Assembly: GCA_001899315.1 (NCBI GenBank)
Contig: MOYA01000001.1
Coordinates: 2,744,529-2,808,528, forward strand
DNA length: 64,000 nt
Direction: 5' to 3'
Origin: Candidatus Obscuribacter phosphatis
Lineage (GTDB): Bacteria > Cyanobacteriota > Vampirovibrionia > Obscuribacterales > Obscuribacteraceae
Below the pieces are notes generated by a model. That model did not search any database, was not told the origin of the DNA, and worked only from the letters and a program-made list of their open reading frames with translations. The position numbers and the translations under genes were made by a program. Positions 1 to 64,000 of the stretch are shown here, piece by piece (positions within the stretch are counted from its first letter, which is position 1; the number at the start of each line of letters is the position of its first letter).

Positions 1-204
1 ACCGGCATCATCGGCGACAAAGCTGTCTTTCATATCAAAGATCAACTGACCCGTCGCGCCAATCACTGGCCATCAGACTTGACCTTGGCTACCGGTCAGT
101 CATTTTCTGGCGTCAAATTGGTCTCGGTTTCGGCAAAAGACGAGAAAGTCACTTTAGAAGAACACGGCGAGATGAGCGATATGTATCTGCCCGGTTTGCG
201 CTAA
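1..204 (+). CDS. C-terminal 67 codons of an unknown protein (5' truncated by window)
   Basis: An open frame enters from the window edge and ends at TAA 202-204. The visible part begins with GIIGDKAVF and is rich in short beta strands, ending in MYLPGLR. A small beta-barrel with a 'GIIGDKAVF...VTLEEHG' layout is reminiscent of PilP/GspC-type assembly proteins, but this is only a guess from pattern. It is followed after 22 bases by a same-strand gene with its own Shine-Dalgarno, so the two are probably cotranscribed. The start and full length are outside the window. Confidence 0.6.
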   Translation, partial: TGIIGDKAVFHIKDQLTRRANHWPSDLTLATGQSFSGVKLVSVSAKDEKVTLEEHGEMSDMYLPGLR

Positions 205-226
205 CTAGACAAAGGAGACTCTCTGG

Positions 227-769
227 ATGATGTCGACTATACAGCAAGCCGTTTCTGAAAGCACCAGACTGCTTTCCACCTGGCAAGAAAAAGCTGACAG
301 ACTCGACGATAAAGAAAGGCTGGCTCTTGAAGTACAGCTCAAGACCCTCTTTAGCGAAGAGCTGGGAAGACGGGGTTTCTTTGCGGCCTATTCCACTTCT
401 GATTTGCAGTTGACCAAAGCCATGCAAGAGACATTGAAAGCAGCAGTGCTTAGCAACATTGATGCCGTTGGCGATATCATGGTGAAGAATGTCTTTATGT
501 CTGGTCAGTCATATTTAGGATCCCTAGCCAGCTTAGCCCACGAAGGAAAAGCCGAGGCATCGAAGCAAACTATGATCAAGAGCCTAGACTTGATACAAAG
601 GCTTGGGATCGATGAAATCAAAAACAAATTACAAGACGCCCTGCTTGCCATTCACTCTTATCAAGATGAAAATGAAAACCCACAAGATAAATGGCAGCAG
701 TTTTTTAAGCGCTGGAACTACAGAAGAGAGAATCTTGAAAAAATGCCGGATTTGTTGAATGAAGCATGA
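227..769 (+). CDS. Hypothetical helical protein, 180 aa
   Basis: I do not recognise this family. The protein is predicted soluble, almost all alpha-helical and charged, with no signal peptide or membrane segment. AAAGGAG at 211-217 lies 9 bases upstream of ATG 227, which decides the start; a second ATG follows immediately. The 3' end overlaps the next gene (a Ser/Thr kinase) by 11 bases, so translation is probably coupled. A partner or substrate of the two downstream kinases is a reasonable inference from this coupling, but no motif shows it. Confidence 0.8.
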   Translation: MMSTIQQAVSESTRLLSTWQEKADRLDDKERLALEVQLKTLFSEELGRRGFFAAYSTSDLQLTKAMQETLKAAVLSNIDAVGDIMVKNVFMSGQSYLGSLASLAHEGKAEASKQTMIKSLDLIQRLGIDEIKNKLQDALLAIHSYQDENENPQDKWQQFFKRWNYRRENLEKMPDLLNEA

Positions 770-2117
770 AACGGCTAAAGAACCGCAATACCTAGTTCTA
801 AAGCCTCTACTAACGGAAGATGCGCACCAACACTGGCAAATTTTTTCAGCAATTCCGCCAATTCTGGCTATTGTTCTCACTGGAGTAGCAAGCCAGTTTC
901 CCTTTCCCTTAGCAGTTTGCATAGTATGTCTCTTCATCGGGTTTCTTTTCTATTTTTTTACATCCTCAAATGTTTTCACAAGTAGCAATCGTTCTCAGTT
1001 GGAACTGAAAGCAAAAGGTCTAGATATAAGGGACAACAGACTAGATGCGATCATGCCCTGGGAATGGCTGACCAAAATAGAAATTCGTCATCGTCGATTG
1101 AGTCTCTTCCCAAACTATGTGACCTTTACATTCAAAGACGGCAGCGATATTCTCATTCTCTGGAACGACATTAAGGAGACAATTGACTCGACTCACCTAG
1201 TCTCTTGCGTTCGCACATGGGCACCTCATGCCGAGATCATCGGAGATGCTCAATTGACCAAATCTGAATCATTGGCAAGTTATACAGAGCTCTGGCTAAG
1301 AGAGCTGAGCACAACATCGCTAGAGAAACGCCTCAGACAAGATCAATTACTCACAACTGGAACCATCCTAAATGAGATCTATACAGTAAAAGTGATCTTG
1401 AGCGGCGGTGGACAAGGAACAGCCTATCTAGCCGAAACCACAGCTTCGCCCCACTTACCGGGCTTGCCACCACTGGTGGTAGTAAAGGAATTCATTCTGC
1501 CCGACAACGAAAGAGGTCGAAAGAAAGCCACCGACGACCTGCTCAAAGAAGTAGCGCTCCTCAGACGAATCAATAGCCCTCTCATAGTCCATCTATACGA
1601 CTTTTTCTTGGAAGACCTGCGGGCATACTTAGTGGTCGAATATATAGAGGGTTGCACCCTCAGGCAACTGGTCAGACAGTACGGCAAACTAGAAAAACAA
1701 GAGGTGGCTCGCATAGGCGATTTACTCTGCCAAGCGCTACTCTATTTGCATGAACTAAGCCCAGCCATCGTACATGGCGACGTCACTCCAGACAATATAA
1801 TGATTGACCGAGATAGAAATGGCAGCATCAAACTGATGGATTTTGACGCATCGCAAGAGCTTACCCGTAATAAAACAAATACTGTTGTAGGTAAACACTC
1901 TTATATGGCGCCGGAACAGTTCAAAGGTCTACTGAGCCAGTCCAGCGACATCTATGCAGTAGGATGCACACTTCATTTTCTGCTCACCGGTAGAGATCCT
2001 GAGCCATTAACCGAATCAAATTCACATAGAATAATATCGAAAGCTACAAAACTGAATAAAGCAGAGCGCTACCAAAACTTGCAAGAGCTGAGGCTTGATC
2101 TTGAGCAACTTCGATAA
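759..2117 (+). CDS. Membrane-anchored Ser/Thr protein kinase with PH-like segment and atypical HGD/DFD motifs
   Basis: A Hanks-type kinase of 452 aa. Two hydrophobic segments (about 29-45 and 50-68) are followed by a beta-rich stretch (about 80-160) that resembles bacterial PH-like domains, then the kinase domain (about 205-452). Visible kinase motifs: Gly-rich loop GGGQGT near 216-221, Lys243, alphaC Glu264, catalytic loop HGDVTPDN with Asp341 and Asn346, metal Asp361 in DFD, APE at 384-386 and Asp397 in SDIYAVG. The usual HRD is HGD and DFG is DFD, so it is a non-RD kinase that may not need activation-loop phosphorylation, or may have reduced activity. The membrane anchor is N-terminal, opposite to the usual PknB layout with an extracellular C-terminal sensor. 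It overlaps both neighbours and lies in an operon with a second kinase of the same architecture. Confidence 0.88.
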   Translation: MKHETAKEPQYLVLKPLLTEDAHQHWQIFSAIPPILAIVLTGVASQFPFPLAVCIVCLFIGFLFYFFTSSNVFTSSNRSQLELKAKGLDIRDNRLDAIMPWEWLTKIEIRHRRLSLFPNYVTFTFKDGSDILILWNDIKETIDSTHLVSCVRTWAPHAEIIGDAQLTKSESLASYTELWLRELSTTSLEKRLRQDQLLTTGTILNEIYTVKVILSGGGQGTAYLAETTASPHLPGLPPLVVVKEFILPDNERGRKKATDDLLKEVALLRRINSPLIVHLYDFFLEDLRAYLVVEYIEGCTLRQLVRQYGKLEKQEVARIGDLLCQALLYLHELSPAIVHGDVTPDNIMIDRDRNGSIKLMDFDASQELTRNKTNTVVGKHSYMAPEQFKGLLSQSSDIYAVGCTLHFLLTGRDPEPLTESNSHRIISKATKLNKAERYQNLQELRLDLEQLR

Positions 2118-3573
2118 AGACGAGAAGTCCTTCAATATAGTGCTGAAAAATCCTTTCGCAAGGCAGTACGACGCAATATTGAAAATTCTTCTGCCGCTTA
2201 GCATCCTAGCCTTGTGCTATCTCCTCTACTATCTTATAAAGATATTGCCATTAGGACTCTCCAATTTCTTCGCGCTAAAGGCAGCCTGGTTCAGCTTCAT
2301 CCTTTTGCTATCCTACCTTGCTGTCTTTAATTTGCAACTAAACCGTCGCTTTGTCTTCAGCCAAGAGAGGCTCTCTCTGCCGGCAATCTACTGTCTGGCT
2401 AGCGGCGGCAGACTAAGCTGGGAATGGAAAGATCTAAAACGAGTAGTATTCTCGGCAAGCCAAGAACTGATTGAAATACCAGACCAATTAGTGCTTGTTT
2501 TCAGCGAACCTAATGGTCTAACGGAAAAGAACATTTATATTGATGTGAGAGATTTAGACCATAACGATCTTAAGAAGCTAATCTACTCCATCACCAGTAG
2601 CGCCCCTGACGCCGAATTCAGCCCACCCATCGACCAGGTGGCAATAAAGATTCCAACGGCAAGCGGCTTGAAGCAACTTAACTTTAACGACTTTACCAGT
2701 CTCTGGGACCATGAATTTTCAGAGCGCTTTGCTCCGACCCTCTATGTACCACTGGCTGTTGGAAGCAAATTGAGAAACGATTCGCTAACAATTCTAGAGC
2801 TATTAGCATGTGGCGGTTCAGCCGCTATATATGCAGGCAAAGATCTTCTGGGTGAACAAATAATAGTCAAAGAAGCGGTTATTCCGCTAAACGCGACACC
2901 GGAATTGAAAGAGAAAGCACTTGAATTATTCCATCGCGAAGCCTTACTTTTAAGCAAGCTAAACCATCCTAAAATTGCCAAAGTGCTGGACCACTTCGTA
3001 GAAAACGACCATCACTATGAGGTTCTTGAATTTATAGACGGGCTTGATCTGCGACGCTTCGTCAAAGAAAGAGGCCCCCAAAGAGCGGAATTCGTCCTGC
3101 AATGGGCCGAACAAATAGCCGAGATATTGGTTTATCTGCACGAACAAGAGCCGCCAATCATACATAGAGACCTCAGCCCGGACAACTTGCTCCTGAGAGT
3201 GGATGGCAGAATAGTCTTGATTGACTTTGGCGCCGCCAATGCTTTTGTAGGCACCGCCACCGGCACCATGGTCGGTAAGCAGTCCTATATGCCACCTGAA
3301 CAAATCAGAGGCAAAGCCGTTCCCCAAAGCGATATCTATGCCCTGGGCGGCACCTGCTATTTTCTCTTCACAGGCAACGACCCAACACCGCTCGAGCCCT
3401 CGCAAATCAATCAAGATCATGAACTAGCTGCGTTTCTAAATCCATTTCTAGCCCGTTGCACTGCCTTAAACCTGGAAGATAGATACACCTTAGCCGGAGA
3501 CGTCTTGCAAGCAATTCGAAGCCTGCGGCTAAATCTAAAAAGTGAAGCAATCAGTGAGCCGGAACTGAACTAA
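2101..3573 (+). CDS. Membrane-anchored Ser/Thr protein kinase with PH-like segment, canonical active site
   Basis: Paralogue-like partner of the preceding kinase, about 490 aa. Two membrane segments (about 29-52 and 60-80) precede a PH-like beta region (about 85-170) and a kinase domain (about 230-480). Numbered from TTG 2095, the motifs are CGGSAAIY loop, Lys259, Glu282, HRD at 357-359, Asn364, DFG at 377-379, PPE at 400-402 and Asp413; all catalytic residues are present. Start: no ATG is available; GAGG at 2090-2093 lies 7 bases before TTG 2101, which I prefer over TTG 2095. The gene starts inside the 3' end of the first kinase, so the pair is translationally coupled. One partner has degenerate HRD/DFG motifs and this one does not, so a regulator/catalyst pair is possible. 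Confidence 0.88.
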   Translation: MSNFDKDEKSFNIVLKNPFARQYDAILKILLPLSILALCYLLYYLIKILPLGLSNFFALKAAWFSFILLLSYLAVFNLQLNRRFVFSQERLSLPAIYCLASGGRLSWEWKDLKRVVFSASQELIEIPDQLVLVFSEPNGLTEKNIYIDVRDLDHNDLKKLIYSITSSAPDAEFSPPIDQVAIKIPTASGLKQLNFNDFTSLWDHEFSERFAPTLYVPLAVGSKLRNDSLTILELLACGGSAAIYAGKDLLGEQIIVKEAVIPLNATPELKEKALELFHREALLLSKLNHPKIAKVLDHFVENDHHYEVLEFIDGLDLRRFVKERGPQRAEFVLQWAEQIAEILVYLHEQEPPIIHRDLSPDNLLLRVDGRIVLIDFGAANAFVGTATGTMVGKQSYMPPEQIRGKAVPQSDIYALGGTCYFLFTGNDPTPLEPSQINQDHELAAFLNPFLARCTALNLEDRYTLAGDVLQAIRSLRLNLKSEAISEPELN

Positions 3574-3684
3574 CCGTCGGCCACAGCATTGTCAATGAGC
3601 GACAGTGGCCAAACTGATTGCTTTAGCCTTTGGCATTGGGTAATCGCGTCTATAATAGGACAAACTGCCAGCAAGGAGCTGTCC

Positions 3685-6237
3685 ATGGACTCCACAAGCA
3701 ATGACCTTAGTTTTCAACTCGAACAAGTGAAAGCGACGCTTTCTGATTTGACAGCTAGAATCAACAATATAGAAAGTGTCTTAAAGCTGACAAGCCCGGC
3801 ACCGGAAGAGACAAGCGCGCTGCAGTCAATACAAGAAGCAAGCGAAGAAGAAAAAGCAGCAGCCCAAGCTCAAGCTCAAGCTCAAGACCAAGCTCAATCT
3901 CAAGACCAAGCTCAAGACCATGCGATAACCAAGACTGCTCTTGAAGAAATTGAGCCGCCACTCGACAATTCGGCTAAAACACTTTCTAATTCGCCATCTT
4001 TAACAGTCACTGCTGAAAAGAAAGAAACCGCCAATCTGGAATCGACCATCGGTTCGCTCTGGTTGAACCGGCTGGGCATAGGCAGTCTTGTCATAGGCGT
4101 TGCCCTCTTTGTCCTTTATTCTTTTCCATCCTGGCCGCCCCTGGCTAAGATTCTCGCCGGTCTTTTGACCGGTCTATCTCTAACTTTCGGTGGCGAGTTT
4201 TTTGCCAAGCAGCTCAAAGCCGATGATCGCCGCTACGGCGAAGGTCTTATCGGCGGCGGCTGGGCTCTTACTTATTTCAGCACCTATGCCGGACATTACA
4301 TCCAATCGGTGCAAGTGGTGCAAAGTCCGATCCTTGCAGCTTTACTGCTCTTAGCCGTATGCGCTGCCGCCTTCTTTCATGCCCGTGAGAAAAACTCACA
4401 AGTGATAGCCATTCTATCTGTCGCCTTGAGCTTTTATACAATATGCATACAGCCGCTCACCGTTGCTTCTTTGGGCGGCTGCTTGTTGATGGCCCTGGCT
4501 GCCTATACCCTGATTATTTCAAAAGGCTGGTACAAGCTTCTTTTTTGGACCAACCTCATGGCATATTGTACTTACTTAGGCATACTCAACCCAGGCTCTA
4601 GTGCAAGCACCGCCCCGGCTCCCAGTCATTTTGAGACTTTGATCTATCTATTCTTATTCTGGATTGGCACAAACATTTCAATTTTCCTCCTCAATGAAGA
4701 TGAGCCAAACAAGAAAGATCGCCTCACCGTAACCACCCTGCTAAACGGACTATGCTTCGGTCTGGCTGCAGGCAATCGTCTAGAACTAATGAACCCGCTC
4801 TGGCGAGATCTGATGCTACTCTCAGCCGGTTTCCTCTATTTAGCCAGCTATAAATTTGCCAAACAACGCGGGCTAAATGCCGTGGGGGCAATGAATGTCT
4901 TTATTGGCGCACTTTACACCACTCTCGGTCTGACTAATCTAAGCCCAGCACACTTCTCGGTCTTGCTCTGGCTTGTAGAAATTCCAACCTTGGTTTGTCT
5001 TGGTCTAAAGCATGAGTTAAGGTCGCTGCGATTTCTAGCCATAGGTCTTAGTGTGATCACAGCGGTCAAACTGTTGCTACTCTGCTTTTCAGAAAAAGCA
5101 ATGAGCACTTTTGCATCTCTACCAGGCTTTCCCATCAGTGAAGCTGTTTCATACTACTCGCTTTCGATATTGTCTATGGGCATATGTGCCGGCGCCTATC
5201 ATAAATGGCAAAAGCGGGCAGCTGCTTTTGACAGTAACAGTAAAGGTGTCTGGTATTACTGGTTCTTATGCGCTCTTGCCTCATTTATTCTGCCGGTGCT
5301 TGTTGTATACAAACAGACAGCCACCAATCTAATCGCGCTCGGATGGGCTATTCAAGCTGTTTTCTACTTTGCACTGGGCACAGTCATCAAAGAAAAGGCA
5401 ATAAAATGTCTGAGTTTACTGCCTTTATTTACCGCCACCACACTGTGCATTTTCTCGCCTATCAAGGGAGATTTTGCTGAGCTCACCGTGGCAGCGATAA
5501 TATTTGCCCACCTGAGCGGCGCCATACTCAGTCGCAAATTGCCCGATAAACTAAACGGCAGCGAAAGCTCTTTCTACTTTTATTATTTTGTCACTATGGG
5601 CGCCGCTGCCACGTTTATGCAAACCTGGCTCATAGCTCCAGATAGTTTCTTGGCAATTAGGTGGTCCGGCGAGGCGGCGGTTTTGGTTTCTTTAGGTCTC
5701 TGGTTCAAAGATCGCTATACCAGAATCATTGCCGGTTTATGGTACATAGGCGTCATGCAGGTCTTGCTCTTCAGCTACCCGCATTGGGATCTGGCGGAGG
5801 CACTCTCTGTAGTGGCAGTGGTTTCGCTGGTGGCTTGTCTCTACCGCCTTGTGGCAAACAACTATCCAGAGCTTTGCCTAGCTAATGAAGTGCGGGTAAG
5901 CATCTATTATCAATTGTTTGCCATTGCAATTATATTCGGCGCCATATCATCTTTCGCCCCTACTTCTTTGGTCTCGGCAGAACTGGGAGTCTTCGCGCTT
6001 CTTCTCTGCGCAATAGGATTCATGATTCCAGATAAAGTATTTCGAGTAAGTGGACTGCTCATCTTCGGCGATCTAATCTTCAAGCTGCTTTTTATCGACC
6101 TGGCCGCAGCCAAAACAGAAGAACGCATAATCTCGTTTATCTTGGCTGGTATAGCACTGCTCATCGCCTCATACTGCTATACCAGATATGGTGCAAGACT
6201 AATAAAGAAACAGCCCGAGACTAAAATCAACCCTTAG
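3685..6237 (+). CDS. DUF2339-type polytopic membrane protein
   Basis: About 850 aa. A cytoplasmic N-terminus holds a short coiled coil (LEQVKATLSDLTARINNIES) and a Gln/Ala-rich linker, followed by about twenty hydrophobic segments filling the rest of the protein. The layout of coiled coil, low-complexity linker and many TM helices with a WLNRLGIGSLVIGVALFVLY entry segment is typical of DUF2339 proteins, whose function is unknown. ATG 3685 is preceded by AAGGAG and is preferred over the in-frame ATG 3589, which would add 32 residues of non-hydrophobic, poorly coding-like sequence. Its 3' end overlaps the convergent exporter gene by 11 bases (6227-6237). It follows the two kinases by about 110 bases. 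Confidence 0.85.
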   Translation: MDSTSNDLSFQLEQVKATLSDLTARINNIESVLKLTSPAPEETSALQSIQEASEEEKAAAQAQAQAQDQAQSQDQAQDHAITKTALEEIEPPLDNSAKTLSNSPSLTVTAEKKETANLESTIGSLWLNRLGIGSLVIGVALFVLYSFPSWPPLAKILAGLLTGLSLTFGGEFFAKQLKADDRRYGEGLIGGGWALTYFSTYAGHYIQSVQVVQSPILAALLLLAVCAAAFFHAREKNSQVIAILSVALSFYTICIQPLTVASLGGCLLMALAAYTLIISKGWYKLLFWTNLMAYCTYLGILNPGSSASTAPAPSHFETLIYLFLFWIGTNISIFLLNEDEPNKKDRLTVTTLLNGLCFGLAAGNRLELMNPLWRDLMLLSAGFLYLASYKFAKQRGLNAVGAMNVFIGALYTTLGLTNLSPAHFSVLLWLVEIPTLVCLGLKHELRSLRFLAIGLSVITAVKLLLLCFSEKAMSTFASLPGFPISEAVSYYSLSILSMGICAGAYHKWQKRAAAFDSNSKGVWYYWFLCALASFILPVLVVYKQTATNLIALGWAIQAVFYFALGTVIKEKAIKCLSLLPLFTATTLCIFSPIKGDFAELTVAAIIFAHLSGAILSRKLPDKLNGSESSFYFYYFVTMGAAATFMQTWLIAPDSFLAIRWSGEAAVLVSLGLWFKDRYTRIIAGLWYIGVMQVLLFSYPHWDLAEALSVVAVVSLVACLYRLVANNYPELCLANEVRVSIYYQLFAIAIIFGAISSFAPTSLVSAELGVFALLLCAIGFMIPDKVFRVSGLLIFGDLIFKLLFIDLAAAKTEERIISFILAGIALLIASYCYTRYGARLIKKQPETKINP
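3865..3918 (+). repeat. Hexanucleotide repeat CAAGCT/CAAGAC, 9 units
   Basis: Nine consecutive 6-bp units (CAAGCT, CAAGAC, one CAATCT) lie in frame in the linker of the DUF2339 protein and encode alternating Gln-Ala / Gln-Asp / Gln-Ser. Being in multiples of three codon pairs, length changes would stay in frame. Confidence 0.9.
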
Positions 6238-8248
6238 AGACTGGTTTGGTCAAATAGAGAAAAGACAAAAAACCGAGACTGCCGACGAGTGCGGCAGCAA
6301 AGATAAGTTCGGCACTCGGCTCGCTAATGTGCAAGCGCGTAAGCAGCACCGCCAGTCCATTATGACCGGCGTGCAGAAACATGCAGGGCAATATAGATGC
6401 ACTGCGCAGACGCATAAAAGTAATTAAACAACCGAGTGAAGCGGTCGGCAAAAAGCGCATGACACTCAAATGAAACAAACCGAAAAGGGTGCCGACGGCA
6501 ACTATCAGTTTTACCGAAGGAAGTCTCTTAGACAAAAGTGAATAGATCACTCCGCGAAAGAGAAGCTCTTCGAAAATAGCAGGCGCCAAGGCGATGGCGA
6601 TAATGAGCAGCCACAAAGGCTCCGATGACAGCCCCAGCACCTGCTCCATAATCTTTTCGAGAGCCTTGGTATTGGGCAAAAACTGCGCCTGGGCGCTGGC
6701 AAGCAAGACAGCGACGGTGAAAGTGAGGGGCGCTGTCAGCAAAGCCGAAAGACAAGTGAGGAAGCCGCCGCGGGGTTTACTCAGAGCAAAGACAGACTTG
6801 AGGGGCAATTTGAGCCAGAAATAGACAAGAAAGAAACCCGGGGCAAAGACCACGAAAACCTGGGTAAGAATTAGCCCCCAGACATGATGGGTGACCACCA
6901 TTGACTGGGAAAGATAGAACATCAGTAGAAAAATGCTGGAGCAGAGCAAGAAAAGTTCGCGACCAAATCGCCCACTCGACCAACGGCGTTCAGGCGATTC
7001 TTCCACACCAAACATGAGATCTTCTCTTTCCATGGTAGGAGCGGCAGACATAGTGAGAAGCCAGGCATAGGCAAGCGAAATAAGGCAAGTAAGCGGCATC
7101 AGGAAGGCATCCCAACGGGCTTCTAATATGTCGTTCATCATAATCAGACAACCGAGAAATGGCACCACCGCCAGAGGCAAGCTAAGATGTATGTCTCCGC
7201 TTACACCAATACCAAGGGGCATCATGGCCACAAACATGAGAGCGGTAAAATAGCCCTGGGCTTGTTGCACAGTGCGAGCCAAGCCGGCAAGAGACAGCAA
7301 GGTTACAGCCAAAGTTAGACAAAGTGGCAGCATCAAAACAGCGCTGATTAAGGCACAACTGAGGGGCAGGCGTGCATGCAGGGGGAAAGGCAAAATCTGC
7401 AAAAGCGGCGGTTGATAGAATTGCGCGACATAAAAGCCAAGCAAGGTACAAAGGACGAGTAGGTAACTAATCGCAGTCACAGCCAAGACTTTGCCGGCAA
7501 AAAGGCGTCGTCTGGAAATGGGCGTGATCACTATCGACTCTAGCGTACCGCGCTCTCTTTCACCGGTCAAAAGGTCGAGAGCCGGATAAATCGCCCCGAG
7601 AAAGGCGACAAAGACAAGCAAGGCTGCCAGTGTTCGGGCTATAAAAGGGCTGGCTATCTGACTGTCATCGGGCGGACTAAGCACCTTAACCCGCACTATT
7701 GGCGGTGCATTCACCACTACTTTATGCAAAACAAGCTTTTCTTTTAAGAGCTCTTCTCTTGTGGCAGTCAAGACCGAAAGCATGCGCATACCGGCATAGG
7801 AAGAGGATGGAATGCGGCCGGTGTAGAGTACTTCGACATTTGGGCACTGATCGTCTTTTGTAGATTTTGAATTTAGATACTCGGAAAGTTTCTGGGCAAA
7901 GTTGGGCGGTGCCGACAAAATCACATCGACCTTGCCTTTCTCAAGAGCACTCAGCCAAGCCTGTTTATCACCGGGCGGCAAATTGAGATTGACTACCTTC
8001 AGACCTTTATTGCTTGAAAGCTTGGTAAATAGAGCACCGCCGTCGCCCTGAAAAGCAACCGAAGTAACGTTGAGGGCGGCTTCCTTAACTTGGCTGACTA
8101 TAAGTTGCGGTGCCAAGCAAGAAACAAGCGGTCCAAGAAGGAAAGCAAGCAAGACGGCTGGAATAAGAGCCTTGAAGTCACGACACATATCGACCAGCTC
8201 TTTTGAAGCGACAAGCAGTATCTTCTCTAGAGCTTCCCTACTGAGCAT
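6227..8248 (-). CDS. ABC-2 permease fused to CPBP intramembrane protease
   Basis: 673 aa. Residues 1-400 form an ABC-2 (NatB/YhaP-like) permease: an N-terminal TM helix, a long extracytoplasmic loop (about 50-200) and a membrane bundle preceded by the conserved stretch GERERGTLESIVITPISRR (229-247). Residues about 430-673 form a CPBP/Abi-type membrane protease with EExxxR (Glu560, Glu561, Arg565), FxxxH (Phe589, His593) and HxxxN (His626, Asn630). All expected catalytic residues are present, so proteolysis is plausible. It is last in a three-gene operon with an ATPase and a second permease; its start overlaps the ATPase stop by 11 bases. Related ABC-CPBP fusions exist in other bacteria; the substrate cannot be read from sequence. 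Confidence 0.88.
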   Translation of the reverse strand: MLSREALEKILLVASKELVDMCRDFKALIPAVLLAFLLGPLVSCLAPQLIVSQVKEAALNVTSVAFQGDGGALFTKLSSNKGLKVVNLNLPPGDKQAWLSALEKGKVDVILSAPPNFAQKLSEYLNSKSTKDDQCPNVEVLYTGRIPSSSYAGMRMLSVLTATREELLKEKLVLHKVVVNAPPIVRVKVLSPPDDSQIASPFIARTLAALLVFVAFLGAIYPALDLLTGERERGTLESIVITPISRRRLFAGKVLAVTAISYLLVLCTLLGFYVAQFYQPPLLQILPFPLHARLPLSCALISAVLMLPLCLTLAVTLLSLAGLARTVQQAQGYFTALMFVAMMPLGIGVSGDIHLSLPLAVVPFLGCLIMMNDILEARWDAFLMPLTCLISLAYAWLLTMSAAPTMEREDLMFGVEESPERRWSSGRFGRELFLLCSSIFLLMFYLSQSMVVTHHVWGLILTQVFVVFAPGFFLVYFWLKLPLKSVFALSKPRGGFLTCLSALLTAPLTFTVAVLLASAQAQFLPNTKALEKIMEQVLGLSSEPLWLLIIAIALAPAIFEELLFRGVIYSLLSKRLPSVKLIVAVGTLFGLFHLSVMRFLPTASLGCLITFMRLRSASILPCMFLHAGHNGLAVLLTRLHISEPSAELIFAAALVGSLGFLSFLYLTKPVSKG

Positions 8249-8996
8249 TGGTCAAAGACTCACTTTTCCTCACCAGCTTGACAAAAGCTTCTTCTAGATT
8301 AGCTTTACCGGTCAGTTCCTTCAGTTCTTCCACAGTGCCGACAGCCAAAAGCCGCCCTTCGCTGATTACCCCGATGCGGTCGCAAAGTTTTTCGGCTTCG
8401 CTCATTGTATGGGTAGAAAGCAAGATACATTTGCCTAACTGGCGTTCTTGTCTAACAAATTCGTGCATAGCCGATGCGGCTAAAACATCAAGCCCGGTGC
8501 TGGGTTCGTCCAAAATTATCAGCAAAGGGTCATGAATAATCGAACGAGCGATAGAAACTTTCTGCCTGGTGCCTTGAGATAGTTTGGCCACACGGGTATC
8601 GGCATATTGCTTAAAATCTAAAGCCTCAAGCAGCATATCAATGCGTTGATTCAAAAGCTCTTCTTTCATATCGCAGAGTCTACCGAAATACTGCAAGATT
8701 TCTCTTGCAGTCAGACGCTCATAAAGCCCCGATGTCGAGGAAAGAAAGCCTAGATGTCGGCGAGCCCCCTGGGGATCTTTACTGACATCAATTTCGTTTA
8801 TAAAGGCCGTCCCTTCGGTGGGGGCATAAATCGTTGATACCACCCGCAGTGTGGTGGTCTTACCGGCGCCATTGGGTCCAAGCAAGCCAAAAACCTCGCC
8901 TGGCTCTACAGCAAAGCTAATGTCCTTGCAGCCATAAAACTCACCACGACCTTTATCGTAAAAGCGCTTGCCCACACCTTGCACCTTGAGACTCAT
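8238..8996 (-). CDS. ABC transporter ATP-binding protein (NatA-like)
   Basis: 252 aa nucleotide-binding subunit of an ABC-2 exporter. Walker A GPNGAGKT at 40-47, signature LSQGT at 139-143, Walker B with LLIILDEP at 158-165, D-loop STGLD and switch His196 are all intact, so it should hydrolyse ATP. The length and C-terminal tail fit the NatA/CcmA group. It overlaps the upstream permease by 4 bases and the downstream permease-protease by 11, a tightly coupled operon that implies a heterodimeric permease driven by this ATPase homodimer. Confidence 0.93.
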   Translation of the reverse strand: MSLKVQGVGKRFYDKGRGEFYGCKDISFAVEPGEVFGLLGPNGAGKTTTLRVVSTIYAPTEGTAFINEIDVSKDPQGARRHLGFLSSTSGLYERLTAREILQYFGRLCDMKEELLNQRIDMLLEALDFKQYADTRVAKLSQGTRQKVSIARSIIHDPLLIILDEPSTGLDVLAASAMHEFVRQERQLGKCILLSTHTMSEAEKLCDRIGVISEGRLLAVGTVEELKELTGKANLEEAFVKLVRKSESLTNAQ

Positions 8997-10204
8997 GCTT
9001 TACTCCTAAACATCAAGAAACCGGCTAGAGAAGCCATGACAACTGTATAAACCAGGGAAGCAGCAATTGCTACTATTTGAATGGCGGAAACTTCGGCTGA
9101 AGTAAAAAATTGCCGCAAAGTGAGGGCGAGTCCAAGAAATGGCACCAGGGCCAGATAAGGCTGGGCATGAGCGCCTGACATTGATACAGAGGGCAGAAGG
9201 GAAAGCGATGGTACAAGCATGACCACCAACATAGGAATAGCCACCCAGTTTTGAGCCGACCTGACTGTGCGGCAAAAAGAAGTAACCAGCATCATCAAAG
9301 AAGAAAGCAAAAGACCCATAACCAAATAGCTGACTGCCACCTCGGCAATCTGTACTGGGGTGAGCAGACTGTTTAGCTCGGAAGCACTGATGGTTTGCAG
9401 TTTGCCGGCGGTATAGATAAGCAGGGCAAAAACGGCAATTATCGAGAAGAAATTGACAGCCCCGGTAAAGATACCAAAGAGAGCCACCGAAGCCAGTTTA
9501 GCCAAGATGAGAGCCGACCTGGATACCGGCAAGAGTTGGGTGCTTTCGATAGTTTTGCGCTCAAACTCTTCTGTGGTAACCACTATAGACGGATAACAAA
9601 CCCCTACACTCATCATCATGATACTGACCAAAAGCATGACAAAGTGCAAGGAGTAAGACTCTTGCTTGAGGGGGTGCGAATTGACCATTTTCGATCTATA
9701 GGCATTGAGTGAGCCGGTTTGCTGCAAACTGTCTTTGATCTGCTGGCGGTGATAGACCTCGAGAATTTCTTTAAAGCGCTCGGTCTGCATAAAGGCATCG
9801 AAGCTGTGGCCGACATAAAGATCCAGAACGCCGTTCTTTGCTTCTTCTGCAACAACCAAATTTACTTCTCTTTTGTGCAGCATGGCGCGGGCTGACTTTT
9901 CATTGCTTTCAAGCAGTTCGGTTTTGTCTTTGCCCGACTTTTGGGCATTATTGATGGCATTCTTGATATAGACGAGATTGACCGGGCTGAGTCCATAACA
10001 AGCGACCTTAAAGGGCTTTTCTTTTGAGGCGGCCTGGGTTAACAGGGTAAACTCCACACCGACAAAAGACAAAAAAGGATAGACCAGGCAGGGAATGAGC
10101 ACGGTGTACATGAAGACATCGCGGTCACGAAAAGAATGCTGTAGCTCTTTTCTAGCAACCAGCCCCAAGTGACGAAAAAATTTCTTCAAGCCTGAGCTCC
10201 CCAC
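8993..10204 (-). CDS. ABC-2 family permease (NatB-like)
   Basis: 403 aa. One N-terminal TM helix (about 30-55), a large extracytoplasmic domain (about 60-185), then five or six TM helices. The EEFERKTIESTQLLPVSR stretch following the second TM helix is the coupling-helix motif typical of NatB/YhaP permeases, parallel to GERERGTLESI in the fused permease downstream. It is first in the operon and probably pairs with the permease-CPBP protein. The exported substrate is unknown (family members move Na+, antibiotics or peptides). Confidence 0.88.
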   Translation of the reverse strand: MGSSGLKKFFRHLGLVARKELQHSFRDRDVFMYTVLIPCLVYPFLSFVGVEFTLLTQAASKEKPFKVACYGLSPVNLVYIKNAINNAQKSGKDKTELLESNEKSARAMLHKREVNLVVAEEAKNGVLDLYVGHSFDAFMQTERFKEILEVYHRQQIKDSLQQTGSLNAYRSKMVNSHPLKQESYSLHFVMLLVSIMMMSVGVCYPSIVVTTEEFERKTIESTQLLPVSRSALILAKLASVALFGIFTGAVNFFSIIAVFALLIYTAGKLQTISASELNSLLTPVQIAEVAVSYLVMGLLLSSLMMLVTSFCRTVRSAQNWVAIPMLVVMLVPSLSLLPSVSMSGAHAQPYLALVPFLGLALTLRQFFTSAEVSAIQIVAIAASLVYTVVMASLAGFLMFRSKA

Positions 10205-10278
10205 AAGACCGATTTATCAGCCGCTCTAAAGTCTTGTTCAATAAGGGCTATACCCAGTACAGAGAGCCTTCTATTTGC

Positions 10279-10989
10279 TCAATCGGAAGAGAGATTAAGC
10301 CCGAGCAGGCTGCTGCCTGTCACTAAACGGCTATAGTCTTGAGGAGTATTGACATTGAAATAAGGCGGCAGACTGGTTTCGTTATCTTCACTGATCTCAT
10401 AGGTGGAAGTATTGAGCCCGGCCAAGAAGTCTTTCAAAGAGAGATCGCCGTTAAATAAAGATTCTTCCAGGGGTTTGATGCAGTTCTTAGAATAGACGCC
10501 TAAAAGCGGTTCTAAACCCTCTTCGTGGGCAGCCACCACTACGTCATGCTCAAACCTTCTGGCACAAAGCTCACGGATTAGCCTGGCGCTGACCAGAGGC
10601 ATATCGCAGGCAATGACAAAAGCATGACTGTGCTGCGAGATTAAGAGCCCCGAAAGTATACCGCCCAAGGGCCCGCGATATGGAAGTATGTCTTTGACCA
10701 CATCCACTTCGAAGTCTTCATATGATTCGGGTTCGTTTGAGACCAAAAATGTCTCAGAGAAGAGGTCTTTGATATTGGTGAGAATATGGTGAATCATCGT
10801 GGTGCCGCCATAAGGCAGAAAAGCCTTGGGGCGTCCCATGCGTTTTGAACGGCCACCGCAAAGTATCAAGGCGGTCAAATCAAGGGGCAGAGCCTCACGG
10901 TTCTCTGTATCGAGAATCTGTGGATGCTTCTTGAGGGGCTCGCGTCCATCGCCCCTGAAGATATTAGACTCGTCTCTTTCTAGACTCAT
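10279..10989 (-). CDS. mobA: MobA-like nucleotidyltransferase (molybdenum cofactor guanylyltransferase family)
   Basis: 236 aa. The N-terminal nucleotide-binding signature LILCGGRSKRMGRPKAFLPY, the GPLGGILSGL and CDMPLVS motifs (metal Asp) and the C-terminal FNVNTPQDY are characteristic of MobA, which transfers GMP to molybdopterin. ATG 10989 is chosen because it lies 4 bases after the stop of the upstream enoyl-CoA hydratase gene, with AAGG close upstream; a longer frame would overlap that gene. No other molybdenum cofactor gene is in the window, so assignment to MobA rather than a related NTP transferase is by motif only. Confidence 0.83.
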   Translation of the reverse strand: MSLERDESNIFRGDGREPLKKHPQILDTENREALPLDLTALILCGGRSKRMGRPKAFLPYGGTTMIHHILTNIKDLFSETFLVSNEPESYEDFEVDVVKDILPYRGPLGGILSGLLISQHSHAFVIACDMPLVSARLIRELCARRFEHDVVVAAHEEGLEPLLGVYSKNCIKPLEESLFNGDLSLKDFLAGLNTSTYEISEDNETSLPPYFNVNTPQDYSRLVTGSSLLGLNLSSD

Positions 10990-10993
10990 TGCC

Positions 10994-11848
10994 TTACTCA
11001 CCGCGATAAACCGGCTGTCTCTTCTCGGCAAAAGCAGCAAGCCCTTCCAGTCTATCTTTAGAGTTGAGAAGAGTGAGATAAGCCTTGGTTTCAAGAGCCA
11101 ATCCAGACTCTAGGTCACGGTCATAACCTTCGTCTATGGCAAACTTAGCAGCCCGCAGAGAAAGAGGTGCTGCTTGAGCTATCTCATGAGCCCAAGTGCG
11201 CACCACAGCCATAAGCGGTACGTGATACCCACCACTGGCGGTGGCAATACCATCGGTACTTTCAGCATAACCAGCATCGACCGAAACCACTTTGTGGATG
11301 AGACCGAGATTGTGACCTTCCTGGGCAGTGACTGTACCGGCTGTGAGAATTAGCTCTTTGGCTTTCGACTTGCCAATCAGTCTGGGCAATCTTTGGGTGC
11401 CGCCGGCACCGGGAATGATGCCGAGACGAACTTCGGTGAGGCGCAGCTGTGCTGTATCGACCATCACTCTAAGATCGCAAGCCAGAGCCAGTTCAAAACC
11501 ACCACCCCAGGCGGAGCCGTTGATAGCGGCTATAACAGGCTGAGGCTGCTTTTCGATTGTACGCATCACCTTTTGAATGAGGGTGATATAGTCGAGGGTC
11601 TCGCCCTGGGTCATCCCCTTGCGCTCAGCCAGGTCGGCACCGGCGCAGAAAGACTTTAGACCCGAGCCGATGATCGCAATCACTCTCACTTCTTTGTCTT
11701 GGGCAAGCTCATCTAGAGCTTTGACTAGATCGTGCAAAAGAGCCCGGTTAAGACAATTCATCACCTTGGGACGATTGAGCTTGAGCCAGGCTAGGTGACC
11801 TTCTTTTTCAACAAGCAGCACTTGCTCAACTTCGGTGGTAGTACTCAT
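10994..11848 (-). CDS. Enoyl-CoA hydratase/isomerase family protein
   Basis: 284 aa crotonase-fold enzyme. The oxyanion-hole segment SFCAGADLAE, the first catalytic Glu in AWGGGFELA and the second in RLTEVRLGIIPGAGGTQRLPR are all present, matching true hydratases with two glutamates. A short insertion (around DAGYAESTDGIATASGG) is seen after the conserved KELILTAG helix. Immediate neighbours are HMG-CoA lyase and a small biotin carrier, as in the Bacillus yngF-yngG-yngHB arrangement, which suggests methylglutaconyl-CoA hydratase in leucine breakdown. Its exact substrate is an inference from context. Confidence 0.88.
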   Translation of the reverse strand: MSTTTEVEQVLLVEKEGHLAWLKLNRPKVMNCLNRALLHDLVKALDELAQDKEVRVIAIIGSGLKSFCAGADLAERKGMTQGETLDYITLIQKVMRTIEKQPQPVIAAINGSAWGGGFELALACDLRVMVDTAQLRLTEVRLGIIPGAGGTQRLPRLIGKSKAKELILTAGTVTAQEGHNLGLIHKVVSVDAGYAESTDGIATASGGYHVPLMAVVRTWAHEIAQAAPLSLRAAKFAIDEGYDRDLESGLALETKAYLTLLNSKDRLEGLAAFAEKRQPVYRGE

Positions 11849-11877
11849 TTACGCTCTCCCAGACAATAATATATTCT

Positions 11878-12816
11878 CTATTCTGCGCCCACTTTGGCAC
11901 AGGCTTTGGCACGGGCGGCAAGCTCGGCGCGCAGGTAGCGACCGGGCAGTTCTTTACCTAAAAGTTTCTGGGCCAGCGCACCGGCTTCAATCAAAGCGGG
12001 CAAATCGATACCGGTTTTGATGCCCATGCCATGCAGCATATAGACTAGGTCTTCGGTGGCGAGATTGCCTGATGCTCCTGGTGCATAGGGACAACCACCA
12101 AGTCCGCCCAAACTGCTGTCAAAAATAGTCACACCAGATTCGATACCAGCCACCACATTGGCCAAAGCCGTGCCGCGGGTATCATGAAAATGGAGAGCTA
12201 ATTTCTCAAATGAAACCAGACCCTTGAGGGCATCCAATACTTGCTTGACTTGCAGTGGATTGGCCGCGCCTATAGTGTCTCCTAGAGAAATCTCATGCAC
12301 GCCCATGGACACCAGCCCTTCCACGACTTTTAGAACCGAATTGATTGAAACCGGTCCTTCGTAAGGGCAGGCGAAAACGGTTGAGACATAGCAGCGCAAG
12401 CGCATACCGTCTTGCAAAGCCACATCAGCCACTTCTTTCATGGTGCTTAGCGCTTCGGCGACAGATTTATTGATGTTCTTCTTGCTATGAGCTTCGGAAG
12501 CCGATAGAAAGAGGTTGATCTGCTTCAAGCCACTTGCTTTAGCTGCTTCATAGCCTTTTAGATTGGGCACCAAAGCCGATATAGAGACATCGGTGGGCAA
12601 AGAGAGAGAGGCAATAACTTGGGCGCCGTCTGCCAGTTGCGGTATCCACTTAGGCGAGACAAAAGAAGTGACTTCAATCTGTTTAAGCCCGGCTTGGGCG
12701 ATAGCTTCGATTAAAGCCACCTTATCGGCCGTTTCTATGTGCTTAGACTCATTTTGCAAGCCGTCACGGGGACCAACCTCAAATACAGTCACTTCTTTTG
12801 GCAAGTTATCAAACAT
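11878..12816 (-). CDS. mvaB: Hydroxymethylglutaryl-CoA lyase
   Basis: 312 aa TIM-barrel lyase that splits HMG-CoA to acetyl-CoA and acetoacetate, the last step of leucine degradation. The family signature GPRDGLQNE (15-23, Arg17/Asp18), metal-binding HFHDTRG (His209, His211) and catalytic Cys242 in GGCPYAPGASGN are intact. Length is normal. It lies 29 bases upstream of the enoyl-CoA hydratase on the same strand and 24 bases downstream of the biotin carrier. Homocitrate synthase-like enzymes share the fold, but the Cys loop and RDGLQNE identify the lyase. Confidence 0.94.
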   Translation of the reverse strand: MFDNLPKEVTVFEVGPRDGLQNESKHIETADKVALIEAIAQAGLKQIEVTSFVSPKWIPQLADGAQVIASLSLPTDVSISALVPNLKGYEAAKASGLKQINLFLSASEAHSKKNINKSVAEALSTMKEVADVALQDGMRLRCYVSTVFACPYEGPVSINSVLKVVEGLVSMGVHEISLGDTIGAANPLQVKQVLDALKGLVSFEKLALHFHDTRGTALANVVAGIESGVTIFDSSLGGLGGCPYAPGASGNLATEDLVYMLHGMGIKTGIDLPALIEAGALAQKLLGKELPGRYLRAELAARAKACAKVGAE

Positions 12817-12840
12817 CTAATTCAAGACCTAAGACAAAAC

Positions 12841-13053
12841 CTAAGACAAGACCATCAAGAGATCGCCTTCGTTAACGAAGTCACCGCTTGTCACCTTGAT
12901 TTCCTCTACTTTGCCGGTTTCGGTGGAAGCCACAGGCAGTTGCATTTTCATCGATTCGAGTATGGCTACGTCCATACCATCCTCAACTGCATCGCCCGGC
13001 TTGACCAGCAATTCCACAACCACACCGGCCATCATTGAACAAATCTGTTTCAT
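12841..13053 (-). CDS. Biotin/lipoyl attachment carrier protein, 70 aa
   Basis: Single biotinyl domain. The biotin-accepting Lys36 lies in ESMKMQ, with the usual Gly-Asp turn (KPGDAVEDG) and a second half VTSGDFVNEGDLL. GGAG 8 bases upstream of ATG 13053 sets the start; an upstream extension would add a hydrophobic low-quality stretch not seen in the family. Free-standing 70-residue carriers occur with methylcrotonyl- or acetyl-CoA carboxylases, e.g. YngHB beside HMG-CoA lyase in Bacillus. No biotin carboxylase or carboxyltransferase gene is in the window, so the partner must be encoded elsewhere. Confidence 0.88.
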   Translation of the reverse strand: MKQICSMMAGVVVELLVKPGDAVEDGMDVAILESMKMQLPVASTETGKVEEIKVTSGDFVNEGDLLMVLS

Positions 13054-13072
13054 ACAAGTCTCCGCAAAATCT

Positions 13073-13102
13073 AAAGAGAAGAAAGAAAAGAGAGAAAGAA
13101 AA
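13073..13102. repeat. Homopurine tract, 30 bp
   Basis: An uninterrupted run of A and G on the + strand, continuing as an A-rich tract to about 13120 with only two pyrimidines. It lies in the 213-bp gap upstream of the biotin carrier gene, so in the carrier transcript it would be a pyrimidine-rich leader. The rest of the gap (13103-13266) shows no gene. Confidence 0.85.
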
Positions 13103-13266
13103 TAAAGAAAACAAAAAAAATATCGCATCGCGGTCTGGTTTGGAGACGCTAAAAGCTGGTTGCCTCTGCTATCTACAAGCCAAAGCCGGCGCAACAAAGT
13201 TGCACGAAGCATATCTTAACAAAGCCCGTACATGTATATATGACCGCCATCTTATCTGATGGCAGC

Positions 13267-14898
13267 TTACTTGTTGAAGAGACCGCGCAGCGTATCCCCT
13301 AATTTTTTGACATTTTCGTCTTCATCGCCAGAAGCCTGCGCTTGTTCGGCACCACCCTCGCTCTGACCCCAATCAAATGCAGGTCCTTCTTTCTTGCGAC
13401 GACCGCGCACAGGCGATATCAGTGCCCCACCGGCTGCACTGGCGAGGGAAGAACGGTGTTCGTTCTCTTCGCCTTGGCTAGGAGCCGGGGCAGCCTGAGC
13501 AGAAACATCTTGGCCGGCTGCGGCAGGAGCTGGTTCGCCCCAGGCCGATGTGGCTGGAGCGCTAGGTTGACCCCAAGCGGATTCGGCGGATTCGGGGGCA
13601 GGGGCGCTGGTAGCGCCCCAGGCTGAGGCAGCGGTCTCGGCAGCCGTGGTCGGAGCGGCCCAAGGAGAGGGAGCAGCAGCGGCCGGCTGGGACGGCTCGC
13701 CCCAGGCGCCCATGGTATTGGCAGGCGGCTGGGCATTCGGAATATTTTGACCAGACTGACCAGATTGAGCTTGATTCCCGCCAGAGGGTTCGCCCCAGAC
13801 TCCCTGTCCCCAAGCAGCAGTGCTTTCAACCGGCGGCTTAACCGGTTCCGGCGCTGGTGCTGGACGGGAAGAAGCAGGCTCACCCCAAGCGCTGACCGGC
13901 GTGCTCGGTTCGCCCCAGGCAGCCGAGGGGCTGCCCCAGGCATCGGCGGCGGACTGCGCCGGAGAAACCGGGGTGGAAGACTGAGAAGAGAAAGACGGCG
14001 CAGCCTGTGCCGGTGCCGCATCAAGAGCAGGGGCAGCGCTCTGAGCGCCCCATGGAATGACTTGAGGTTCTTCTTGCTTGTCTTGCTTAGCAGGTTCACC
14101 CCAGGCCGAAGCAGCAAAGGAACTGGGATCACTGGTATCACCGGCGCCACCAGCCGCATCGAGATTCATATCTACAGCACCGGCATTACCACTGAAAGAA
14201 CTCAAAATAGGATCGTCCGAAGGAAGATCGGAGGGCGCTTCTTGCGGTAGAACTGACTCGCCCGGCTCAATGACAGGATTATCGCTGGTGCTGGTGCCAC
14301 TCTTAGCCAGCTCAAGTTCGGGCTCTGGCTGAGATTCGGGCTCTGATTTAAATTCGGATTCTGGTTCGCTTACCAGCGGAGCGACTGCCTTGGCTTCTGA
14401 AACAGAAGAGATAATCGGCGCCGGAGCTTCCGGAGCTGATGCTTCCGGCGTACTAACCGTGGGCGCGCTCGGGGCACTCGATGCAGAGACAGCCGGTTCT
14501 GATACTACTGGTGGGGCTGACACTACTGGCGGGACCGATACTGCCGGTGAGACCGATACTGCCGGCGGGACCGATACTACTGGCGGTGCTGGCTCAGCCA
14601 CAGCCACCGCAGCAACTTGCGGTTCGCTTTCTTTTGCCGCTATTTCAGGCTGAGCCTCTGCCGTTACCGACTCTCTGACAATTTTCGGCCAGTTGCCGCT
14701 CAAATAGCGGTCGCGCATAGCCAAGACTCTCTCTCTGTCTTTGACCAGCGACTCCAGTCTGGTTTTGTTTTGATCTATGCGTTTCTCAAGCTCGCCGATT
14801 TGCTGCGTAATGACATTGATCTCTTCTCTGGTTACTTCTTCTTTCTCAGTAAACTCAGAGAGTAGGTCCCGTAGCATTTCGGGATTGATGGCACCCAT
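13267..14898 (-). CDS. Low-complexity Pro/Ala/Ser-rich protein with twelve Trp-Gly motifs
   Basis: 543 aa, not a family I recognise. Residues about 1-65 form a charged coiled coil. Residues about 75-230 are Pro/Val/Ser/Glu-rich, including five hexapeptide units of PPVVSV type. Residues about 250-480 carry twelve WG dipeptides, six of them WGEP, spaced by Ala/Pro/Ser linkers. A basic patch (VRGRRKKEG) and an acidic segment precede a short conserved-looking C-terminal helix GDTLRGLFNK. No signal peptide or TM segment. The middle region is probably disordered and could act as a multivalent binding tether between the coiled coil and the C-terminal helix. Long antisense frames here are composition artefacts. 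Confidence 0.8.
   Translation of the reverse strand: MGAINPEMLRDLLSEFTEKEEVTREEINVITQQIGELEKRIDQNKTRLESLVKDRERVLAMRDRYLSGNWPKIVRESVTAEAQPEIAAKESEPQVAAVAVAEPAPPVVSVPPAVSVSPAVSVPPVVSAPPVVSEPAVSASSAPSAPTVSTPEASAPEAPAPIISSVSEAKAVAPLVSEPESEFKSEPESQPEPELELAKSGTSTSDNPVIEPGESVLPQEAPSDLPSDDPILSSFSGNAGAVDMNLDAAGGAGDTSDPSSFAASAWGEPAKQDKQEEPQVIPWGAQSAAPALDAAPAQAAPSFSSQSSTPVSPAQSAADAWGSPSAAWGEPSTPVSAWGEPASSRPAPAPEPVKPPVESTAAWGQGVWGEPSGGNQAQSGQSGQNIPNAQPPANTMGAWGEPSQPAAAAPSPWAAPTTAAETAASAWGATSAPAPESAESAWGQPSAPATSAWGEPAPAAAGQDVSAQAAPAPSQGEENEHRSSLASAAGGALISPVRGRRKKEGPAFDWGQSEGGAEQAQASGDEDENVKKLGDTLRGLFNK
14501..14590 (-). repeat. 18-bp in-frame minisatellite, 5 units
   Basis: Five contiguous 18-bp units starting GA(T/C)ACT(A/G)C on the + strand, each encoding a hexapeptide of PPVVSV/PPAVSV type in the low-complexity protein on the - strand. 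Units differ at a few positions, so the array is not freshly expanded. Confidence 0.88.
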
Positions 14899-15020
14899 AG
14901 TCGAAAAAACCTCTATCTAAAGTGAGAGCACTGCTCTGTGCCATATATTCCCCACAAAGCACAAAAGCATTCGAATATTAAATCATGCTGCAGAAAAATT
15001 CTTTCGCATAAACAAAATAA

Positions 15021-15827
15021 TTAGACGGCGCCCTCTTCGCCACCCAAACGAGCGTAATTCTTGGTTTCTTGAATCATGGCTGAGAATAACCACATACAGA
15101 GCTGGTCAAGCGTCTCAATCGGTGGATTAGCGTCTTGCATACGCCACATCATGCCCTGCTCGGTAATCTTCACTTGAATAGTGGCAATCGGCTGATAATC
15201 ATTCTCGGTGCGGCTCAAAGCCATTACTTTACTGGTGGGTACCAAGAAGCATTCCACTTTGTCGTCGCAACCACGTACAACCAAAGAACAAAGACGGGTT
15301 GAAAAACGAGCCCTGAAATAGGTCTTGGTTTCTTCTGCTTCTCTAAAGCGGTTGTACTTGGTGACCTCGGTCACGTCTCCTGATATAGATCCCGAGACAT
15401 GCAACTCGGTGCCATTGGCAACCTGGTTGAATTCGAACATATAACGCTGCAACAAGCCATAAATCTTGTCGACTAGAATAGCGATGCCTGACTTATAGAT
15501 AGATTCGCGATAAACCTCTTGCAAATGCACGCCGCGCTGGTCGGCAAGAAATTGCAAAGAGTCTTGCTTGAGCTGACTCATCCAGTCGGTGCCGGGTTCG
15601 ACCGGCTCAGACTCATGATAAACAAGAATCTGTTCCGACACAGCCACCGACCAGTCAGGATTTTGCCCGGCCGCCAAGCCGTTCGAATACATCGAGCGGT
15701 CCACGGCCCGGTTGGGCAAGGGAGCCTGGGTGGGCTTACCCGGATTACCGTCCAGGAACTTGCGCACTTCTTTTCCGGTGGACTTACCCTGTTGTGGAGG
15801 GTTGCGTCCGTCGTTCCTTCCGAACAT
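15021..15827 (-). CDS. Hypothetical protein, 268 aa
   Basis: Unrecognised. The N-terminus (about 1-50) is polar and Gly/Asn/Pro-rich, then an alpha/beta domain follows (about 55-268) with LILVYHE-like strands, a region that reads like a small regulatory or chaperone-fold domain, and a Trp-containing C-terminal helix. No signal peptide or membrane segment. GGAAG lies close to ATG 15827. It precedes the WG-repeat gene on the same strand by about 120 bases and may be cotranscribed with it; a functional link is inference only. Confidence 0.78.
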   Translation of the reverse strand: MFGRNDGRNPPQQGKSTGKEVRKFLDGNPGKPTQAPLPNRAVDRSMYSNGLAAGQNPDWSVAVSEQILVYHESEPVEPGTDWMSQLKQDSLQFLADQRGVHLQEVYRESIYKSGIAILVDKIYGLLQRYMFEFNQVANGTELHVSGSISGDVTEVTKYNRFREAEETKTYFRARFSTRLCSLVVRGCDDKVECFLVPTSKVMALSRTENDYQPIATIQVKITEQGMMWRMQDANPPIETLDQLCMWLFSAMIQETKNYARLGGEEGAV

Positions 15828-15913
15828 TCTTCCAATACTCCCGTTCCGCTAGCGCCAGCCTGCTTTAAGGCTATGCCCATTTAGATGCTCTCTAAAACGA
15901 CTATATTGAAAGA

Positions 15914-18481
15914 TCAGGCTTTCTGCAAATACCTGACAAGCTGAGTATATTCGTTTAGGTCGGCTGAAGTATTCTGCAAGTTGGACCCGTCGGCATAGAC
16001 ATGCACTAGGGGCTCAACGGCATCAGGCAAAACCAAGATCCAGTGGTCCGGGCGGGTCTGAATCTTGACGCCGTCGAGAAGCTCCATCGGTCTATCTTGG
16101 TGTTTCTCCACCAGAAGCCTCATCACCCGACCTTTTCTTTCCCAAGGACAATGCACCGAATCCACTTGATAATAGAGCGGCGGCAGTTCAGCCACGGCTT
16201 GCTGCAAAGTGCGACCCTGATAGGTCAAATGCTCGAGCACTTGCCCCACGGCAAACATGGCGTCATAACCGTTCTGGAATTCAGGGAAGATGAAGCAGCC
16301 GTTGGCGCTGCCGCCCAAAACAGCTTCTTCCAGCTTGGCTGTAGTGCTGCCGATTTCGGTCTCGGAAGCCTTGCAGCGCACAACTTTGCAGCCATAGCGG
16401 CTGGCGATGCGCTCGATTACCGAGCTGGCATTAACCGGTACAACGATGGAGCGACCTGGCTTATCGCGCAAGATTATGTCGGCCACCGTGGCTAGCAGAA
16501 GCTCACCCCTGATAATCTGTCCGGCTTCGTCGACCAGGGTCATCTGTTCGCCGTTTCGACCAATCTGCACGCCCAAGTCTGCACCCAAAGCCTTGACCAC
16601 ATCGGCAAGCTGCTTGCGCATCGAAATGCGCTCTTCTTGCCGGGGCGGCGAATTGCGAATCGATGAGTTGAGCACGACAGTCTCGATGCCGAGTTGACCG
16701 AGCAGGTCGGGCAAGAGCACGCCTGTTTCGGCCATGGCATAGTCGATTACAACTTTTGGAGCATGGGTGGAAAGGGCTCCAAGCTTGGTCTTTCTGGTGT
16801 AGTTCGAACCGGGCACGATACAGAAAGGTACTTTGTCTTCTTCAAAGACTTGCCCTTTAACGTGGTTGAGAAATTCGTCGACATAGTACTCGCGCACACG
16901 GCTGGGGAAAGAGATGCTGCCCACATCGGAAGGGGCGCAACGAGGGAAGTCTTCCTTAAAGAAAGTGGTTTCGATCTTGCGTTCCATCGACTTGGTTATG
17001 GCCACGCCCTGGCTGTCGAAAAACTCAATTGTAATTTTGTCTATTTCGCGCTGTGAAACCCGCACATGAATCAAACCGGCGGCACGCTGGGTTTTGACAT
17101 AATAGCGCGAGATCGGCAGGGGCATCGACTCTAGGTTCTGCACTTCGATGCCGACCGAAGCCAGACCTGAGACGATGGCGCGGCTGATCATCTGTGAAAC
17201 TTTCCAGTAATCACGGCTGACCAATACCGGTCCACCCTTGAGAGTGGCGCCATAGGCGGCGGCAAGATTGACGGCAAACTCGGGGGTGATGTCGACGTTG
17301 GCCAGACCACGTACACCATGGGCACCAAATAAGGTGCGGGGTGCGCGTGTGCCCCAAATTACAGATTCGAGCACTTTGGCGCCGCTGTCTATGTTTTTAT
17401 CAGGCCAGATGCGCACATCAGGATTGACTGTTGCTTCTTGTCCAACCACTGAGTTATTGCCGATAATAGCCCCTTCCAACAACTCAGCCGAATTATGAAT
17501 AGTGGAATTATTGCAAACCACGCAAGCTCTTAACTGAGCATTGCTGCCCACATAGGCGTTAGACCAGATAACCGGCTGTTTGAGCGAGGCTTTCTCTTGA
17601 ATGACGACATTGTCGCCGATGACGCTGTGTTTAGATATGACTGTTTCTCTGCCGATGCGGCAGTTCTTGCCAATCATGACCGGGCCTTCCAACTGCACCG
17701 AAGCATCAATCTGAGAGCCATGTCCGACAAAGACACCGGGCTCGATTTGCGGCAGGTCGAGACTGATATTGACTAAGCCATCGAGCACGTCGCGGTGCGC
17801 CTGACGATAAACAGCCAGGTTGCCGATGTCGCACCAGTAGCCGTCGGCCACATAGCCGTACATAGGCTCATTGCGCAAAAGCAAGAGGGGGAAAAGATCA
17901 TTCGAGAAATCTTGTTCACGGCCCATAACTACATAGAGCATCACTTCGGGCTCAAGTATGTAAGTGCCGGTATTGACTGTATCCGAAAAAATTTCAGAAG
18001 CGCCTGGTTTTTCCACAAAGCGCTGAATGCGTCCTTCGTTGTCGGTAATGACGACGCCGTATTCGAGGGGGTTCTCGACTCTTTTGAGAACCAGGGTGGC
18101 TTTCGATTTCTTCTCTTTATGAAACTCTAGAGCCTTACCTAAGTCCATGTCGGTGAGACTATCGCCCGAGATGACTATGAAAGTGCTATCGAGATGGTCC
18201 TGAATAGCCTTGACGCAACCGGCTGTACCAAGGGGCTTGCCCTCTTCCACCGAATAGCTTATCTTGCAGCCGAAATCGGAACCATCACCGAAATAATCAC
18301 GAATGGCATCGGGCAAATAATGCAGGGTAAAAACGATGTCATCAAAGCCATGCGTTTTGAGCAAATTGACTATGTGCTCAGACATAGGCTTACCAGCCAC
18401 AGGCACCATCGGCTTGGGCAGATTGCAAGTGAGTGGGCGCAATCTCGTGCCGGAGCCGCCGGCCATGATAACAGCTTTCAT
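15914..18481 (-). CDS. Mannose-1-phosphate guanylyltransferase / phosphomannomutase-like fusion
   Basis: 855 aa. Residues 1-235 form a nucleotidyltransferase domain with GGSGTRLRPLT (8-18), Lys23 and the metal motif GDSLTD (106-111). Residues about 250-370 are a left-handed beta-helix of hexapeptide repeats. Residues about 385-855 match the four-domain alpha-D-phosphohexomutase fold, but the catalytic loop TASHNP reads VRVSQRE (Ser476 aligns with the phosphoserine), the metal loop DGDxDR reads GRNGEQ (641-646) and the phosphate loop RxSGTEP reads LPDAVEP. The transferase half should make an NDP-sugar, probably GDP-mannose; the mutase half is probably inactive or altered. Cyanobacteria carry similar fusions. 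The GT4 gene ends 4 bases away upstream in the operon. Confidence 0.9.
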   Translation of the reverse strand: MKAVIMAGGSGTRLRPLTCNLPKPMVPVAGKPMSEHIVNLLKTHGFDDIVFTLHYLPDAIRDYFGDGSDFGCKISYSVEEGKPLGTAGCVKAIQDHLDSTFIVISGDSLTDMDLGKALEFHKEKKSKATLVLKRVENPLEYGVVITDNEGRIQRFVEKPGASEIFSDTVNTGTYILEPEVMLYVVMGREQDFSNDLFPLLLLRNEPMYGYVADGYWCDIGNLAVYRQAHRDVLDGLVNISLDLPQIEPGVFVGHGSQIDASVQLEGPVMIGKNCRIGRETVISKHSVIGDNVVIQEKASLKQPVIWSNAYVGSNAQLRACVVCNNSTIHNSAELLEGAIIGNNSVVGQEATVNPDVRIWPDKNIDSGAKVLESVIWGTRAPRTLFGAHGVRGLANVDITPEFAVNLAAAYGATLKGGPVLVSRDYWKVSQMISRAIVSGLASVGIEVQNLESMPLPISRYYVKTQRAAGLIHVRVSQREIDKITIEFFDSQGVAITKSMERKIETTFFKEDFPRCAPSDVGSISFPSRVREYYVDEFLNHVKGQVFEEDKVPFCIVPGSNYTRKTKLGALSTHAPKVVIDYAMAETGVLLPDLLGQLGIETVVLNSSIRNSPPRQEERISMRKQLADVVKALGADLGVQIGRNGEQMTLVDEAGQIIRGELLLATVADIILRDKPGRSIVVPVNASSVIERIASRYGCKVVRCKASETEIGSTTAKLEEAVLGGSANGCFIFPEFQNGYDAMFAVGQVLEHLTYQGRTLQQAVAELPPLYYQVDSVHCPWERKGRVMRLLVEKHQDRPMELLDGVKIQTRPDHWILVLPDAVEPLVHVYADGSNLQNTSADLNEYTQLVRYLQKA

Positions 18482-18485
18482 CTAA

Positions 18486-19733
18486 CTACCTCCCCTTGCC
18501 ACTGCTAGCAGTTTTTTCTTTATCTGAAACCATGACTGAACGCTCGGCTTTGACCATTTCCGATTCGTTCAAAACTTTCTGATAGACCTCGCGAGTGCGC
18601 CTTGCAATTACTTTCCAGTTATAAATGTGCTGCACTTTGTCATAAGCAGTCTCGCGCAGTTTGTCGGCCAACTCGGGGTTGCGCAAAACTTGCAAAAGCC
18701 CCCAGGCAAGCGAACCGGCATCGCCTGCATAAGTGGTGACGCCGGTTTCCATATTCTCGACGAAATCTTTCAGACCACCGACATCGGAAGTTACCACCGG
18801 CACTTGGGCGGCCATGCCTTCCAAGGCCACTATGCCGAAAGGCTCATAAAGACTGGGTATGCACACCGCATCGGCGGCTTTATAGAGATGTTTCAACTCT
18901 TCATCGCCGACATAGCCAAGAAAATGGGTATGGTGCGAAACACCGAGGGCTTCTGCTTGACGCTTCAGATCGTCTAAATAATAGCCGGTGCCGACAAAAA
19001 GAAACTGCGTACCGGGACGCTCAGAAATTACGCGGGGCACTGCTTCGAGCAATACGTGCACGCCTTTCTCACGCACCATGCGACCGACATAGAGCACTAT
19101 CTGCTGATGCTCTGAAACAAAGCGTCCTCTGATCGGACGCACATCGCACTCAAAATCAAAAACACTAGGGTCGGTGCCGTTCGGCACCACGGCAATCTTA
19201 TTGGGTGGCAAGCCGAAGAGCGTCTGCAACTCACCGTTCATCGCATGAGAATTGACTATCACTTCCCAAGCTTCAAAAGTAAGACGCCACTCCATCTGGT
19301 GAATATAACGCTGCAAGTCGCTGTGGATGCCGTGCATGCGACCGGCTTCGGTTGCATGCATGGTGGCGACAAGAGGAAGACCAAAGCCGCTTTTCAATAC
19401 CCAAGCAGCATCGGTGACCATCCAGTCATGGGCATGAATAATGTCGAAAGGGGCTTGCTGATGCAGCTTGATGGCATATTGCAAAAGCCCAAAATTGAAG
19501 CGGTTTACCCAAGAAAGAAAATCAGGAGTGGTATCGGTCTGAGTTTTGACGCGGTGTATGTGCACACCGTCTACTACTTCATGCTCGGCCTGTCCTGGAT
19601 GGTCGGCAGTGACCACATGCACTTCCACACCAGAAAGCACCAGCTCACGCGAAAGGGCCCAGACAACTCGCGCCAGACCACCAATAATGCGCGGCGGATA
19701 TTCCCAGGAAAGCATCAAAACTCGATTCGGCAC
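18486..19733 (-). CDS. Glycosyltransferase family 4
   Basis: 415 aa GT-B glycosyltransferase. The N-terminal Rossmann half begins LMLSWEYPPRIIGGLARVV, a glycogen-synthase-like donor/acceptor loop, and the C-terminal half carries the E-x7-E motif EPFGIVALE that binds the nucleotide-sugar. A charged tail of about 25 residues follows. Four bases separate it from the sugar nucleotidyltransferase fusion, so it may use that enzyme's product for an envelope polysaccharide or glycolipid. Glycogen/starch synthase (ADP-glucose) is the main alternative. Confidence 0.9.
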   Translation of the reverse strand: MPNRVLMLSWEYPPRIIGGLARVVWALSRELVLSGVEVHVVTADHPGQAEHEVVDGVHIHRVKTQTDTTPDFLSWVNRFNFGLLQYAIKLHQQAPFDIIHAHDWMVTDAAWVLKSGFGLPLVATMHATEAGRMHGIHSDLQRYIHQMEWRLTFEAWEVIVNSHAMNGELQTLFGLPPNKIAVVPNGTDPSVFDFECDVRPIRGRFVSEHQQIVLYVGRMVREKGVHVLLEAVPRVISERPGTQFLFVGTGYYLDDLKRQAEALGVSHHTHFLGYVGDEELKHLYKAADAVCIPSLYEPFGIVALEGMAAQVPVVTSDVGGLKDFVENMETGVTTYAGDAGSLAWGLLQVLRNPELADKLRETAYDKVQHIYNWKVIARRTREVYQKVLNESEMVKAERSVMVSDKEKTASSGKGR

Positions 19734-19754
19734 TTTGTTCCCCTTGTTTTTGCA

Positions 19755-20759
19755 TTACTCACTGGAGAGCGGTCTTGACAAAAGGGCCATGATCGCTTCT
19801 TCAGGCGTCGAAATACCCTTAAGTGTGGACTCCACTTGCTCAGCTATGGGCAGCTCCAGTCCGAGTCTTATCGAAAGTTCACAAACAGCCTGGGTGGTGG
19901 TCACCCCTTCCGCCACCTGACCCAGTTCAGTAAGTATGGTTTCAAGACTCTTGCCTCGGGCTAGACCATAGCCTACGCGGTAATTGCGCGAAAGGCTGCT
20001 TTCGCAAGTGGCAAAAAGATCACCCATACCGGAGAGTCCGGCCATGGTACTGGGGCGAGCGCCAAGCCTAACTGCCAGTCTTGTCATTTCAGCCAACCCT
20101 CTTGTCAAAAGCGAAGCCTTGGCATTAACCCCCAGCCCTAAGCCGTCGCAGACACCGGCAGCAATAGCAATAACATTCTTGAGGGTGCCGCCCAATTCCA
20201 CACCGGGCAGATCGTCATTGGCATAAACCCGAAAGCGCGGCGCGCTCAAAACCTGGCGCAGTTGCTTGGCAACAGCAATGTCTTTACAAGCCACCACAGA
20301 GGCTGTCGGTAAGCCACTGAGAACTTCCATTGCTAGATTTGGACCAGATAGTGCCGCCACCGCCGCCTGAGGAAAAGCGGCCTGGATGATCTCACTCATT
20401 CTAAGATGACTTTTCAATTCCAAGCCTTTGACGGCACTGACCAGAACCGGCAGAGCCAGACCGGTCTCAGCCATAGCTTCGGTCAAGGCTCGCATCCCTT
20501 GCGAGGAACAAACCAAGACATTGACATCAGCCCCCTCAAGACACGCGGAGAGATCGCTTAAGACCTCAACACTTTCAGGCAAAGGCTGAGTTCTAGGACG
20601 ATCGATCTGACGACTAGAAGCCAGGCTTTTAGCCCGCTCTTGATTGCGACAATAGACTTTGACCAGACAATCGGGCTTGCCACCCCAAAGACTAGCCAGG
20701 GTCAGCCCCCACGATCCGGCACCTAAAACCGCTATCACAGTAGATTTGCCAGGGGGCAC
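19755..20759 (-). CDS. gpsA: Glycerol-3-phosphate dehydrogenase [NAD(P)+]
   Basis: 334 aa cytosolic enzyme that reduces dihydroxyacetone phosphate to sn-glycerol 3-phosphate for phospholipid synthesis. NAD-binding GAGSWG near residue 14, catalytic Lys in SAVKGLE, and the C-terminal signature GLSGMGDLFATC ... SRNYRVG are all present and length is standard. Same strand as the GT4 gene, with 21 bases between, so membrane lipid and envelope sugar genes appear cotranscribed. Confidence 0.96.
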   Translation of the reverse strand: MPPGKSTVIAVLGAGSWGLTLASLWGGKPDCLVKVYCRNQERAKSLASSRQIDRPRTQPLPESVEVLSDLSACLEGADVNVLVCSSQGMRALTEAMAETGLALPVLVSAVKGLELKSHLRMSEIIQAAFPQAAVAALSGPNLAMEVLSGLPTASVVACKDIAVAKQLRQVLSAPRFRVYANDDLPGVELGGTLKNVIAIAAGVCDGLGLGVNAKASLLTRGLAEMTRLAVRLGARPSTMAGLSGMGDLFATCESSLSRNYRVGYGLARGKSLETILTELGQVAEGVTTTQAVCELSIRLGLELPIAEQVESTLKGISTPEEAIMALLSRPLSSE

Positions 20760-20786
20760 CTTGAGATCCTTTCTTATTTAACTTGC

Positions 20787-22445
20787 TTACTGCCGACTGA
20801 TCGCTTCTGGATGATAAGCAATAGCACAATTTCGTCCAGCACTCTTAGCCTGTTGCAAAGCTTTGCTGGCAGATTGCACCCAACTTTCCACCGTCATATT
20901 TTTAGCATCTAGTATCGAAATTCCAGCCGAGCAAGTGGCGTAAAAGCCTGAATGAGAAAGGGTAGAGTGCTGAATAGCGGCAAAGTCGGAAAGTAGTCGA
21001 CCGGAGAGAGCCAAGGCTTCAGCCTCATCGAGACCTTCGGCAATGATACCGAACTCGTCGCCGGCATAGCGCCCGATGATGTCTGACTGTCTTAGACGTT
21101 TACGCAATAAGAGCGAAAGAGCGACCAAGACTTTGTCTCCACCAGGATAACCATGTCTTTCGTTGATTGATCTGAAATAATCGATATCGAGCAAGATCAT
21201 GGCGGTGAAGCCGGTATGACGACGACGCTGTGCCACCACAGTCTGAGCTTGTTCCATAAAAGAAGTATGGTTGAGCAAAGAGGTCAAACCATCGCGGCGC
21301 AGCAAAGTCTTCAAAAAGCGGGCGCGCTCTAATCTTGAACTGACCGAACTAAGCAAGAGAGCCGGCGGCACCGGCTTGACCAGGTGATCATCGCCACCGG
21401 CGCGAGCGCTTTCAATGCGAGCATCTATCTGACCTTGTGTGGTCAAGAAAAGCACCGGCAAAGTGGCATGTCTTTCGTCTTGCCTGATATAGCGAGCTAA
21501 TTCGTAGCCGGTCATGCCCGGCAACATCACATCTAGTAAGACCAAGTCGGGCTGAAAAGCCGACATATAAGACTCGAAATTTTTGGGATCGGTACAAGTG
21601 CGAACCTGATAGCCAGCCGATTCAAGAAAGGCTCTAATAAAAGCAGCCTGGTCGGGATCATCTTCTACAGAAAGAATACGCGGAGTTTCTTGATAGCGTT
21701 TATCAAGCAAATATTTGAGCCGACGAAACATGGCTTTGATATCAATCGGCTTTTCAAAGTGAGCATCAGCACCGCAGTGTATCGATCTGACCTTGTCCAA
21801 AAAACCGGTTTGTTTGGAAACAATCAAAATAGCCATCTCATCGCCGCCGGGCATGGCTCTTATCTTTTCCACCAGTTCGTAGGCATCGCCGTCAGGCAGT
21901 GGAATTTCTAGAATCATACCGTCGGGCATGCGCTTTTCAATTTCAGCCAGAGCTGTGGCAAAAGAGCGAGCACAACGGAAGGCGAGGCCGGCGTCTTCCA
22001 CCTGCCTCTTGAGAAAATCAACCTCTTTCGAATCTTCATCGACAATGAGAACTTCCTGTCGACCGACTGCCGGAGCCGCTCTGCCCTTACCAAGATTGAG
22101 AGTGGTATCACCGGCATCATCAGAGCCGGTAAATTGGGTGGAAAGCTCTTGCAGCAAAGTTTTCAACTTTTCAAGATCAATCGGTGAGGCGGGCCCGCTC
22201 TGGGCCACAATTTGGTCGCAGAGAGCTTCGCCCTCCAGCCCCATGGCGGAGACTTTCTGGAAGCCGTACATACTGCCGGATCCAGCCAGCCAATGAAAAT
22301 GTCGACTGAGCTGTTGAGCCAGATCTTTATTCATTGGATTGGAAATTAGCTTGGTTACCAATTCGATAATCTGAGCCAGCCTGTCAGTTGAACGCTGCAC
22401 ATATTGGCTCTTCAGTTCTGAAAAGGTCTCCTGCCAGTTGGCCAT
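20787..22445 (-). CDS. HPt-REC-REC-GGDEF multidomain response regulator (diguanylate cyclase)
   Basis: 552 aa. Residues about 10-105 form an HPt domain with His51 in HWLAGS (the usual Lys of HxLKGS is Ala). REC1 (about 130-245) has Glu180 where the phospho-acceptor Asp is expected, with Lys232 kept, so it may mimic the phosphorylated state. REC2 (about 255-370) is complete: Asp305, Lys357. The GGDEF domain (about 380-550) has AGDEF at 461-465 and an RxxD inhibitory site (Arg452-Asp455) five residues upstream, so it should make cyclic di-GMP and be product-inhibited. It follows two CheY-like genes and a histidine kinase on the same strand, and probably is the output of that relay. Confidence 0.9.
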   Translation of the reverse strand: MANWQETFSELKSQYVQRSTDRLAQIIELVTKLISNPMNKDLAQQLSRHFHWLAGSGSMYGFQKVSAMGLEGEALCDQIVAQSGPASPIDLEKLKTLLQELSTQFTGSDDAGDTTLNLGKGRAAPAVGRQEVLIVDEDSKEVDFLKRQVEDAGLAFRCARSFATALAEIEKRMPDGMILEIPLPDGDAYELVEKIRAMPGGDEMAILIVSKQTGFLDKVRSIHCGADAHFEKPIDIKAMFRRLKYLLDKRYQETPRILSVEDDPDQAAFIRAFLESAGYQVRTCTDPKNFESYMSAFQPDLVLLDVMLPGMTGYELARYIRQDERHATLPVLFLTTQGQIDARIESARAGGDDHLVKPVPPALLLSSVSSRLERARFLKTLLRRDGLTSLLNHTSFMEQAQTVVAQRRRHTGFTAMILLDIDYFRSINERHGYPGGDKVLVALSLLLRKRLRQSDIIGRYAGDEFGIIAEGLDEAEALALSGRLLSDFAAIQHSTLSHSGFYATCSAGISILDAKNMTVESWVQSASKALQQAKSAGRNCAIAYHPEAISRQ

Positions 22446-22451
22446 GCCGTC

Positions 22452-22817
22452 CTAACCCTCCAGAATGGCCCTCATTTGATTCGCCAGAACTGTCGGATCA
22501 AATGGCTTGGTCAAAACGCCTCTAGCCCCCATTCTCTTGAGACGCTCGATCTCAGTGGTCATGGCTTTGGCGGTAAGGAAAATCACCGGTATATTGCGGG
22601 TGCGTTCATTACTGCGCAAGGCTTCCAGAGTACTCGGACCATCCATCATCGGCATCATCATGTCGAGCAAAATAACATCGGGCTGCTCGACTGCCGCCTT
22701 GTTGACTCCGTCCTGTCCATTTTCTGCTTCGATAACATCAAGACCACCCAACAGGCTCAAGCTCATGCAGGCAATCTGACGTGTATCTTCTTCATCATCG
22801 ATGATGAGAACTCTCAT
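22452..22817 (-). CDS. CheY-like single-domain response regulator
   Basis: 121 aa receiver domain without output. Acidic pair DDEED at the N-terminus, phospho-acceptor Asp in ILLDMMMPMMDG, Thr in FLTAK and Lys in TKPF are in place. It ends 6 bases before the multidomain GGDEF regulator. With the neighbouring receiver, it may shuttle phosphate between the histidine kinase and the HPt domain. Confidence 0.92.
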   Translation of the reverse strand: MRVLIIDDEEDTRQIACMSLSLLGGLDVIEAENGQDGVNKAAVEQPDVILLDMMMPMMDGPSTLEALRSNERTRNIPVIFLTAKAMTTEIERLKRMGARGVLTKPFDPTVLANQMRAILEG

Positions 22818-22904
22818 TGATTATCTCCTAGTCAATCCAAACGGGATCCCATGCCAAAACCAAAACACCTAATCTAGTAATACCCAGTCTGCTGCAAATA
22901 ACCC

Positions 22905-23306
22905 TTATTCACTATTCTCTGCGCAAGGCAGTTTTCCAGCATTGGTCAAAATTGTATTGATCTGATCGTAGAGACGAAGCGGGTCGAAGGGCTTGGTTAT
23001 AACAGCCAGCGCCCCCATGGCTTTCATTTCTTCAAATTGCTCGAACATACCCTTGGTAGTGCAAAAAATGACCGGCACTTCCGAGGCTTCCGGTTCTTTA
23101 CGCAGATTCTCCAGAGTCTTTGTGCCATCCATGCCGGGCATGCAAAGATCAAGCAAGATGACATCGGGTTTTTCATCACAGGCGATTTTGATACCTTCTT
23201 GTCCGCTTCCAGCCTCTAAGACTTCAGCACCGTTCAATAAACCAAGACAAGAACTGGCGACCGTGCGGAAATCTTCCTCATCGTCGATTATGAGAACCTT
23301 CATCAA
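22905..23306 (-). CDS. CheY-like single-domain response regulator
   Basis: 133 aa receiver domain, paralogous to the next gene downstream: DDEED pair, Asp in ILLDLCMPGMDG, Thr in FCTTKG and Lys in ITKPF. A short Cys-containing tail follows. The gene starts 7 bases after the histidine kinase stop, so it is the closest partner of that kinase. Two consecutive ATGs are possible starts (23306, 23303). The 87-bp gap to the next receiver contains no gene. Confidence 0.92.
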   Translation of the reverse strand: MMKVLIIDDEEDFRTVASSCLGLLNGAEVLEAGSGQEGIKIACDEKPDVILLDLCMPGMDGTKTLENLRKEPEASEVPVIFCTTKGMFEQFEEMKAMGALAVITKPFDPLRLYDQINTILTNAGKLPCAENSE

Positions 23307-23313
23307 TACCTCG

Positions 23314-25599
23314 TTATTGCTGCATACTCATGGTCATTGCACCGCCCGAAGCCATGGTCTGAGGCGAGGGCGGTGACGTATTAATTACCTGTGCCTTTGG
23401 GACACGGAACCAGAATGTACTGCCCCTGCCTTCTTCCGACTCAACCCCGATACTGCCGCCATGCTGCTCGACTATACCCTTACAAATGGCCAGACCCAAA
23501 CCTGTACCGCCTTTCTTCTTAGCATCAGAGGCTTCTACCTGCTGGAAGCGCTGGAACAAACGGTTTTTGAAAGACTCAGGAATACCACGACCACGGTCTA
23601 TGACTTGCACTTCCACCATGCCGCCTTCTTCTTCACGGCAGACGACAGTTACGGCAGCCCCCTTGGGCGAGAACTTAACAGCGTTGGAGACCAGGTTGAC
23701 TATAACCTGAACCAAACGGTCACCATCTGCGTGCACGACAAAGTTGGTCGGCTGCATATCGAGGGTAACGCCGTTATTTGAGGCAAAGGCTGAAACAGCT
23801 TGTTCTGAACGCTCTAATATGTTGGTGAGCGGCGTATTCTCGAAAACCATATCGAGTTTGCCGGCCTCTAGTTTTTCAATGTCGAGGATATCGTTGATTA
23901 GACCAATTAGTCTTATGGTGTTGCGTTCGGCAATACTGACCACTTTTTTGACCTGATCGGGCAGTTGCCCCATGGCACCGACGGCAAGCAAGGTGAGCGA
24001 ACCACGAATAGATGTGAGTGGTGTACGCAATTCGTGCGATACGGTGGAAACGAATTCTTTCTTCATACGCTCCACCTCGCGTCTCTCAGACACATCAAGG
24101 ATGTTGAGCATATAGCGCATCTTACCGTCGCCATAATCAAATTCAGCCAGCGACAGCTCTACAGGGAAATCTTCACCGCGAGCATTCAAACAGTCGAATT
24201 CACCGATACGGTTATTGGCTTTAGTAAACAAAGTTTCCATAAAGGCAGCCCGGTCATTGGCATCATTGACCGAAAAGATACGACTATCGGCAAAGAGAGA
24301 CATTATGTGGCGACCGACCATTTCATGACTGCGCATGGCGAACATGGCTTCAGAACGCGGGTTCACCGACTCTACTCGGCCGTCTTTGTCGATGATAAGC
24401 AAGCCGACGATCATGTGCACGATGATCTTTCTGATACGTTCTTCCGACTGTCTCAAAGTTTCTTCGGCTAACTTTCTTTGGGTGATATCGTGAGCGACAC
24501 AGAAAAGAGCCCGGTCTTTCTCAGACCAGTCTGCCGACCACAATACAGTTACTATGCTGCCGTCCCGCTTCCTGACCCGGTTTTCAAAAGAGACCTTGCC
24601 GGTGGCACCACGCACCGAACGCACCGCCCTAATGGTTTCAGGAATATCGTCTTGCACGATAACTTCGATAAAGCGGCGCCCCATCAGTTCATCTGGATAA
24701 TAACCCCAGCTTTCATAAGAGGCCGGGTTGATAGCGACAAACTTTCCATCTGTATCGATTGAACAAATTACATCGGCGGCATTTTCAATAACGGCGCGCT
24801 CTTTGCGGCTGGCTTCGGCAAGTGCCTCAGCCATACTTCTAAAGGCATCGTCCAACTGGGCAATTTCATCAGCCCCGGTAAGTGGAGGATTGAGCCTTTG
24901 ACCACGGGCTAATCTAAATGAGTTATCGGTCACAGTATTGAGACGGATGGAAATGCTCTTGAGGAAGTAATACAACAAGAGGAAGGCTATGGCGATGTTG
25001 ACGACGACGCCCACCACCAAGAAGACCTTAACCATGGTTCTACTTCGGTTTTGTTGCTCAGGGCTTTCGTTTTCAATCTTGCGTTCGTCTTCGGTGAGAC
25101 CCTTAAGTTCGTCTTGCAACTGGTCAGCCAATTGCCTGATTTGTTTGTACATATGGCGGGCTCTAAACTGAGCCACATCCACTCTGTTATCGTCAATAGC
25201 CGACTTGGCTTCGCCCAAAATCTTCAAACCATCTGAGGTAATGGTTTTGAGACGCACCAAGATCTGCTGCTGTTTGTCATTGTCACCGACCAAATTAGAA
25301 AGTTCGGTCAAATCCATAGGAATCTGACGCACGATTTTGTCGTAACGGTCGGAAAAAAGCGGGCTCTTGGTGATTGAATAGCCGCCCATGGCTACGCCGG
25401 CATCATAGAAAAGCTTAGAAAGTGCGTTTGCCTGAGAAATAATCGCCTTGGAACGAACCTGTCTCTGTACTTCTTCTTCGGCTTTCTGCAGTAAGACAGA
25501 CAAGATAATCAAGAACACCAATTCAAAGACCAGCGGTACTAAGACCAGGATAAAGCCCTTATGCGAGATCTTTAAATTGACGTTGAAACGCATAGCCAC
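23314..25599 (-). CDS. Membrane sensor histidine kinase (periplasmic sensor, HAMP, two PAS)
   Basis: 761 aa. TM1 (about 15-37), an all-helical extracytoplasmic sensor (about 40-188, CHASE3/4HB-like), TM2 (about 190-213), HAMP (about 213-265), two PAS domains (about 266-385 and 386-505), HisKA with His522 in STVSHELRTPL, and an HATPase_c domain with N, DRGRGIP (G1) and GGTGLGLAIC (G2) boxes. It autophosphorylates on His522 and should pass phosphate to the CheY-like proteins encoded directly downstream. A short Met/Gln tail follows the ATPase domain. The ligand cannot be read from the sequence. Confidence 0.93.
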   Translation of the reverse strand: MAMRFNVNLKISHKGFILVLVPLVFELVFLIILSVLLQKAEEEVQRQVRSKAIISQANALSKLFYDAGVAMGGYSITKSPLFSDRYDKIVRQIPMDLTELSNLVGDNDKQQQILVRLKTITSDGLKILGEAKSAIDDNRVDVAQFRARHMYKQIRQLADQLQDELKGLTEDERKIENESPEQQNRSRTMVKVFLVVGVVVNIAIAFLLLYYFLKSISIRLNTVTDNSFRLARGQRLNPPLTGADEIAQLDDAFRSMAEALAEASRKERAVIENAADVICSIDTDGKFVAINPASYESWGYYPDELMGRRFIEVIVQDDIPETIRAVRSVRGATGKVSFENRVRKRDGSIVTVLWSADWSEKDRALFCVAHDITQRKLAEETLRQSEERIRKIIVHMIVGLLIIDKDGRVESVNPRSEAMFAMRSHEMVGRHIMSLFADSRIFSVNDANDRAAFMETLFTKANNRIGEFDCLNARGEDFPVELSLAEFDYGDGKMRYMLNILDVSERREVERMKKEFVSTVSHELRTPLTSIRGSLTLLAVGAMGQLPDQVKKVVSIAERNTIRLIGLINDILDIEKLEAGKLDMVFENTPLTNILERSEQAVSAFASNNGVTLDMQPTNFVVHADGDRLVQVIVNLVSNAVKFSPKGAAVTVVCREEEGGMVEVQVIDRGRGIPESFKNRLFQRFQQVEASDAKKKGGTGLGLAICKGIVEQHGGSIGVESEEGRGSTFWFRVPKAQVINTSPPSPQTMASGGAMTMSMQQ

Positions 25600-25706
25600 G
25601 AAAAGTTAGTGCACAACACCATATACCCGAAATTCCCAATTTCCCACATAAAAGAGGTCGGGTAAGGCCTATTACAAGACAATTCATCTAGTAGAAGCCG
25701 AATTAC

Positions 25707-26717
25707 TTACTTATATGTATTGCCGTTCAAAAGCTTTTCTTTGATCTTCTGCAATTTCTCGCGGTCCAGGGTATAGCCGCCGGGTAAGGCTATCGAGCCG
25801 CCGCCGGCGCTGGCAGCACCCTGTTGCCCAGTATATTGCTGCTGCCCCGTATATTGCTGTTGCTGCCCACTATATTGATTTTGGCCGCCGCTCGGCTGGG
25901 TATAGACCGGCTGCTGAGGCACCGGCGCCACGCTGGCATTATTGCCTTGACCAGGCGAATCAGAAGCCAAGTCGTTCAATATTTGCTTGGTCTCGTCATC
26001 CATCATCACTTCAGCTTCGCTGTTCACCCGAGCATAGCCGGCGGGCACGCCGAAATAAGTCGGCGGAATGTCGCAAGTCTGCGACCGATAAGTATCAAGC
26101 ACGGTTTGAGGACTGTTATTGGTGTAAAGAGTAATGCGCAGCGGAAAGGAGCGTGTATTGGGCAGACCATAGGCTCGCGAAATCATGGCTGAGACCTGGG
26201 AAGGCACTTGAATTTCATCAGCCACCCAACAATCGGCGGCATTGACCGACTGACGACGGCCGCCGGCCTTAGAAGATAGGCTGGCATTGCGAATGCTGTA
26301 AGAAGTGGCCTTGAGTCCAGCTACTCCACCTACAGTGCCACTGGCCCATGGTCTTTCAGCCAAACTCTGACCGCGCGAGGCAAATTTCTGATTCAGTTCA
26401 GCCGTCCACTTTTCAAAAGTAGTGCTGTAGAACTGCCTGGTCTTGTCGTTATAGAAAGATACGCTCCAGCCAGGCGCACTGGTGACAACGGTGCAGCCCA
26501 ACTTGGGAGAGACCATCTTTAGCCCGGAAGCGCTGATATAGATGTAGGCATCGCCGAAATTAGTAGACCTCTGGGTGAGCACCCAGCCGCGGTCACCGGC
26601 AAAGGCCGGTGCCAGAGCAGAAAAAAGACCCGCCAAAGCCAGTGACACCGAAAAGACAGCCCCGGAAATTCTAGCCAATGCCCTATCCTCTTTTAGATAC
26701 TCCTGCCTAATATACAA
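25707..26717 (-). CDS. Secreted protein of unknown function with Gln-rich linker
   Basis: 336 aa. A signal peptide with a charged start and hydrophobic core (about 17-40) ends in a likely AFA-GD cleavage site. The mature domain (about 42-245) is beta-rich with two or three Cys, followed by a Gln/Tyr/Gly-rich linker made of QQQYTGQ-like units (about 265-300) and a short basic C-terminal helix. I do not recognise the domain. It lies downstream of, and on the same strand as, the peptide ABC importer genes; 20 bases separate it from the permease gene, so cotranscription is likely. Confidence 0.8.
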   Translation of the reverse strand: MYIRQEYLKEDRALARISGAVFSVSLALAGLFSALAPAFAGDRGWVLTQRSTNFGDAYIYISASGLKMVSPKLGCTVVTSAPGWSVSFYNDKTRQFYSTTFEKWTAELNQKFASRGQSLAERPWASGTVGGVAGLKATSYSIRNASLSSKAGGRRQSVNAADCWVADEIQVPSQVSAMISRAYGLPNTRSFPLRITLYTNNSPQTVLDTYRSQTCDIPPTYFGVPAGYARVNSEAEVMMDDETKQILNDLASDSPGQGNNASVAPVPQQPVYTQPSGGQNQYSGQQQQYTGQQQYTGQQGAASAGGGSIALPGGYTLDREKLQKIKEKLLNGNTYK

Positions 26718-26737
26718 TCAGATCGCAGCAAAAATAG

Positions 26738-27601
26738 CTATTTCCCCTTGCCAAGTCGGGTGCGGGGATCTAAAGCGTCGCGCAGCCCGTCGCCCAAGAA
26801 ATTGAAGGAGAGCACGGTGATAAAGATAAAGAGCGACGGAAAGAAAATGAGATGGGGATGCGCCCTTAGACTGCGCCAACCATCGGAAGCCAGGGTGCCC
26901 CAGGAACAAGCCGGCGGCGAAAGACCCAGTCCGATAAAGCTTAAGGTAGACTCGGAGAGAATCGCCGAAGGGACAGTAAAAGTCAGGGCCACTATAATTG
27001 GTCCGAGGGCATTGGGCAAAAGATGTTTGAGAATGACATTGAGATTGCTCTGCCCCTGGGCGTAAGCGGCTTCGATAAATTCTTCGTTTTTCAATGTGAG
27101 AAACTGAGAACGCACCAACCTGGCAGTCCCCATCCAACTCACCAGCCCTAAGGCTATGAGTATGCCGAAAGTGCCGCGCCCCATAACCACGCCAATTAAG
27201 ATCATGACCAGCAAATCGGGCAAACTGTAGGCGATATCGACGCCTCGCATCATCAGGGCATCAACTTTAGGCGAAGAAAAACCAGCGATTGCCCCGTAAA
27301 CACTGCCAATCAGAAAAGCGGTAAGAGCAGTGGTCAAACCGATGGCAATGGACAACCTGGCACCATATATAATGCGAGCCAAGAGATCACGCCCTAACTC
27401 ATCAGTACCCATCGGATGCAGCCAACTAGGCGCAGCCAAATAGTCCGAACTAGTCTGATCGTAGGCAAAGGGCGTCAACTCCACACCAAAAGCTGACAAA
27501 AGCGCCACTAGACAGATAGCGGCAATCACCGCCAAGCCAAGCACCGCGGTTGGTATCTTCAAAAGTCTTTGCCAGGGCGAGCGATTAGCTGCTGTCATCA
27601 C
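26738..27601 (-). CDS. Peptide ABC transporter permease (DppC/OppC family)
   Basis: 287 aa inner-membrane subunit with six TM segments. An N-terminal extension typical of DppC precedes TM1, and the coupling motif EFIEAAYAQGQSNLNVILKH (the EAA loop) is present near residue 180. It overlaps the DppB-like gene by 4 bases. It imports di- or oligopeptides (or related solutes) together with the neighbouring permease and lipoprotein. Confidence 0.94.
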   Translation of the reverse strand: MMTAANRSPWQRLLKIPTAVLGLAVIAAICLVALLSAFGVELTPFAYDQTSSDYLAAPSWLHPMGTDELGRDLLARIIYGARLSIAIGLTTALTAFLIGSVYGAIAGFSSPKVDALMMRGVDIAYSLPDLLVMILIGVVMGRGTFGILIALGLVSWMGTARLVRSQFLTLKNEEFIEAAYAQGQSNLNVILKHLLPNALGPIIVALTFTVPSAILSESTLSFIGLGLSPPACSWGTLASDGWRSLRAHPHLIFFPSLFIFITVLSFNFLGDGLRDALDPRTRLGKGK

Positions 27602-28515
27602 TCCATCCTCAGCCTGGGGTCAAGCCATTGATAAACTATATCGACAAACATATTGGCGACGATCAAGAGAACGGCAAAGACCATTGTGGTGCCCAAAATC
27701 AAATCATAATCGCGGTTCATGACGGCGGTGATGAAAAAGCGCCCCATACCGGGAATGGCAAAAATATATTCGACCACAAAAGAGCCGGTAATGACGATGG
27801 CAGTCAAAGGACCAAGCACGGTCACCACCGGCATAAGCGAATTGCGCAAGATATGACGCACTATCGTCTTCTCTTCCGACAAGCCCTTAGAGCGGGCTGT
27901 CCGCACCCAATCTTTTTCAACCACTTCCAAAACCGAAGCGCGGGTAAGTCGAGCTAAATAAGCACCAGGAGAGAAAGCAAGCGTCACCGCCGGCAATATC
28001 ACATGCCAGGGACTTTCCCAGAGCCCCACCGGCAAGATGCGCAGCTTGATGGCAAAGACATAAATGAGCACGGCACCGATGACGAAACCCGGCAGAGAAA
28101 CACCCATAGTGGATAGAAACATAGCCAGTACATCTTGCCTTTTGCCCCGGTTGAGGGCAGCGATGGCGCCCAAAGGCACCCCAAAGATTACCGCTAAGCC
28201 GAGGGCGACAATACCTAGCTGGCAAGAGACGGGGAAAGCATCGAAAAGAATATCGTTGACCGTGCGATTGACGTATTTATAGGAAACACCAAGGTCGCCG
28301 CGGCAGAGTCGCCCGATATAAAGGAAGTATTGCTCATGCACCGGCTTATCTAGATGATATTTAGCATTCAAGTTGGCGACAATCTCGGGCGGCAAGCTTT
28401 TCTCGCTGTCAAAAGGCCCCCCGGGGACAATGCGCACCAGAGCAAAAGTAAGCGATGCCACTATAAGTAGTACCGGTATAGACATCAAAATTCGGCGTAT
28501 TATCAGAGAGAACAT
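27598..28515 (-). CDS. Peptide ABC transporter permease (DppB/OppB family)
   Basis: 305 aa from the chosen start. The protein begins MFSLIIRRILMSIPVLLIV, the canonical DppB N-terminus, and carries six TM segments with the EAA-loop stretch KDWVRTARSKGLSEEKTIVR. ATG 28515 overlaps the stop codon of the binding-protein gene as TAATG, which sets the start; a longer frame would run into that gene and lacks family similarity. Confidence 0.94.
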   Translation of the reverse strand: MFSLIIRRILMSIPVLLIVASLTFALVRIVPGGPFDSEKSLPPEIVANLNAKYHLDKPVHEQYFLYIGRLCRGDLGVSYKYVNRTVNDILFDAFPVSCQLGIVALGLAVIFGVPLGAIAALNRGKRQDVLAMFLSTMGVSLPGFVIGAVLIYVFAIKLRILPVGLWESPWHVILPAVTLAFSPGAYLARLTRASVLEVVEKDWVRTARSKGLSEEKTIVRHILRNSLMPVVTVLGPLTAIVITGSFVVEYIFAIPGMGRFFITAVMNRDYDLILGTTMVFAVLLIVANMFVDIVYQWLDPRLRME

Positions 28516-30263
28516 TATTTGTTTGATTCTCCCACTTCTACGGTTTTGAAAAACTGAAAGTCTAGAGGGTTGACGGCAATGCCTTTCACCCAGGGCTTGA
28601 CCATAATGTTTTGAGTGGCTAGATAAGCAGGAACAATGGGGACGGCATCCCGGCAAAGCATAACATCGGCTTTCTGATAGAGAGCTTTTCTTTTCTCTTT
28701 ATCTTGCTCGCCTTCGGCTTGTTCAATCAAATTATCATAGTCTTGACTATGCCACCGCGTATGGTTATTGCCGTTGAAAGTGGTAAAGAGATTCATAAAG
28801 GTCTCTGGGTCAGGGAAATCGGCCCCCCAAGAATCGCGGAACATCTGGGGCGGGTCTTTACGGGTAGTGGCTAGATAGACCTTCCATTCTTGATTGACCA
28901 GATCAATTTTGACGCCTAAATTGCGCTTCAATTCATCTTGCGTAGCTTCCACCACAAGCCGCACATCTTCGCGATTGGGATAGAGCAATTTGGTCTCCGG
29001 AAAGCCCTTGCCGCCCGGAAAACCGGCTTCACTCAAAAGTCGCCTTGCCGCTGCCACATCGAAAGAAAGACCGCAGCCGTCCCCACCCAAGGCTGGAGGA
29101 ATCCAGCTATTGGTCGGTCTTTCGCCGCGGCGCAAGATTTTGGGAAAGACATTACGATTGATGGCCATGGCAAAAGCTTTACGCACCCGCACATCATCAA
29201 AGGGTTTCTTACTGACGTTGAAAGCCAGATAATAAGCCCTCAATAGCGGAAAGTTGCGGTATTCGGGCGAGGACCGATAACGCTCGACATCAGGAGTAGA
29301 AAAGGAACGATTATCGACAAAGTCGAGTTCATTGTTTTCATAAAGAGCAAAGGCAGTTGAAGCCTCCGGCACCATGAACATTTTGATTTTGGAGAGAGCC
29401 GGTCTGCCTTCAAAAAATTTCTCGTTGGCATCAAGCTCGATTTTGTACTCATGCTGCCATTTAGCCAACTTGAATGGTCCATTGGTGACTAAATGTTCGG
29501 GCTCGGTCCAACGGTCGCCAAACTGCTCGACTATATCTTTCCTTTGGGGAAAAGTTGGACAGAAAGCAGTGAGATAAATAAAGTATGCGGCTGGTTTGCT
29601 CAGCTTCACTTCAAAAGTTTTTGCATCGATCGCCTTCAGTCCGACCTTGCTAAAGTCGCGAATTTTACCGGTGTTGAAATCGCGCGCCCCCTCTATATCG
29701 TAGAGAAAGAAGGCATACTGCGCAGCCGTTTCCGGTTTGAGCAAACGCCGCCAGGCAAACTCGAAATCATAGGCGGTAACCGGCTTGCCGTCGGTCCAAG
29801 TGACACCATCGCGCAGATGAAACAAATAGCGCCGACCACCGTCGAGCACATCCCAACTGGCTGCACAAGAGGGTTTCACCTCTAAATCATTGGTGTACTG
29901 GGTGAGGCCGACCATGAGATTGGAAACCACATCAAAAGAGGTGGAATCGGTTGAAGTGTGCCAGTCAAGACCAGGAGGCTCGGTGCCGAGATTGATGCGC
30001 AGCACCTTGTCTTCGTAAGGTTTGCGCAGCGCCAAAGGTGAACCACTAGAGTTAATTGCATTATCGCCACAAGCAGTCAGTAATGTTGGGGCAAGAAACA
30101 AGAGAAAAAGCGGAGCCATATATAGAGGTAGCCGACTGACAACCCACCCTTGAGACGCTTTACAGCCCGGCTCTGCGAGAAATAACTTAACGAAAGAAAT
30201 TAAAAAGCGGTCATCTTTCGCCGGTCTATTGCTCTTCCTCAGAGCTGCTTTATTTACCCCCAC
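28515..30263 (-). CDS. Peptide ABC transporter substrate-binding lipoprotein (SBP_bac_5)
   Basis: Up to 582 aa. A lipobox LTAC at about residues 62-65 marks lipid attachment and membrane anchoring. The mature protein has the family-5 layout with the ...GLTWTDG-like strand VTWTDGKPVTAYDFEFAWRR and a C-terminal ADFPDP segment. The frame opens at GTG 30263; ATG 30119 would give a more usual lipoprotein signal peptide of about 17 residues and may be the true start, although neither has a clear Shine-Dalgarno. First gene of the importer operon. No ATPase genes (DppD/DppF) follow. Confidence 0.9.
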   Translation of the reverse strand: MGVNKAALRKSNRPAKDDRFLISFVKLFLAEPGCKASQGWVVSRLPLYMAPLFLLFLAPTLLTACGDNAINSSGSPLALRKPYEDKVLRINLGTEPPGLDWHTSTDSTSFDVVSNLMVGLTQYTNDLEVKPSCAASWDVLDGGRRYLFHLRDGVTWTDGKPVTAYDFEFAWRRLLKPETAAQYAFFLYDIEGARDFNTGKIRDFSKVGLKAIDAKTFEVKLSKPAAYFIYLTAFCPTFPQRKDIVEQFGDRWTEPEHLVTNGPFKLAKWQHEYKIELDANEKFFEGRPALSKIKMFMVPEASTAFALYENNELDFVDNRSFSTPDVERYRSSPEYRNFPLLRAYYLAFNVSKKPFDDVRVRKAFAMAINRNVFPKILRRGERPTNSWIPPALGGDGCGLSFDVAAARRLLSEAGFPGGKGFPETKLLYPNREDVRLVVEATQDELKRNLGVKIDLVNQEWKVYLATTRKDPPQMFRDSWGADFPDPETFMNLFTTFNGNNHTRWHSQDYDNLIEQAEGEQDKEKRKALYQKADVMLCRDAVPIVPAYLATQNIMVKPWVKGIAVNPLDFQFFKTVEVGESNK

Positions 30264-30371
30264 GCCCCAACAAGCCTCAAAAACCCAAGTCTCCCCTTTG
30301 TTTACTTATCGCCATCTCATATCGAGCCCCAGCCGGTGCGGTCTATGTGCGACCCGACTATTCTAGCTTTA

Positions 30372-30401
30372 TTGACAGTTTTTCGGGCTGCTGGATATAC
30401 T
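30372..30401 (+). promoter_or_regulatory. Sigma70-type promoter for the rpmG-trnW-secE-nusG-rplKA unit
   Basis: TTGACA (30372-30377), an 18-bp spacer and TATACT (30396-30401) form a near-consensus promoter. Transcription would start near 30408, giving a leader of about 125 bases before rpmG. The 30264-30531 gap holds no gene otherwise. Confidence 0.8.
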
Positions 30402-30409
30402 CTATCGAC

Positions 30410-30428
30410 GCCTCCGAGGAGGCCTTTT
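30410..30428 (+). terminator. Terminator-like hairpin right after the promoter
   Basis: GCCTCC (30410-30415) and GGAGGC (30418-30423) form a GC-rich stem followed by CTTTTT. It begins within a few bases of the expected transcription start of the upstream promoter, too early for normal termination of that transcript. It may stop + strand transcripts coming from upstream, or act as a 5' stabilising hairpin. Confidence 0.5.
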
Positions 30429-30531
30429 TGGTTTGCGTTCTTTTTTTTAGTGCGCAAGTCATTAGCAAAACTGTCCGATACTTGTCGGTAATTCACCCGT
30501 TACCTGTGCGTTATACAGGGGGAGTTGGAAC

Positions 30532-30699
30532 ATGGCTAAGAAAGATGATCGCATCATCATCACTCTGGCTTGTGGAGAGTGCAAAAGACGCAACTACACA
30601 ACCATGAAGAATAAGAGAAACGATCCCGAAAGGCTCAACATCAACAAATACTGCAAATTCTGCCGTAAGAGCGTTGAGCACAAAGAAACCAAGAAATAA
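30532..30699 (+). CDS. rpmG: 50S ribosomal protein L33
   Basis: 55 aa ribosomal protein, too short for many gene callers. It begins [20 protein letters not shown] and has two CxxC pairs (Cys14/Cys17 and Cys41/Cys44), so it is the zinc-binding form. GGGGGAG upstream of ATG 30532 gives a good ribosome site. First gene of the tRNA-Trp/secE/nusG cluster, a conserved bacterial order. Confidence 0.97.
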
Positions 30700-30706
30700 G
30701 CACTGA

Positions 30707-30752
30707 CTGGTTTCTGCCGGCGCCTCAAGCGCAGATAAGAGGCGGAAACCAG
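30707..30752 (+). other. Long bulged stem-loop between rpmG and tRNA-Trp
   Basis: CTGGTTTC (30707-30714) pairs with GAAACCAG (30745-30752) and CGCCTC (30721-30726) with GAGGCG (30739-30744), leaving a 6-base bulge (30715-30720) and a 12-base loop. No T-run follows, so it is not an intrinsic terminator. A processing site that separates L33 mRNA from the tRNA is the simplest reading. Confidence 0.65.
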
Positions 30753-30780
30753 CTAGGCAAAGGCCCGTATGGGTCTTCAA

Positions 30781-30851
30781 GCGCCCTTAGTTTAATGGTA
30801 AAACGGGGGTCTCCAAAACCTTTGATGAGGGTTCGATTCCTTCAGGGCGCG
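30781..30851 (+). tRNA. trnW: tRNA-Trp (CCA anticodon)
   Basis: 71 bases. Acceptor stem GCGCCCT/AGGGCGC with discriminator G, D-arm, anticodon loop CTCCAAA giving CCA (Trp), a 4-base variable loop and T-arm GAGGG-TTCGATT-CCTTC. The 3' CCA is not encoded. It sits between rpmG and secE, the classical location. Confidence 0.97.
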
Positions 30852-30860
30852 AATTTATAA

Positions 30861-31193
30861 ATGGTGAACGCTGAACCTATGGCAAACCAAAACATGACAG
30901 TAACCGCACCCTCCGAACAAGAACCGGGCAAAGAGCCAAAGAAACCGCAGGCTGAAAAAGAAGCCTCAGGCATCAAGGCCATAGCTCAGTTCATGAAAGA
31001 GGTTGCCATAGAGCACCGCAAAATCACCTGGCCCGATCGCCGTCAAATCGTGCGTGAAACCTGGAGCGTAATCTTCCTGGTCTCGGCCATCACCGTCATG
31101 GTGCTGGGCATCGACTGGGTTCTCGGACACGTCATATTCGGTCCGCTTGAGCACTGGGCAAGACTGCACGGAGCCGGAGTGGGCAGAGGTTAA
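30861..31193 (+). CDS. secE: Preprotein translocase subunit SecE
   Basis: 110 aa. A polar N-terminal extension (about 1-40) is followed by the amphipathic helix FMKEVAIEHRKITWPDRRQI and one TM helix (about 72-95), the minimal SecE form of most bacteria and cyanobacteria. It stabilises SecY in the inner membrane. ATG 30861 is only 9 bases after the tRNA end; ATG 30879 is an alternative start. Neither has a strong Shine-Dalgarno. Confidence 0.96.
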   Translation: MVNAEPMANQNMTVTAPSEQEPGKEPKKPQAEKEASGIKAIAQFMKEVAIEHRKITWPDRRQIVRETWSVIFLVSAITVMVLGIDWVLGHVIFGPLEHWARLHGAGVGRG

Positions 31194-31210
31194 GGAGCAA
31201 ACTAAAGACA

Positions 31211-31771
31211 ATGGGCTTTATCAAGACTGACGGTCAAAGACGCTGGTATGCAGTACAAACTGCATCCGGTCACGAGAACAAAGTGAAGGAGCACATCGAA
31301 AAGCGCATCCTCACTATGGGCGCTCAAGATCGTATCTTCGGAGTTATCGTGCCGGAGAAAATGGTGACCAAAGTCAAAGACGGCAAACGCGTGGAGAAGC
31401 GCGAACGCGAATATCCCGGCTATGTTTTCGTCGAAATGATCCTTGACGATGATTCCTGGAGAGTCGTAAGAGAAGCTCCCGGAGTAACTAAGTATGTCGG
31501 CGCCGGTAAGAAACCGACACCAGTTCAAGATTCTGAGATTCGCAAAATCTTGAGACGTCAGATGGCTATGACCGGCATGAAGGGCAAGAAGCCCGCCGCT
31601 ATCGACGTCAAAGTGGGCGATTACGTTCGCATAACCGGCGGACCATTCGCAGACTTTACCGGAGAAGTTACAGAAGTAAACTTGGAAAGAGAGAGAATCA
31701 AGGCTTCTGTTATCATCTTCGGACGTGCTACTCCAGTCGAGCTGGAGTTCAACCAGGTTATAAAAGTGTAA
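31211..31771 (+). CDS. nusG: Transcription termination/antitermination protein NusG
   Basis: 186 aa. An NGN domain with RWYAVQTASGHENKVKEHIE at the N-terminus binds RNA polymerase, and the C-terminal KOW domain contains GDYVRITGGPFADFTG. Length is standard with no inserted domain. AAGGAG lies upstream of ATG 31211. In secE-nusG-rplK order. Confidence 0.97.
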   Translation: MGFIKTDGQRRWYAVQTASGHENKVKEHIEKRILTMGAQDRIFGVIVPEKMVTKVKDGKRVEKREREYPGYVFVEMILDDDSWRVVREAPGVTKYVGAGKKPTPVQDSEIRKILRRQMAMTGMKGKKPAAIDVKVGDYVRITGGPFADFTGEVTEVNLERERIKASVIIFGRATPVELEFNQVIKV

Positions 31772-31856
31772 ATGTGGTGGACGCTTAGGCGCATCTACCA
31801 TATGATCCATAATTCGACCAATCAGATATACAGCAAAGCAAGTTAGGTAGAGAACC

Positions 31857-32279
31857 GTGAAAAAGGTAGTAGGTAAGGTAAAACTTCAAATTCAAGCTGG
31901 CAAAGCCAACCCGGCACCGCCTATCGGTCCGGCTCTCGGTCAGCACGGCGTCAACATCATGCAGTTCTGCAAAGAGTACAACGCCAAGACACAAGACAAA
32001 GCTGGCTCGGTAGTACCAGTCGAAATCACAGTATACGAAGATCGCTCCTTCGACTTCGTTCTCAAAACTCCTCCGGCTGCCGAACTTATTAAGAAAGCCG
32101 CCAATGTGGAAAAAGGCTCGGCGGCTCCCAACAAAAACAAAGTTGGCACTCTGAGCAGAGCTAAAGTCACCGAAATCGCCAAGGTGAAAATGCCCGACCT
32201 CAACGCCACCACCCTGGAAGCTGCTGAAAGCATGATTCAGGGCACCGCAAGAAATATGGGAATCACCATCGTCGACTAA
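31857..32279 (+). CDS. rplK: 50S ribosomal protein L11
   Basis: 140 aa. The N-terminal domain has the [20 protein letters not shown] loop, and the C-terminal RNA-binding domain ends with the family signature of the 23S rRNA GTPase-centre binder. GTG start at 31857 with AGGTAGAG upstream. 85 bases follow nusG. Confidence 0.97.
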
Positions 32280-32332
32280 GACGAGACAAATTAAGTACGA
32301 GAAATCAAAGCAACCATCAGGGAATTTCAAAA

Positions 32333-33055
32333 ATGGCTACGCTCACCAAAAGACGCAAAAAGCTTGATACCTTCTATAAAGAGCACAACCAGGCTGTAAA
32401 TGCCGAAGAAGCTATCAAAGCTCTCAAGAAAGAGAACTCTGTCAAATTCGACCAGACCGTCGAAGTTCATTTCAAACTAGGCGTCAACCCTAAACTCAAC
32501 GATCAGCAAGTTCGCTCCACCGTCAACCTACCCGGTGGTACCGGTAAGGAAGTGCGCGTGGCAGTTGTAGCCAAAGGCGACAAATTGAAAGAAGCCGAAG
32601 CTTCCGGCGCCGATCATTTCGGAGCCGAAGAACTGGTTGAGAAAATCGGTGCTGGTTTCCTCGATTTCGACAAATTGGTCGCCACTCCCGACGCCATGGC
32701 CATGCTCTCCAAAATGGGTAAAATCCTGGGTCCGAAAGGCCTCATGCCCAACCCCAAAGATGGCACAGTTACCTTCGATGTCGGCAAAACCGTTAAAGAA
32801 TTGAAAGCCGGTAAAGTATCTTTCCGCGCTGAAAAAGACGGCGGTATCGTGCAGATGGCTATCGGCAAACTTTCCTTTGATGATGCCAGACTTTTGAAAA
32901 ACTTGGCTGCAGTAGTCGACCAAGTGCAGAAGGTCAAGCCCTCATCGGTAAAAGGCACCTATATCAAATCTGTTTATGTCAGCACCACAATGGGTCCCGG
33001 CGTTAAGCTCGATTTGAATACTTTGCAAGACCTATCTAAAGCAGCCACTGCTTAG
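32333..33055 (+). CDS. rplA: 50S ribosomal protein L1
   Basis: 240 aa. Two-domain L1 with the central segment KMGKILGPKGLMPNPKDGTV, the classical signature. It forms the L1 stalk and in many bacteria represses its own operon by binding mRNA. It is the last gene of the cluster here; a strong terminator follows at once, and rplJ/rplL are not present. Confidence 0.97.
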   Translation: MATLTKRRKKLDTFYKEHNQAVNAEEAIKALKKENSVKFDQTVEVHFKLGVNPKLNDQQVRSTVNLPGGTGKEVRVAVVAKGDKLKEAEASGADHFGAEELVEKIGAGFLDFDKLVATPDAMAMLSKMGKILGPKGLMPNPKDGTVTFDVGKTVKELKAGKVSFRAEKDGGIVQMAIGKLSFDDARLLKNLAAVVDQVQKVKPSSVKGTYIKSVYVSTTMGPGVKLDLNTLQDLSKAATA

Positions 33056-33070
33056 TCCAAATAAATTTCA

Positions 33071-33106
33071 AAGAAAAGAGGCTCGGAATTCCGAGCCTCT
33101 TTTCTT
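33071..33106. terminator. Perfect 36-bp palindromic bidirectional terminator
   Basis: AAGAAAAGAGGCTCGG is followed by AATT and its exact complement, so all 18 base pairs match. The A-run before and T-run after the stem make it an intrinsic terminator on both strands. It lies between rplA (+) and the convergent TadE-like gene (-), ending both. Confidence 0.92.
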
Positions 33107-33125
33107 ACTGCACCGTGCCTATAGC

Positions 33126-33635
33126 CTATGGTCCCCCGGCAGTATTGGGAACCACATAAGTGAATGGATAGGTCTGCCTGGCCTGGAAGGTGAGAGGCGC
33201 CCCACCCGAATAGGCATAGTGCACCACAAAGGGCTTGATATCAACCTGGGTGACAACTGAGACCGTGCCGCTGACCGGCCCGCCGAAATTGGCTTTCATG
33301 GCGGTTATCTGAGCCGGGCTTATTGTGGAAGTGCAACTTTGCAATTGAAAGTTAGAAAGCATGGAACTGCCCTGAGCATTAGCCCTGGCAACAATGGCCT
33401 GGGCTCGTTTATTGCAGTCGGTGGGATCACCAATTGAAGCCACGCGGGCGGCTTCTCGGCAAGTAGCATCGTTGATTTGCACACCGATTACTATGACGGC
33501 GAGGTCAAAGAGGCAAAGAATTATCGGAACCAAGATAATCAAGCCGGCCACAAGCTCCACAGACGATTGCCCTTTGGCTTTCGTTCTTCTGCCGGCGTTT
33601 CTATCTAGGTTATCTAAGGTAACTGACTTAAACAT
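33126..33635 (-). CDS. TadE-like pseudopilin/pilus assembly protein
   Basis: 169 aa. A short basic cytoplasmic segment with RTKAKGQSSVELVAG precedes one hydrophobic helix (about 27-52) and a Ser/Thr/Pro-rich extracytoplasmic domain with a Cys pair. The G-x4-E-L pattern (Glu near residue 27) followed by a long hydrophobic helix is the TadE/TadF signature of minor pilins in tight-adherence systems. No CpaB-F/TadA genes lie nearby, so it is an orphan; function in adhesion or secretion is inferred. Confidence 0.75.
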   Translation of the reverse strand: MFKSVTLDNLDRNAGRRTKAKGQSSVELVAGLIILVPIILCLFDLAVIVIGVQINDATCREAARVASIGDPTDCNKRAQAIVARANAQGSSMLSNFQLQSCTSTISPAQITAMKANFGGPVSGTVSVVTQVDIKPFVVHYAYSGGAPLTFQARQTYPFTYVVPNTAGGP

Positions 33636-33995
33636 TGCGCTCCAATATTGAAAGACTAGTCAAGAATTTAGTGCAGGTACCAATGCCTTGTGCAAAGTAG
33701 ATTCAAGATCTGATTCCAGCTTGGTCTGCCGAGGGTGCGCACCCCCGATTATTAACCCCAACTAACCTTATTATTCCACCAAACTTCTATATGTGAAACC
33801 CCCCACTATATTTTAATGCTGACTGTCTCGCCTTGGTTTGAGAGACTGCCACTGTATTCAGTATCACTTTTAATCACGGACAAGGTTGGCCGACTGAAAA
33901 CACAGTCTAGATTAAATGATGGGCAATAGTGGTATGACTATAAGCATAGGTCTTAAATTGACTGTCGGGGAAACAGTTTAGACTGGGGGTTTGAT
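33636..33995. promoter_or_regulatory. Divergent intergenic region between two TadE-like genes
   Basis: 360 bp without a gene. A possible promoter for the rightward gene is TTGACT (33958-33963) with TAGACT (33979-33984), but the 15-bp spacer is short and the start would fall almost on the ATG. CAGTCTA (33903-33909) and TAGACTG (33979-33985) form a 7-bp inverted pair, and GACTGTC occurs twice, which could be operator half-sites. A 21-codon frame from ATG 33916 has no ribosome site and is not called. Confidence 0.45.
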
Positions 33996-34583
33996 ATGCG
34001 TCTTTACTCGCAATGCTTGTCGACAAAGAGTTTCAGAGCAGGCAAAGCTCGAAACCGGGTTGGCGCCTCGGCCCAAATGGCAGAGTTTGCACCGGCTTTA
34101 ATGGTCTTTATATTGGCAGTTCTCTTTCCAATGATTAACCTGCTCAGCTTCAGCACCGGTTATGCCTCGGTCGCCATGCTCGGACAAACCTGCGCCGTCC
34201 AGGCGGCCAGTGCCGCCACCTACGCCCAGGCACTTACCGAGATGCGCAATGCCGCCACCAGCATGACCAATTCAGGCATCGGCAGATTTGCCAAACTGCA
34301 ACCAGTGGGCGGCTCCAATGGCACCGGCGTCGATCTTTTTATTACCGAGACCGATTTGAACTCCAAGGCGGTCACCAAATACGGGCCAAACACCGGCGTC
34401 ACCGGTACACCAGATAGCACAAACAAGATATACGAGTTTTCAGTGCGAACCAACTTCAACGTCGGTCCCTTTCTCAATCTAGGCTCGTTACCCTTTGTGG
34501 GCGGCATTCCCTTGGTGGGAGCGCCGGTACTAATCACCACCCTCTCGCACCGGGCGGTCGAACATCAAGAGGCTCTGAAATAA
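33996..34583 (+). CDS. TadE-like pilus/secretion protein
   Basis: 195 aa. A basic N-terminus with NRVGASAQMAEFAPALMVF leads into a single hydrophobic helix (about 32-55), with Glu near residue 29 as in TadE/TadG, followed by a small extracytoplasmic domain rich in Gly/Thr/Asn. It is divergent from a second TadE-like gene across a 360-bp region, so the two may be co-regulated minor pilins. No pilus machinery genes are nearby. Confidence 0.7.
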   Translation: MRLYSQCLSTKSFRAGKARNRVGASAQMAEFAPALMVFILAVLFPMINLLSFSTGYASVAMLGQTCAVQAASAATYAQALTEMRNAATSMTNSGIGRFAKLQPVGGSNGTGVDLFITETDLNSKAVTKYGPNTGVTGTPDSTNKIYEFSVRTNFNVGPFLNLGSLPFVGGIPLVGAPVLITTLSHRAVEHQEALK

Positions 34584-34681
34584 ATCTAGCCGTGCTTGCA
34601 AGTTGCAGCTCGCTTTAGCTTAAAATAGACTTGTGGTTCTGCCACAGGTCGGCACGGGCGTGCAAGAGCAAGGAGCACCAC

Positions 34682-35611
34682 TTGGTAAAGTTCAAAGATT
34701 ACTATGAAATTCTCGGCATCGATCGCAAAGCCAGCGCTGATGAAGTGAAGGCGGCCTATCGCAAACTGGCTAGAAAGTATCATCCCGACGCCAATAAAAA
34801 CGACCCCAAGGCGGAAGAGAAAATCAAAGAGCTGAATGAAGCCTATGAAGTTCTCAAAGATCCTGAAAAGCGCAGTCGATATGACCAACTAGGGGCCAAT
34901 TGGAAAGCCGGCGATAACTTCAAGCCGCCGCCCGACTTTAGCGGCTTCAGCTTTGACTTTGGCAATTTGGGCGATATCGGAGCAAACAAATCATTCTCCG
35001 ATTTCTTTGACATGCTCTTTGGTCAGACCTTCGGCTCACCCCAGCAGCAAAAGGCACAAGGCGCGCAGACCAGAAGACATATGCTCGACCAAGAAGCCGA
35101 TATAGAGCTTACGGTAGAAGAATTAGCCCGCGGCACAAGAAGAACTTTGCAGCTGAGCGCGCCGGGCGGCAAGCCCCGCACACTCGAAGTCAAGATTCCA
35201 TCAGGGCTGAGACCAGGCAAAAAAGTAAGAATCCCCGGAGAAGGCGCCACTGCCAGCGGTACCAACACCAAGGGCGATCTTTATTTGCGCATCAAGGTTA
35301 AACCCCATGCTTATTTCACCATTGACGGCGACAATCTGGTCTGTGAAATTGCCATAAGCCCAGCCCAAGCCGTTATCGGCTCAGAGGCCCTGGTCAATAC
35401 AATCGAAGGGCAAGTGAAGATAAGAATTCCAGCCGGTACCCAAAACGGGCGCATGCTTAGACTAAAAGGCAAAGGACTGCCTGGTCGTGACGGCGGTGCC
35501 GCCGGAGATCAGCTGGTACGAACAAAAGTAGTGGTACCTTCGCAGATTTCAGAGCGCGAGCGGGAACTCTACAGCGAATTGGCGCGCATAGAAAAAACGC
35601 CCACTGCTTAG
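34682..35611 (+). CDS. DnaJ-class co-chaperone without zinc finger (CbpA-like)
   Basis: About 309 aa. J-domain with KYHPDANK containing the HPD motif (about 30-33), a Gly/Phe-rich linker, and a C-terminal DnaJ_C substrate-binding domain (about 130-305). The CxxCxGxG zinc repeats of DnaJ are absent, as in CbpA. Start: GCAAGGAG 7 bases before TTG 34682 points to a TTG start ([13 protein letters not shown]); the in-frame ATG 34631 would add 17 residues of unlikely sequence. It stimulates Hsp70 (DnaK), which is not encoded here. Confidence 0.9.
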
Positions 35612-35646
35612 TTTATTGTCCAGCTAATTGCCTGGTCTTTTGCATC

Positions 35647-36897
35647 TCAGTCTTTGAGATGCATATTGTTTACTGCCATGCGGAACTCATCAAAGCCTGA
35701 TGTTGACTGATTTTGTCTGCACATTACTTCGGCCATGATTTCATGCAGATCTGGATTCAGTTCTTGCAGCTTGCGTGCTTTATCGAGAGTGTCTCGCGCT
35801 TCTTTCAGCTTATTGGTGCCGATATAAAGACGGGCAAGGGCAAGCAAAGCCTGCAAATCATTGGGGTTTTTGGCTACTATTTTCTCTTGATCGGCAAGGG
35901 CACTTTCTAAAAGACCGGCATGGGCTGAAACGATGTCATAAACAGCATAGGGATAGCCAAGGGTGTCTTGCTCTTTGGTAAAGCCCTTGCGAAACTCTTC
36001 AAAACCGTCTTGCTGTTTGCCGTCCTGGGCGAGAGCAAAACCAAGCTTACGCTGATAGGAAGGGTCTTTTGAATCGACCTGCATAAGTTCGGTAAAGGTT
36101 TTCACTGCCTCTGCAGACTTATTGGTCTTGAGATACATGTCACCAAGTTCTCTCTTGGGAGCCATTCCGACCTTGTCGGCAAATACCCGCAAGAGTTTTT
36201 CGTACATACCAATCGAGTCTTCATCGCGATTGACGGCATTGAGACCACGGGCATATTCCAAAAGAACAAACTGACTGTAAGGGGCGAGCTCATAGGCTTT
36301 AGCCAAATACTCGACACCCTTTTCCTTATCAGCCTTACCGCCGCCTTGCACCAAGGTGACTCCGGCAACGTACAGAGAACGGGCATCATCGCCTTTTTTG
36401 CCGGCCAGAGCGCGGGCAGCATTAAGGGCGGCGGCGACATCACCTTTCTTGAGCAATTTGAGGGGCTCAGATTGGGCTACTTCTTCGGGAAATTGCGGCG
36501 AAACCAGACTCTTGTCTGCTACGTTCTCGGCTTCCGAAATTTCTTTAGAAACACCATAAATGCTTACTTTGTCCGGCACTATCTTGACTGTGGCACAAAA
36601 GGCGCCGCAACAGCCGAGAGCCAAAGTAACAGGCAAAAGCACGTCGGTGACGATGCTAATCTTATAAGGGTTCTTCTGCCCTGCCTGCGCGCCTTCGGCG
36701 GCAAGAGGTTCTTGGGCGGACAAATTGGTGGCTGAATTACTAGCGGTCTGGGCGCCGCTCATAGCTTGAGAAGAAGCATTGCCGGCAGCCTCGGCACCTG
36801 GCCCTGATGCAGATGCAGATGCGGGCACCGAGCCTGCAGCCTGGGCATCAGAATTTTTGGCTGCCCCTTTCTTGTCGTCACCTTTTTTCTTGAACAT
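35647..36897 (-). CDS. TPR protein with membrane anchor and low-complexity N-terminus
   Basis: 416 aa. Residues about 1-75 are Lys/Ala/Ser-rich, a TM segment follows (about 80-108, with a Cys-Cys pair), and the rest (about 145-410) contains about seven TPR-like helical pairs rich in Ala/Leu. TPRs mediate protein-protein interaction, presumably on the outer face of the membrane. Convergent with the DnaJ-family gene. The partner is unknown. Confidence 0.8.
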   Translation of the reverse strand: MFKKKGDDKKGAAKNSDAQAAGSVPASASASGPGAEAAGNASSQAMSGAQTASNSATNLSAQEPLAAEGAQAGQKNPYKISIVTDVLLPVTLALGCCGAFCATVKIVPDKVSIYGVSKEISEAENVADKSLVSPQFPEEVAQSEPLKLLKKGDVAAALNAARALAGKKGDDARSLYVAGVTLVQGGGKADKEKGVEYLAKAYELAPYSQFVLLEYARGLNAVNRDEDSIGMYEKLLRVFADKVGMAPKRELGDMYLKTNKSAEAVKTFTELMQVDSKDPSYQRKLGFALAQDGKQQDGFEEFRKGFTKEQDTLGYPYAVYDIVSAHAGLLESALADQEKIVAKNPNDLQALLALARLYIGTNKLKEARDTLDKARKLQELNPDLHEIMAEVMCRQNQSTSGFDEFRMAVNNMHLKD

Positions 36898-36968
36898 CTT
36901 CTTCTTCTTCCACCGATACAGAAAGCACTGTCTTATAAATTTTAGTCGCTCTCATTTAGAACATCTTC

Positions 36969-38042
36969 TCATATATGATTTTTCTGCCTCAACTGCAGCC
37001 AACTTAAAACAAAAGATTCACAAACCGACTTCTTTGATACATATTGGTCGACTCGGCGCTTGGCTTCCTCGGTCAATCTCAAAAGCTCTGATAAATAGCG
37101 AGTGCGGCGCTCTAGAGCGAGAGGTCGAGGGTTTGAGGTCAATCGCTTGATCTCTAAAGCTAGGGCGGTGTCAAAAACATGGGCGCCATTATCAGCTTCA
37201 TCCTCAGAGTCTTCCGAATCTTCTGCCTCATTAATCAAAGTGAGCAGCACCTGGGCAAAAGCCAAAGACTCTTCCACCTGCTGGGCACCGTGAGCCTTAG
37301 TGCCGCTACTACCCTCAAGAAAGCTTTGGCGGGCCAATATGGCAGCGCTCTCGCTGGTAAGCCAATTGCCAGTAGACTGGGCTTTACCGGTCAGGGGCAC
37401 ATCAATCAAGATACCTAAATTTTCTTCCGGTCGGTTCAAGAGCGGCACCACCTGACAGCGGCTGACAATGGTGGCCAAAACATCGTCGACGGCGGCAGCA
37501 AAAAAGAGAAAAAGACTGGGAGAACGGGGCTCTTCGATTGTCTTGAGCAAGGCATTGGCGGCTGGACGATGGAAAGAGCCTTCCGATGCGTCTTCTATCA
37601 CCACCACCCTTTTATAGCTGGTGGTCAAAGCCAGTTCTTCCGAGAGCTCTCTTGCTCTCTCCACCGGAATCTTGCCGCTCTTGCTGCCCTGCGAAGAGAG
37701 AACATACCAAGCTTTAGGATGGGTATCGCGGTACAGCCATTTGCAGTTTTGACAGGCAGAGTTAAAAGCCGGTTCATCTATGACTTCCAGCTCCACATGC
37801 TCGACATCGTGTTCCGGCTGCAAACAGGCTTTGCCGCCCGCATCTTGGCCATCGCCTTCCCTATTCATCGCCTCACAGTTAAGAAAGGTTGCCAACTGTC
37901 GAGCCATTTGCCACTTGGCCCGCTTATCTCTTCCAGTCAAGAGAAAGGCATGGGCCATGTGCCCGGAAGCAAGCCCACTCTCGAATAGACGGGTTGCGGT
38001 CGGCTGAGCCGAAGTCAAGTTGGTGCTAAAAATTCGCTGCAT
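36969..38042 (-). CDS. holB: DNA polymerase III subunit delta' (clamp loader)
   Basis: 357 aa. The clamp-loader stretch FHRPAANALLKTIEEP and the SRCQ arginine-finger-like motif are clear. The Walker A position is degenerate (LLTGRDKRAKW), as expected for delta' rather than gamma/tau. Four Cys that would bind zinc are at 56, 73, 97 and 100; about 24 residues separate Cys73 from Cys97, longer than usual. It helps load the sliding clamp on DNA. Divergent from purA across a 270-bp gap. Confidence 0.86.
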   Translation of the reverse strand: MQRIFSTNLTSAQPTATRLFESGLASGHMAHAFLLTGRDKRAKWQMARQLATFLNCEAMNREGDGQDAGGKACLQPEHDVEHVELEVIDEPAFNSACQNCKWLYRDTHPKAWYVLSSQGSKSGKIPVERARELSEELALTTSYKRVVVIEDASEGSFHRPAANALLKTIEEPRSPSLFLFFAAAVDDVLATIVSRCQVVPLLNRPEENLGILIDVPLTGKAQSTGNWLTSESAAILARQSFLEGSSGTKAHGAQQVEESLAFAQVLLTLINEAEDSEDSEDEADNGAHVFDTALALEIKRLTSNPRPLALERRTRYLSELLRLTEEAKRRVDQYVSKKSVCESFVLSWLQLRQKNHI

Positions 38043-38077
38043 AAGTAAGTAATAATAACCGGTATGCGCCGGAGAAA

Positions 38078-38106
38078 TTGACAGCTCTTGGCGAGTACCC
38101 TAGACT
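38078..38106 (+). promoter_or_regulatory. Sigma70-type promoter of purA with 200-nt leader
   Basis: TTGACA (38078-38083), a 17-bp spacer and TAGACT (38101-38106). The transcript would begin near 38113 and leave a leader of about 200 bases before purA, containing a small GAGAC-TTGA-GTCTC hairpin. No known riboswitch core is recognisable by eye. No ORF in 38043-38314 is credible. Confidence 0.75.
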
Positions 38107-38314
38107 ATCTGGGTCTAAATAGCGTTGAAAGATGTTTTGGATCTCTTTGAGACTTGAGTCTCTTTGGGTTGTTGAAATACTTTCATTCGCGTTGCTACTG
38201 CGGACTAGCCCGGCACGCCAACACTCAAGTTGTTGACGAATAGGGGCTCAAATACGCGGCAGATGCTTTTTGGCTAGACATAATGTCGTTCGTTTAGTTT
38301 GGAGAGATCAGACC

Positions 38315-39649
38315 TTGGCTAACGTAGTTGTTGTCGGAGCGCAGTTTGGAGACGAAGGCAAGGCGAAGGTTACCGACCTTTTGGCCAAAAATGCCGACGT
38401 AGTCGTCAGATATCAGGGCGGAGCCAATGCTGGTCACACCGTCGTTGTCGACGGCGAAACATATAAATTTCACCTTATTCCTTCGGGCATTCTTTATGAG
38501 GGCAAAACCTGCATCTTGGGACCGGGTATGGTTATCGACCCGAAAGCTTTCATAAACGAATTGAATGCCCTGATGAAGCGCGGCTTGGATGATACAAAGC
38601 TGAAAGTATCAACTTCCGCCCATGTCACCATGCCCTACCACCTCGCCCTCGATGCCGCCGAAGAAGAAAGCCGCGGCAGCCGCAAGATCGGCACCACCAA
38701 GCGCGGTATTGGTCCCACCTATGCTGACAAATGCGCCCGCAGCGGCATCCGCATGGAAGACCTGCTCGATAAAGAAGTCTTGAAAGAAAAGCTGGAATGG
38801 ATGGTGCCTCGCAAAAACGTATTGCTGGAGCGCATGTACAACATTCCTCCCTTTGATGCCAAAGCCATCTTGGAAGAGTATTCTGGCTATGCCGAGCAAA
38901 TTCGCAAATATGTCTGCGACACTTCCGAATACATCTTTAACGCTGTCCAAGCCCGCAAAAACATCCTTTTCGAAGGCGCGCAGGGCACCTTGCTCGACCT
39001 CGATCACGGCTCCTATCCCTTCGTGACCAGTTCCAGCCCCTCTGCTGGCGGAGCCTGCATCGGCGCCGGCATCGGACCGACCATCATTGACCGTGTTATC
39101 GGCGTATCTAAAGCCTTCATGACCCGCGTCGGCGAAGGTCCCTTCCCCACCGAGCAAGAAGGCGAAATCGGCGAAATGCTGCGTCAAACCGGCAAAGCCT
39201 GGGCTGAAGTGGGCGTCACAACTGGCAGACCGAGACGTTGCGGTTGGTTCGACACAGTCATCGGTCGTTATTCAGTGCGCATCAACGGTCTCGATTGCTT
39301 GGCTATAACCAAGCTCGACGTACTCGATGAATTTGACGAAATTCAAATTTGTGTCGCCTACAAAGATAAGAGAGACGGCTCCACCCATAAAGAAATCTCT
39401 TCCATCGGCTCCAATTTCAAACATATGGAACCAATTTATAAGAGCTTCCCCGGTTGGAAGAAGAAAACAGACGAAGTGCGCAGCTTCAAAGAATTGCCCC
39501 TCGAAGCCCAGCGCTACCTCGACTTTATTGCCGAAGAACTGGACTGCCCTGTGGCCATTGTTTCGGTGGGACCGACACGCGACAAGACAGTGATCATCGA
39601 AGATCCTATCCACGGACCGAAGCGTGTTCTCACCAAGTCTCAGCCCTAA
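38315..39649 (+). CDS. purA: Adenylosuccinate synthetase
   Basis: About 444 aa. It forms adenylosuccinate from IMP, aspartate and GTP in AMP synthesis. The N-terminus [22 protein letters not shown] matches the family GTP/IMP loop (usually QWGDEGKGK), with Phe for Trp and Ala for Gly; the KVTDLL and [13 protein letters not shown] stretches are cyanobacterial-like. TTG 38315 is preferred, with GGAGAG upstream; an in-frame ATG 38270 would add 15 residues that match no PurA. A terminator follows directly. Confidence 0.95.
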
Positions 39650-39670
39650 ATCTGAAAAGAGCAATATTGA

Positions 39671-39700
39671 AAAAACGCCTGAAACCCAGGCGTTTTTTTT
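39671..39700. terminator. Intrinsic terminator between purA and a convergent TPR gene
   Basis: AAAAACGCCTG (39671-39681), loop AAACC and CAGGCGTTTTTTTT (39687-39700) make a strong hairpin with A- and T-runs, active in both directions. It ends purA and, on the other strand, the TPR gene ending at 39702. Confidence 0.92.
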
Positions 39701-39701
39701 G

Positions 39702-40673
39702 CTAATGCCCAACCGCCTTACCAAAGGCTCGATAAATGATGCCCCTCAGCCAAAGCGCCAAATCAGCCTGTTTGCCTAAACAACGTTCGGCACCGGCTCG
39801 GGCGGAGGCATCATCGGGCAGAAATTCAAGAATGCGTCGATAGATCTTCATAGCCGACAAATAATCGCCAAGGTCGAATTCATAAAGGTGGGCAAGCTCT
39901 GTAAGTGCCTCAAAATTGACCGGCTCTTTAATAAGCACCTTCTCCAAAATCTGACGAGCCGACTGATAGCGGCCAAGCTCCTGATAGGCTCTAGAAAGCT
40001 CAATTTGCCAAGAGAGCTTCTCTGGTGCTTTATCTATGGCTTGACTGAGTAAATCGACGGCTCGCTCACTTTCATTGAAAGATTGCGCCACTTCGGCAGC
40101 CAGATGCAAAACGGTGGCATCATAAGGAAAGGTGAGGAGCAGCTTGTCTGACTGTTCACGCGCTCTTTTCAGCGACTGACTGGCAATCAAAGCCTTGACC
40201 AGGGCAATTCGCGCCGCTTTATTGCCAGGCGCCAAGTGCACGGCATCTTCAGCCAAATCTACCGCCATGGCACTGCTCAAATTATCAAGGTGCAGTGAAG
40301 ACAATTCGATAAGAGGCTCGACCATCTCAGGAGCCAGGCGGCGCACTCTTTCATACTGCACAATTGCCATCGATGTAAGACCGATATCGCGATATAGCCT
40401 CGCCCCAAGGAGAGCCACTTGCAGGTCACCCGGACGTTTGACCAAAAGATCCTCCACAAGCGGGCGCGCTTTGGTCAAAGCCCCTTCCGAAAGCAAGCGC
40501 TCTACCTTAGCAAGGTCGCCTTGATTTTGCTTGGGGCTGCCGAGACGGCTCTGCACTCCCACTGACTCTAGTGCCGAAGCGGCATCGGGCGAGCCCAGAC
40601 AGAGACAAAACAATAACTGCAAAGCTAAGCAGTGATTTGAAGAGATAGGCAAATGGCGCAACCAATCAATCAC
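39702..40673 (-). CDS. Secreted or periplasmic TPR protein
   Basis: 323 aa. A signal-like hydrophobic segment (about 13-32) precedes about seven TPR-like repeats covering most of the protein (PGDLQVALLGARLYRD, NFEALTELAHLYEFDLGDY). The repeat set forms a superhelix for protein binding. The leader ends near residue 35. No catalytic domain is seen. Convergent with purA, divergent from the following large unknown gene. Confidence 0.82.
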   Translation of the reverse strand: MIDWLRHLPISSNHCLALQLLFCLCLGSPDAASALESVGVQSRLGSPKQNQGDLAKVERLLSEGALTKARPLVEDLLVKRPGDLQVALLGARLYRDIGLTSMAIVQYERVRRLAPEMVEPLIELSSLHLDNLSSAMAVDLAEDAVHLAPGNKAARIALVKALIASQSLKRAREQSDKLLLTFPYDATVLHLAAEVAQSFNESERAVDLLSQAIDKAPEKLSWQIELSRAYQELGRYQSARQILEKVLIKEPVNFEALTELAHLYEFDLGDYLSAMKIYRRILEFLPDDASARAGAERCLGKQADLALWLRGIIYRAFGKAVGH

Positions 40674-40768
40674 CGACTGAAGAACCCCTTTTCTGCAGAG
40701 AGATTTATACAGATTAATTCTACCGGACTGGTGTTAGGATAGTTAGAGAGTCTTCTGAAAGCGACCGA

Positions 40769-43342
40769 ATGACAGAGAAGCTTACTAAAGAAAAAAGTAC
40801 CGGCATCGACTGGTATTCAATAGGCGTACTCTGGTTCTCAACCCTGGCTGTGAGCGGCGTCATCTCTCTTTATGTCATGCTCATCGCCTGGATGAATATA
40901 AAAGAGACGGATACCGATCCGGTGGACCGCGCCGCTCTGCAAGCCGCTGCCGCCCTTGCCGATAAATCTATTGAAGACCAAACTTTCGGCTCGCTCTCTT
41001 TGATGAATAGAGAAAATTCACGCAGCTTCAACACGGCGGTCTCGCTCTTGCGCAACTGCGGCAGCCTAGCCAGGCAACTTGATTTACCAGTGGTAAAAAG
41101 AGCCCTGGTTCAAGATATGGTCCGCATCTCTGAACTGCAGAGTCAATTTATTGCCCGCCTAGAAAATGATATTGCCCCGGGCGGCTCTGTATTTGCAGAG
41201 GTCAAGAGAACAATCGAAGGTGGGCTAAGAGGCAAAACCACTCTTAAAGAACTGCATCTGCGCCTGGGCTATTTAGACCAAAAATTGTTGGATGTCACAT
41301 CTATACCGGCTTTGAGCGAAGACCAGGGCAAGACATATTTAAAAGCAGGCAAAATCGCCGCACTACAGGCAGTACCAATTAAGGAAAGTGAACAAGTTTA
41401 TTTCTTTGCCCAAGAGCCGCCACTGCGAAAAATCGAGGACAACCAAGCTTTTATCGATTGGCACAAAGAAGAGTTCAAAAATCGCCGCGCTCTGCCTTCT
41501 GCTCTGTTGTTGGAAGCACGTCTAGAAACCGGCTCCAGCGGTGGTTCTTTGCTTTTGGCCAAACGCAGTGTTTGTGTCAGCCTCGGGAGCAAAGCCGACA
41601 CGAGAAACAACCCGCAAGCCCTGCGCCTGAAGCCGCTCGGTTTGGTTCTTGCTTTTCCACACGGCAGGCTTAGCCGCGACGCCAGCCTGCGTGACCTCTT
41701 ACAGCGCAAAGATTGGCTAAACAAGGGCAATTGGACCCAATATAGAAACGGCAATCAGAGCTATCAAAGCGAAAGCGCAGACCCGGCCGGCACTGCCCGT
41801 TTGGTAGGCAATATCGCCATACCGGAAGCACCACTGCTTGAGCAGATGTCACCAGGCGAAGCGCTCTCTCTAATTTTGTATGAATTCGTCAAGCACCAAG
41901 AGCGTCCAATAGAACAAAAAAATCTACTCAAAATAGTGAACGCCTCTTTTGCCGAAGCGCCTAAGGCTGAGGCTCAAGAACAGACTGATAGAGAAGACGA
42001 TAATAACGAACTGGATTATTTATCGATGCAAGAGCGGGTAGCCAATCAAGCCAATACAAGCCTTGTACAAGAGAGCGATGCCCGCACTTTTGCCTATTTG
42101 TACAGGGGCGGCGCTAGGGAAAAAGGCTTAAAGGCTGTAATAAACGCCTTTAGCGATGGGCAGCGCCGTTTTCCAAACTCGACACTACCAATGGTGCTGT
42201 ACCAGGATGGCAGCGTCGGTCTGCCCGGGCGCAAAGAAAAATATGATGCCGCGACCTCACTGCAAGACCCAAGCCGCAAACTAGTAATCGATTTGCTCAC
42301 CGATATCTATAGCACCAATTTGTCGGCCAACGAAACAATGACGACAGCCAGAGTGATGCAGGCTAACGCCTATAAGAAGATCAAAGAAAGCAACGACAGA
42401 ATCTTTCTTTTAAATCAAGACTTGATTTACCTGACTGGTATTAAGCAAGACGACAAAACCAAGGAAGAAATCAGTCTGCGCCGCATTAAGCTGGAAAACG
42501 AAAAGCAGAAACAACTGGTCTTGAACAAAGTCGTCTATCTCTCGACACAAGCCCAACAAAATGCCCAACTGACAGCATCCACCTCTTTCGAGGTGGGCTC
42601 GCATCTCTTTCTCTTGGCCGCAGGCGGCATTCATCGTCTGCAAGCCGGTGATAAACCGGCTTATCTTTTAGGCAAGCGCTATGTCTTCAAACCGGTTTTG
42701 CAAAGTCTAGTTGAGTCTGAATTGTATGAAGAAGCAGAAAAACTAGCGAAACAGCTCAATCAACCAAAAGAGAATCAGAATAGTTTTTGGCTCAAGACAC
42801 CGGACATATTAAAGAGCGTCACCGCTGCCAAGCTGGATGCCGACCACCAGATTAGCATCGAGGGTAAATCTTTGTCAGACTTGATAGCGGAAGAAAACGC
42901 CGGCTTAGCCAGACCGGAAACCTTGGTCATAGACAGCCGCGCCCTCAGCGGCGATTTTCCCACACTGGTCTTTGGCAACTATCCGCTCGCTTCATCGAGA
43001 CATATGAACGGCGAGCTGATTTATTATTGCCAGACTGCCTGCAAAACAAAAGAAACAGTGGTTTGGTCGAGCCTAGCTCGAGATTATTTGAAGCGCAGCA
43101 GACTAGCGCGAGAAAGCGAACTTTATAATATCGACCCCAACTGGTGCAAAACGGCGGTGAATGCCAACCTCTTGCCGGAAGAAGCCGGTTGCCCTCAGCT
43201 GGGTGGGGAATGGCAATTGCGCGCCCCCTTGGTGCAAGCTGACAAGAGCTTACAAGAAGCCATTAAAGGCGCAACGCTGACCGATCCTAAGAGCGGTCAG
43301 CGTATATTGCAAATTCCAGCGGCAGGGCCCGATCTGTTTTAG
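40769..43342 (+). CDS. Large membrane-anchored protein of unknown function, 857 aa
   Basis: One TM helix near the N-terminus (about 19-42); the remainder lies on one side of the membrane, mostly helical and Leu/Ala/Lys-rich. No known domain is recognised. Notable segments are an acidic low-complexity stretch (about 405-425), a charged coiled coil (about 530-600) and a C-terminal region with several Cys (about 750-815) including YYCQTACKTKE. The start at ATG 40769 lacks a strong Shine-Dalgarno. It is convergent with the phasin-like gene across a 9-base gap. Confidence 0.8.
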   Translation: MTEKLTKEKSTGIDWYSIGVLWFSTLAVSGVISLYVMLIAWMNIKETDTDPVDRAALQAAAALADKSIEDQTFGSLSLMNRENSRSFNTAVSLLRNCGSLARQLDLPVVKRALVQDMVRISELQSQFIARLENDIAPGGSVFAEVKRTIEGGLRGKTTLKELHLRLGYLDQKLLDVTSIPALSEDQGKTYLKAGKIAALQAVPIKESEQVYFFAQEPPLRKIEDNQAFIDWHKEEFKNRRALPSALLLEARLETGSSGGSLLLAKRSVCVSLGSKADTRNNPQALRLKPLGLVLAFPHGRLSRDASLRDLLQRKDWLNKGNWTQYRNGNQSYQSESADPAGTARLVGNIAIPEAPLLEQMSPGEALSLILYEFVKHQERPIEQKNLLKIVNASFAEAPKAEAQEQTDREDDNNELDYLSMQERVANQANTSLVQESDARTFAYLYRGGAREKGLKAVINAFSDGQRRFPNSTLPMVLYQDGSVGLPGRKEKYDAATSLQDPSRKLVIDLLTDIYSTNLSANETMTTARVMQANAYKKIKESNDRIFLLNQDLIYLTGIKQDDKTKEEISLRRIKLENEKQKQLVLNKVVYLSTQAQQNAQLTASTSFEVGSHLFLLAAGGIHRLQAGDKPAYLLGKRYVFKPVLQSLVESELYEEAEKLAKQLNQPKENQNSFWLKTPDILKSVTAAKLDADHQISIEGKSLSDLIAEENAGLARPETLVIDSRALSGDFPTLVFGNYPLASSRHMNGELIYYCQTACKTKETVVWSSLARDYLKRSRLARESELYNIDPNWCKTAVNANLLPEEAGCPQLGGEWQLRAPLVQADKSLQEAIKGATLTDPKSGQRILQIPAAGPDLF

Positions 43343-43351
43343 ATTGCTCTA

Positions 43352-43828
43352 TTAGTCGTTGCGCTTACCTTTTTTCTTACGTCCGCCTTCTTCCGAGGCG
43401 CCGTTTTCACCTTCTACTTCGGCTTCTACTTCACAATCCACCGGTTCTTCTTCGCATTTGACCGGCGGGGTGATGCCGAGGTGGTTTTCGAGAGCCTTGA
43501 GACGCTCTACCACTTCTTCATATTGTTCTAGAGAAACAAAGCCGAATTCACGGGCAGCATCTCTAACTTTCTTCTGAAACTTGTTTGAAACTTTCTTTTC
43601 GAGCCCGCCGGTACGCTTGGCAGCCTCATCAGAGAGTCCTTTCAAGAAAGATTGGGCAGATTCGGTTTTGATCTTGCCTTTTTCTTCTAGGTCATCGATT
43701 AGTTCTTGACCGACTTTGACAAGGTCTTGCATGGCTTCTTTGAGAGCATCTTTAACGCGCTCAACATTGGAAGAAGCACCGACACTGGTCAGTACGGCTT
43801 TTTTGAGTAGTTTGGTACGGTCCGACAT
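43352..43828 (-). CDS. Phasin-like coiled-coil protein
   Basis: 158 aa. Helical, highly charged and Lys/Glu-rich, with the KVSNKFQKKVRDAAREFGFV and EQYEEVVERLKALENHLG segments typical of phasin-like (PhaF/PhaI) proteins, and a Lys/Glu-rich tail. Phasins coat polyhydroxyalkanoate granules. A Gly/Ser hinge and Lys-rich C-terminus may also bind DNA, as PhaF does. A 260-bp region with no gene separates it from the phosphatase-like gene; no polyhydroxyalkanoate synthase is in the window. Confidence 0.68.
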   Translation of the reverse strand: MSDRTKLLKKAVLTSVGASSNVERVKDALKEAMQDLVKVGQELIDDLEEKGKIKTESAQSFLKGLSDEAAKRTGGLEKKVSNKFQKKVRDAAREFGFVSLEQYEEVVERLKALENHLGITPPVKCEEEPVDCEVEAEVEGENGASEEGGRKKKGKRND

Positions 43829-44089
43829 GATTCAACTCCTGGGTTAAATGCCTGGGTTGGCTGTTCTGATTTCAGCCTTTGACAATATGTTCTAACTGCT
43901 ATGTGCAACCTGCCCATGATTTTATGCGCGTGGCAAGCTCTTTGTCTGCCTGTTGCCCTAGATCTCAAGATAACTCTTTACACAAAGCCATATTTACAGA
44001 GAAATTTGCACAAAAATCTTTTCAGCCGTTAACGCTAAAATATTAGTCGCAAAATAATTACCAAGCGGTTTACAACCAAGGGGATCTAA

Positions 44090-45823
44090 ATGAACGCAAG
44101 GCTCAAAGCTTGCCTGGCTGCATTTCTTACCATTACAGCCTCTCTCGGTGCAGGCCTCCCAACCTCAGCCGATACCGGCGCCAACACCGGTCCGGGTGCC
44201 AAGCCAAAGCTAGTGGTCATGCTGGTGGCTGACAAAATGCCCTTTTCCAGTTTGAACCGCTATAGCGACAAAATGGGCAACGGCGGTTTGAAGTTTTTGG
44301 CTGAAAACGGCGCCAACTTTGTCAACTGCACCTATCAGCAAACCAATACAATGAGCAGTTGCGGCAATGCCACTATCGCTACAGGGGCGCATGCCTGGGC
44401 TCATGGCATCATCTCCGACCAATGGTGGGACCGCCGCAAGAACAAAGCCATCTCAGCGGTCTACGATGAAAACGCCCAGATGACCGGAGCCAATGCTCCT
44501 GGACCGAGTTCCAAACTGCTTAAGGGCAGCACTATCGGCGACGAACTCAAGCTAGCCACAAATGGCAGAGCCAAAGTCATATCTATGGCAGTCTCAGACA
44601 GTCAGGCCCTGCTTTTAGGCGGCAGGCTGGCCAATATCTCGCTCTGGTTTGACAGCAAAACCGGCAATTTCGTCACTTCCTCGCAATTTGGCCGCGACCT
44701 GCCCAACTGGGTGAAAACCTATAACGATACCCGACCGGCTGAGCGTTACAGCGCCAAGCCCTGGGTGCGTCTCTTGCCCGAAACACAGTACGGCGTCAGC
44801 ACCAGAGACGACTATACCCACGAAAGACCGCTGCCTCAAGACGGCAAAGCATTCCCTCATGTGATTAATAATCCGGTGCCGGGCGAAGGGGCTTATGCCA
44901 CTCTACCCATCACACCCATGTCAAATCAGATGGTTCTCGACCTGGCTAAAGAAGCAATTGAAAAAGAAGGCTTGGGCAATCACACCGATACAGATCTGCT
45001 AATGGTTGGTCTGTCGGCCGGCGACAAATTGGTCTCATACTTCGGACCAACCTCGCAAGAAGCGCAAGATCTTGTTTTGCGCATGGACCAAGGCATAGCC
45101 GGGCTGTTCAGCTATCTTGATCAAAAAGTCGGTCTAGCCAACTGCCTAATCTGTTTCACCGCCAGTAGTGGCAGCCAAGCCATTCCCGAATTCTCAAAAG
45201 AACGTGGTTTAGACGGCGGCCGCATCGATCCCAAAAATCTCAAGAATTTCTTGGACACCACCCTCGACAACCGACTTGGTGCCGATGATTGGATCGAAGC
45301 ATTCGAGCCCCCTTATGTTTATCTGAATTTCAACGCCATCGACAAAAACAAATATCGCCAGCCCGATGTGGAAGCCTTGGCCGCCAAAGTGGCGCACTCG
45401 GTGCCCGGTGTAGCCGAAGTAATCACCACCGCCCAGCTCTATGCCAATCAGGTACCCAATGGTCCTTACAGCGACGGCGTCAAGAAAAGCTATTTCTGGG
45501 AGCGCAGCGGCGAACTATATGTGGTGCCTAAACCAGGCTATATTTTCTCTGGCGAGGCTAATGGCACCGAAAGTGGTTCGCCATACAATGCCGACTCACA
45601 AGTACCGCTTCTGCTCTATGGCTTCGGCATCACCGGCGGACGTTATGGTCAAGCGGTTTCACCGGCCGACATTGCCTCCACAGTGGCTGCTCTAGCCGGT
45701 GTGCAATGCCCCTCGCTTTCCGAAGGCAAGCCACTGGCACCGGCCATGGCACCACCAGTAGGGCCGTTCCGCCCCAGAGGTCAAGAAGCGGGACCCAGTC
45801 AAGCTCAAGAAAACAGCAAATAA
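44090..45823 (+). CDS. Secreted PafA-like alkaline phosphatase homologue with lost metal ligands
   Basis: 577 aa. A signal peptide (about 1-27) precedes an alkaline-phosphatase/NPP fold. Matched by eye to PafA, Asp48 and Asp312 are kept and Ser89 sits where the nucleophilic Thr is expected. The other positions differ: the GH of the TxPGH loop reads GN (92-93), His after Asp312 is Ser316, the DH of TADHG is Ser359-Ser360, and the His before VPLL is Gln504. Four of seven ligand positions are changed, so phosphatase activity is doubtful; binding or structural use is more likely. The alignment by eye needs a real comparison. polA follows after 17 bases. Confidence 0.8.
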   Translation: MNARLKACLAAFLTITASLGAGLPTSADTGANTGPGAKPKLVVMLVADKMPFSSLNRYSDKMGNGGLKFLAENGANFVNCTYQQTNTMSSCGNATIATGAHAWAHGIISDQWWDRRKNKAISAVYDENAQMTGANAPGPSSKLLKGSTIGDELKLATNGRAKVISMAVSDSQALLLGGRLANISLWFDSKTGNFVTSSQFGRDLPNWVKTYNDTRPAERYSAKPWVRLLPETQYGVSTRDDYTHERPLPQDGKAFPHVINNPVPGEGAYATLPITPMSNQMVLDLAKEAIEKEGLGNHTDTDLLMVGLSAGDKLVSYFGPTSQEAQDLVLRMDQGIAGLFSYLDQKVGLANCLICFTASSGSQAIPEFSKERGLDGGRIDPKNLKNFLDTTLDNRLGADDWIEAFEPPYVYLNFNAIDKNKYRQPDVEALAAKVAHSVPGVAEVITTAQLYANQVPNGPYSDGVKKSYFWERSGELYVVPKPGYIFSGEANGTESGSPYNADSQVPLLLYGFGITGGRYGQAVSPADIASTVAALAGVQCPSLSEGKPLAPAMAPPVGPFRPRGQEAGPSQAQENSK

Positions 45824-45840
45824 AAGAGGTCTAGCCTGAA

Positions 45841-48800
45841 GTGGAAGCAAGTAAAGAAACGAAGACTCTAGTACTGGTCGACGGCAGCTCGCTTGCCTTC
45901 CGCTCTTTTTATGCCATGTTCAAATCTGGACTAAGGGCCAAGGACGGCACCCCGACCGGTGCCGTTCACGGCTTTTTTGCTTCACTCTTCGACCTCATCG
46001 AAAAGCAAAAACCCGACATGCTGGCAGTTTGCTTCGACCTTTCCGACCCCACTTTCAGACATGAAGAGTTTGAAAGCTATAAGGCAAACCGGGCTGAAAT
46101 GCCTGATGAATTGGCCCAGCAATGGCCAATCATCAAAGAAGGTGTGCAAAAGCTTGAGATTCCACTTTATGAACTGTCGGGCTATGAAGCCGACGATGTT
46201 ATCGGCACCGTGGCTAAGCAAGCCGAAGCAAAAGGCATGCGCGTTCTAATCTTGACCGGCGACCAAGACGCCTTTCAACTTTTGGCCGGGGAAGAAGACA
46301 ATATCGAAGTCTTGATGCCTTCCAAAGGTGAGCTTATCACTTACAAAAGAGCTAAAGTCTTTGAAAAACTCGGGGTTTACCCAGAGCAGATCACAGACTA
46401 CAAAGGTCTTTGTGGCGACAAATCAGATAACATTCCCGGGGTAAAAGGCATCGGCGAAGTCACCGCCGCCAAACTTTTGGCGAGCTATGGCACGGTTGAA
46501 AAAATCTACGAAAACATAGATGAGATAAAGTCGGCTTCGGTAAAGCAAAAACTTATTGACGGCAAACAAAGCGCCTTTGACAGCAAAAGGCTGGCCACCA
46601 TAAGACTAGATGTGCCGCTCGACTTTGATTTTGAACACTGTCTTATCACCATGCCCAATCTCGAAGAAGTGGCGGAGTTTTTTGCCCGCCTCAATTTCAA
46701 AACTTTGACCAGCCGCATCCCCAAGGTACTCTCGCGCTTCAGCGCCGACGGCACCGAGCCGGTCTTACCTAAAGTAGCAGTGGGTGCCTTGGTGGGCGCG
46801 GCCCCAGAAAGTAAAATTAGCGAAAGTAACGAAGTAAACCAGAGCATGGTCGGCAAAGGTGGACAGCTTAGTCTCTTTGACACGGCCAAGCCCAACTACA
46901 ATAGAGAGCTAGCCGCCCTTGCCGAAGGTGGACGGGGGCGCATGGTCTCGGTCAGGCAGCCCAAAATAGAAGTTGTACTTGAACCTATGGAAGAGCCGCT
47001 GCTGGTCACCAGTGAAAGCGAGCTGGACGATCTGATTAGCAAACTCAAGCAGCAGTCGGTCTTATCAATAGATCTCGAGACCACCGGCTTAAATTCGCTC
47101 GACACAGAAATTGTAGGCTATGCCCTGGCCTATGACGAGCGTGTCAAGCTCAACGAACGCAATCAAGTGCACTTGACCGAGAACGGCTTTGGCGGCAAAG
47201 CTCTCAAGTCGGCCTATATACCAGTGCGTCATAAAATAACCGGCGGCAAAGAACAGCTAAGCCCGGCTCTGGTGGCAGAAAAACTAAAGCCGCTTTTGCA
47301 AGACCCGACCATAGGGAAAGTGGCTCAAAATGCCAAATATGAGCTCAATGTATTTTCGCTTTGCGGCATCAAAATGCAAAATGTTGTCTTTGACCCGATG
47401 CTGGCAAGCTATATAGACAATCCAGATCAAAAGCATGGTTTGAAAGATCAGGTTGACCGCATTCTCAACTATAAGATGACGAGAATAAGCGAACTTATCG
47501 GCACCGGCAAAAAGCAATTGACCATCGACATGGTGCCCCTCGACCAAGTGGCAGCCTACGCCGCCGACGATGCCCGCCTTACCCTAGAGTTGGCGCGCTA
47601 CTACGTGCAAACCATGGACGAAGAACAAAAGTTTTTGCTCTATGACATGGAGCTGCCACTGGCAGTGGTGCTAGCCGAGATGGAGCAAAACGGCATTGTC
47701 CTCGATTTGAAATATCTCTCTGAGCTTTCCACCGAACTGGGCACCGAGCTGGCCAGACTAGAAAGCGAGATCTATCAACATGCCGGTCACGGCTTCAATA
47801 TCAACTCTACCCAACAGTTGCAGAAAGTGCTCTTTGAAGAACTTGGCTTAAAAACCAAGGGCAAGACCAAGACCGGTTATTCTACCGATGCCAGCGTCTT
47901 GGAAGCTCTCAAAGAAGAGCATCCGATCATTGCCTGCATACTCGAATATCGCCATATTTCCAAATTGCGTTCTACTTATGTAGACGCCCTACCAAGAGAA
48001 ATATCTAAACGCGACGGCCGCCTGCATGGTGAGTTCAACCAGACAGTGACCAGCACAGGCAGACTCTCCTCTTCCAATCCTAATTTGCAGAACATCCCCA
48101 TCAAGACCGAGTTGGGAAGGCGCATCAGAAAAGCCTTCACCGCCCAAGAGGGCTGGTCTCTGGTTTCAGCCGACTATTCCCAAATAGAGCTGCGCATGCT
48201 CGCCCATATGTCGGGCGACGAAACTCTCATCGATGCCTTCCAGAAAGACCAAGACATTCATGCCCGCACCGCCGGCGAAATCTTTGAAGTACCCATTGAA
48301 GAAGTAACATCAGACCTAAGAAGGGTGGGCAAGACAATCAATTTTGCCCTGGTCTATCAGCAAGGCGCCTTTTCTACAGCCCAAGACTTAGGCATATCAA
48401 CCAAAGAAGCCCAGGCTTTCATCGACAAATATTTCAGTCGCTATCCAAGGGTGAAGGGCTTTTTGCAAGCCACCATAGAAGAAGCAAAAGAGCTCGATTA
48501 TGCTCGCACAATCTGGGGCAGAAAACGCTATTTCACCCATCTTAACGACCGTAACGACAATATCAGAAGAGCCGATGAAAGGGCAGCCTGTAATGCCCCC
48601 ATCCAGGGCAGCGCCGCCGACTTGGTCAAGCTGGCCATGATTAGACTGGACCGCGACCTCAAGGCAAGCGGCTTGCAAGCCCGCTTGATCATGCAAGTGC
48701 ACGACGAATTAGTTTTGGAAGTGCCCGATCAAGAAATAGAAGCCACCCGCGAATTGCTTAAAAATGCCATGCAATTAGACCAACCACTGACGGTGCCGCT

Positions 48801-48846
48801 CAAAGTAGATTTCGGTGTCGGCAAAAACTGGATGGACGCAAAATAA
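45841..48846 (+). CDS. polA: DNA polymerase I
   Basis: 1001 aa. N-terminal 5'-3' exonuclease (about 1-290), 3'-5' exonuclease (about 385-590) with DxE at Asp411/Glu413 and YAADD, and a polymerase domain (about 610-1001) with motif A Asp778 in SADYSQIELR, motif C Asp955 in QVHDELV, and motif B near residues 822-840 reading RRVGKTINFALVYQQGAF. The usual motif B is INFG(V/I)xYG, so both Gly positions are changed; the Phe that follows the Asn (INF) is kept. GTG 45841 is the start; the gene follows the phosphatase-like gene by 17 bases. It repairs DNA and removes RNA primers. Confidence 0.95.
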   Translation: MEASKETKTLVLVDGSSLAFRSFYAMFKSGLRAKDGTPTGAVHGFFASLFDLIEKQKPDMLAVCFDLSDPTFRHEEFESYKANRAEMPDELAQQWPIIKEGVQKLEIPLYELSGYEADDVIGTVAKQAEAKGMRVLILTGDQDAFQLLAGEEDNIEVLMPSKGELITYKRAKVFEKLGVYPEQITDYKGLCGDKSDNIPGVKGIGEVTAAKLLASYGTVEKIYENIDEIKSASVKQKLIDGKQSAFDSKRLATIRLDVPLDFDFEHCLITMPNLEEVAEFFARLNFKTLTSRIPKVLSRFSADGTEPVLPKVAVGALVGAAPESKISESNEVNQSMVGKGGQLSLFDTAKPNYNRELAALAEGGRGRMVSVRQPKIEVVLEPMEEPLLVTSESELDDLISKLKQQSVLSIDLETTGLNSLDTEIVGYALAYDERVKLNERNQVHLTENGFGGKALKSAYIPVRHKITGGKEQLSPALVAEKLKPLLQDPTIGKVAQNAKYELNVFSLCGIKMQNVVFDPMLASYIDNPDQKHGLKDQVDRILNYKMTRISELIGTGKKQLTIDMVPLDQVAAYAADDARLTLELARYYVQTMDEEQKFLLYDMELPLAVVLAEMEQNGIVLDLKYLSELSTELGTELARLESEIYQHAGHGFNINSTQQLQKVLFEELGLKTKGKTKTGYSTDASVLEALKEEHPIIACILEYRHISKLRSTYVDALPREISKRDGRLHGEFNQTVTSTGRLSSSNPNLQNIPIKTELGRRIRKAFTAQEGWSLVSADYSQIELRMLAHMSGDETLIDAFQKDQDIHARTAGEIFEVPIEEVTSDLRRVGKTINFALVYQQGAFSTAQDLGISTKEAQAFIDKYFSRYPRVKGFLQATIEEAKELDYARTIWGRKRYFTHLNDRNDNIRRADERAACNAPIQGSAADLVKLAMIRLDRDLKASGLQARLIMQVHDELVLEVPDQEIEATRELLKNAMQLDQPLTVPLKVDFGVGKNWMDAK

Positions 48847-48876
48847 AGCTTGACGCTGGCACATCTAAGCCGATTT

Positions 48877-49431
48877 TCAAGAAGCTTTGACACCATAGGG
48901 ATTTACCGCCTTAGCCTTGAAATAAGGCAGGGTGCGCACCAAAGACTGCTCGATAATTTTGTCTAGATGTTCAACCCCAACAATTGAACCATAGCGTGAG
49001 AGCACCACCAGCCATTCATCGACTTCGCTTTCATGAGCCACCAAAAGCTTATGCAAAGACTCTCTAGTGATGGACATAAGTAATGTGCGGTCCATCAAGT
49101 CGGCATCAAGCCCAGCCGAAAAACTCTCACGGGCCAACTTATACACCTCACGCGCTCCGGCAGCCCCGGCAAAAGAGAGCGCTTTCTCGGTTTCTTCCAC
49201 CTGCCACCAGCCGGTGTCGATAAAAAAACCGGTCAAACCAAATCGATCTACTTTCTCGCTAAACTCTATTAGACAGAAAGCCGACTTTAGCCATTGCGGC
49301 GCCGCAGCAATATACTCACGAAAGAGATCACCTTCCAAAATAAGTTTATGGCTTTGCAGGTCGCGCCTAAGAAAAAGCAGACCTGCTCTAAGTTTGGCTG
49401 AAAGCCTTTCACCGCGCACGCTCAGTTCCAT
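48877..49431 (-). CDS. Hypothetical protein, 184 aa
   Basis: Mostly alpha-helical and Leu/Arg/Glu-rich, no signal peptide or TM helix, and no domain I can name. It is convergent with polA, 30 bases away, without an obvious terminator between. The 140-bp region after its start (49432-49571) shows no gene. Possible regulator or partner of a membrane protein, but nothing supports a specific role. Confidence 0.7.
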   Translation of the reverse strand: MELSVRGERLSAKLRAGLLFLRRDLQSHKLILEGDLFREYIAAAPQWLKSAFCLIEFSEKVDRFGLTGFFIDTGWWQVEETEKALSFAGAAGAREVYKLARESFSAGLDADLMDRTLLMSITRESLHKLLVAHESEVDEWLVVLSRYGSIVGVEHLDKIIEQSLVRTLPYFKAKAVNPYGVKAS

Positions 49432-49571
49432 AAATGCCTCGATTACTTTCTACTGGTGACTAAACAAATAGTTCACCGATAGCCCTATTCTTAGCGGCAA
49501 AAATGGCAAAAGAGGGTCAAGCCTGGGGGAAATACGAAAGTAAAGCCCGGGCAAATATCTAAGCGCAAGCC

Positions 49572-50987
49572 CTAGTGCGAACTAGTCTCGACAGGCTCCT
49601 GGGCCCTCATAGCCCGGGCTTTTCCAAGCTTGCTGTGTTTGAAGCCGTAGACAAAATAAATGAGAAGTCCAACCGGCAAAGTCACGCTATAGACCTTGAG
49701 CACCATAGGTTCGAGATTGCAAGCCAAAATAGAACAACCTACCGCACCGGCGATAGCCAAAAGAGGGTGCACCAGCTTCAGTCGCAAAGCACCGATACAG
49801 ACCAGCACAAAGGCCACCAGGGTACCAAGCACCATCATATCGGCGATGCTGCCGAAGGGAACAAAACCGGCGATACCAGCCACAATCAAACCATTAAGGA
49901 TGATACCGAGCACCGGATTGCCTTTTGTGGTCTTCTGAAAAACAGGTGGCAATAGACCATCTTCAGCCATATTTTTGAAGATGCGCGGTCCACCCATACA
50001 AAAGACGAGCAGCACGTTAAAAATACCAAGCACCGCACCAAATGAAATAAACTGCGAAGTCCATCCTTCTCCGACACTGGCTAAAAGCTTGGCTAGAGGG
50101 GCAGCTGCTTCGGTGCCGACAAAGAGCTCATTGGGCTTGCCGTCGATATAACAGGGGGCAAGACCGGTGGCGACCGCCATCACCGATATATAAAGGAAAG
50201 CCACTATACCGACACACCAATAGGTGGCTAAGCGGGTGTCTTTCAAACTCTTTGATTCACGGGCAAAAGTATAGAGGGCGTCAAAACCGACATAGGGGAA
50301 AACAGCAGTGGCAGCCCCTTTCAGCACGCCTTCAAAGCCATGGGGCATAAAAGGAAACCAGTTGGCGGGATTGACATGGCGCAAACCAAAACCAAGAAAA
50401 ACCACCAGTAGTGTCATCTTGAGAATGACAAGAAAGAAATTGAGCTTGGCCGACTTTGAGACACCGCCCAAAAGCAAAATTGTCGATACCAGAAAAATAA
50501 CGCCTATGGCAATGATATTGACCCCGAAATGAAACTGTCCGGTATGGTCGATAACCGGTCCACACCAAAAAGGATCTATCTTAAGGTTGGTGGCATTTTT
50601 TAGATACTCACCCCAGGCGATAGATACAGCCGAGGCACCGAAACTATATTCGAGGAAGAGGCCAAAAGCGACAATCCAAGCCATCACTTCGCCGATTGAA
50701 TAATAGACATAACTGTAAGCCGAAACACCATGAGGCACTTTCACCGAAAAGCGTTCATAGCAAATAGCGACAATAAGTATCACTATGCCGGTGATTACAA
50801 AAGACAAAATGCCTGCCGGACCAGCCTTGCCGGCTATGATGCCGGGCATGGCGAAAATACCTGCACCAATCGTGGCACCGATACCTAGGGCGGTGAGCAT
50901 AAGCCAACCTAGATGTTTAGGTGTATCGGCGGCCGAGCCGAAATCAGCATCAGTGGTGCGGCGCATCAGCGTTGTCAACAGCGACAT
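49572..50987 (-). CDS. APC-superfamily amino acid permease
   Basis: 471 aa with about twelve TM segments. The first helix contains GIGATIGAGIFAMPGIIAG, the Gly-rich substrate loop of the APC (YfnA/CAT) family, and helix 6 carries the PYVGFDALYTFA stretch typical of cationic amino acid transporters. It probably takes up cationic or branched-chain amino acids; the substrate is not defined. It is divergent from the 3-hydroxyacyl-CoA dehydrogenase gene. Confidence 0.9.
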   Translation of the reverse strand: MSLLTTLMRRTTDADFGSAADTPKHLGWLMLTALGIGATIGAGIFAMPGIIAGKAGPAGILSFVITGIVILIVAICYERFSVKVPHGVSAYSYVYYSIGEVMAWIVAFGLFLEYSFGASAVSIAWGEYLKNATNLKIDPFWCGPVIDHTGQFHFGVNIIAIGVIFLVSTILLLGGVSKSAKLNFFLVILKMTLLVVFLGFGLRHVNPANWFPFMPHGFEGVLKGAATAVFPYVGFDALYTFARESKSLKDTRLATYWCVGIVAFLYISVMAVATGLAPCYIDGKPNELFVGTEAAAPLAKLLASVGEGWTSQFISFGAVLGIFNVLLVFCMGGPRIFKNMAEDGLLPPVFQKTTKGNPVLGIILNGLIVAGIAGFVPFGSIADMMVLGTLVAFVLVCIGALRLKLVHPLLAIAGAVGCSILACNLEPMVLKVYSVTLPVGLLIYFVYGFKHSKLGKARAMRAQEPVETSSH

Positions 50988-51076
50988 ATACTAATTCCTT
51001 ACGATTTGGCGGGCAATCAAACAAAGATGCTAGCATAGCGCCAAATTTCCGTTTTTTACCAGCGAGGCTTTTAAAA

Positions 51077-52315
51077 ATGAAAGTCGTTAGAGCAGCAGTC
51101 GTAGGCGCCGGCGCCATGGGCAGCGGTATAGCTTGTGTTTTGAGTCAATGCGGCATCGAAGTTCTTTTGAAAGATGTCGAACAAGCCGCCGTAGATCGTG
51201 GTCTTGGCAATATAAAAAGAATGTACGATTCCCGTGTCAAAAAGGGTCTCAATTCTCAAGAAGAAGCCGATAAGTTGTTCGGTCTTGTCAAAGGCAGCAC
51301 CTCTTATGATGATTTCAAGAATGTCGACCTGGTCATCGAAGCTGCTTTCGAAGAGATTTCAGTAAAGCTGGACATATTCAAGACCCTCGACGCCATCTGT
51401 CCTAAAAAAGCCATCCTCGCCACCAATACTTCGGCACTGTCGGTCTCTGAGATTGCCGCCGCCACCTCGCGCCCCGATAAAGTGCTGGGCATGCACTTCT
51501 TCAATCCCGCCCAGTTTATGAAACTGGTAGAGGTCATACCCGGCGTGCACACTTCGGAAGAAACAGTGAAGACAGCCATGGATCTTTGCCGTGAAATGCA
51601 AAAGACCCCGGTGAAAGTAGAAGAATGCCCCGGCTTTTTGGTCAATCGCGTGCTCTTCACTTATATGAATGAAGCTCTTTATGTGCTGCAAGAAGGCAGC
51701 GCCACAATCGAAGAAATTGATGCCAAAGCAGTCGAACACGGTCTGCCCATGGGACCCTTTGCCCTCTTTGATATGACCGGTATCGATGTCTGCGCCCATG
51801 TCACTCAATTTCTCTATGAGCAGTACGGCGAGCGCTTTGCCCCTTCACCTTTGCTTGCCAAAATGGTCAAGGCTAAACAACTTGGTCAAAAAACAGGTGC
51901 CGGTTTCTTTATGCACGACAAAGGCGTACCAGCTAAAGGCGAAGCCAAAGTGGTCAATGCCAAAGTGGCTGAACTGGTGGCCGAAGCCAACAAAGAGAAA
52001 ACCTTGCCCAAAGCCGAAAAATTCGACGGCTTGAGAATTATTCTGCCTATGCTCAATGAAGCAATTTATTGCCTGCAGGAAGGCGTGGTCGATGTCAAAG
52101 ACATCGATTTAGCCATGGCTAACGGCTGCGGCTTCAAAAAAGGTCTGGTGGAATTGGCTGACTCGAAGGGTCTGCCTTTCTGCCTCGATGAACTTAAGGC
52201 TTATACCAAAGTAGATGCTGAAAGATTCAGACCCTCTTGGCTCTTGAGCAAACTTGTGGCAGCAAAAATGACTAAGTTGAGCGACTTTGGCAAGAAGCCT
52301 GCTGTAGTCTGCTAA
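51077..52315 (+). CDS. 3-hydroxyacyl-CoA dehydrogenase with two C-terminal domains
   Basis: 412 aa. The N-terminal Rossmann domain has GAGAMGSGIA at 10-19, then HFFNPAQFMKLVEVIPG and VEECPGFLVNRVL, typical of 3-hydroxybutyryl-CoA dehydrogenase (Hbd). A second C-terminal helical domain (about 310-395, with LNEAIYCLQEGVVDVKDIDLA) repeats the first, so the protein is longer than the 280-aa Hbd. Start: ATG 51077 has GAGG 9 bases upstream; an upstream frame overlaps the divergent permease gene. It interconverts acetoacetyl- and 3-hydroxybutyryl-CoA, fitting fatty acid or PHA metabolism. Confidence 0.93.
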   Translation: MKVVRAAVVGAGAMGSGIACVLSQCGIEVLLKDVEQAAVDRGLGNIKRMYDSRVKKGLNSQEEADKLFGLVKGSTSYDDFKNVDLVIEAAFEEISVKLDIFKTLDAICPKKAILATNTSALSVSEIAAATSRPDKVLGMHFFNPAQFMKLVEVIPGVHTSEETVKTAMDLCREMQKTPVKVEECPGFLVNRVLFTYMNEALYVLQEGSATIEEIDAKAVEHGLPMGPFALFDMTGIDVCAHVTQFLYEQYGERFAPSPLLAKMVKAKQLGQKTGAGFFMHDKGVPAKGEAKVVNAKVAELVAEANKEKTLPKAEKFDGLRIILPMLNEAIYCLQEGVVDVKDIDLAMANGCGFKKGLVELADSKGLPFCLDELKAYTKVDAERFRPSWLLSKLVAAKMTKLSDFGKKPAVVC

Positions 52316-52352
52316 TTTATAGTTTGTCACTAAGAAAGGCTACACAAAAACC

Positions 52353-53414
52353 ATGTTCAAGTGGCTCTTTGTCCTACTTATATTCTGGTTTCTCTATCTA
52401 ATTCGCGAAGTCTTCCCGCCCTTCATCGTGGGCGGGATCATCGCTTATCTGCTCTTACCCTTGGTCAACCAAGTAAGCAGCACATTCAAGATACGACCTG
52501 GTCTTTCAGTGGCGATCATTTATATTGGCGCCCTGGCTCTGATTATTGGCGCCAGCGCCTGGTTTGGCGGCTCGATTTTGGAACAGTTCTCAGCCCTGGC
52601 AGCCCAGCGCAAAGACATAATCACAAGTCTGATCAAACAAATTTCAGACAGCTTCCAGTGGCAGCTCGATGTTGAGAAAACCGCCGAAGAACTGACGGCA
52701 AGCCTAGAGCAAAACATCGGCTCTCCTGAAGAAATAGTGCATCTGGGCGGACTCTTATCTAAAAGTCTTTTGTCTGTTCTGGTCTGCGTGGTGTCATCAA
52801 TTTATCTATTGATCGACAGCCGCTCCGTCGGACAGTTCTGTCTGCGTTTCCTGCCCGAAGAACAGCATGAAGCAGTGAAGATTCTCTCTTCGCAGGTAAA
52901 CGTCATGCTGAGCAAATATGTCAGAGGCCAACTCTTTCTGATTGTCCTCATGTCCGGCGTCGCTTACGGCATTTTGCACTTCTGGCTCAATATCAAATAT
53001 GCTGGTCCAATAGCCATTCTCAGCGGCTTTCTAGAGATTATCCCGGTGCTTGGACCTTTCTTTGCCATAACTATTGCCACCATAGTAGGTGTGTCGCAGC
53101 AGGGCGTGGCAGTGGCTATATTTATTATTCTGGGCTATTGGATCGCCCGCCTGGTGGAAGACTATGTGGTTGTGCCGCGCTTCATCGGACACGCCGTAGA
53201 ACTGCACCCGCTAGCCATTATATTTGCCGTTTTGTGTGGCGAAGTCATGGCCGGCGCCCTCGGTATGCTAATTGCCATACCTGTGGCGGCGACAATCAAA
53301 GAAATTCTAGACTTTTACTATCCGCCGCCGGGCAAACAAGGCTATTTGGCTTACATAAAGCCTAAATCAGATCAGACTAGATCAGAGCAGGCTAAGTCAA
53401 ATCAAGATGAATAA
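52353..53414 (+). CDS. AI-2E family (UPF0118/PerM-like) membrane protein
   Basis: 353 aa. About eight TM helices, with FVVGG-like early helices and the GAxI...GxxLPIPVAATIKEI-like C-terminal segment (GMLIAIPVAATIKEI), as in AI-2E/PerM permeases. A Ser/Gln/Arg-rich tail repeats SDQTRSEQAKSNQ. Family members are reported to export autoinducer-2 or ions, but most are uncharacterised. The 3' end overlaps the convergent cation antiporter gene by 23 bases (53392-53414). Confidence 0.9.
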   Translation: MFKWLFVLLIFWFLYLIREVFPPFIVGGIIAYLLLPLVNQVSSTFKIRPGLSVAIIYIGALALIIGASAWFGGSILEQFSALAAQRKDIITSLIKQISDSFQWQLDVEKTAEELTASLEQNIGSPEEIVHLGGLLSKSLLSVLVCVVSSIYLLIDSRSVGQFCLRFLPEEQHEAVKILSSQVNVMLSKYVRGQLFLIVLMSGVAYGILHFWLNIKYAGPIAILSGFLEIIPVLGPFFAITIATIVGVSQQGVAVAIFIILGYWIARLVEDYVVVPRFIGHAVELHPLAIIFAVLCGEVMAGALGMLIAIPVAATIKEILDFYYPPPGKQGYLAYIKPKSDQTRSEQAKSNQDE

Positions 53415-54399
53415 TGGCGGCAATTGTGATTGCATAAGCAATTGAGCCGATGGCCAGATGCCAGGGTTGCAGCCTGGAAAATTTGAGCATAAGCAAATAG
53501 AAAGTAGCAGCAGTTATGGCCACCGCACCTGAAAGCAAGGTGCCGGTATCTAACTGCCAGGCGGTAAAGGCGACGCCGAAAGCGACAGGAAAACAGCTCT
53601 GAAACACAAGAGCGCCGCTCACATTACCAAGGGCGAGAGTGTCTTTGTTGGAACGCAGCCAAAGCACTGAATTGATTTTCTCGGGCAATTCTGTAGCCAC
53701 AGGACAAATAATCAGCGAAAGGACAAGCGGCGGAATATGAAAGTCGTCTGAAAGATTTTGTATGGTCTCGACAAAGAAATAAGCACCGGTGGATATACCA
53801 AGTAAACCAAGCACAATCTGGGGCACAATCAGGCGCAAGCGCTTTGAACCAAGTTTGAGCAGGCGGTCCAAATAAAGACTCTCAGGCTCTTCACCGACCT
53901 CGCCCTCATGGGCAAAAGACTTCCACAAATAAAAGGGATAAATAAGCACCAAAAGAACAGCCATAGCGGGGCGCCAATAGCCCTGAGCCGGCAGAAAAGA
54001 AGCAGCCATGGCCAAAATGTAAGCGGCGATAAAAAATCGCAAATCCCTCTTGATTACACCCTTTTTAATTTCCAGCCCAGGCTTGCGCCGACCAGAGCGA
54101 GTAAAGAGCAAACAGCTGATGCCGCAAAGCCCGAAAGTGAGCGTAGAGAGCATGAAAGGGGCACCGGCTATAGCTCCGATGCCGACCTCGGCCCCGTGTT
54201 GCTTGCCAAAAAAGATGAGAGCGACCACAGGAATGAGGGTCTCCGGTAGAGCCGTTCCCACAGCCGCCAAGACCGATCCCACTACCCCTTCGCTAAGCTG
54301 CAAACGCTGACCCAGCCACTCTATGCCGTTTGTAAAGAGCTCAGAACAAAAGACGATGAATATAAGAGTAAAAACGAGGATAACTAAGTCTAAGATCAC
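53392..54399 (-). CDS. Ca2+/cation antiporter family protein (CaCA)
   Basis: 335 aa with about ten TM helices. Two alpha-repeats carry the ion-binding motifs: AAVGTALPETLIP in the first half and CPVATELPEKIN in the second, both with the acidic residue typical of Ca2+/Na+-H+ exchangers. A hydrophilic loop lies between about residues 160 and 190. The exchanged ion is not defined. Convergent overlap with the AI-2E gene. Confidence 0.88.
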   Translation of the reverse strand: MILDLVILVFTLIFIVFCSELFTNGIEWLGQRLQLSEGVVGSVLAAVGTALPETLIPVVALIFFGKQHGAEVGIGAIAGAPFMLSTLTFGLCGISCLLFTRSGRRKPGLEIKKGVIKRDLRFFIAAYILAMAASFLPAQGYWRPAMAVLLVLIYPFYLWKSFAHEGEVGEEPESLYLDRLLKLGSKRLRLIVPQIVLGLLGISTGAYFFVETIQNLSDDFHIPPLVLSLIICPVATELPEKINSVLWLRSNKDTLALGNVSGALVFQSCFPVAFGVAFTAWQLDTGTLLSGAVAITAATFYLLMLKFSRLQPWHLAIGSIAYAITIAAIIHLDLT

Positions 54400-54500
54400 T
54401 GTTCACACCCGAGGTTCTTTCTGCGAGAATACCAGAAGTTTTGAAATAAGATCTAAGAACGCGACCGAAAAGTCAGAAAAGTAAGTGCGAAAATTCAGTA

Positions 54501-54785
54501 ATGATATCTATTGATGATGTAAAACATGTGGCCAAGCTTGCCAGGCTGAGCCTAACCGATGAAGAATGCCGCAAGCATTCGGAAGAACTGTCACGCATTA
54601 TCGAATTCTTCGACGAGCTCAAAGGCATCGATACTGAAGGGGTGGAGCCTATGTCGCACCCCATAAGTGCCGCCAATGCCCTCAGACCCGACCAAGTAGT
54701 CAGGGCTTTCAGCCGAGAAGAGCTTATGGCCTGCGCCCCGGTCAAAGACGGCAACTTTTTCAAAGTGCCGAAGATAGGGGAATAG
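54501..54785 (+). CDS. gatC: Asp-tRNA(Asn)/Glu-tRNA(Gln) amidotransferase subunit C
   Basis: 94 aa. VKHVAKLARLSLTDEEC at the start and the ...GVEPMSHPISAANALRPDQV stretch are the GatC signature. It stabilises GatA in making Gln-tRNA(Gln) or Asn-tRNA(Asn). It stands without gatA/gatB, which must lie elsewhere, and is followed after 97 bases by pyrG. Start ATG 54501 has only a weak Shine-Dalgarno. Confidence 0.95.
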   Translation: MISIDDVKHVAKLARLSLTDEECRKHSEELSRIIEFFDELKGIDTEGVEPMSHPISAANALRPDQVVRAFSREELMACAPVKDGNFFKVPKIGE

Positions 54786-54870
54786 AAAGTATGAATGCAA
54801 ATTTAAATTGTCGATGGGAGCGCCGAGACGGTGTAGCTCTCACCCCCCGAAATTGGAACACAGCATTTAA

Positions 54871-56589
<1,719 letters not shown>

Positions 56590-56602
56590 TGAAAGAACGT
56601 CC

Positions 56603-57871
56603 ATGAGCACCTCTCAAAAAAACAAGCCCACCGCCTTCACTTTAGCTCTCGCCCTAATTACACTGGCCCTTGGTCCTGCCACCAATGCAGTTTTAGCCCA
56701 GGGCACCAGTCTAGAAATCAGCGAAGTGAAAGACCAGAAGACCAAGTTAGATGCTGCAAAAGCCGGCGGCGAAGCTGACGAGGTCAAGCCCTCAACCAAA
56801 GAAACAGATAAGACTTCTGATAAGAGTTCTGATAAAAGCTCTGATACGCCTACTGCTGCCGAGCCTGAAAAAGACAAAGAGAAGACCGGCACCAATAGTG
56901 AGTCTGGTATCGCCGGTGAAGCCAAAGAAAAAACCGGCACCAATAGCGAGCCTGGTATCGCCGGCGAAGCCAAAGAAACTGCCAGCCAAAAGGCGGAAGA
57001 GCTGGCAAAACTAAGCGGACACATTAGCTGGTGCAAGTCAATTGCATTTAGCCCCGACGGCAGCAAAGCCATTTCGGGCAGTGATGATGACACAGTGAGA
57101 TACTGGGACCTCACCACCGGCAAAGAAATCAAAAGACTGGACGGTCACGAAGACAACGTCAATAGTGTCGCCTTTTCACCAGATGCCACTAAAGTTGTCT
57201 CGGGCAGCATCGACAAGACTCTCAAAATTTGGAACCTGGAAACAGGGTCCTGCGAAAAGACTTTGAAAGGTCATGCCAATTTCATAACCGCAGTCACTTG
57301 GGCGCCGGGCGGCAAGCAAATAGCCTCGGCCGACTATGACGGTACTATTCATATATGGGATGTCGAGAGCGGCAAGACAGTCACGGTACTGACCGGCAGA
57401 CCAACGACCATACGCTGTCTAGCCTTCACCCCCGACGGTGCTTATTTATTTTCTGGCGCCAGCGATAGACAAATCACCCAGTGGAAGCTTAAGGACGGCA
57501 GCCAAGTCAGACAACTGTCGGGGCATAAAGGCGATATCACCGCCCTCGATGTAAAAGGCGACGGCAAGACCCTGCTTTCAGCCAGCCGCGATTTGTCTTT
57601 GAGACTCTGGGATGTGGCAAGCGGCGCCGAAACTAAAAAACTAGTTGGACACGGCGACTGGATAGTGAATGCCGCATTTTGCGATGACGGCAATATAGTG
57701 AGCGGCAGTCTCGATAAAACCTTTAGACGCTGGTCGACCGAAGGCAACGAACTAAACTGCTATACCATGAACAGTTTCGGCATGTGGAGCCTGGCTTTCA
57801 CTAAAGACGGCAAGAAAGCCTTAACCGGCAGCAATGACTATACTCTGCGCTACTGGAAACTTTCAGACTAA
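56603..57871 (+). CDS. Secreted WD40-repeat protein
   Basis: About 422 aa from ATG 56603. A signal peptide ends at AVLA-QG near residue 32, followed by a charged Lys/Ser/Glu-rich linker (about 35-130) that contains a 48-bp duplication, then about seven WD40 repeats, each with a GH...WD pair (for example KTVRYWDLTTG and KTLKIWNLETG), forming a beta-propeller for protein binding. Its export to the periplasm or cell surface is inferred from the signal peptide. An in-frame ATG 56507 lies inside pyrG and is not used. Ends overlapping the DUF1643 gene by 4 bases. Confidence 0.9.
   Translation: MSTSQKNKPTAFTLALALITLALGPATNAVLAQGTSLEISEVKDQKTKLDAAKAGGEADEVKPSTKETDKTSDKSSDKSSDTPTAAEPEKDKEKTGTNSESGIAGEAKEKTGTNSEPGIAGEAKETASQKAEELAKLSGHISWCKSIAFSPDGSKAISGSDDDTVRYWDLTTGKEIKRLDGHEDNVNSVAFSPDATKVVSGSIDKTLKIWNLETGSCEKTLKGHANFITAVTWAPGGKQIASADYDGTIHIWDVESGKTVTVLTGRPTTIRCLAFTPDGAYLFSGASDRQITQWKLKDGSQVRQLSGHKGDITALDVKGDGKTLLSASRDLSLRLWDVASGAETKKLVGHGDWIVNAAFCDDGNIVSGSLDKTFRRWSTEGNELNCYTMNSFGMWSLAFTKDGKKALTGSNDYTLRYWKLSD
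56882..56977 (+). repeat. 48-bp tandem duplication in the WD40 protein linker
   Basis: Two adjacent 48-bp units encode KTGTNSESGIAGEAKE and KTGTNSEPGIAGEAKE. Four or five bases differ, so the duplication is recent but not identical. It keeps the frame. Confidence 0.92.
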
Positions 57872-58404
57872 GTAGGCAATTGAAATAGAATTGCCGGAGC
57901 TTTCTTGAGCTTGGTGCCCGACCTGACATATAGGGGATGCCTGGGCGTGCCTCTTGCCGTCATGTCGATGATAAGACAACGAGCGGGATCAATATTTGCC
58001 AATACTTGGGCAATGCGCTCGGGACAGAAAAGGGCGTCATTACCCCAAGCCAACAAAGTATGCCTGGAGACCGTCTGGCTGAACTGCAAATAAAAGTCAT
58101 TCTTTCTGCCCCAAAGCCGCCCGATAGGGTCCCGCGCTTGCCTGAGCAACTGCGGATAGGGCGTGACATAGGCGAAAAGATTTGTCACCACAAAACCATC
58201 ATAGCCGTTGGCTATGGCCAGGCGTCGACAACTGGCGATAGTGGGGTCATCGGCGGTGGCATCAGCCAAAGAAGGATTAAGCATGACGATAGACAAGAAA
58301 TTATCATGCTCGAACTCTTTAAAATTGCGCCATAACAAATAACGATACTGTTTTTTCTTGTCGAAAAGAGCACCGTCGACACTCAAGTCGATAGACTTAG
58401 TCAC
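57868..58404 (-). CDS. DUF1643 domain protein
   Basis: 178 aa. FLSIVMLNPSLADATADDPT and the WGND segment are characteristic of the DUF1643 family, of unknown function. No signal peptide or TM helix. It follows the CorA gene with a 4-base overlap on the same strand, so they are cotranscribed, and ends in a convergent overlap with the WD40 gene (57868-57871). Confidence 0.88.
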   Translation of the reverse strand: MTKSIDLSVDGALFDKKKQYRYLLWRNFKEFEHDNFLSIVMLNPSLADATADDPTIASCRRLAIANGYDGFVVTNLFAYVTPYPQLLRQARDPIGRLWGRKNDFYLQFSQTVSRHTLLAWGNDALFCPERIAQVLANIDPARCLIIDMTARGTPRHPLYVRSGTKLKKAPAILFQLPT

Positions 58405-59564
58405 GATTGGCTGGAATTAGCGGAAGACGGAGCCGGAGCCGCAGCTTTAGGCGAATCGCCGCTCTCCAGCCGTTTGAGCGGCTTTAGGATAAACATAAAA
58501 AGGGCCGCCGAAAGCGAAACCATAAGCACTATGGCTATAGGATAACCATAAAACCAGTTCAACTCAGGCATGTTATAGGGTGATGATTCGGGATTGAAGT
58601 TCATACCGTAGATGCCGGCCACAAGGGTGGGTGGCGCACAAACAGTGGTGATCACGGTTAGTACTTTCATCACCTCTGATAGACGATTAGAGGTGGTGGA
58701 CAGATAAACATCCATCAAGTCGGAACAAAGTTCGCGGTATGTATCGATAAAGTCGGCAATCTGCACCACATGATCGTGGCTATCGCGTAAATGCAAAAGC
58801 GTATCGGCGGTGAAATAATCGGGACTATTGCGCAGCATCGAGCTGAGGGCTTCTCTAAGCGGGAAAAGGGCGCGACGCATAGCCAAAAGTTCACGTTTAA
58901 TTGAATGCAGCCTGGTGACCGTACGTTTGCTTGGGGCATCAAGAATCTCGTCTTCCATATTTTCGAGCTTCTCGCCAAAATACTCCAAAATTGGATAATA
59001 ACAGTCGATGACACTATCTATAATGGCATAGGCAAGATAGTCGGCACCGGCAGAGCGCATGCGTCCCTGTCCTTTTCTAATGCGCTCAAGCACCGGCTTG
59101 GTGGCATCGATTGGACCTTCCTGAAAGGTGATGACAAACTTATTGTTGAAATAAAGGCTGACCTGCTCCTGTTTCAGCTCATCTTTGGCTTCCATCATAT
59201 GGGCAATGAAAAAGCAGCAGTCATCGTAAGTTTCAAACTTAGCCCGTTGATGCACGGTAACAATATCTTCTAGAGCAAGCGGGTGAATTTTGAATAAATC
59301 GCCCAGCCACTTAATTTTCTTGTCGCTAGCCAGCCCCTCGACATTTATCCAAACCACCGGCCATTTCTCAAGCTGAGAAACCACCCTGGTTATCTCGACC
59401 CGATGCTCTTCTAAGAGGCGCTCACCGTCATAACAAATCAAGCTTATTTCTGTTTGCGCCGCGTCCGGATCAAAGGTCAAAGACTCGGGTCCGACGCCTG
59501 CCACCATATACGGTATGGTCATCGTGGTCCGAATAGATTTGCGTATTGTCTTTCGATGAGACAC
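58401..59564 (-). CDS. corA: CorA-family magnesium/cobalt transporter
   Basis: 387 aa. A large cytoplasmic N-terminal domain (about 1-290) leads to two TM helices, with the GMN signature in GIYGMNFNPES near residue 322-332. Length and layout are standard CorA. It moves Mg2+ (or Co2+/Zn2+) into the cell as a pentamer. A short Ser/Pro/Ala tail follows the last helix. Confidence 0.95.
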   Translation of the reverse strand: MSHRKTIRKSIRTTMTIPYMVAGVGPESLTFDPDAAQTEISLICYDGERLLEEHRVEITRVVSQLEKWPVVWINVEGLASDKKIKWLGDLFKIHPLALEDIVTVHQRAKFETYDDCCFFIAHMMEAKDELKQEQVSLYFNNKFVITFQEGPIDATKPVLERIRKGQGRMRSAGADYLAYAIIDSVIDCYYPILEYFGEKLENMEDEILDAPSKRTVTRLHSIKRELLAMRRALFPLREALSSMLRNSPDYFTADTLLHLRDSHDHVVQIADFIDTYRELCSDLMDVYLSTTSNRLSEVMKVLTVITTVCAPPTLVAGIYGMNFNPESSPYNMPELNWFYGYPIAIVLMVSLSAALFMFILKPLKRLESGDSPKAAAPAPSSANSSQS

Positions 59565-59708
59565 TGACGACTCCCGCTTGATTCTTATTACTCTTGAAAG
59601 CTTTGCACAGTAAAAGATTAATATAAGAGGGCAGGCAGAAGCAAGCAGAATAGCGATCTAATATGTGGTAATCTGCCAAGACAGGGAAACAACTTGAGGA
59701 TTGACATC

Positions 59709-60455
59709 ATGACGACTCCTCTTGCCAGCGTCGGCTTCAAAATATTCAGCCCGGAAGAGGCCCAGCAACTAGCCGGTACCGTCGCCGAGAGAGGCGAGCG
59801 CGTAGGTACCGCTCTAGGTTATTACATGGTGCTCAAGACCGGCACCCGCTCGCAACTATGGGCAAAACTAGACGAAGAGAACCGCCCTTATTCAATTTGC
59901 CCCCACTATGACGGTGACTCGCGCACCAAAGTCTTGCTTTCACAAAGGCTCAAGTATAATAATCGCCCCCTGGACGGGCGCTATCTGGCCTGGGTCAATC
60001 CCAATTCCAACACACCCGGCTTAGGCGGTCTGCCCGGCGACTATACAATTATTTTTGAGTGTCCTGATTATGCCTACTGCAATTTTATGGAAGTGCCCTG
60101 TGTCACCACAGTGCAGCTAACTGCAGCCGCCAAAGACATAAGCATCTTCAACAGCAAAGAAGAATACCGCGAGTATGCCAACAAGGTTTGTCCAATCGGC
60201 AGTGTCATGACCGCCGGTACCACCGGTGCCGCCACACCGGCCTATCTGCCCGACGCCTATATATGCGCCGAAGTTTTGCAGACTCAGGTCTTTGAAAATC
60301 CCTACACTCACTATTATTTTCAATGGGCGCTGGTGCAAGCCGGTGCCGCCCAATTCGACGTCTGTGTCGATGCCGCCATCTTAGAGATACCAATGGTGGC
60401 AGGCGGAGTTGTCGCCGGTAATTTTCATATTTCCGGACGCATTGTCTTAGAATAA
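59709..60455 (+). CDS. Hypothetical protein, about 248 aa
   Basis: Unrecognised. Predicted soluble, mixed alpha/beta with a Tyr/Gly-rich centre and six Cys, and no signal peptide. A tandem GTTGAATPAY stretch and a C-terminal beta region (MVAGGVVAGNFHISGRI) suggest a beta-sandwich. ATG 59709 has GAGG upstream and is preferred over TTG 59694. It is divergent from corA across 144 bases and ends in a repeat array. Confidence 0.78.
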   Translation: MTTPLASVGFKIFSPEEAQQLAGTVAERGERVGTALGYYMVLKTGTRSQLWAKLDEENRPYSICPHYDGDSRTKVLLSQRLKYNNRPLDGRYLAWVNPNSNTPGLGGLPGDYTIIFECPDYAYCNFMEVPCVTTVQLTAAAKDISIFNSKEEYREYANKVCPIGSVMTAGTTGAATPAYLPDAYICAEVLQTQVFENPYTHYYFQWALVQAGAAQFDVCVDAAILEIPMVAGGVVAGNFHISGRIVLE

Positions 60456-60505
60456 GCCACTATCTTTTGAGCCACCATATTTTGAGCCACTATCTTTGGT
60501 GGCTC
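60456..60505. repeat. Three 15-bp tandem repeats with a stem-loop at a convergent gene junction
   Basis: GCCACTATCTTTTGA, GCCACCATATTTTGA and GCCACTATCTTTGGT lie end to end from 60456 to 60500. The last unit with the following bases forms a hairpin, GAGCCAC (60484-60490) with GTGGCTC (60499-60505). The array overlaps the stop of the 440-aa gene on the - strand. The hairpin has no strong T-run. Confidence 0.85.
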
Positions 60506-61812
60506 ACCCGGTGATCTAGAGATCTAATTATAGAAAGAGCCCAGGTCTGGTCGTCTTCTTCCTCGAAACAGATGGTCACTTGGGCAAATGTACCTTCCGC
60601 CGAAGCAACGCCTCTAAGCATCCAAAATTCGGCGTCCTCTTCGGTAATCTTTTCAAAGAAAGCTCGCCCAAAGATGCCGTTGCGTTCATAACGCACCGGA
60701 TCATCGATGACCTTGATTTTGCGCAGTATTTCTTCGGCATCAAGCGGCTGACCGGCGGCATCAGTAGCCGACATACAGGTGACGCGCACATTGCGTGTCT
60801 CATCATAAGCCAAAAATGTCTGCCCTTCTTCCAGCTCTTCTACAAAGGTGCCGGGTATGGCAATCGACCAACCGCCGCCTAAATTTTTACGCACATCATA
60901 ACGCCGGTAGCCGACCAGACTAAGCCTTGCCTCGCGAAAGTCGCTCTGATCGGCTTTTTCTTCTATAAAGGCAGACATTTCGCAATCGCTGCCCGAATAG
61001 GCAATAATCTGCGCCCATTCCCGCCAGGGAAATTCTAAGTCAGGATCGAGATTGTAAGCCGAATCGAGGTGCCGCAAGACTGTCTCATTCAGCTCGGCTT
61101 CGCTTTCGGTAAGAGGCTCGCGCCATCTCATGGCGTTCCACATATAACAAAGCGCCCGACCTAGATGATACTCGGCGCCATGACCATCCTCCCACCAAGG
61201 AAAGATATCGCGACCGAGAGAAGGTTCACGGGTAACGGCTTGCAACCAGTGCATGTCGCGTGGACCAAGCTGGGTCAAAATAGGTTCACTGACATCAAAC
61301 TGATGCCCATCAAAAGGCATAGCCAGATGAAACTTAGCCCCTTCCCGGGACAATTCAGAGACTCGCTTACTGAGTGCCCCCATCCAGCGATTAAACTCTT
61401 CATAAAGCCGCTCTTTATCACCGGTTTCAAAAAAGCCGGTTTCATCCAACGCTTCTGCTTCTTCTTCCGAATACCAGTCGAGACCAAAGCACTGAGCCAG
61501 TTTTCTTAAAAGATCACAGATAAAAATATGATAGCCCGGTCCAGCTGAAGAAGTGGCGGCAGCCACCAAAAGCTCGTCTTCAGACAAAGGGGAGAGCATT
61601 ATCGGTTCAGCCCCAGGATGCAGCAAGAGCATCAAACAAGGGTTGCCATCATCATCTTCGGTCCACTGGGACCATTCCAATTCGTCAAAGGCAACATTAG
61701 AGATCCAGCGTTCAAACTCTTCCAATGTGGCGCGGTCGAACACCGCAGACACCTTTTCAGAATTAACGCCCTTGCCTGAAAAACGCCCCTTCAAATAAAG
61801 TCCAAGACTCAT
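60490..61812 (-). CDS. Hypothetical protein, about 440 aa
   Basis: Unrecognised, acidic. Residues about 1-300 are helical with many Trp and Glu; the C-terminal part (about 310-440) is beta-rich (GGGWSIAIPGTFVEELEEGQ) and resembles the DcrB/PsbP-like fold by pattern only. No signal peptide or TM helix. AGGAGG close to ATG 61812 decides the start over an in-frame ATG six codons upstream. Confidence 0.78.
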   Translation of the reverse strand: MSLGLYLKGRFSGKGVNSEKVSAVFDRATLEEFERWISNVAFDELEWSQWTEDDDGNPCLMLLLHPGAEPIMLSPLSEDELLVAAATSSAGPGYHIFICDLLRKLAQCFGLDWYSEEEAEALDETGFFETGDKERLYEEFNRWMGALSKRVSELSREGAKFHLAMPFDGHQFDVSEPILTQLGPRDMHWLQAVTREPSLGRDIFPWWEDGHGAEYHLGRALCYMWNAMRWREPLTESEAELNETVLRHLDSAYNLDPDLEFPWREWAQIIAYSGSDCEMSAFIEEKADQSDFREARLSLVGYRRYDVRKNLGGGWSIAIPGTFVEELEEGQTFLAYDETRNVRVTCMSATDAAGQPLDAEEILRKIKVIDDPVRYERNGIFGRAFFEKITEEDAEFWMLRGVASAEGTFAQVTICFEEEDDQTWALSIIRSLDHRVSHQR

Positions 61813-61918
61813 ACGACCTCCTAAAGGCATTCTACTAGAAAGAGCAGATTAAGTTCTGCTCAGTTCTCTCTAAATAAAGTCAGTTCTCGGTTGAGCTGAG
61901 CACAACGGAGGAAAGAAA

Positions 61919-62404
61919 ATGTCTGTGTTTGCCAGCAAAAGTGAAAAGGTCAATGGGCTTAGGCTCTTCAAGATGTCAAAGGCGCCTATCATATTGGCCG
62001 TCATGGCACTTTTCTGCTCTAGTCAAATGCAGGCCCAAGCGGCACCTTCGCTGAACGACAGCGAAGTGAAGACCACTGCCATGGACGAAATCTTGCAGGC
62101 AGAAAGGGTTCTCACCAGCAAAGGGCTTGGCAGAGCCGACAGCAAAGGCGAAAGAGTCAGCCTACTCATCACAGCCAAAGGTTCAATAGAAAAGGTAACC
62201 GGCTCTTTCGGCAGCATTACCACTGAAAGACCTAAGCAGGGCAAGCTCATATCAAGAGAGACAACCATTCTTTCCACCTCGCCCATCCCTGGTTTGATCA
62301 AGACCACAGTGGAAGACTTCAGCGGCGACCTGGAAAAAGTGACCAACTTGTATAGCGATGGACACAGCGAAACCACTGTGTATAAGTGCGGCGTCAAAAT
62401 CTAA
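61919..62404 (+). CDS. Small secreted protein of unknown function
   Basis: 161 aa. An N-terminal tail of about 20 residues precedes a hydrophobic segment ending QAQA-AP near residue 41, a likely signal peptide or anchor. The mature region is a small beta-rich domain with one Cys near the end. GGAGGA upstream of ATG 61919. It lies divergent from the 440-aa gene and shows no homology I can name. Confidence 0.78.
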   Translation: MSVFASKSEKVNGLRLFKMSKAPIILAVMALFCSSQMQAQAAPSLNDSEVKTTAMDEILQAERVLTSKGLGRADSKGERVSLLITAKGSIEKVTGSFGSITTERPKQGKLISRETTILSTSPIPGLIKTTVEDFSGDLEKVTNLYSDGHSETTVYKCGVKI

Positions 62405-62452
62405 AGGCAAGAGCTAAAGAAAAGTTCTAAAGACAAAATATTTAGGACAGTT

Positions 62453-62995
62453 CTAAAGACCGGCGGACCATTTGCTTTTTTCCACCCGGCGCAGATCTTC
62501 TAGCTGACTGACCGAACGCAGAAAGCTCTCAAGCTTTGGTAATTCATCGTCGGCGGCATCGCCCAAAAAAGGCCGAACAATCAAAGCATTACCGTAATGA
62601 CGGTTCACTTTGCGCAATTCATCATCGACAATCAGCACTCTAGCTAGACTGATGCCGTTCTTTTCGATATGGCGCAGATCTTTTGCATAGTAAGTCTCAC
62701 GCTTAAAGTGGTCAAAGCGCTCGGTGCAACGCTCTCTCCCCCAGACAAAGAGCGGCTCAGGCTGTCCTTTCATTAGTTGCCGGCAAATAGGACCGACATA
62801 AGACAAGGTGGCCGAAGACCAGAAGCCAAGGCGAAAGTGCTCGCCCATAGCTGCCAAGAAAGAGCGAGCATGCGGACGAAAATAGACAAAATAGGGGCCA
62901 AGCAGCATGTCATGCGGCTCCCCCTCTGACAATGGGCTTTCCTGCCCTCTTATCAAAGTTTCGTCTAAATCAAGAATGAGCAGCGGCTTTTCCAT
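62453..62995 (-). CDS. FCP1/NIF-type HAD phosphatase
   Basis: About 180 aa. The HAD motif I DLDETLIRG at residues 8-16 (from MEKPLLILDLDE) marks the catalytic Asp pair. Motif III is VLIVDDELRKV, and LGFWSSATLSY carries the motif II Ser/Thr. The domain resembles FCP1/SCP protein phosphatases, here bacterial and small. ATG 62995 is preferred to TTG 63022. Substrate unknown; a phosphoserine protein such as a target of the Ser/Thr kinases is possible but not shown. Confidence 0.88.
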   Translation of the reverse strand: MEKPLLILDLDETLIRGQESPLSEGEPHDMLLGPYFVYFRPHARSFLAAMGEHFRLGFWSSATLSYVGPICRQLMKGQPEPLFVWGRERCTERFDHFKRETYYAKDLRHIEKNGISLARVLIVDDELRKVNRHYGNALIVRPFLGDAADDELPKLESFLRSVSQLEDLRRVEKSKWSAGL

Positions 62996-63096
62996 ACTTA
63001 GATTCAAGCACTTTTGCTTCAATTTTGGCTTAATTTGCTGGGGCTCTGCTAAAGTAACCGCTACCAGAAATCAACAAACTTTCCAGAACACTTAAA

Positions 63097-64000
63097 ATGA
63101 CCAGACTAACCAGATTAAGCTTGCTGTCAATGTTATCGACTCTGCTTGCAACACTTGCAGCAGCTCAATCTATTGCTCAATCATCGCTTCCCAGCTTGCC
63201 ACGGGGCGTAGAAATAGGACAAGCCAGTCGCTTTCAAGTGCACATCGAAACCACGATGAATAACAGTGCCAGACAGCCTTTACCAAGACAGATCAGAGTC
63301 TGGCATGCCCTACCTGTGTTGACGCCTTGGAGCCGAACCAATCGCCTGCCTGGCGCAACCTCTTACAACTTCGAACCGCGAAACGGCAAATTTGAAGCTG
63401 AAGCCGACCAAAGAAGCGGACACATTTATTTTGAAGAGAACCGGCCTTTTCAAGCAGGCACTGCCCTAAATTTCAAAACCGACTTTGAAGTCTTTTCTGC
63501 GCCGCGGCACTTTAGCCCAGATAATCTCAGATGCAGCTTTCACGACTATAAAAAAAGCGACTTTAGCAAAGCCGATAAACTGCAACCTGTCTTGCCCGAA
63601 CTGCAAATTCTGTCGCAACAACTAAAGAGCGACTCGCCCATAACTTATGTGCGCAATATCAGTGATTGGCTCAAGCAGAACATAGAATACGATGACTCGG
63701 TCAGCTTTGGCGCCACCGATACCCGCGCCATTCTTAGGGCTAAAAAAGGTCATTGCGGACATTCCGCCAATATTTTCAAACAACTCTGCCAAGCGCAAGG
63801 CGTACCATACCGCAGCGCTTGGGGTCTATTTCTAGCAGACCGCTCCGTCTTGAACTCGATGGGCAAGAGCCCCGAAAGCTACTCTTACTATCACACCTGG
63901 AATGAGGTTTGTTTCCCCAATATTGGCTGGGTTGAAGTAGATCCAAGCAGACCTGATTGTTTTGATATTCCGGCAAATTATGTAATCAACAATTCTTCCT
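63097..64000 (+). CDS. Transglutaminase-like secreted protein (3' truncated by window)
   Basis: At least 301 aa; the frame runs off the window end. A signal peptide (about 1-30) is followed by a beta-rich N-terminal region and a transglutaminase-like (papain-fold) domain with the full triad by pattern: Cys220 in KGHCGHSAN, His266 in YYHTWNEV and Asp282 in VEVDPSRPD. Such proteins are proteases or amidases, often acting on peptides or cell-surface proteins. ATG 63097 has no strong ribosome site. The C-terminus is not seen. Confidence 0.88.
   Translation, partial: MTRLTRLSLLSMLSTLLATLAAAQSIAQSSLPSLPRGVEIGQASRFQVHIETTMNNSARQPLPRQIRVWHALPVLTPWSRTNRLPGATSYNFEPRNGKFEAEADQRSGHIYFEENRPFQAGTALNFKTDFEVFSAPRHFSPDNLRCSFHDYKKSDFSKADKLQPVLPELQILSQQLKSDSPITYVRNISDWLKQNIEYDDSVSFGATDTRAILRAKKGHCGHSANIFKQLCQAQGVPYRSAWGLFLADRSVLNSMGKSPESYSYYHTWNEVCFPNIGWVEVDPSRPDCFDIPANYVINNSS

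Follow-up and report, generated by a model that had tools for sequence, protein, structure and literature searches.

An apparent pseudophosphatase of the PafA family, probably kept for a non-catalytic function, beside polA in Candidatus Obscuribacter phosphatis

A gene for an alkaline phosphatase homologue that carries serine in place of most of its metal ligands raises the question of what, if anything, still keeps the gene intact. Such a gene lies in a 64,000-nt stretch of contig MOYA01000001.1 of Candidatus Obscuribacter phosphatis, which is called the window here (GC content 47-52%). An earlier inspection of the letters, hereafter the sequence-only reading, had described the product as a PafA-like homologue that is likely to be non-catalytic yet maintained, and had suggested that it could sense phosphate. 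The explanation that we favour, with a probability of roughly 0.6, is that selection keeps a non-catalytic function in a probably exported PafA-fold protein, which would be what remains of an ancestor with two functions.

Fold and catalytic site of the window protein

The gene and the relevant positions within it are as follows. Unless stated otherwise, site positions were assigned from two alignments and a column analysis.

44090..45823, + strand: pafA-type gene without a recognisable catalytic centre; ORF of 577 aa, ATG to TAA, assigned from PF01663, the PafA 5tj3 match and the site table
44090..44170, + strand: signal-peptide-like N terminus, about residues 1-27, read from the sequence; model helix at 2-18, low confidence at 19-35
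44354..44356, + strand: S89, at the nucleophile position T79
44594..44602, + strand: S169 and S171, at the phosphate-contact positions K162 and R164
45023..45037, + strand: D312 (D305 kept) to S316 (ligand H309 lost)
45164..45169, + strand: S359-S360, at the ligand positions D352 and H353 (ADHG to ASSG; also read from the sequence)
45572..45574, + strand: S495, at the ligand position H486
45599..45601, + strand: Q504, at PafA H495

The ORF matches PF01663 at E 6e-22, and the PDB entry for PafA, 5tj3, aligns with almost the whole protein (E 2.5e-77). The NCBIfam model alk_phos_PafA (NF042991) gives E 1e-121 and 407 bits, below its curated cut-off of 650 bits; two orthologues with the full ligand set, L011 (497 bits) and L047 (484 bits), likewise fall under this cut-off. 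An AlphaFold model built with an alignment input of 45 sequences has a mean pLDDT of 87.6 and a pTM of 0.86. It superposes on 5tj3 with a Z of 52.9, at 1.6 A over 514 residues with 31% identity, and Foldseek scores the same pair at a TM-score of 0.94 by target length. The protein is truly homologous to PafA and has its fold in full, and the earlier description of recognisable fold motifs is borne out by the PF01663 and 5tj3 matches and by the superposition. The N terminus begins with charged residues, continues with a hydrophobic stretch and has small residues before its end, a pattern that makes export of the protein probable.

The metal ligands of PafA are seven in number, which we take to be D38, T79, D305, H309, D352, H353 and H486. 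The corresponding residues of the window protein were read from HMMER and MAFFT alignments, which agree, and the PafA numbering of T79, N100, K162 and R164 matches the title of PDB 5too. In this numbering, D38 and D305 are kept, Ser stands at T79, and four of the seven ligands have been replaced by Ser (H309S, D352S, H353S and H486S). Among the six side-chain ligands besides T79, only D38 and D305 remain. The phosphate contacts have changed as well (N100D, K162S and R164S), as has the His at position 83 (H83N). At this level the protein has neither the complete set of seven metal ligands nor the N100/K162/R164 contacts of an active PafA.

The sequence-only reading had also counted four lost ligands of seven, and the count stands, but its residue list was partly wrong. 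Its changes from DxxxH to DxxxS and from ADHG to ASSG reappear in the alignments as H309S, D352S and H353S. The change from GH to GN is H83N, and H83 lies outside the ligand list assumed here. So does H495, the counterpart of Q504, at which a C-terminal ligand had been thought lost to Gln; 13 of the 14 full-set orthologues have Gln there too. The C-terminal ligand truly lost, H486, had been overlooked. All eleven site residues are identical in two other genomes of the genus, whose proteins are 98% and 79% identical to the window protein, and a sequencing artefact is therefore unlikely.

Comparison with characterized proteins places these changes in perspective. The window protein has the whole fold, length and motif order in common with the Elizabethkingia PafA (5tj3; PF01663, NF042991), but is altered at four of its seven metal ligands and at N100, K162 and R164. 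It differs naturally at each position that was changed in the engineered PafA mutant 5too (T79S, N100A, K162A, R164A), with ligand losses in addition. The PhoK/SPAP alkaline phosphatase (3q3q, 5xwi), deposited as an active enzyme, shares the fold with a Z of about 42 and is more distant (25-27% identity). A homologue of an enzyme family that has lost its catalytic motifs is what is expected of a pseudoenzyme, and a pseudophosphatase without a recognisable dizinc centre is the best reading of the window protein. We infer that it has no phosphatase activity.

One gene upstream of polA and the loss of its ligands

The neighbourhood of the gene identifies its orthologues.

45841..48846, + strand: polA (DNA polymerase I), 17 nt downstream of the pafA-type gene
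43352..43828, - strand: phasin-like gene, divergent upstream neighbour; weak PF05597 match below cut-off
44029..44058, + strand: sigma-70-like promoter match upstream of the pafA-type gene; consensus match only

A homologue of the window protein occurs in 47 of 53 Obscuribacterales genomes. At all 47 loci polA follows in the same orientation; the gap has a median of 36 nt, staying within 200 nt at 44 loci and reaching 1-2.5 kb at the other three. Because they share this position and strand, the 47 best homologues represent one gene at one locus. The phasin-like gene lies within 500 nt at 39 of the 47 loci; the eight loci that have no such gene nearby are all full-set, and at least one of these cases (L043) results from a contig end. 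Outside the order, homologues were found in none of 329 other genomes of the class at E 1e-20, and a search of 386 genomes at the level of the phylum matched only the window's own genome, although the genomes listed are of the same class, which gives this result little extra weight.

Three of the six genomes that have no match also lack polA, and in two polA lies at the end of a contig. In the sixth, G032, which is 95% complete, purA, a TPR gene, a large hypothetical gene, the phasin-like gene and polA keep their usual order, but no pafA-type gene separates the last two (L132:7903-8261). An in-frame TAA was flagged in five matches. In G033, G009, G042 and G043 it is the terminal stop overrun by the match; in the fifth, L018, it lies near mid-gene in an otherwise full-ligand orthologue from a 66% complete assembly. 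This orthologue, whose set is full when read through with X, was left unscored and kept out of the fold alignment. Another (L046) was excluded from that alignment and from the site-conservation comparison for its unknown residues, and L001, L031-L035, L060-L089 and L119 were dropped from the counts as repeats of loci already counted. Since G032 has kept the neighbourhood without the gene and L018 carries an internal stop, the protein is not indispensable everywhere.

Among the 46 scorable orthologues the full ligand set is present in 14, and the other 32 are deficient. H309 and H486 are missing from all 32, D38 is kept in 30, and the sets of missing ligands vary by lineage. Counted over the six side-chain ligands, 14 rows have lost three, 11 have lost four and seven have lost five. 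The zinc-2 set is complete in seven of the 32, counting either Thr or Ser at 79. In none of them are K162 and R164 both kept. Changes at phosphate contacts also occur in two of the 14 full-set rows (N100D in L011, R164C in L030).

Orthologues with the full set had been named beforehand as evidence against a non-catalytic protein. They do exist, but all occur in other lineages of the same syntenic gene, and so they point to an ancestral catalytic function that later disappeared rather than to activity of the window protein. The full set is complete in PafA, in three genomes of the order's second family, in all seven second paralogues, and in eight of nine outside homologues from plasmids of Bacteroidota and Pseudomonadota (nine used of the 16 plasmid records that had a match, with L126 not counted as complete for its broken N-terminal frame). 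It is therefore the older state.

On the PolA tree the ligand set changes state three times, two of these changes being forced by well-supported branches, and bootstrap trees give two to three changes. A single origin, with all 32 deficient orthologues held together, is rejected (AU p 0.0016). A tree that joins the two largest deficient groups, and thus needs two losses, is not rejected (AU p 0.19), and the deeper branches have moderate bootstrap support of 81 to 94. The independent loss of ligands at least twice is firm, and three times is the best estimate.

Another phosphatase might have taken over the lost activity. PhoX is found in none of the 53 genomes, and PhoA exceeds its cut-off in none, with two sub-threshold matches. 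PhoD is over cut-off in eight and full-length in five, and a second PafA occurs in six. A full-length PhoD is present in the window's genus. The second PafA belongs to six deficient genomes from other genera, two of which encode a full-length PhoD as well. Full-length PhoD, a second PafA or both occur in nine of 32 deficient and none of 14 full-set genomes (Fisher p 0.04, uncorrected for relatedness), or in nine of 32 and one of 14 if the weak partial PhoD matches of the full-set genome G025 are counted (p 0.14, likewise uncorrected). The remaining 23 deficient genomes have neither. Replacement is not established by these counts, and accounts for a minority of cases at most.

Selection on the gene and competing explanations

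Compared with its closest congener (98% identity), the window protein has a dN of 0.010, a dS of 0.554 and a dN/dS of 0.019; for polA in the same pair the ratio is 0.028. A finite dS was obtained for both genes in eight pairs, of which seven are deficient and one is full-set. The pafA-type gene has a lower ratio than polA in every one of them, but its dS is near or above 1 in five, which makes those ratios rough. In three further pairs polA dS was saturated. Internal stops are absent from all 32 deficient ORFs. Uninterrupted frames and the low ratio in the closest pair are the marks of maintenance by selection that would be looked for in a pseudoenzyme.

The 14 full-set rows share 118 invariant columns. 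Of these, 53 persist in 95% or more of the deficient rows, and 13 in fewer than half. Seven of these 13 belong to the site (H309, H486, K162, H83, T79, D352 and D305), two more adjoin it (S84 and G308), and the remaining four are F57, L325, Y72 and D211. Across 31 deficient rows, identity is 0.33 in the eleven site columns and 0.58 in the rest; the corresponding values are 0.48 and 0.73 in the window's ten-row clade, and 0.64 and 0.84 in genus g22. This pattern fits an old site that has been released while the scaffold is still constrained. Together, the site loss, the low dN/dS and the conserved scaffold columns favour the earlier view of the protein as non-catalytic yet maintained.

What is selected could still be catalysis of another kind, relying on another metal or on a single one, as in a phosphotransferase or a sulfatase-like enzyme. 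One-metal members exist in the superfamily, such as LtaS, and the orthologues of g24, g19 and g20 resemble this type in having lost zinc-1 and kept zinc-2. The seven deficient orthologues with a whole zinc-2 set are in keeping with such a change, as are a PF00884 Sulfatase match of the window protein, which is weak and below cut-off (20.9 bits, cut-off 25), and the full conservation of the eleven site residues within g1 (three rows) and g21 (six rows). However, neither metal site is intact in the clade to which the window protein belongs, this protein unlike LtaS has lost the zinc-2 set as well, and no new polar constellation is visible in the 23-row clade. A newly fixed site was sought there and rejected, the only newly fixed columns outside the old site being two hydrophobic swaps (308 F/Y to L; 332 L to M). 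We consider changed catalysis unlikely. Still less can be said for the phosphate or phosphoester sensor of the sequence-only reading, which would bind its ligand in the old pocket and then signal. The fold of a phosphate-handling enzyme, the signal-peptide-like start and the polyphosphate genes recorded for Candidatus Obscuribacter phosphatis in the available part of PMC4040986 would all suit it. Zinc ligands and phosphate contacts have been lost together, however. The site residues also vary from genus to genus, and across the window's ten-row clade their conservation is below that of the remaining protein, unlike what a shared binding pocket would show. Sensing by way of the old pocket was rejected on the changes at N100, K162 and R164, and a sensor of this kind is improbable.

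All six genomes with a second, full-set PafA have a deficient polA-linked copy, as might be expected if the protein were a heterodimer partner, inhibitor or chaperone of an active paralogue. Such a role is very unlikely for the window protein: no second PafA was found in its own genome, which has one PafA match only and for which this role was rejected, or in 25 other deficient genomes. The idea that the gene is a decaying pseudogene retained only as a leader for polA, through translational coupling, has the 17-nt spacing and the loss of the gene in one genome in its favour. It is hardly credible for a gene with conserved scaffold columns, no internal stops in its deficient orthologues and a dN/dS of about 0.02, below that of polA, and it was discarded on the last of these.

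Selection for a non-catalytic function thus remains the preferred explanation. The ancestor of the Obscuribacterales would have had a catalytically complete PafA next to polA, and this protein would already have had, or would early have gained, a second, non-catalytic role residing in its scaffold or surface; the likeliest is that it binds a cell-envelope or extracellular partner. Catalysis would then have ceased to be needed in two lineages at least and probably in three, with zinc-1 ligands gone in every case and zinc-2 ligands in most, while the scaffold would have stayed under strong purifying selection. We infer that the second function predates the losses because 25 columns are shared by 90% or more of the 46 orthologues, full-set and deficient alike, and differ in PafA and most second paralogues, although these columns may instead reflect packing or substrate preference. 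More tentatively, at somewhat less than even odds, the phosphatase of this bifunctional ancestor was taken apart several times, each time losing zinc-1 ligands before zinc-2 ligands, and left living intermediates at one locus that range from a full dizinc site through zinc-2 only to no site.

Parallels and neighbouring observations

A similar path may have been taken by the fungal pseudonucleases Ssd1/Dis3L2, for which the available part of PMC8097288 proposes a second function in an active ancestor followed by at least four independent catalytic losses. These proteins differ from the pafA-type product in belonging to an unrelated eukaryotic nuclease family and in having a known RNA-binding function. 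The literature searched, which covered few subscription journals, yielded no description of either a PafA pseudoenzyme or the gene itself, and in the available part of PMC8812569 no mention matched the site terms.

The locus offers a bacterial series in which the catalytic centre of an enzyme of the alkaline phosphatase superfamily has disappeared on more than one occasion, while selection on the protein is no weaker than on polA in the eight pairs that allow a comparison. Because its orthologues differ mainly in the site, a non-catalytic role of a phosphatase becomes testable by comparison. There is also a warning for annotation, since 32 of the 46 genes, all of which homology would label alkaline phosphatase, lack the ligand set; this bears on phosphatase gene counts in metagenomes.

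Several further observations concern the protein and its surroundings. C80 (44327-44329) is Cys in all 46 orthologues and absent from PafA and the second paralogues; a conserved disulfide was considered and rejected, as no second universal Cys accompanies C80 in these orthologues. A PF01663 protein of about 300-365 aa (E 1e-22 to 1e-26) occurs in G007, G009, G010, G011, G018 and G020, all of them genomes with a polA-linked copy that is deficient or missing from the assembly, and four of the 23 deficient genomes that have neither full-length PhoD nor a second PafA contain another PF01663 protein of about 300-350 aa. Other weak PF01663 matches also occur in full-set genomes, and the window's genome has one further weak partial match to this model in a 650-aa frame. 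Finally, positions 40769-43342 encode an 857-aa protein that has no Pfam match at E 0.001 and is found near pafA in many Obscuribacterales, with 22-41% identity outside the closest genome.
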